In this document: positions 1-22,721 of the stretch, piece after piece
How positions within the stretch are numbered: position 1 is the first letter of the stretch
How the letters are laid out: every line of letters begins with the position of its first letter
IMG/VR virus record: IMGVR_UViG_3300030101_000053
Location: 1 to 22,721 of that record
Origin: a virus
Strand: one strand, 5' to 3'
DNA: 22,721 nt
Notes under the pieces: generated by a model
The model's database searches: none
Seen by the model: only the letters and a program-made list of their open reading frames with translations
Told to the model about the DNA's origin: nothing
Translations under genes and position numbers: made by a program

Positions 1-130
1 TCTCTAGTATATCTTTTTGTGCATCATCATCAAGTAGCCCAATAGAACGTAGTGCCTCTTTAGCACCACGCCTAGCTGCGTTATCTAGCATCTCTTCTAG
101 TTCTTCTGGGGAGAGTTTGATGTCACTCAT
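1..130 (-). CDS. Small phage protein, N-terminal part only (possible holin-like protein)
   Basis: The reading frame opens with ATG at 130-128 and runs off the left edge, so only 43 residues are visible. They begin MSDIKLSPEELEEMLDNAAR and continue into a helix-forming stretch that includes KEALRSIGLLDDDAQKDILE. This soluble acidic/helical N-terminus resembles short phage and alphaproteobacterial proteins that end in a single membrane helix (DUF6127-like, often suspected to be holins). The membrane helix would lie outside the window, so function is not shown here. It sits 35 nt after the tail-assembly-chaperone-like gene, a place where lysis genes often occur in phage late operons. I am fairly sure it is a gene; the lysis role is a guess. 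Confidence 0.65.
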   Translation of the reverse strand, partial: MSDIKLSPEELEEMLDNAARRGAKEALRSIGLLDDDAQKDILE

Positions 131-159
131 AGTTTAACTCACAAATGTTAAAATGTCAA
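131..159 (-). promoter_or_regulatory. Candidate sigma70 promoter before the left-edge gene
   Basis: On the minus strand a consensus TTGACA (154-159) is followed, after exactly 17 nt, by TAAACT (131-136). The spacing is ideal. However, the -10 box directly abuts the ATG at 130-128, so transcription would start inside the first codons. It could serve a downstream start (Met at codon 14) or be chance in AT-rich DNA. I therefore rate it low. Confidence 0.25.
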
Positions 160-165
160 GTTTTA

Positions 166-660
166 TCAAGGCTTAGTAGGCCAATCGTCAGCTTCTAAAT
201 GAGGCCAGTTAGAATGTGTTGGTAAATCTCGTAAAGCAGCACGATAAGCAGTTTGCTCAGATGTCATTGTTCTGTCTGATACTGCCCACCAATCTGTATT
301 AGAGAGTAAATTATTTCGTTGATTACGATTAAGTTCTGCTGCTTCAATGTCTAATCTATCCTGATATGCTGTCTCTTGTTCTGCTTTAGTTTGCCCACCT
401 TCAATATCAACAAACATGTCAACAATTTCCCAAGCTTCCACCCAGTTGTCGTTGGCATCTTGTACTGCACCATTACGAGAAACAACCTGATATTGCCCAA
501 TACCCTCTGTTGGCTTTGGTGCAGCAAGAATAGGATCTACGTTTAGCGCATCGAAGGTCATCTCGTTCCAAACCTTCGGCATCGACATGTTTATGTTTTC
601 TTGCTTTAGTTGATCTTTTGTTTTGATTTCACCGCTTGTACGGTCCCTATACTCACTCAT
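166..660 (-). CDS. Tail-assembly-chaperone-like protein
   Basis: This 164-residue protein has an acidic N-terminal half rich in Trp and Asp. Its C-terminus contains RNNLLSNTDWWAVSD, then YRAALRDLPTH, and ends with a WP-rich tail (NWPHLEADDWPTKP). That order is the signature of the phage tail-assembly chaperone family (Phage_tail_APC type), whose members help fold or assemble tail-tip and fibre proteins and are usually encoded beside them. Here it directly follows the last large fibre-like gene, with a 27-nt gap, which fits. The start is ATG at 660-658. The family call rests on motif recognition by eye; a role as a minor virion protein is the main alternative. Confidence 0.65.
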   Translation of the reverse strand: MSEYRDRTSGEIKTKDQLKQENINMSMPKVWNEMTFDALNVDPILAAPKPTEGIGQYQVVSRNGAVQDANDNWVEAWEIVDMFVDIEGGQTKAEQETAYQDRLDIEAAELNRNQRNNLLSNTDWWAVSDRTMTSEQTAYRAALRDLPTHSNWPHLEADDWPTKP

Positions 661-687
661 TAGATTAATCCTTTTTTATGAGTTTTA

Positions 688-2694
688 TTATGCAATTGCG
701 TAAAAAATGTAATTACGCCCTGTTCTGTTAAGTTGATTGTTTTGGTTAAGCACCCTAAAACCTGAATTTAATGGGTCTATTTCATCTGAACTTGAGCTTT
801 CCCCTGCATTATCATTTAACAAGAGAGTTGCATCATTACCTGCAACAATGCCTCTTTCACTGTCAAACAAAAACCAGTGATCACCTGCATTACTTGGCTT
901 AATTAAAACAAATCTAGCACCATTACTAAAGCCACAATCAATGTCTTGACCGTTACCGTTTGCTGATGTTCCCCCATTTCCTGAGTAAGCCCCTACCTTA
1001 GATACACCAGATACACTTGCAAATAGGTAAGCTATGTAAGTTCGGTTAGTGGCGTTTACTTCGTCATAAGTACTACCCACAGAAAAAACTGAATCTGTCA
1101 TTTGTGGATTACCACTGTATGACCAATAGTTAGATGATAAAGTTGCTGCATTACTATTATTTAAATTCATAAATGCTTTATTCGTATAGCTTTCACCAGT
1201 GCTATAATTCATGTCTTTGTGCCAAACCATCCAATTAGTACCATTATTTGATCTACATTTAACCCAAAGCATTTCAGGTGCAACACCAAGATTGTGTTTT
1301 TTGGTGTGTGTTGAGGTTGCATCACCTCCTCCTGTATAACAGACTACATCAAAATAACCTGGTGCTCTTTTCCACATCCATGCAACTTGATCGTTAAGAG
1401 CGTAGCCTTGCTCTTGCCAACCAGTCATATAATCAAAATCCATTTCAGGATCAACAGATTCTTGATCATTGCTTTGACTAGACAAAAATCTTCCATGCGT
1501 TAATCTAGAAGATATTGACCAATTTCCACCGTTTACAGTTCGTCTTTCCAACCCCATATCTACAGGGAAACCACTTGTATAGGCAGGGTTTGAGCTAGAT
1601 GCAGTTTTATCTACCTTAAATACATCAGTCGCATTTTCAGGTGTAGCCATTGGGCCACGCCTTATTGCCATATAAATATAATTAGCATTATTTCCATTTA
1701 TTACACTAAAGTTTTGTCTGGGTTGAAAACCCTGTGACTGATTTCTAAATAATTCGTAATCGTTAAATTCAGAATTATTACCATTTACATAAAGATAAGC
1801 ACTATTTACACCGCTACCAAAATTTCTCATGCTATCTACCGTGATCCAATTACCTGTTCCATCTGTACGTTTTACCAAAAGAAATTGAGGTTCAAATCCT
1901 AAGTCAATCTCAGGCCCATTGTTAGATCCATTTCCAGTATATCTTCCACATTTAATAATATCTTGATCTGAAGTAGGGCCAAACCCACCATCATTATTAT
2001 TATGGGCAAAAACATAAGCAACATATGAACCACCACTTGCATTTACACCTGTGTCATTTTTAACTGTAAAGGTTGTTGAAGATGCTCCATCAAAAGTATT
2101 ATATCCAAATTCAATATTGCTTTCTAAACGACCTTCGTAAGAATTACCTCCATAACTATATTGATCTCTATGCCAAACACACCAGTTATTAGAACTATCC
2201 AACCGCTTTACCCAAATCATTCCTGCCTGACATCCAAGACTATGACTGATAGTTTTTGTAGAGTTTCCATCTCCAGAATATGTAACTACATCAAAAAACT
2301 TAGGGGCTTTGCGAAATGTCCAAGAGACGTAATCTTGACCTGATGAACTATGATTACCTTGCACTGGAAAACCATTGCTAGTAAAAGCACCTCCTAGTCC
2401 GTTACCAGTACCAGACGCAGAATAAATTGCATCTGTATCATTAGAACTTAAATACTGATTGTAATTAGGAGCAGCAAGATTTTCTGAATCAAATAAATAA
2501 TGTGCTCTTGATCCCGAGTCTCTATCTTTAATCCAAACTAGACCACCTTCAGTAAGATCAATGCCGTTGGCAATCGTTTGTGCAGAACCTGTTCCAGTGT
2601 GCAAAAACGTGCTGAACACCTCGTCTACATCAAGACCACCACCAGCCGCACCAGCAGCAGCCATTAACGTTTGTTTTACTCTTGGACTTGCCAT
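688..2694 (-). CDS. Repeat-containing tail/receptor-binding-type protein (DUF7483-like), copy 2
   Basis: This 668-residue protein is a paralogue of the one at 4643-6658. I see five diverged copies of one unit at roughly residues 30-128, 132-230, 245-344, 446-556 and 563-668. Each has a YTGNG-like turn, a hydrophobic GF.P..vlvKr strand, a NW....D..RG block and a closing aromatic strand such as YVAYVFA or YIFYAIA. This matches repeats seen in marine phage tail proteins (DUF7483-type). No enzymatic motif is visible; binding of a cell-surface ligand is inferred from position and repeat architecture. The N-terminus is a short Ala/Gly-rich linker. The ATG at 2694 is preceded by an AGGAA-type ribosome site, 9 nt after the 542-residue fibre gene. 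Confidence 0.8.
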   Translation of the reverse strand: MASPRVKQTLMAAAGAAGGGLDVDEVFSTFLHTGTGSAQTIANGIDLTEGGLVWIKDRDSGSRAHYLFDSENLAAPNYNQYLSSNDTDAIYSASGTGNGLGGAFTSNGFPVQGNHSSSGQDYVSWTFRKAPKFFDVVTYSGDGNSTKTISHSLGCQAGMIWVKRLDSSNNWCVWHRDQYSYGGNSYEGRLESNIEFGYNTFDGASSTTFTVKNDTGVNASGGSYVAYVFAHNNNDGGFGPTSDQDIIKCGRYTGNGSNNGPEIDLGFEPQFLLVKRTDGTGNWITVDSMRNFGSGVNSAYLYVNGNNSEFNDYELFRNQSQGFQPRQNFSVINGNNANYIYMAIRRGPMATPENATDVFKVDKTASSSNPAYTSGFPVDMGLERRTVNGGNWSISSRLTHGRFLSSQSNDQESVDPEMDFDYMTGWQEQGYALNDQVAWMWKRAPGYFDVVCYTGGGDATSTHTKKHNLGVAPEMLWVKCRSNNGTNWMVWHKDMNYSTGESYTNKAFMNLNNSNAATLSSNYWSYSGNPQMTDSVFSVGSTYDEVNATNRTYIAYLFASVSGVSKVGAYSGNGGTSANGNGQDIDCGFSNGARFVLIKPSNAGDHWFLFDSERGIVAGNDATLLLNDNAGESSSSDEIDPLNSGFRVLNQNNQLNRTGRNYIFYAIA

Positions 2695-2703
2695 AAATTA
2701 TTC

Positions 2704-4332
2704 CTATGCTGCTGCGTCTACTGCTAGTGCGCCATACCAGTTACTACCGCCATCTCTTGTAACAAAAACAAGTATATCAGTTTCTCCGTTCGCTGGTGCA
2801 TCGGGAGCAGTACCGCCAGCAAAATCAACAGTATTCGGATATGTGACCGTGCCACCGTTTCCAGTTAGCTGAAGAATAAAACCTTGGCTGTATCCGCTAG
2901 ATGCACCACTGAACGTAAAGGTGGTGTTGCCTGACATACTAAGACTAAACATACCACCATTACTAACATTAATTGTTGGCGATGTTCCTGATAAAGCATC
3001 GTAATCCTCTCCAAGAGAACCGTCATTAAGTAAGAACATGCCAGAACTAAACTGAGCATACGAACCACCAGCATAAAGTTGAATAGTGTCTGTACTAAAT
3101 TGGATATAGGTATCACTGTCACCATTGTGAAAAATTTTGTCATTAACATAAATATCTTCAACATTTTGCAAAGGCTCGTTATTAAGACTTATTCCAGAGT
3201 TGTTTGCTAGTAATCTTGTAGTGCCGCCTGTGAGTAATGTAATAGTATCAGTACCAAACGATATCTTTGTATCGCTATCTCCTTGATGTAATAGGTCATT
3301 TGAAACATAAATATCATTAGTAACAACTACATCACCTGTTACGTTAATTCCATTTGCGGTGGTGGCGAGTTTGTTGCTATCATTAAACCTTAGATGAACT
3401 GCACCTTGAGATGCACCTGTTAGGTAAACCCTGTTTGACATATCGCTAAGAGTAAGATTACCTTCCGCACGAATCCTTAAATCGCCTGTGCCAGCTTCAT
3501 CAATATAGCTATGAGAACCATCGTGATAAATCTGTAGGTCAGACCCTGCGCCAAAGATTGCTTTGCTATTATCACTTAATTTTATATCATGGTTAAAACT
3601 AGCAGACCCTGCATCTGACATGTCTAGTGTGAGGGCGGTTATTACAGAACCACCATCGTTGCCTTTGAAAAGAATATCTTTATCTGAAACTTGAGTTTGA
3701 AATATAGCATCTGAACTAGAGTTATATATTGATAAGTATTCTGTTCCACCGTCTTTAAATCTTACTTGGCCTCCATCATCGCCATCAAGTGTAATATTAC
3801 CACCAACATCTATGGTAAAATCAGCAGCATCTGATATAGTTGAGCCGTTTATTGTAATGTCATCTACAGTGAGAGTCGTTAGTGTACCTAGTGATGTGAT
3901 GTTAGTTTGTGCAGCAGTTGTAACTGTACCTGCTGTTGTTGCAGTGGCTGCGTTACCAGATGTATCCTGATTACCTGATGTATTAACTCCTGGTAAGTTT
4001 ATATTTCCAGTACCATCAAAAGACACACCACCTATATTTCTAGCTGTTGCAAGGGCAGTTGCAGTAGCAGCATTACCTGTTGTAGAACCAGATGATCCTG
4101 ACACATTACCAGTAACATCTCCTGTTACATCTCCAGTTACATCTCCAGTTACATTACCAGTAATAGTTCCTGTTGCTGTAATATTTCTAAGACTTGCTAC
4201 ATCTTTGTTTGCATCTACGACTAGAGCCTTAGATGCTGTAACAGTACCTGCTGTAACACCGTCCAATACATCAAGCTCAGTGTCTGAAACACCTGTTGAA
4301 ATATAGTCAGCTAAATCTCTTGCTCTAGTCAT
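2704..4332 (-). CDS. Tail fibre protein, 542 residues
   Basis: This is a modular fibre. Residues 17-35 carry a LDVLDGVTAGT element, a close match to the three ELNILDGVT repeats of the 1335-residue fibre. Residues 57-78 are a tandem VTGD/VTGN array. The middle is rich in short beta strands (for example GSDLQIYHDGSHSYIDEAGT at about 263-282). Two copies of a roughly 53-residue unit with HQGDSDTKISFGTDTI / HNGDSDTYIQFSTDTI occur near 341-384 and 394-437. The C-terminal part from about 451 is a Thr/Gly-rich beta domain. Composition and repeats fit a trimeric beta-structured fibre, and no chaperone or peptidase_S74 tail is visible. It lies between the two DUF7483-like paralogues. Its role in host binding is inferred. 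Confidence 0.82.
   Translation of the reverse strand: MTRARDLADYISTGVSDTELDVLDGVTAGTVTASKALVVDANKDVASLRNITATGTITGNVTGDVTGDVTGDVTGNVSGSSGSTTGNAATATALATARNIGGVSFDGTGNINLPGVNTSGNQDTSGNAATATTAGTVTTAAQTNITSLGTLTTLTVDDITINGSTISDAADFTIDVGGNITLDGDDGGQVRFKDGGTEYLSIYNSSSDAIFQTQVSDKDILFKGNDGGSVITALTLDMSDAGSASFNHDIKLSDNSKAIFGAGSDLQIYHDGSHSYIDEAGTGDLRIRAEGNLTLSDMSNRVYLTGASQGAVHLRFNDSNKLATTANGINVTGDVVVTNDIYVSNDLLHQGDSDTKISFGTDTITLLTGGTTRLLANNSGISLNNEPLQNVEDIYVNDKIFHNGDSDTYIQFSTDTIQLYAGGSYAQFSSGMFLLNDGSLGEDYDALSGTSPTINVSNGGMFSLSMSGNTTFTFSGASSGYSQGFILQLTGNGGTVTYPNTVDFAGGTAPDAPANGETDILVFVTRDGGSNWYGALAVDAAA
4099..4164 (-). repeat. 12-nt tandem repeat encoding VTGD/VTGN
   Basis: About five copies of a 12-nt unit encode (N/D)-V-T-G within the 542-residue fibre. 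The central copies are almost identical at DNA level (plus-strand unit close to ctccagttacat), so this is a place where copy number could change by slippage. A related but more diverged array lies at 9764-9841 in the long fibre. Confidence 0.8.
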
Positions 4333-4359
4333 AAGTTAAAGTCCTTTCAAGTTAGACTG

Positions 4360-4578
4360 CTATGCAGCCTCTTTTTCCTCTTCTGCTAGTTTTGCAGTTA
4401 GTAAATTTACAAATGCATCTCTGCCTACACGTAACTGATCCATATTAAACTGTGCGGTGTTAAGCTTTCTTTCTAGGTCAGCAATATGGTTGACCATTGT
4501 TCGTTGTTCTGGAGTCATATCCTCTACGATATACTCTTTGTCGTTGATAGTGATTGGGGTCTTTTTATCTTTTCCCAT
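4360..4578 (-). CDS. Small coiled-coil protein between fibre genes
   Basis: This 72-residue protein begins MGKDKKTPITINDKEYIVED, followed by DMTPEQRTMVNHIADLERKL and a long helical heptad-like segment to the Glu/Ala-rich end. A short beta motif (TITINDKEY) followed by one long coiled coil resembles small phage proteins of the DUF6447 type; I am not certain of that match. An AAGGAG site lies 9 nt before the ATG at 4578. It sits between a DUF7483-like gene and a fibre gene, so it may be a fibre-assembly helper or trimerisation partner. That is inference from position and the coiled coil. No membrane segment is present. Confidence 0.7.
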   Translation of the reverse strand: MGKDKKTPITINDKEYIVEDMTPEQRTMVNHIADLERKLNTAQFNMDQLRVGRDAFVNLLTAKLAEEEKEAA

Positions 4579-4611
4579 TGTACCATTCTCCTTTATGTTA
4601 TGGTTCTAATA

Positions 4612-4630
4612 TCAGTTCGGCATGAACTAA
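4612..4630 (-). other. Short intercistronic hairpin
   Basis: The 64-nt gap between the 671-residue and 72-residue genes holds AGTTC-ATGCC-GAACT, extendable to about 7 pairs with one G-T wobble. It lies about 12 nt after the upstream stop codon. No U-run follows, so it is not a canonical terminator; it may be an mRNA-processing or stability element, or chance. Confidence 0.3.
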
Positions 4631-4642
4631 TTCCAATTTGTG

Positions 4643-6658
4643 CTATGCGATTGCGTAGAATATGTAGGTGTTACCTGATCTATTCAAATCATCAGTAGTA
4701 ACTTTAAAGCCAGAAGAGTCAGGCTGCATTGCGTTCCCCGCAAAAAACGAGGACTCAGGACTTTCTGCATCACCGCTATTTAATAACAAAACACCGTCAC
4801 TTGTTGCTGTGCTAATACCTCTTTCAGCATCGTAAACAATCCAGTTACCAGTGCCGCTGCTTTTTTTAATCAGCACAAACCTAGCACCACTACTAAAGCC
4901 ACAATCAATAGTCTGAACCACTGACTCACCATTTCCAGTATAGCTTCCCACCTTGGATACACCTGCTACGGTAGCGAAAAGGTAGGCTATGTAGGTGTTA
5001 CCGCTTGTACTCAATGCAGTTCCTGTTGAAAAACTAGATGCAGTTGGGGCAGTATCATTCAATGATGTGGTTGCGTTATTTTCAGCGCCTGATGTGTTTA
5101 TTCTAAGATGATAATCTTCTGGATTTGTACCACCGTTAAGATCCTTGTGATATACAAACCAGTTACTAACAGCATTACGACCTCTTAACCAGATCATTTC
5201 TGGCACTACACCAAGATTGTGATTTATGCTTGTACCTGCTGTTCCGTTTCCTGTGTAAGCAACCACATCGAAATAGCCAAGAGCACGCTTCCACTGCCAA
5301 TATACACCTCCGCTTAAATTTTTAGTAGACCCTGCTCTATTAATTAAACCTGAATTACTATCTAAGCTTGGATTGTTTGTGCTATAAGTTCCCTCTGCGT
5401 TTGTAACTTGTGTGCGAACTTGCGCACTTCTTCCTCGCAGCCGATCAACAACAAAAGTCTCACCACCACTTGAATAGTTATCATAGTGCATAAACATATC
5501 TACTGGAAAACCTGTTGTTGTAGCCAATGCATTATCGGCAACAGAAGAACCACCTATTTCAACATCAAAAACCTTAGTCGCATCATCTGGTACAGCTAGT
5601 GAACCACGTCTAATTGCCATGAAGATGTAGGTGTCACCAGAGTTATTAATAGCGCTATTAGTTGACTCAACATCAAAACCATTTGCTGTAAGTTTAATAA
5701 AGTTATCTTGTTGCTCTGAAACACTATAATTTGTTTGAAAGTATTTATCACCGTTTGTAATTCCTGATGTAATACCACGCATAGCATCCATCATAAACCA
5801 AGAGCCAGCACCACTAGTTGCACGTTTTAACAAAACAAACTGAGGCTCAAACCCAAGATTAACACTAGGGCCAGTTAATGAATTGTTCCCAGTATAACTC
5901 CCACACTTAATAATATCTTGGTCACTATCAGGGCCGAACCCACCGTCACTGTTGTTGTGTGCGAATACGTAGGCTACGTAGGTTTGACCCGATCCATTAC
6001 TTTTACTGCTTGTGCCAACACTAAAAACGGAATTAGTAGCATCCGTTCCATTAAACACGCTAGTGTTTACGCCAAGGAATTGAGCTGTGTCTTGTAGTTT
6101 TGAATAATAACCGCCACCCAATGATCTATGATATACCACCCAATCTTCTTGACTAGTCGTGCTTTTTATTATTATCATACCTGGAACTGATCCAAGATTA
6201 TGACTTATGGTTCTAGATGATCCATTTCCAGTATACGTCACAACATCAAAAAACTTAGAGGCTTTGCGAAATGTCCAAGCTACCATTCTATTACCAGAAG
6301 AGTTTTTATTTACGAGATCAGAATCATCTATTCCTAAAGAAAAACCATTTGAGTTAAATGCAGTTAAAGCGTTTGCCGTATTAGCTTGAGCAGCAGTTTC
6401 GGCTGTAATTAGAACCTTACCCACGCCTCTTTCTGTGTCAAATAAAGCATGAGCTCTTGATTGGTTACTTTTAATCCAAACCAAACCACCTTCACCACTA
6501 AGATCAATACCGTTATTTATGGATTGTGCAGACCCTGTTCCCTGATACAAAAATGTTGAGAAAGCGTCTGTAATATCAAGACCTGCACCTGCTGCTGCTC
6601 CACCAATGCCGCCAAAACTTCTAGCTGAAGCTGCACCAAATGTTGAAAGTAAAGGCAT
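4643..6658 (-). CDS. Repeat-containing tail/receptor-binding-type protein (DUF7483-like), copy 1
   Basis: This 671-residue protein is built mostly of five diverged copies of one unit of about 95-105 residues (roughly 38-130, 137-231, 248-349, 462-562 and 569-671). Each contains a YTGNG turn, a GF.P.FVLIK-like strand, a NW.vyd..RG block and a closing aromatic strand (TYVAYVFA, TYIFMAI, TYIAYLFA, TYIFYAIA). A Ser/Gly-rich insert at about 370-450 separates repeats 3 and 4. The paralogue at 688-2694 keeps the same five-unit order and very similar junctions such as DQDIIKCG.YTGN. This repeat family is common in marine phage tail proteins. A cell-surface binding role is inferred from position next to fibres; no catalytic motif is visible. 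The gene starts 10 nt after the long fibre gene. Confidence 0.8.
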   Translation of the reverse strand: MPLLSTFGAASARSFGGIGGAAAGAGLDITDAFSTFLYQGTGSAQSINNGIDLSGEGGLVWIKSNQSRAHALFDTERGVGKVLITAETAAQANTANALTAFNSNGFSLGIDDSDLVNKNSSGNRMVAWTFRKASKFFDVVTYTGNGSSRTISHNLGSVPGMIIIKSTTSQEDWVVYHRSLGGGYYSKLQDTAQFLGVNTSVFNGTDATNSVFSVGTSSKSNGSGQTYVAYVFAHNNSDGGFGPDSDQDIIKCGSYTGNNSLTGPSVNLGFEPQFVLLKRATSGAGSWFMMDAMRGITSGITNGDKYFQTNYSVSEQQDNFIKLTANGFDVESTNSAINNSGDTYIFMAIRRGSLAVPDDATKVFDVEIGGSSVADNALATTTGFPVDMFMHYDNYSSGGETFVVDRLRGRSAQVRTQVTNAEGTYSTNNPSLDSNSGLINRAGSTKNLSGGVYWQWKRALGYFDVVAYTGNGTAGTSINHNLGVVPEMIWLRGRNAVSNWFVYHKDLNGGTNPEDYHLRINTSGAENNATTSLNDTAPTASSFSTGTALSTSGNTYIAYLFATVAGVSKVGSYTGNGESVVQTIDCGFSSGARFVLIKKSSGTGNWIVYDAERGISTATSDGVLLLNSGDAESPESSFFAGNAMQPDSSGFKVTTDDLNRSGNTYIFYAIA

Positions 6659-6667
6659 GTATATTCC

Positions 6668-9600
6668 CTATGCGAACTGTGTAACTGATGCTAACACTGT
6701 GAATGTAGCATTTGCTGTTTTAATAATCGTGAATGAGTAAGCGTCAATACTGCTTGCGTTACCTGCTGATGGTGCTGATCCTCCAGACCATTTAGGTGTA
6801 ACTGATGATCCATCTACTTGATAAGCGTTGAGGTAATATGCTGTAGAACCTTGTGTAGCAAGAACTGCGCAAGTTACAGACTGACCTACTGCAAGAACAC
6901 TATTCAAGGAAGTTGACGCATCCCCTCTAAAATTAATTGTTCTGTTTTGGTCTTGATTGGCAGTAAGAAAATAAACGCCTTGACTTAAAATGTCAAAACT
7001 GAAAAGGCTAAAACCTGTATTAGTATTTACTAATACTTTTTCAAATACCTCCTCAATATCAAGCGTACCATCTATAGTAGCACCACCTGCGATTACTGTG
7101 CCTGAAAAGTAAGCGTCTTTAAATGCGTTACCGTTTTGACCAAGGTCAGTAATGTTGTCGGTAATCGTTCCTTGTCGAGTTGGCAAAACTGAATCTGTTG
7201 CAAAGGTTAGTCCAGAGTGGTTAGTTGCTTCTCCTGATATATATAAGTTGTTTCCACCAGAAACCCCAATACTCCCCACAGTGGAGCCGTCTTTCATAAA
7301 CGTAGCTAATCCACCATCGTTTCCTTTTCGGTTTACAGCAAAAGCAGGATCGTTTGATCTAGAAAACTGAGAACTGTTGTTTACTCTTAAAGATACACCA
7401 TCAACGTTGTTTGATGCAGGGGCAGTATTAGTGGAACCCACAAGCAAGTTACCAGAGCTGTCTATGCTTGCAGCATAAGTTCCCCCTGCCTTTCTAAATT
7501 CGTGGGATGCTCCTGACACATTACCCATTTGATAAATGGCTTGTCCTCCATTAGAAGATGCTTCATTTCCTGAGAGTGCTATATATGCCCCTCTTGAAGA
7601 AGATTGACCTCCATTTCCTGCATCAAGAATAATTCTTTGGTCATCAGAGCCATCTGAGGTAACAGTTTTTATCATTAATAAGTTAGTCGTAACGCCAAAA
7701 TCAAACTCATCTGTTCCGTCAGATAGAGTGAGAGTGGCGTTAGGCGAACTCGTCCCAATGCCAACACGATCATTTCCACCATCAACGAATAGCATGTTAG
7801 CATTGCCATTGCTTTCAACACGGAAGTCTACGTCAACACTTTCTTCATTAAACACAGTTTCAGTTGGTGGCATATAGATTCTACTTTTAGTAGAAGAGTT
7901 TATTTTTGTAGTTATATTTAAAGCTGAGTCTTCTGATCCATCAGTTACATCAATAGCGGTTACGGTAATTTTTGCTTGTTCAATAGCTTCAGAAGCATCG
8001 TTTTCACCATACCATTCAATTTGTCCTAAAACATCATTATCAGCAGGACTGCTACTGTTTCTTTGTAGTACAAGTCTTGGACCATTATTAGCATCAGTAT
8101 CTGTAGATGTAAGGTTAAGTTGTGCACTGTTATCAGAAGTTGTAAAAGTAGCGGTTGTACCTGTTATTGCGCCAGTAAGCGTACCACCTGATAAAGGTAG
8201 TTTAGCATCTAACTGAGTTTGTACATTAGACGTAACACCATCAACATAATTTAATTCAGTAGCTGTCGCAGTTACACCGTCAAGTATATTAAGCTCTGCT
8301 GCTGTTGATGTAACCCCATCTAAAATGTTTAACTCAGCTACTGTAGAGGTTAGTGTACTAAAGTCTTTTCCGCTATATACAGTTGCGCCCATAGCTGAAT
8401 GGTTGGTACAGTAGTAGTACAACACATCTGGTGCATCTTGCTCAAGAGTTACCTGTGTGTACGCTCCTGCAGAACCTGGAGTGCCTACTGCGGTTACACC
8501 TGTAGTAAATGCACTACCACCACCATGAGTACCGTTTGAAGTTTCTGACAGTCTTAGAGGGTGGTTAGAGTTACTGCTGTCACTTTGATCAAATCTTATA
8601 GTCACAGACTTTTGTAGTAGTGCAGTCTGCTGCTGCGTTCCATCAAGAAAGTACTTGTTAGCACCACCAACGTTTTGAACAGTAACGGCTATGGTGTGGT
8701 AAGGTTGTTTAGCAGCTAAAAGGGCATCAGCTTCTGTTTTAGTATAGTGTGTAGCTAGAGTAAACGTTCCATAAGCTACAATGTCTACAATATCTCCTGC
8801 TGTAGCACCTGACGCCAGTACAACTGCTGTACCTGATGTAGCGGTAAAATCTGTACCTAATAAAAGTTTTACACCGTTAAGATAAACATCAACAAAACCT
8901 GCGTCATAGGTTATACTAAATGTAGTCTGTCCACTTGTGGCTGTATAAGTTTGTCTTGATGTAGTTCCGTTTACTGATGAACCTGCAGCAGTAAAACCAG
9001 AGCCACCATATACCTGCATAGAGTTTGAGGTAGTATTAAAGTAAAGAGTTCCTACTTGAAGGGCATCACCATCATTGTCTGTGCTAGGAGCAGATGACTT
9101 AGCACCAAGGTATCTGTCATCAAACGAATCAAAACTGGCTGCTGCAGAGGTTGCACTAGAAGCTGCTGCTGTTGCACTACTTGCTGCTGCAGTGGCACTT
9201 GAGGCAGCGGCTGTAGCACTTGAAGCGGCTGCGGTAGCTGATGTTGCTGCTGCAGTGCCTGATCCTGCAATACTATCAACATATGTCTTTGTTGTCAAGT
9301 CTGAATTTGCACTTGGTGTGTATGTAGCAGTAATTTTGTTATTACCTGCTGCTACTGCACCTGTTAAAGTACCACCTGCTAATGGTAAAAAAGTATCTGT
9401 AGTATACTTCTTAGTTGCTGCATCTTGATCTGCTGTTGGATCACCTAGCCCTGTAATCTTACTAGTACCCATAGCAATAGCACCAGACATTGTACCACCT
9501 GCAAGCGGTAACTTGGCAGCTATACTATTTGTAACTGTTGTACTAAAACTTGCGTCATCACCTAATGCTGCAGCTAGTTCGTTGAGTGTGTTTAGAGTTC

Positions 9601-10675
9601 CAGGTGCTGAGTCTACAAGTGCAGATACTTCTGTATCAACATAATTTTTAGTGGCAGCATCTTGTGCATTACTGGGATCTGTAACGTTAGCAATTGTTGT
9701 ACCTGTAACGTCTAGAGTTCCATTAACTGTTACGTTAGCAAATGTAGACGTACCAGAATTAGCTGTTACGTTTCCTGTTACGTTACCAGTGATATTACCT
9801 GTGATGTCACCATCTATATCTCCTGTAATATTACCTGTCAAATCTCCAACAAAGCCAGAGCTTGCTGTAATAGTTGTACCTGTTATGGCTGCAGCACTAT
9901 TAGCCCCGATAATAGTACCATCAATAGCACCACCATTAATATCAACAGTCGCCAATGTCGCTTGACCAGATGTAGAAACAGTTGTAAAGCTAGCCGCTGC
10001 AGCACTAGAAGCACCAATTGTTGTGCCATCCACATTACCGCCATTAATATCCACCGTAGCATGAGTTGAAGTCCCTGTAGTTGTTAAATCTGTAAATGTA
10101 CCTGCTGCTGCTGTAGAAGCACCTATTATAGTGCCATCAATGTTACCACCATTTACATCTGCTGTAGTTACTGTAGTAGTTCCTGTTGCAGTAAGATCAG
10201 TAAACGTAGCTGCACCTGCAGAGGCTGCACCTATTGTTGCACCGTCTATAGCACCACCGTTAATGTCTATATTAGAAAATGTAGCAGCACCTGTTACGAC
10301 TACAGAGTCTATATTACCTACCCCATCTACGTACAGATCTTTAAATTTAAGTGAAGAGCTACCAATGTCTATATCATCATCAGTTACAGGAACAATGGCA
10401 CCGTCTTGTATTCTAAGCTGTTCTACCGCTGAAGATGATACCTCGGTAAAAAAACCTATACGATTATTAGTGGTATCTATTACTACTTTATTTAGTGCAT
10501 CGGTATCAGCTATAAGAGGTATATGTGCTCCCTCTGTAGAACTACCGTCATGTTTGTGTCCACCTGAAAAGGCAAACGCATCTCGTAGAGCATTATACTC
10601 TGCGTTTACTGGTGCTGCTTTAATAATCGCATTAGCAATAATGTCAGCCGCTGATTGTCTTGAATAACCTGCCAT
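6668..10675 (-). CDS. Long modular tail fibre with cupredoxin-like domain (1335 residues)
   Basis: Modules in order: an N-terminal region (1-135) that probably docks the fibre to the tail; four NGG.IDGTTIGA repeats (about 136-260); a TGNITGD array (279-304); Phage_fiber_2-like elements with DAATKNYVD and LPLAGGTMSGAI (331-470); an Ala/Ser heptad coil of AAASSAT units (474-515); a beta domain (about 520-640); a cupredoxin-like domain (about 659-768) with H705, C756, H759 and M762; three ELNILDGVT repeats (777-815); another LPLSGGTLTGAI; then a long beta-rich shaft and a C-terminal domain (about 1200-1335). No peptidase_S74 chaperone is seen. The protein presumably forms a trimeric fibre for host attachment. 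ATG at 10675 lies one base after the upstream gene's stop codon, suggesting coupled translation. Confidence 0.87.
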   Translation of the reverse strand: MAGYSRQSAADIIANAIIKAAPVNAEYNALRDAFAFSGGHKHDGSSTEGAHIPLIADTDALNKVVIDTTNNRIGFFTEVSSSAVEQLRIQDGAIVPVTDDDIDIGSSSLKFKDLYVDGVGNIDSVVVTGAATFSNIDINGGAIDGATIGAASAGAATFTDLTATGTTTVTTADVNGGNIDGTIIGASTAAAGTFTDLTTTGTSTHATVDINGGNVDGTTIGASSAAAASFTTVSTSGQATLATVDINGGAIDGTIIGANSAAAITGTTITASSGFVGDLTGNITGDIDGDITGNITGNVTGNVTANSGTSTFANVTVNGTLDVTGTTIANVTDPSNAQDAATKNYVDTEVSALVDSAPGTLNTLNELAAALGDDASFSTTVTNSIAAKLPLAGGTMSGAIAMGTSKITGLGDPTADQDAATKKYTTDTFLPLAGGTLTGAVAAGNNKITATYTPSANSDLTTKTYVDSIAGSGTAAATSATAAASSATAAASSATAAASSATAAASSATSAAASFDSFDDRYLGAKSSAPSTDNDGDALQVGTLYFNTTSNSMQVYGGSGFTAAGSSVNGTTSRQTYTATSGQTTFSITYDAGFVDVYLNGVKLLLGTDFTATSGTAVVLASGATAGDIVDIVAYGTFTLATHYTKTEADALLAAKQPYHTIAVTVQNVGGANKYFLDGTQQQTALLQKSVTIRFDQSDSSNSNHPLRLSETSNGTHGGGSAFTTGVTAVGTPGSAGAYTQVTLEQDAPDVLYYYCTNHSAMGATVYSGKDFSTLTSTVAELNILDGVTSTAAELNILDGVTATATELNYVDGVTSNVQTQLDAKLPLSGGTLTGAITGTTATFTTSDNSAQLNLTSTDTDANNGPRLVLQRNSSSPADNDVLGQIEWYGENDASEAIEQAKITVTAIDVTDGSEDSALNITTKINSSTKSRIYMPPTETVFNEESVDVDFRVESNGNANMLFVDGGNDRVGIGTSSPNATLTLSDGTDEFDFGVTTNLLMIKTVTSDGSDDQRIILDAGNGGQSSSRGAYIALSGNEASSNGGQAIYQMGNVSGASHEFRKAGGTYAASIDSSGNLLVGSTNTAPASNNVDGVSLRVNNSSQFSRSNDPAFAVNRKGNDGGLATFMKDGSTVGSIGVSGGNNLYISGEATNHSGLTFATDSVLPTRQGTITDNITDLGQNGNAFKDAYFSGTVIAGGATIDGTLDIEEVFEKVLVNTNTGFSLFSFDILSQGVYFLTANQDQNRTINFRGDASTSLNSVLAVGQSVTCAVLATQGSTAYYLNAYQVDGSSVTPKWSGGSAPSAGNASSIDAYSFTIIKTANATFTVLASVTQFA
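8231..8347 (-). repeat. Three ELNILDGVT repeats in the long fibre
   Basis: Residues 777-815 hold three successive units of the form TAAELNILDGVT (the third reads TATELNYVDGVT). A related element (TELDVLDGVT) opens the 542-residue fibre, so the two fibre genes share this module. Confidence 0.8.
8372..8701 (-). other. Cupredoxin-like domain coding segment
   Basis: Residues about 659-768 of the long fibre have a beta-sandwich pattern with KYFLDGTQQQTALLQKSVTI, a conserved HPLR (H705), and YYYCTNHSAMGA (C756, H759, M762) near the end. The His...Cys-x2-His-x2-Met set resembles the C-terminal copper loop of pseudoazurin/plastocyanin-type cupredoxins, where the exact Cys-His-Met spacing varies between families. 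The fold call is by motif; copper binding is inference. Confidence 0.6.
9131..9256 (-). repeat. 21-nt tandem repeat encoding Ala/Ser heptads
   Basis: Five to six AAASSAT heptads (residues about 474-515) are encoded by diverged 21-nt units. Heptad periodicity with small residues suggests a tight trimeric coiled coil linking the fibre base to the distal beta domains. Antisense frames over this stretch look open only because of the low complexity. Confidence 0.8.
9764..9841 (-). repeat. TGNITGD-type tandem repeat in the long fibre
   Basis: Residues about 279-304 are short TGNI/TGDI/TGNV units of 12 nt, related to the VTGD array of the 542-residue fibre but more diverged in both unit and codon use. 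Confidence 0.75.
9896..10270 (-). repeat. Four-copy NGG.IDGTTIGA repeat in the long fibre
   Basis: Four units start near residues 138, 174, 209 and 246, with a period of 35-37 residues. Each has DINGGAIDGTTIGA-like residues, an Ala/Ser stretch and a Thr-rich strand. This suggests a regular beta-helical or triple-beta shaft segment. Confidence 0.8.
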
Positions 10676-10676
10676 G

Positions 10677-12215
10677 TTATAACCTATCTCCTACTCCAAA
10701 TGTAATCACTAAACCTTGTACACTGTGTGATGCATTTGTGTCATTAGTTACGAATTTTAAAGATGCGGATTTACCTGATCCTGATATATTAGTTCTCTGA
10801 ACTGGTGATGGATTACCATCAAATATTGCAGTGCTGTTATATGTAGCTTCGTTAAAGAAAGCTGCTGCCCCTGCTGTTGATAAATTAAAGTTAGTTGGAT
10901 TTAGTGTATCTACGTCTTCATAGTCATATACTGCAGACATAACAATATTATTGTCACCTTCAGAACGTAAGTATGTAGCTACATTATAAAATATTTTTCT
11001 TTGCTCTGGGTCTTGCATATGAAAGAAAGGAGTCTGAAAAATACTAAATATAGGATCTCCACCAAAACTATTACCGCTTTCTTGTTGTTGTACTTTACCA
11101 TCTGAAGTACCGTGTATAACAATCTCGTTTTGACCTATAAATCCACTATCTGCGCAAGTAGCTGTAATACCTAGCATTTGACTATATTCAAACTGCAAAC
11201 CGTTAGGTGTTTGTCTAAATCCACCTATAATACCTTGAGTATCTGCTCCTGCAAAGAAATATCTAAACTGCGTCTTTTGTCTAATTACTACGGCATTAAG
11301 ACCTTCAAGATCAATGTCAAATATAATATCTGTAAAAATAGACTGAATGTTTTTAGATATTGTTTCTAAATTAACATCACCAATCTTTGCTGTACCTGCA
11401 ACAGGTCGTAAACCATCTTGAGATAAAAATATTAAATCTCCACCTATTTCTATAACACTATCTGTAGCTAAACAACCTAGATCATCCGTAACAGTTTGAA
11501 GTACAAAATTAGCTGATGCAGTACCTGATAATTTTTTAATATTAGTTGTACCAAATATAAATAGTTCATTTCTAAATGCTTTAATTGCAACTATAGGAAA
11601 ACCTACGTTTATTACACCTGCTCCATTACCTGATGCAAAATCTGTTTCTGCTAATGGAGCACTAAAAAATAACTTAGTTGGATGTGCAGGATCACCTGCT
11701 AAGAATAAATGATTTTGAAATACTGCAGAAAATTTAGGATCTGTAGGTGCATCTGAATGTGTAATCTGTGTGTATGTCGAACCATCATAAGTAGCTGCAG
11801 GATTTATACCATCTGTTAACACAACTTTTGGTGTTCCAAAGTTAAGTCTAGAAAATCTAACCTTAGTTACTCCTACCATTGTAGGTGAACCCGAGGTTGT
11901 TATTGCAGTCCAAGAAGAGCTAGAGTTATTCCATTTATGTAAGTAGTTATTACCTGATGATGGTTTTCTACAAGCTAGTACACCATCGTTTATACCGTCA
12001 GCTACACAAATACCTAGTACACTTCCTGTGCCTGTAACTGTGCCATAGTTATTAGCAAATCCATTTATTTTTCTATAGCCACCAGTAACAGCAGGTTCGT
12101 AGTTAATTAGGGATACAGCAGAACCAGGTTGGTTCTCACCCTGAGATAACACATCTCTGCTAGTATTTAGTCCACCTTGACAGAAGACTTTAAAAGAGGC
12201 TAAATTTTCGGGCAT
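10677..12215 (-). CDS. Tail nozzle / tail tubular B-like protein
   Basis: This 512-residue protein, rich in short beta strands, starts with SFKVFCQGGLNTSRDVL and a GSAVSLINYEP...GGYRKINGFA segment. That start is typical of phage tail proteins that form a beta-propeller nozzle (P22 gp10-like, functionally like T7 gp12). Repeating blade-like elements such as HLFLAGDPAHPTKLFFS, NELFIFGTTNIKKL and DLIFLSQDGLRPVAG at about 170-290 support this. In the family such proteins close the portal channel and carry the fibres. The neighbours fit: the gp11-like adaptor is directly upstream and the long fibre directly downstream. ATG at 12215 shares one base with the upstream TAA, so translation is probably coupled. 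The exact family (gp10 versus gp12) cannot be settled by eye. Confidence 0.72.
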   Translation of the reverse strand: MPENLASFKVFCQGGLNTSRDVLSQGENQPGSAVSLINYEPAVTGGYRKINGFANNYGTVTGTGSVLGICVADGINDGVLACRKPSSGNNYLHKWNNSSSSWTAITTSGSPTMVGVTKVRFSRLNFGTPKVVLTDGINPAATYDGSTYTQITHSDAPTDPKFSAVFQNHLFLAGDPAHPTKLFFSAPLAETDFASGNGAGVINVGFPIVAIKAFRNELFIFGTTNIKKLSGTASANFVLQTVTDDLGCLATDSVIEIGGDLIFLSQDGLRPVAGTAKIGDVNLETISKNIQSIFTDIIFDIDLEGLNAVVIRQKTQFRYFFAGADTQGIIGGFRQTPNGLQFEYSQMLGITATCADSGFIGQNEIVIHGTSDGKVQQQESGNSFGGDPIFSIFQTPFFHMQDPEQRKIFYNVATYLRSEGDNNIVMSAVYDYEDVDTLNPTNFNLSTAGAAAFFNEATYNSTAIFDGNPSPVQRTNISGSGKSASLKFVTNDTNASHSVQGLVITFGVGDRL

Positions 12216-12946
12216 TACACAATACTACTAATAGTGTTACTAAATGATTTGTTTCTTTGTATTACTGTTGATCTAACATCAAGTGGATCATCCATAAGTA
12301 TTCTTCTCATAGATCTAATACCATCGTTAAAGTTTTGTTGATGTATGGCTGCACTTTGATCGTTAGATCTAAATCTCATCATATACATCATTGCACCATC
12401 AATAACTACGTGATTAAATCTGTCTGGTATTATGGAAGTATCATTAAAAGCAGTTAGATCAGCAGGAAATGAGAAGTATACATATTCTATTTCATAACTA
12501 TTGTTTGGAACAGGTGTTACACCAAATTTTGCTTCTAATGTTTGATACACACGTTCTGGTGCAGATATTCCAGATCCAGAGTCACCTTCATCATCTAAAC
12601 CACGAAACCTTTGAGTGTATTCTTCAAAAGATATTGTAGGAAGAAAACTAGGTGTATTACCTGCAGATCCTAGTTTTTTTAAATAAAAAGTATCCCAGTC
12701 TACAGAAGCAAAATCAGCAGGAAAGGCATATTGCCTAGTACCTGCTGCTAACGTCTGTGTATTAGTTGTTTTTAAGAATGGAAACTCTTGTCCTGTTTGG
12801 ACTATATTTCTAATGGAGTTATTAATAGCATCTTTGGCAAGTGCTTGAACATTACGTACAGTTGTAAAACCATCACCTGCTGTATCCAATGTCACTTCAT
12901 TTAAACGAACTAAAAGTTGATTAACTAGTGTTACATAAGTTGCCAT
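12215..12946 (-). CDS. Head-tail adaptor / tail tubular A-like protein
   Basis: This 243-residue protein has a helical N-terminus (TYVTLVNQLLVRLNEV... NVQALAKDAINNSIRNIVQ), a middle beta region (RQYAFPADFASVDWDTFYLK) and a C-terminal helical part with DRFNHVVIDGAMMYMMRFRS. This helix-beta-helix plan and length fit the phage adaptor family that includes T7 gp11 and P22 gp4-like connectors, which sit under the portal as a dodecameric ring. It lies between the capsid genes and the nozzle-like gene, as expected. The ATG at 12946 is preceded by AAGGGA and a run of seven T. The precise family is by analogy. Confidence 0.7.
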   Translation of the reverse strand: MATYVTLVNQLLVRLNEVTLDTAGDGFTTVRNVQALAKDAINNSIRNIVQTGQEFPFLKTTNTQTLAAGTRQYAFPADFASVDWDTFYLKKLGSAGNTPSFLPTISFEEYTQRFRGLDDEGDSGSGISAPERVYQTLEAKFGVTPVPNNSYEIEYVYFSFPADLTAFNDTSIIPDRFNHVVIDGAMMYMMRFRSNDQSAAIHQQNFNDGIRSMRRILMDDPLDVRSTVIQRNKSFSNTISSIV

Positions 12947-12970
12947 AAAAAAATCCCTTAGATAAGCTTA

Positions 12971-12994
12971 GAGGGGCCAGTTACCCAGCCCCTC
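12971..12994 (-). terminator. GC-rich hairpin after the capsid/decoration genes
   Basis: The 58-nt gap between the decoration-type and adaptor genes holds GAGGGGC-N10-GCCCCTC, a perfect 7-bp GC-rich stem, extendable by CTT/AAG with one bulged base. A run of seven T follows only 17 nt later, just before the next ATG, so it is not a textbook intrinsic terminator. It may partly terminate, block exonucleases or mark an RNA-processing site. Confidence 0.5.
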
Positions 12995-13004
12995 AAGTTA
13001 GTGA

Positions 13005-13496
13005 TTATGCAAGTGTATCACGATCTACTTCTTGAGCAGTACCGTCTTTACCCATGTCTGCGCAATCCATCATCCATGCCCAAATTCGGATCTTGCCTGT
13101 AGTAACAGCACCACCAGACAATGTTGCAATTGTCATGTCGATGTTGTCATCAGCTACAGCCATTAATGGTTGGAATGCCGCAGGGTTTTGACTAAAGACT
13201 CCTGCTGCAGATGTTCCATCAAATCCATCTACAAAACAATCGGCATCTGCCCCTGTTCCTAGATCTAGAGTTAATGTAGAACCGTCAGAAGCTGTATCAA
13301 CTTCCATACCTGCATTAAGGATCATAGTTCCTTTTTTGACTGCAATTACTGGAACGACATCAGAAGCAGCTAGTGCGCTACCTTTGTCAGACAAAGCAGT
13401 TGCGAGATTCAAAACAGTTTGAACCATGTAGGGTTTTCTACCTGGGTTGCTATTTGCTCCCCGAGCAGACTGAAGTGTATTATCACCTAAAGCCAT
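13005..13496 (-). CDS. Putative capsid decoration or head-associated protein
   Basis: This 163-residue protein is rich in Ala, Gly, Asp and short beta strands. It opens with MALGDNTLQSARGANSNPGR; the core has DVVPVIAVKKGTMILNAGM, STLTLDLGTGADADCFVDG and KIRIWAWMMDCADM. It directly follows the major capsid gene (14-nt gap) with a GGGGAG ribosome site, the usual place for a head decoration protein. Small beta-rich proteins here often cap capsid threefold axes or form head fibres. I recognise the sequence type from marine phages but know no assigned function. A minor head or neck protein is an alternative. Confidence 0.6.
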   Translation of the reverse strand: MALGDNTLQSARGANSNPGRKPYMVQTVLNLATALSDKGSALAASDVVPVIAVKKGTMILNAGMEVDTASDGSTLTLDLGTGADADCFVDGFDGTSAAGVFSQNPAAFQPLMAVADDNIDMTIATLSGGAVTTGKIRIWAWMMDCADMGKDGTAQEVDRDTLA

Positions 13497-13510
13497 AATT
13501 CAATCTCCCC

Positions 13511-14584
13511 TTACGCTGCGTTATATTTAGCAGTTACGATTGCTTCTGGACGAAGAATCTTTCTGCCGTATAGATGCATACCACGAACAATGTCAGCAAA
13601 GCTGTCAGGATCACGATATGTTTCAGTCTTACTGATCTGCTCTGCAGTTGCTACAGCAGAATCATGTCCAGCAACAATCACACCAAAGTTAGTGTTCTGG
13701 TTTGCAGAACCTGCAGTTCCTGAACCTGTACCTACGTGAGGAAGGTTAGAAGATACATACATTCTGAAGCCATGCATGTTGTTCAGCACTAGACCGTTAC
13801 GTAGAGCACCTGATTCACCGTAATCAGCATTTAAGAACCTTGAGTCCTCATCTGCTAAGATTTCCATGAATACTGGATCTACAACTAGCCATCTACCTTG
13901 TGAGTCAACTTGTTGTTGATCTAACAAACGTTTCATGCGTGATATAATCATCGCAGGAGAAACAGTTGCTGTTGGTAGTGCTGTTGCACCTGGTAGACGT
14001 GCTGCTACAGGAATTGAGTGATCTCCTGCAGAAGACGTTGTGATGTTACCAAATGAAGACTTGATAAGTTTCATTGAAGATAACAACTCGTCTGAACCTG
14101 CTGTTGCTACAGCTTTTGAACCATTTACTTGGTCATTGACTGTATCAGCATCAGTGTGTAGAGCAGACTGTTTGAAACCTGATAGATAGCCAAGAACTTC
14201 TTGGTCATGCTGATCAGCTAAACGGTATGCTGCACGGTTGGTAGCAAGATCCATAAAGTTGACATGTGAATGAGCTTCCTCAATATCGTCAATCTTAAAA
14301 GCATAGTAGTTTGCTTTATCAACGACTAGAGAGAAATCCTCATCGTCTAGATCTTGTGCATTTACCTGAGTCCCACGAGCATATGCGCTTACTGAGATTT
14401 CAGGTTCTTTGATGATCTTCACCGTATCACCTTGGGCAGCAATCTCCCCAAAGTAATCTGAATTGGTGATGTCACCGACTACTGTACTCTTGCGAAATGC
14501 AAGTTGTACTTTTTTGGAGTATATGATACTGGAAAAGTTACCGTTAGGTAAGTTACCGTATCCTCCTGCGGTTGTAAAAGCCAT
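13511..14584 (-). CDS. Major capsid protein
   Basis: This 357-residue protein has a typical capsid N-terminal region: NFSSIIYSKKVQLAFRKSTV, then FGEIAAQGDTVKIIKEPEIS and an acidic DLDDEDFSLVVDKANYYAFK segment followed by IDDIEEAHSHVNF. This pattern is shared by podovirus coat proteins of the P22/T7-like marine groups with an HK97-type fold. Later segments (DQQQVDSQGRWLVVDPVFME, GFRMYVSSNLPHVG) fit the same family. It follows the scaffold gene and has its own promoter and leader, consistent with being the most abundant product. AGGAGG lies 8 nt before the ATG at 14584, the best ribosome site I see in the window. Confidence 0.88.
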   Translation of the reverse strand: MAFTTAGGYGNLPNGNFSSIIYSKKVQLAFRKSTVVGDITNSDYFGEIAAQGDTVKIIKEPEISVSAYARGTQVNAQDLDDEDFSLVVDKANYYAFKIDDIEEAHSHVNFMDLATNRAAYRLADQHDQEVLGYLSGFKQSALHTDADTVNDQVNGSKAVATAGSDELLSSMKLIKSSFGNITTSSAGDHSIPVAARLPGATALPTATVSPAMIISRMKRLLDQQQVDSQGRWLVVDPVFMEILADEDSRFLNADYGESGALRNGLVLNNMHGFRMYVSSNLPHVGTGSGTAGSANQNTNFGVIVAGHDSAVATAEQISKTETYRDPDSFADIVRGMHLYGRKILRPEAIVTAKYNAA

Positions 14585-14591
14585 GATAAAA

Positions 14592-14598
14592 TCCTCCT
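14592..14598 (-). promoter_or_regulatory. Strong ribosome-binding site of the capsid gene
   Basis: The minus strand reads AGGAGGA ending 7-8 nt before the capsid ATG, a full Shine-Dalgarno match. Neighbouring genes mostly have partial ones (AAGGGA, AGGAA), so translation of the capsid gene is probably favoured. Confidence 0.75.
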
Positions 14599-14662
14599 GA
14601 TATTTGGCTTGAATTAAGCTTAAACATCTAAAAGGGGCTGTACGTTTTCTAGGGTGCAGTTA

Positions 14663-14686
14663 ATATTTACTTGCGCTAGCAAATAT
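14663..14686 (-). other. Second leader hairpin before the capsid gene
   Basis: Within the capsid leader, ATATTTGCT-AGCGCA-AGTAAATAT forms a 9-pair stem with one G-U and a 6-nt loop, extendable by two pairs (one more G-U). It lies about 80 nt before the ribosome site. It is AT-rich and moderately stable; a role in mRNA stability or translation control is a guess. Confidence 0.4.
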
Positions 14687-14747
14687 CACTGGGCCTATAC
14701 TTGTCCAGGTAGTTCTTCTTAGTTTAGACTCTTTATGAATTTGGGTG

Positions 14748-14780
14748 TGACAAAAGGTAGTCAAAAAGAGGCTTTTGTCA
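14748..14780 (-). promoter_or_regulatory. Inverted repeat at the predicted 5' end of the capsid mRNA
   Basis: A perfect 9-bp inverted repeat TGACAAAAG-N15-CTTTTGTCA lies just downstream of the capsid promoter -10 box. The predicted transcript would begin about 5 nt before it, so it could form a 5' stem-loop protecting the mRNA. As DNA it could instead be a repressor operator. The first arm overlaps a second TTGACA at 14776-14781. Confidence 0.5.
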
Positions 14781-14791
14781 ACATACCCATA

Positions 14792-14819
14792 GTTATACTG
14801 CTGAAAATTGATTTGTCAA
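14792..14819 (-). promoter_or_regulatory. Sigma70-type promoter upstream of the major capsid gene
   Basis: Consensus TTGACA (14814-14819) is followed after 16 nt by TATAAC (14792-14797), read within the longer TATAACTAT. It lies between the scaffold and capsid genes, overlaps no coding region except the last scaffold codon area, and predicts a start near 14785, giving a leader of about 200 nt before the capsid ATG. It suits host RNA polymerase, and no phage polymerase gene is in the window. Confidence 0.65.
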
Positions 14820-14824
14820 CAGTT

Positions 14825-15730
14825 TTATCTAGCTTTGCCAGATACATCGTAAACAAATTTACCCGAACGGATAGCTTTGTTAATAACGTCAGCTTTCTCT
14901 TCAAATTCCTTATCGGACATTTTAGCGACATCTGACTCACGAATTGCGTCATTTGCATCTTCTACGTCTACTTGTGTCTTAGTACGTTTAGTTACAGTAG
15001 AAGCTGCATCTTTAGCTTTTGCTTTCTTTGCAGTTTTTGTAAGACCTTTATCTACTTTATATAGATCTATAACACGAACTACAGAAGCTGGATCATCTGA
15101 GTTTTCATATAGTGCATCTTGAACCCACTTTGGCTGTTCATCAGCCCAGTTATGAAATTCTTCTGAAGCTCGTAGGTCATCAAAGTCTTCATGAGATTTT
15201 CTAATCTCAGTTTCAGCTTTTACTCTTTCGGCTTCTGATTGCACTTTCTTTAAATCTTTTAGCTGTTGTTCAGCTTTTTCAAACTTTTCTTGAGCTTTTC
15301 TAGCAGCAATAGTTTCTACAACACCTGCAATATCTGGATACTCTTTTGCCCACTCCTCTATGTCTTCATCAGACTTAGGTGGTATAATAGAGTCTTTCTT
15401 TAAACGTTCTTCAAAGGTTTTAAACTTTTCGTCCCATTCTTTTTCTTTTTCTTGCATATGCCGTCTTAAATCGCCATAACGCTTTTTAAACGATTTTTCT
15501 TCAGCAGATAACGTTTCTTCTTTAACTTCTGTATCGGCCTCTTTCGTTTCGGTAGCTTCTTCTTCTGGTTGCTGTTCTTCGTCAGTTGGTTTTTCTCCAC
15601 GTTGTTCAGCTTCAAGTTTACGAATCTCCTCTTCTTCGGCTTCCATCCTACTACGTTTCTTTTCGTAGTTGTAACCTCGGTCAACAAATCCTGCTGTCTT
15701 TTGTGTTTCTACTTCTGCTAATTCAGGCAT
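14825..15730 (-). CDS. Capsid scaffolding protein
   Basis: This 301-residue protein is highly charged. It has a Glu-rich N-terminal third (acidic from about 30 to 80), heptad-like helices at 85-112 and 140-180, then SEEFHNWADEQPKWVQDALY near 189-208 and a basic Lys/Ala-rich stretch at about 229-252. Long coiled coils with a basic helical region near the C-terminus are the hallmark of podovirus scaffolds, which bind coat protein through the C-terminal part. Its place immediately upstream of the capsid gene fits. The last about 15 residues (SGKFVYDVSGKAR) close the protein at TAG. The ATG at 15730 follows AAAAGGAAAAAAT. Confidence 0.82.
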   Translation of the reverse strand: MPELAEVETQKTAGFVDRGYNYEKKRSRMEAEEEEIRKLEAEQRGEKPTDEEQQPEEEATETKEADTEVKEETLSAEEKSFKKRYGDLRRHMQEKEKEWDEKFKTFEERLKKDSIIPPKSDEDIEEWAKEYPDIAGVVETIAARKAQEKFEKAEQQLKDLKKVQSEAERVKAETEIRKSHEDFDDLRASEEFHNWADEQPKWVQDALYENSDDPASVVRVIDLYKVDKGLTKTAKKAKAKDAASTVTKRTKTQVDVEDANDAIRESDVAKMSDKEFEEKADVINKAIRSGKFVYDVSGKAR

Positions 15731-15752
15731 ATTTTTTCCTTTTCTGTTGGGG

Positions 15753-15766
15753 TCAGCCGAAGCTGA
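15753..15766 (-). other. UUCG-tetraloop hairpin between virion-protein and scaffold genes
   Basis: In the 45-nt gap the minus strand reads TCAGC-TTCG-GCTGA: a 5-bp stem closed by C(UUCG)G, an exceptionally stable RNA tetraloop. It lies 22 nt before the scaffold start codon. No U-run follows, so it is unlikely to terminate; it may stabilise mRNA ends or space the two coding regions. Confidence 0.5.
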
Positions 15767-15775
15767 GTAGCCTTA

Positions 15776-17191
15776 TTATTTTTTCTTTTTGCCTTTGGTC
15801 ATTAGACCACCTTCAGCTCTACCTCCTTGGCCTCTAAACATTTGACCATCAGATTGGTAATTTGAAACCCTATCTGCTGAGGAGAGTGGGTTTGCACTTT
15901 TGTCTCTAAAATCTCCTGTGCTGCCTCCCATTGGAGATGACCTTGCATCTGCCATAGCTGCTTTCTTTTCGGCTGCAGATGTCCCTGATTTTTTCCTTTT
16001 CTTCTTTTTAAACGCAACTTGTTTTTCAATTTCTGCAGCAGAAGTTTTAAACGGATCAAATGCACTTTTTCTATCTTTTTTAGGTTTTTGTATCTTTTTA
16101 ATAGATAGATCAATAGTATCTTCTATTTTAGTTTGTATTGAACTACCATCAATAAGTTCACCAGGCATCATTCTTAAAAACTGATTATTATCATAAGCAG
16201 TTTTCATAACACCTCTTATTTTACCTGCTAGTTCTGTATTTCCCTGAGCTTCTGCAACTCTTGCCAAAGCTGCTGATCTAGCATAATTTTTAGCAAGTGT
16301 TATGTTGCTTAAAAAGTTACCACCTGCTTTTTCACCAGTTAAATTTGAGTTTACCCACTCCATAGAGTTTGCTGCGTTTAGGTCTTTTGCCCATGCCATA
16401 GGATCTGTTTTCTTTGGCTCTGGGCCTCCACCTCCGCCACCGCCTCCAGAACCTCCGCCTGTTTGTTCTGGTGGTTGGAGACTTCCGTCATCTACTATGT
16501 AACCTTGATCTTCAAGAGATTTTTTCATCTCTGGTGTAGTAGCAACAGCTCTAACAAAAGTCTCTGGATGTATCATATTTACAGGTGTAAATGGTAGAGA
16601 TTGAGGTTGTTGATTTTCACTTTCAAATAAAGAAAAACCTAGAGGAGCACCTGTATAGTTTTCTGCTTGAGCTGCTGCACCTTGATTTAAAAGATTTTGT
16701 TCTACTTGACTTGAAGTTGCACCTGTAGTTCCAGCATTAAAACCTTGAACTTGAGTTTCAGTTTCTATGTTAGGATTACCTACTGCAGAATTTGAAGGTG
16801 CATAAAGACTCTGTTGTTTTCTGTATGCATTGATAGCACCACCTTCTGCCATACCCATCATCTGTTGTATAGCTTGCATTTCGTCTTGAGATAGCTCTGG
16901 TTCAGCACCTGCAGCTACAGGTTCTCCACCTATTCTACCATTATTTTCCATGTCTTGCAAACCAATTTTTGCCATCTCTCGTAAGTCTTCAAAAAACTTT
17001 ATACCGTAATAACGAACAACATCAGCAGGAACTACATATTCACCTTCAGATAATTGTGCAGGAATATCATCTCTTACTTCTTTAGCCATAGAACCTGAAG
17101 GAACTTCATTACCTGATACAGGATCATTATTCATACCATCGTCTCTTAGGCCACCCTCTTCCATGAATGCCATCTGCATTTGTTCTTTCAT
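15776..17191 (-). CDS. Glycine-rich virion-type protein of unknown role
   Basis: This 471-residue protein has a conserved block at about 38-90 containing DDIPAQLSEGEYVVPADVVR and YYGIKFFEDLREMAKIG, which I recognise from many marine phages at this spot. A poly-Gly linker (about 245-256) divides it from an alpha-helical second half with a basic C-terminus (KKKKRKK at about 396, KGKKKK at the end). No enzymatic motif is visible. Position between portal and scaffold suggests a head-internal, ejected or connector-associated protein; that is inference. It overlaps the 71-residue gene by an ATGA junction, so translation is likely coupled. Confidence 0.7.
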   Translation of the reverse strand: MKEQMQMAFMEEGGLRDDGMNNDPVSGNEVPSGSMAKEVRDDIPAQLSEGEYVVPADVVRYYGIKFFEDLREMAKIGLQDMENNGRIGGEPVAAGAEPELSQDEMQAIQQMMGMAEGGAINAYRKQQSLYAPSNSAVGNPNIETETQVQGFNAGTTGATSSQVEQNLLNQGAAAQAENYTGAPLGFSLFESENQQPQSLPFTPVNMIHPETFVRAVATTPEMKKSLEDQGYIVDDGSLQPPEQTGGGSGGGGGGGGPEPKKTDPMAWAKDLNAANSMEWVNSNLTGEKAGGNFLSNITLAKNYARSAALARVAEAQGNTELAGKIRGVMKTAYDNNQFLRMMPGELIDGSSIQTKIEDTIDLSIKKIQKPKKDRKSAFDPFKTSAAEIEKQVAFKKKKRKKSGTSAAEKKAAMADARSSPMGGSTGDFRDKSANPLSSADRVSNYQSDGQMFRGQGGRAEGGLMTKGKKKK

Positions 17192-17403
17192 TTATCAACT
17201 CCGTTAATATCTTCTCTAAGCCTAAGCATAGATCTAAGCACACGTATCTCTCCCTGAGCACGGTATAATTCTTCAACATCTACTAATTGTTCAAGACGTC
17301 TATGAATCTTTTCTATCCTGTTTGTTATTTCTTCCAAAAAAGGATTAAACAAATCTGGATTGTTTACGAAAGGTTTTAAAGTATTATTCACTACTAGTTT
17401 CAT
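17188..17403 (-). CDS. Small coiled-coil protein after the portal
   Basis: This 71-residue protein has a short N-terminal strand region followed by a long helix (EEITNRIEKIHRRLEQLVDVEELYR... VLRSMLRLREDINGV) with heptad hydrophobics. It joins the portal upstream and the 471-residue gene downstream by ATGA overlaps, so all three are probably translated together in fixed proportion. I do not recognise the family. A helical partner of the portal or of the next protein is plausible from context only. Confidence 0.7.
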   Translation of the reverse strand: MKLVVNNTLKPFVNNPDLFNPFLEEITNRIEKIHRRLEQLVDVEELYRAQGEIRVLRSMLRLREDINGVDK

Positions 17404-19496
17404 TGTACCTGTTGTGGGCCAGTATTACCTGAGAAGCCCTGTTCTCCTGGCTGAGGGGCTGTTCCAGTTCCTATAGTACCACCCCCACTACCTTGGGTAT
17501 CCTGCACTTGTGCGCCAGCAGGTGCGTTCTGAGGGGCATTTACTCCTGCAGGTGGTGCAGGGGGTGGATTATCTTCTTTAAATTTCTTTAAAATTTCAGC
17601 TTGAATCGCAGCTTGCGCCATACTGTTACCAACTTTATCTGGGTCAAGATCCATTGACTTAGCAATTTCACGTACAATATAGTCCATACGTGCGAATGGA
17701 GCGAGTGCAGGGTTTGATACAACCTGCATAAATTGCATAAGGCGTTGGCTACGCACTTCATTAGCCATAAGACTTTCTGTACCACGAGCTTTTATCTCCA
17801 AATCACCTTTAATATCTGTGTCAAAATCAAACTGCATGTTAAAACCAAAAAAGGCTTTACCTAGTGGTGCTAATAAATAGTCATCTATATTTTTTACCAC
17901 ATTCCGTATGCTACCATTAGCGGCAGACATAAGCATAGAAATGCCAGAAGCAGTACGACCAACTCCGCTAACACCTGTCTGACCATGAGCGAAAGATGGA
18001 AAACCAGTTGATTCATCTGCTAATACCCTTGCTTTATCGAACATCTGCATGTTCTCGTTAGATACGTTGGGGAACTTGGTTCCAAAGATGGCTTGACCAG
18101 GCGCCCCTCCCTGTCTCCTAAACACTTTTCCTGGATACACGGAGAGGTCTTGCCCTGGGACGAGATTAGTCTCGTCTACCTCAATCAGTAGATTACCAGA
18201 CAACGCTGCGTTATCTACTGCCATTCGCATAAAGCCATTCATTAATGTTTGAGTGTCATCCATATTTTCAGCAATACCTACGCCAAAAATACTATACGGA
18301 TTCATCTCATAAGGAGCTGCAAAGTAAGGAATATAAGCTGGAGTAAATGGGTTCATTACAAGTCTTATAACTTGCCCATTAGCAATCCATATATTTACAC
18401 TTAGTTGGTCAGCATCATCTAAATCTTTAGGGATGTCTACCCCTTGACCTTCTATAATTTCTCTATCTACAAAACCCCAAAACTCTAGAACTTCAAAACG
18501 ATCAGCTCTATCTTCTTCAGAGTTGTCTTCCATAATATGCTCCCACCACTCTTTACGATAGGTTTCACCTAAACGTAAAACGTTGTCGATAGCATTTGAT
18601 CTAAAATAAGGACGATTTTTTAAACCACGTACTTGAGAACGTGACATCTTATGTCTTTCTATAACATATTCTGCCTCTTCCATCGTAGCTGCATCAGGGT
18701 CTGGGTAAAAATTCCAGATAGATACAGATGTAGTTTGTGGAATTGTTTTAAACATGGGAGAGTAGTTGCCCTCATCATCCCAGTTTGGATATTCTTTATC
18801 TACAGCAAATGGGCCTTTCATAACCCCTGTACCAAAAAGAGCCGCTTCAAAAGCAGCAGCTCGTAAATGTTTCTTTGCATGAGATTCTTCTAGTTGATCA
18901 TGTATTTTCTTTTCCATCTTTTTAGCTGAAACCTCAGCAGGATGAACTTGCACAGCACTAGGGCTACCATGTGTACCAGATTTTACGTTTTCTATAACAG
19001 GTTCTAATACACCAGATAAAGCACCAAGTCTTTCTTTAAACTCTGGCATAGTTTCTCCTGGAAGTAATTTTGACATGTCTTCATCTAAAGCTTTACGTAC
19101 TTCAGGATTAGTTTCATAACTAACTGTATCTTGTATGCCATCAGGTAAAGTTGTAGGATCAATACTAATAGGAAATTTATTACCACCAAATAATACTTCT
19201 GCAATTTGACCATATGCAGCAAGAACTTTAGTTTTAGTTACTTTAACAAATACACGAGATTTTTCTGTTGAAGTAAATTGTACATCAGGTCCATATATAC
19301 CACGATAGTTTCTATAAGCTTGTATCCAACGCTCTTCATCTAACTGACGTGCAGTAGAAGCTTTACTATGCTTATCTTTTATAAATTGGACAATCTGACC
19401 TACAGTAGGATCTGAATATTCTTCTTCCCCTACATCTTCTATTGCAGAGGTTTCTTCCATATCCATGATCATTTCTTCAAAATCTTCTTCTGCCAT
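17400..19496 (-). CDS. Portal protein
   Basis: This 698-residue protein has an acidic N-terminus (1-30) and a helical region beginning about 30. A block with HLRAAAFEAALFGTGVMKGP (about 210-229) and SIWNFYPDPDAATMEEAEYV fits P22-like portals, as does the core with GVGIAENMDDTQTLMNGFMR and VGRTASGISMLMSAANGSIR. Length matches the family (about 650-750). Portals form the dodecameric ring through which DNA enters and leaves the head. From about 644 on, the tail is Pro/Gln/Gly-rich and probably disordered. The gene follows the large terminase by 9 nt with AAGGAAA before the ATG. Recognition is strong from the conserved core and gene order. Confidence 0.87.
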   Translation of the reverse strand: MAEEDFEEMIMDMEETSAIEDVGEEEYSDPTVGQIVQFIKDKHSKASTARQLDEERWIQAYRNYRGIYGPDVQFTSTEKSRVFVKVTKTKVLAAYGQIAEVLFGGNKFPISIDPTTLPDGIQDTVSYETNPEVRKALDEDMSKLLPGETMPEFKERLGALSGVLEPVIENVKSGTHGSPSAVQVHPAEVSAKKMEKKIHDQLEESHAKKHLRAAAFEAALFGTGVMKGPFAVDKEYPNWDDEGNYSPMFKTIPQTTSVSIWNFYPDPDAATMEEAEYVIERHKMSRSQVRGLKNRPYFRSNAIDNVLRLGETYRKEWWEHIMEDNSEEDRADRFEVLEFWGFVDREIIEGQGVDIPKDLDDADQLSVNIWIANGQVIRLVMNPFTPAYIPYFAAPYEMNPYSIFGVGIAENMDDTQTLMNGFMRMAVDNAALSGNLLIEVDETNLVPGQDLSVYPGKVFRRQGGAPGQAIFGTKFPNVSNENMQMFDKARVLADESTGFPSFAHGQTGVSGVGRTASGISMLMSAANGSIRNVVKNIDDYLLAPLGKAFFGFNMQFDFDTDIKGDLEIKARGTESLMANEVRSQRLMQFMQVVSNPALAPFARMDYIVREIAKSMDLDPDKVGNSMAQAAIQAEILKKFKEDNPPPAPPAGVNAPQNAPAGAQVQDTQGSGGGTIGTGTAPQPGEQGFSGNTGPQQVQ

Positions 19497-19505
19497 TTTA
19501 TTTCC

Positions 19506-21068
19506 TTAGTATCCAAATGTGGGATCTGATGCTTGAAAGCCTGTACGTTGTGCAGCAGGATCAAAATCAAATATATTACTTCGTGGTCTAGTCATTATAC
19601 CGTATCTTAATGCGTCATATAAGTGGTCTTCTGCGTGTGTATCTACATCCTCTGGATTCTTTTTATCTAACGGAATAGAGGGTAACTGAGATATAAGGTT
19701 AGTGCAATTAGAAAAAAATACAATTCTAGGTTCCTCCGTAAATTCATCTACTTGTAAGCGTCTATGTAACTCGTTTTTACCTGCTACACGAGAACCTTTT
19801 GATCTGTCTGAAGGTCTCCATCGGCAACCTTTCATAATCATTTGTTCTGCTAGACTGGGTCCAGTATCTCCACGATTATGCCAAAGAGATGAGTCAAGAA
19901 CTCCATAACGTATCTTTTCTCCCTCTTCACCTTCTATTTCTAATATCATATCAGCTAGGTCAGTAGCTGTGACCTTTGATACATACAACTCTCTGTATAT
20001 TACTAGTTGTTCAGAACCTGGAACTACAGTAAACCAGAGAACGCCAGTGTATGAACCATAACCATAATCACAAGCCCTAAAATGTATCCAATTAGAAGGT
20101 ATGTCATAAGGTTGTACTACGTGGATACTTCTGTTAAACTCAGGAAATGCTGCACCTTCATTTATATCCCAATCACCTTCAAGCAATTGCCTACGTTGAT
20201 GCTCAGGTAACGAAAGAAGATTAGCTTCGTATAAACCATCATCTGCCAGATACGGATTGTCGAAGAGGGTGGCAGGGATGAACTTACGTTTAAACAGAGG
20301 CTCACCCTCCCGACTATGACCTTTCGGCCACTTTATCACCTCTCCGTTTTCATCAGTAGCATCAAACGATTTATCAGGTACTTGAGGATCAATAAACGTC
20401 CTCTTTACCCACTGATGACCTGGACCTCCAGGGTTGCTAGTCGCTCTCATATACAGTGGCAAACCTGAAGCCCTTGTTGTACGGAGACGTGATCTCATAT
20501 AGTTCCATGCATAAGGTGAAGGCCATTGTGTAAGTTCGTCAAAGCCAATCCAGTTAAAGGCTTGACCTTGGTATCTCATAACGTCATCCTCTCTGTCGAG
20601 GTAGGACATCCACAATGTAGCACCTGATGGAGCTACCCAAGTTTTATCTCTTTCCATAAACTTTATTCCAGGAATAGCCTTGGGATAAAGTTGTTTGCTT
20701 ACTGATATAAGCTCTCTAAGCTCTTCTGTACTCCTACGAACAAGTAGCATTCGTGCATTTGGATTCCCCAAGTAACGCACTGGGTCTGCAACCATTGCAT
20801 AAGACTTACCGCCACCTGCTGCTCCTCCGTATAAAACTTCTTGTTCTGTTGCTGCTAAAAAACTAGTTTGAGGACCAGGATTAGGTTCAAAGATTACTTC
20901 TCTGGCTTTTTCAAAGTCTATTTCTTCAGGCTTCGGTTGAGCTGGAATTAACTCTTTCTCTGTAACCAAGTCTTTGGGTTTCAAGCTTTTCCGCTTTTTG
21001 TAACGCTTCTTTGTACCTTTTGGCAAGGTAGCGTTGAGTTGAAGCTTCGTTCTTACGTTGTTGCTCAA
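19506..21068 (-). CDS. terL: Terminase large subunit
   Basis: This 520-residue packaging motor has Walker A GGAAGGGKS (81-89), Walker B WIGFDE (173-178) and the coupling motif ATSNPGG (209-215). It also has an RNaseH-like nuclease domain with D334 (RACDYGYG), D392 (VLDSS) and a late DTHAEDHLYDALRYG (476-490). Both ATPase and nuclease residues look intact. The start must lie before residue 81. The best choice is TTG at 21068-21066 with AAAGGG 6 nt upstream, since no ATG occurs in frame before residue 92. This makes the first 48 residues overlap the upstream gene in another frame. The Lys/Arg-rich N-terminus may be unstructured. Confidence 0.9.
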   Translation of the reverse strand: MSNNVRTKLQLNATLPKGTKKRYKKRKSLKPKDLVTEKELIPAQPKPEEIDFEKAREVIFEPNPGPQTSFLAATEQEVLYGGAAGGGKSYAMVADPVRYLGNPNARMLLVRRSTEELRELISVSKQLYPKAIPGIKFMERDKTWVAPSGATLWMSYLDREDDVMRYQGQAFNWIGFDELTQWPSPYAWNYMRSRLRTTRASGLPLYMRATSNPGGPGHQWVKRTFIDPQVPDKSFDATDENGEVIKWPKGHSREGEPLFKRKFIPATLFDNPYLADDGLYEANLLSLPEHQRRQLLEGDWDINEGAAFPEFNRSIHVVQPYDIPSNWIHFRACDYGYGSYTGVLWFTVVPGSEQLVIYRELYVSKVTATDLADMILEIEGEEGEKIRYGVLDSSLWHNRGDTGPSLAEQMIMKGCRWRPSDRSKGSRVAGKNELHRRLQVDEFTEEPRIVFFSNCTNLISQLPSIPLDKKNPEDVDTHAEDHLYDALRYGIMTRPRSNIFDFDPAAQRTGFQASDPTFGY

Positions 21069-21345
21069 TTTTTACCCTTTTATATAAACCTACATGAGAG
21101 ATATATCTTTCAGACTGGGTACTAAGCCAAGCTGCAACTTCTCTGTAACTATACTGCTTTAGAAACTTTTTAGCTTTTTCAAATAACTCTAGTTCTTCTG
21201 GGATTGGTAGTAGTATATCACAATCATCAGGGTCTTGTCTATAGCCAAATGGTACATGAGTTCCAACTCTTACAACAGGTTGCCACTCGTATTCACCATC
21301 TATTGCTATAGGTTTAGGTAATTTCCAAGTTCTATTCGTCTTCAT
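20926..21345 (-). CDS. HTH-like protein between terminase genes
   Basis: This 139-residue protein carries VRVGTHVPFGYRQDPDD, then LLPIPEELELFEKAKKFLKQ and YSYREVAAWLS...RYISHVGLYKRV (about 80-107), followed by a Lys/Glu-rich helix. The SYREVAAWLS...HVGLYKR portion resembles the helix-turn-helix at the end of serine-recombinase-type proteins, but no resolvase catalytic domain is present. I know it as a recurrent neighbour of terminases in marine phages without a proven role. DNA recognition during packaging is a reasonable inference. It overlaps the upstream gene by 14 nt and the large terminase by 143 nt. Confidence 0.7.
   Translation of the reverse strand: MKTNRTWKLPKPIAIDGEYEWQPVVRVGTHVPFGYRQDPDDCDILLPIPEELELFEKAKKFLKQYSYREVAAWLSTQSERYISHVGLYKRVKIEQQRKNEASTQRYLAKRYKEALQKAEKLETQRLGYRERVNSSSTEA
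21075..21080 (-). promoter_or_regulatory. Ribosome-binding site deciding the terL TTG start
   Basis: AAAGGG ends 6 nt before the TTG at 21068-21066. It is the only sensible site in frame upstream of the Walker A motif and lies inside the coding sequence of the HTH-like gene. Confidence 0.5.
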
Positions 21346-21700
21346 TAGCTTTTTGTGGTAATATAAATAGTGGATTAGCTGCGGATACTTCTACTTTTTC
21401 TGTTTTAATAAAACCACTACGATCTAAAACATCTTTAGCTGCTGCCATTTTTTCTTTATTACCTAAGTCTGTAGGACTATTCATAACTTCAAACATAGAA
21501 TATGCAGCTTTAGTAGCTGATGAAGATATAAATCTTTTTGTAAGATCTGCAATCTCTTCTGCTAAAGACTCTGCAATAGCTTTAGTTGAAACACCGTCTG
21601 CATAACCTGCAAGTTTCCTAGCTTTACCTAGATTACCCCCAGCTTCTTCAAACAATACGTCTAAGAACTTTTGTTGTTTTTCCGTTAAGTTTCTTGCCAT
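21332..21700 (-). CDS. terS: Terminase small subunit (probable)
   Basis: Using ATG at 21700 gives 122 residues: MARNLTEKQQKFLDVLFEEA, GGNLGKARKLAGYADG, a helical middle, then DRSGFIKTEKVEVSA and a short tail. An N-terminal LTEKQ..F helix followed by an A...AGY turn is the usual small-terminase helix-turn-helix that recognises phage DNA. Length and location, two genes before the large terminase, fit. A longer frame opens upstream to 21772 but would duplicate the end of the membrane-protein gene. The ATG shares one base with that gene's TAA (TAATG), which supports this start and coupled translation. Confidence 0.72.
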   Translation of the reverse strand: MARNLTEKQQKFLDVLFEEAGGNLGKARKLAGYADGVSTKAIAESLAEEIADLTKRFISSSATKAAYSMFEVMNSPTDLGNKEKMAAAKDVLDRSGFIKTEKVEVSAANPLFILPQKANEDE

Positions 21701-22155
21701 TATGCCACCATATAAATTATAAAACCTAAAACACCTGCACCTACTATAAGCATAACACCTGATATACCCCAAGTAATTATTGCTTCAATCATCTCTGCTT
21801 TACGGTATTCTTGTTCTTTCTTTTGTTTACGTATTCTACCTTCAGTAGCTACAAGCTCATCCCAGACAGAAGGGCCGTAAGTAAAACTAATCCAGTCTTT
21901 TAACTCTTGCCTCATAGCTTCTGCTTTCTTTTTAGCAGTAAATATCTCTAAGGCTTCTGCTTCAACAGAACCTCCCATAGCTTTCCACCAAGGGGGGTTT
22001 TTATTTTTCTGCTCTAAGTAGGCTAGATCGCTCATGCTACTAGCCCACTGATTTAGTTGACCACCCATCTCCTGAAGATCTTTTCCAAACTGGAAACCTT
22101 TCTTCAGTGCATTGAACGCTACGGTAGCTCCACCGATTATTGTAACTGGGTCCAC
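21700..22155 (-). CDS. Phage protein with C-terminal membrane segment
   Basis: This 151-residue protein opens MDPVTIIGGATVAFNALKKG. A helical middle contains NPPWWKAMGG and EAEALEIFTAKKKAEAMRQE, then a charged region (KKQEQEYRKA-like, about 110-121) and a hydrophobic span of about 24 residues (127-150) at the C-terminus, giving a tail-anchored layout. The start is GTG at 22155-22153, chosen because GGGAGGAGG lies just upstream. I recognise the layout from marine phages next to packaging genes, without known function. A lysis or head-docking role is possible but unproven. Confidence 0.72.
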   Translation of the reverse strand: MDPVTIIGGATVAFNALKKGFQFGKDLQEMGGQLNQWASSMSDLAYLEQKNKNPPWWKAMGGSVEAEALEIFTAKKKAEAMRQELKDWISFTYGPSVWDELVATEGRIRKQKKEQEYRKAEMIEAIITWGISGVMLIVGAGVLGFIIYMVA

Positions 22156-22158
22156 GAG

Positions 22159-22167
22159 CCTCCTCCC
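22159..22167 (-). promoter_or_regulatory. Ribosome-binding site supporting a GTG start
   Basis: GGGAGGAGG on the minus strand lies 3-6 nt before GTG at 22155. It is the strongest purine-rich site near the start of this gene and argues for the GTG rather than a later ATG. Confidence 0.6.
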
Positions 22168-22206
22168 AAAGTACTCCTAGTATCATTAAAGAAGTGATTG
22201 TGCTTT

Positions 22207-22371
22207 TCAAAGGGCTTTACCTGTCAGTACAACCCTCTCTATATCACATCTACCTATTCCTAAGTCTCGTAGCTCTCTATCAGTCATCCTGTAAAGTTGC
22301 ATACGTGCAATCTTACGTCTGGCTGACTCTGTTCTTGCTTGTATTATTTTGTTGAGTAATCTTTTAAACAT
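22207..22371 (-). CDS. DUF1127 (YjiS-like) miniprotein
   Basis: This 54-residue protein starts MFKRLLNKIIQARTESARRK and contains the family core MTDRELRDLGIGRCDIERVV (about 29-48), matching the DUF1127 pattern of L..M.DREL.DIG..R.DI. DUF1127 proteins are small Arg-rich factors common in Alphaproteobacteria; some affect RNA turnover or phosphate/carbon physiology. The ATG at 22371 has AGAGG 7 nt upstream and a promoter-like element before it. It is basic, with no membrane segment. Function in the phage is unknown; modulating host RNA or growth is speculation. Confidence 0.82.
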   Translation of the reverse strand: MFKRLLNKIIQARTESARRKIARMQLYRMTDRELRDLGIGRCDIERVVLTGKAL

Positions 22372-22410
22372 TATCTATCCTCTACTTGTGTTAGCCCTAA
22401 CTGGGTGAGG

Positions 22411-22434
22411 ATAGTTATATTCAAATAGTTATAT
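22411..22434 (-). repeat. 10-bp direct repeat next to the upstream promoter
   Basis: ATATAACTAT occurs twice (22411-22420 and 22425-22434), 14 nt apart start to start. The second copy contains the -10 box of the candidate promoter. The spacing is more than one helical turn. It could be a duplicated -10 or a binding site, or AT-rich chance. Confidence 0.45.
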
Positions 22435-22456
22435 CATAGTAGTGACAAATATGCAA
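22428..22456 (-). promoter_or_regulatory. Sigma70-like promoter upstream of the DUF1127 gene
   Basis: TTGCAT (22451-22456) and TATAAC (22428-22433) are separated by 17 nt in the 90-nt gap after the 83-residue gene. The -10 reads TATAACTAT, the same nine bases as at the capsid promoter. Transcription would begin near 22421, about 50 nt before the DUF1127 start. Confidence 0.5.
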
Positions 22457-22461
22457 CTCCG

Positions 22462-22713
22462 TTATGATTTACCTTTTACTTTCTTGACTACCTTTGTAGT
22501 CCAAGCTTCGTTAACATCAGGAGTAGAAGGATCATCACCTTTTAACGTTCCATCTTCATTTCTAGCACGAACTTTTTTAGTTTCTGTTTTAGGTTTGTCT
22601 TGTTCCTGAATAAACTCTAAAACAGCAGGATCTTTAGAGTGCCACTCTCCATGCACGTACTCTGCTAAAACAGCACCGTACTGATCTATTACTTTATCAC
22701 CTTCTATTTTCAT
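22462..22713 (-). CDS. Small Lys-rich phage protein
   Basis: This 83-residue protein begins MKIEGDKVIDQYGAVLAEYV, followed by HGEWHSKDPAVLEFI, a charged stretch KTETKKVRARNEDG, then DDPSTPDVNEAW and a basic C-terminus. DDPSTPDVNEAW is a recurrent motif in small marine-phage proteins of unknown role; I recognise it but cannot name the function. The start is well fixed, because an in-frame TAA lies one codon upstream of the ATG. It ends just before the DUF1127 promoter. Confidence 0.7.
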   Translation of the reverse strand: MKIEGDKVIDQYGAVLAEYVHGEWHSKDPAVLEFIQEQDKPKTETKKVRARNEDGTLKGDDPSTPDVNEAWTTKVVKKVKGKS

Positions 22714-22721
22714 CTTTTAAC

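Follow-up and report, generated by a model that had tools for sequence, protein, structure and literature searches.

Which signals does the 240-nt gap in front of the major capsid gene carry, and how might they act on capsid synthesis? The window analyzed here is the complete IMG/VR record IMGVR_UViG_3300030101_000053 with its 22,721 nt. Its long structural genes—terminase, portal, a charged protein, coat, and adaptor/tail genes—lie on the minus strand, as do all of the leader features described below. The major capsid gene (13511–14584; P22-like coat, PHROG 267, E 1e-60) is separated by the gap (14585–14824) from an upstream gene at 14825–15730, whose charged product falls into PHROG 13678 of unknown function and is probably scaffold-like. 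The coat protein shares 81% identity with those of Roseobacter phages CRP-13 and CRP-9 and 72.5% with that of Puniceispirillum phage HMO-2011; by sequence comparison, the window is an HMO-2011-type phage. Elsewhere in the window, two minus-strand ORFs of about 670 aa (688–2694 and 4643–6658) resemble paralogues, with similar N termini and repeated blocks.

For comparison, 80 capsid loci were gathered independently of the gap, and further ones were added via the coats of HMO-2011, CRP-345, and CRP-2; isolates and loci from a scan with the leader motif were also taken into the locus set. The phages are divided here into window-like (group A), HMO-2011-like (group B), and CRP-2-like (group C) members.

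The gap carries a promoter. A −35 element TTGACA (14814–14819) and a −10 element TATAAC (14792–14797), separated by a 16-nt spacer, lie where the initial annotation had placed them, and transcription would start about 7 nt past the −10 element, near 14785, as judged from the spacing. The pattern TTGACA-N15–18-TATAAC occurs once in the 22.7-kb window, while 0.05 occurrences are expected from shuffled sequences (5 of 100 shuffles contain one or more). A general sigma-70 scanner missed this promoter because it requires T at position 6 of the −10 element. Among 219 distinct upstream regions of groups A and B, 201 carry exactly TTGACA-N16-TATAAC and nine more the N17 form (210/219), whereas the promoter of group C is mostly TTGACA-N16-TAAAAC. 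The flanks and most of the spacer are variable, above all in group A; the TA following the −10 element, which was not a selection criterion, is near-invariant among the relatives. Phage genomes contain one to four promoters of this type, and all 11 records searched have a copy at the capsid gene. With a TTGAC −35, a TANAWC-type −10, and suitable spacing, the element has the features of an alphaproteobacterial RpoD promoter, for which the Caulobacter consensus is TTGaCgS (−35) and GCtANAWC (−10) (PMC8144410). On comparative grounds, the capsid gene has, as the initial annotation had proposed, a dedicated host-type promoter, and nearly all relatives keep it. In several phage genomes, TTGACA-N16-TAAAAC also stands close to one of the ends (MK613343.1, 53337–53364, and similar places), where it may mark early promoters. 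In T7, phi10 is a dedicated promoter before capsid gene 10 within the structural gene block and is read by the phage polymerase. The parallel with phi10 that had been drawn for this locus holds for the position and fails for the mechanism, as the promoter of the window is of host type.

Downstream of the −10 element follows the perfect 9-bp inverted repeat that had been reported, TGACAAAAG (14780–14772) and CTTTTGTCA (14756–14748), enclosing a 15-nt loop. Taken alone, this repeat is at chance level: two such repeats are present in the window versus 0–4 in Markov shuffles, and the chance of finding one inside the 240-nt gap is about 2%. The shuffles thereby rule out the isolated repeat as significant by itself, and the comparison with related phages had to decide. 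In alignment A1, which comprises 43 leaders aligned on sequence only, the outer stem of the hairpin—P1, 14748–14780, TGACAAAAG-[CC]-UC...GA-[CUAC]-CUUUUGUCA, that is, the inverted repeat together with a conserved internal loop—is paired in 82% of cells and shows two-sided changes at eight of nine pairs (for one pair, AU 20, GC 15, UA 4, and CG 2), and the inner UC/GA is paired in 96.5%. The compensatory changes that the initial annotation had named as its own test are thus present: the P1 sequence drifts while the pairing is kept. The linker between P1 and the next helix (14731–14722) includes a conserved stretch, (A/G)AGUCUAAAC, which the window has as GAGUCUAAAC; its AGUCU might base-pair with the GGAUU that directly follows the Shine–Dalgarno (SD) sequence.

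P1 is followed by a nested core. The leader measures about 201 nt from the predicted start, in agreement with the approximately 200 nt estimated before, and the second hairpin already noticed there is real, being the top of this longer structure. The core is closed by P2 (14632–14717), in which AAGA (14717–14714) pairs with CCUU (14635–14632) and, beyond an internal loop ACUAC/CC, CUG (14708–14706) pairs with CAG (14640–14638). The lower 3′ strand reads UCUU in most relatives, which leaves the window with one A·C mismatch; lower P2 shows two-sided changes at all four pairs (alignment A4), and across the groups the upper part varies between CUG/CAG, CUA/UAG, and CUC/GAG, with GC, AU, or CG as the third pair. 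For group A alone, RNAalifold chose a local hairpin CCUG/YAGG in place of the long-range P2, which is contradicted by groups B and C, where the long-range CUR..YAG pairing is supported. Inside P2, P3a (14651–14696) pairs AGG (14696–14694) with CCU (14653–14651) around an internal loop CC/CAC, which is ACUAC in CRP-2-like phages; its outer pair occurs as AU and UA types, with mismatches in some group B rows. The apical hairpin P3b (14657–14691), CAG-UGAUAUUUGC/GUAAAUAUUA-CUG with the terminal loop UAGCGCAA containing a palindromic GCGC, carries two-sided changes at 11 of 12 counted pairs (for example UA 16, GC 12, and AU 10), the remaining pair being invariant. The P3b loop (14678–14671 and equivalents) is mostly a 4-nt palindrome—GGCC in 114 distinct domains or GCGC in 23—that would suit loop–loop dimers, and reads GGCA or GGCG in eight. 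P3b also appears modular: at some loci (L065, L069, L070, L073, L084, L085, L110, L147, L203, L208, and L341) the GGCC/GCGC-loop hairpin is swapped for others (for instance a UGAUCA-loop type or ...CCGTAAAATGATTGATTTTACTTTAGGCCGTAAA), even among otherwise similar leaders, and at L016 and L080 it is much shortened.

Taken together, P1, P2, P3a, and P3b are paired in 88.1% of cells of A1, against 71.5% in shuffled alignments and at most 43% when the structure is slid along the alignment. Two-sided changes occur at 22 of 33 pairs, and the covariation score is 0.450, a value reached by none of 500 shuffles, as compared with 0.164 for shuffled alignments. Compensatory changes thus exceed both the shuffled and the slid controls, as is expected of a conserved structured RNA. 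A covariance model, R1, built from 31 cores of group A only, detects the core outside this group too, namely in groups B and C and in the isolates HMO-2011, CRP-1, -2, -3, -9, -13, -212, -345, and the freshwater spring phage ctYwJ313; its 63 distinct matches have a covariation score of 0.551 versus 0.196, on an alignment fitted to the model. As these comparisons indicate, the inverted repeat is the first helix of a structured leader of about 200 nt and no isolated protective hairpin.

A recurring feature of the structure is an asymmetric internal loop, 5′ CC opposite (N)YNAC or CAC, which is found in each helix: AAG-CC-UC/GA-CUAC-CUU in P1, CUG/CAG flanked by ACUAC/CC in P2, and GG-CC-C/G-CAC-CC in P3a. 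CRP-212 carries it as AGU-[CCAC]-CAGUGA...UCACUG-[CC]-ACU. In Rhizobium phages and in Sinorhizobium phage phiM6, visual inspection and folding reveal a compact form with two copies of the loop, for example AAAGA-[CUAC]-CCAUA...UAUGG-[CC]-UCUUU around UUAG-[CC]-...-[AUAC]-CUAA; these compact forms have no evident promoter and are undetected by R1 at E 1. As a lead only, the loop is reminiscent of the C-loop, an RNA 3D motif known from T-box stem I, another asymmetric internal loop rich in C and capable of recurring within helices.

The RNA is tied to the capsid gene. R1 searches of whole records gave a match in 17 of 25, each time one strong match and always in the capsid leader, all remaining matches having an E of 0.01 or more. 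Matches of the leader motif in viral contigs are directly followed by the capsid gene in 118 of 119 cases, and in the remaining case the contig breaks off after a further 97 bases. The exact leader pattern had no match in cellular genomes, and capsid matches there were limited to six contigs in bacterial or archaeal metagenome-assembled genomes (MAGs), which are probably misbinned phage DNA. Contigs with this capsid gene that agree in size (62,825 and 55,371 bases), range, and name occur in two unrelated MAGs, Flavobacteriales TMED123 and Neomarinimicrobiota MED589 (L434–L437), which also looks like misbinning. The Pelagibacter phages HTVC033P and HTVC115P carry neither promoter nor leader, their capsid gaps measuring 32 and 58 nt, and in MW202701.1 an HNH endonuclease-like gene (815–1384) lies within the capsid leader, with the promoter on one side of it and the core RNA on the other. 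None of the 4227 families of Rfam 15 matched at its gathering score, the matches seen being at chance level, and the open-access papers searched contained no description of this leader. Measured against these two sources, the structured capsid leader is a new RNA family and, as far as the sequences compared reveal, one common to a large group of mainly marine phages.

How could this RNA bear on translation? The SD sequence of the capsid gene, GGAGG (14593–14597), lies 8 nt 5′ of the ATG at 14584, and the 3′ part of the leader is predicted to fold into an anti-SD hairpin, P4 (14593–14635), on the basis of folding and of compensatory changes in group C. Here, CCUUUU (14635–14630) and GAUGUUU (14628–14622) pair with AAAUAUC (14605–14599) and AGGAGG (14598–14593). 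The CCUCUU strand directly past the core is shared by two mutually exclusive helices: it forms either P2 (AAGA/UCUU) or P4 with the SD sequence. In the predicted folds it captures the SD sequence in 29 of 29 leaders of group A and 11 of 11 of group C, whose intervening sequence differs. For group A, P4 folds with a mean of −14.2 kcal/mol versus −9.2 kcal/mol with a randomized middle (among 100 shuffles, the lowest mean was −10.2 kcal/mol); with a shuffled middle, 21.8 of 29 leaders still pair the SD sequence, since CCUC resembles an anti-SD anyway. Among 33 distinct leaders of group C, the two strands co-vary: CUCUUUA with UAAGGAG (16), CUUUCA or CUUUUCA with UGAAAGG (11/12), CUUUCA with UGAAAGGA, and CUUUUA with UAAAGGAG (4). 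When P4 of group A was tested alone by a plain alignment, the covariation did not exceed that of shuffled sequences (0.071 versus 0.076), the alignment being poorly registered. In group B, which includes HMO-2011, 26 of 45 leaders pair the SD sequence with the CCUCUU strand; for these leaders the comparison supports the core and not clearly the SD hairpin. The alternative of two mutually exclusive helices, one of them hiding the SD sequence, is hence clear in groups A and C and not in B.

The predicted accessibility points in the same direction, with a mean probability of the SD sequence being unpaired of 0.23 (group A) and 0.13 (group C), against 0.32–0.91 for ten other SD sequences of the window; for the majority of these genes the SD sequence is more accessible than for the capsid gene. 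Under standard parameters, the P2 and P4 states differ by only about 2.9 (A) and 3.5 (C) kcal/mol. Against a switch speaks that forcing P2 leaves the SD sequence predicted open in only 19 of 53 (A) and 6 of 13 (C) folds. Overall, what the comparison shows is a conserved promoter, a conserved RNA structure, a restriction to the capsid gene, and, in different groups, selection for both alternative helices.

We propose that, placed behind a host promoter, the leader works as a bistable switch of translation, by which the capsid mRNA would stay locked until the core is stabilized; we give this reading a probability of about 0.6. Host RNA polymerase would start at TTGACA-N16-TATAAC, making the capsid gene a separate transcription unit. 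In the nascent leader, P1 and the core (P2–P3b) might fold first, with CC-UCUU closing the core via AAGA-ACUAC. Once the SD sequence emerges, CCUCUU could leave P2 and pair with AGGAGG, and P4 would block ribosome binding; capsid output would then be set by whether the core stays closed. P4 would be the default, so that a promoter read by the host does not yield capsid too early. Late in infection, a phage protein—the coat included—or a metabolite might bind the CC/(N)YNAC loops, stabilize the core, and free the SD sequence. Transcription itself, the order of folding, the sense in which control runs, and whether a ligand exists and which one it is belong to the inferred part of this model. The narrower proposal of a riboswitch class, in which two to three copies of the loop would sense a late-infection metabolite or phage protein and unlock capsid translation in marine phages and, in compact form, in Rhizobium and Sinorhizobium phages, is speculative and rather improbable.

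SD-hiding helices have precedents in T4, where those of gene e, soc, 49, and I-TevI prevent premature synthesis and delay lysozyme and other late products (PMC3014915). Like these, the capsid leader places the predicted SD sequence inside a stable helix of a phage mRNA. T4 gene e escapes its lock through a second, shorter late transcript (PMC3014915), whereas here the lock would reside within the sole predicted transcript, with a second conserved helix competing for the same strand: a search for promoters of the TTGACA/TATAAC type found only the one upstream of both P4 arms and no second, late promoter that would remove the 5′ arm. As in translational riboswitches, an upstream folded domain has a closing strand that doubles as the anti-SD strand; the likeness is one of helix geometry, and the leader matches none of the 4227 Rfam families and precedes one phage gene only.

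Several other readings have to be weighed against the switch. Autogenous repression, in which free excess coat or scaffold protein binds the repeated loops and stops capsid synthesis, P4 being either the repressed state or a neutral one, is possible, if somewhat unlikely. In its favor, the element accompanies the coat gene and occurs at no other place in the phage records searched, and the internal loop is present in two to three copies, which might form a multivalent site for a protein. Structured leaders serve this purpose for gp32 and gp43 of T4 (PMC3014915); those operators bind their own protein, and the capsid leader differs from them in fold, with no pseudoknot found or required. However, the gapless relatives HTVC115P, CHOED, and Slicky01 have the same coat family and lack the RNA.

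The view of the initial annotation, that a host-type promoter and a protected leader boost capsid mRNA, can be extended to a protective or ribosome-standby leader that raises mRNA stability and capsid yield without switching. A strong conserved promoter, a hairpin located right at the 5′ terminus, and a product needed in abundance fit this; yet a stabilizer would need neither an SD sequence hidden in all 29 and all 11 leaders nor coupled changes of SD and anti-SD strands, nor near-invariant internal-loop sequences, and we judge it unlikely. What stands of that view is the host promoter and the 5′ stem, not simple protection or boosting as the job of the stem, which belongs to a large conserved RNA; the predicted hiding of the SD sequence by the 3′ part of this RNA points to control of translation, not only to a boost. 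A dimeric or trans-acting RNA, for instance in packaging, acting through loop–loop contacts of P3b could draw on the usually self-complementary loop, which swaps GGCC for GCGC and is replaced by UGAUCA in other domain types. Such a role is very unlikely given that no terminator separates the leader from the capsid gene, that the GGCA and GGCG loops break the pattern, and that P3b can be much reduced. Last, the position of the repeat directly downstream of the −10 element might suggest an operator at which a repressor binds the DNA to control the promoter, but the stem sequence is unconserved and both of its sides change together, as an RNA helix would and a protein-binding DNA site would not; we rejected this reading as scarcely credible.

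The switch reading is directly testable, as the RNA is present in the cultured phages CRP-9, CRP-13, HMO-2011, and phiM6, and a two-state model makes sharp mutational predictions. Phages without an RNA polymerase of their own need capsid late and in excess, and a promoter read by the host, together with a lock on translation, would account for how they can manage both.
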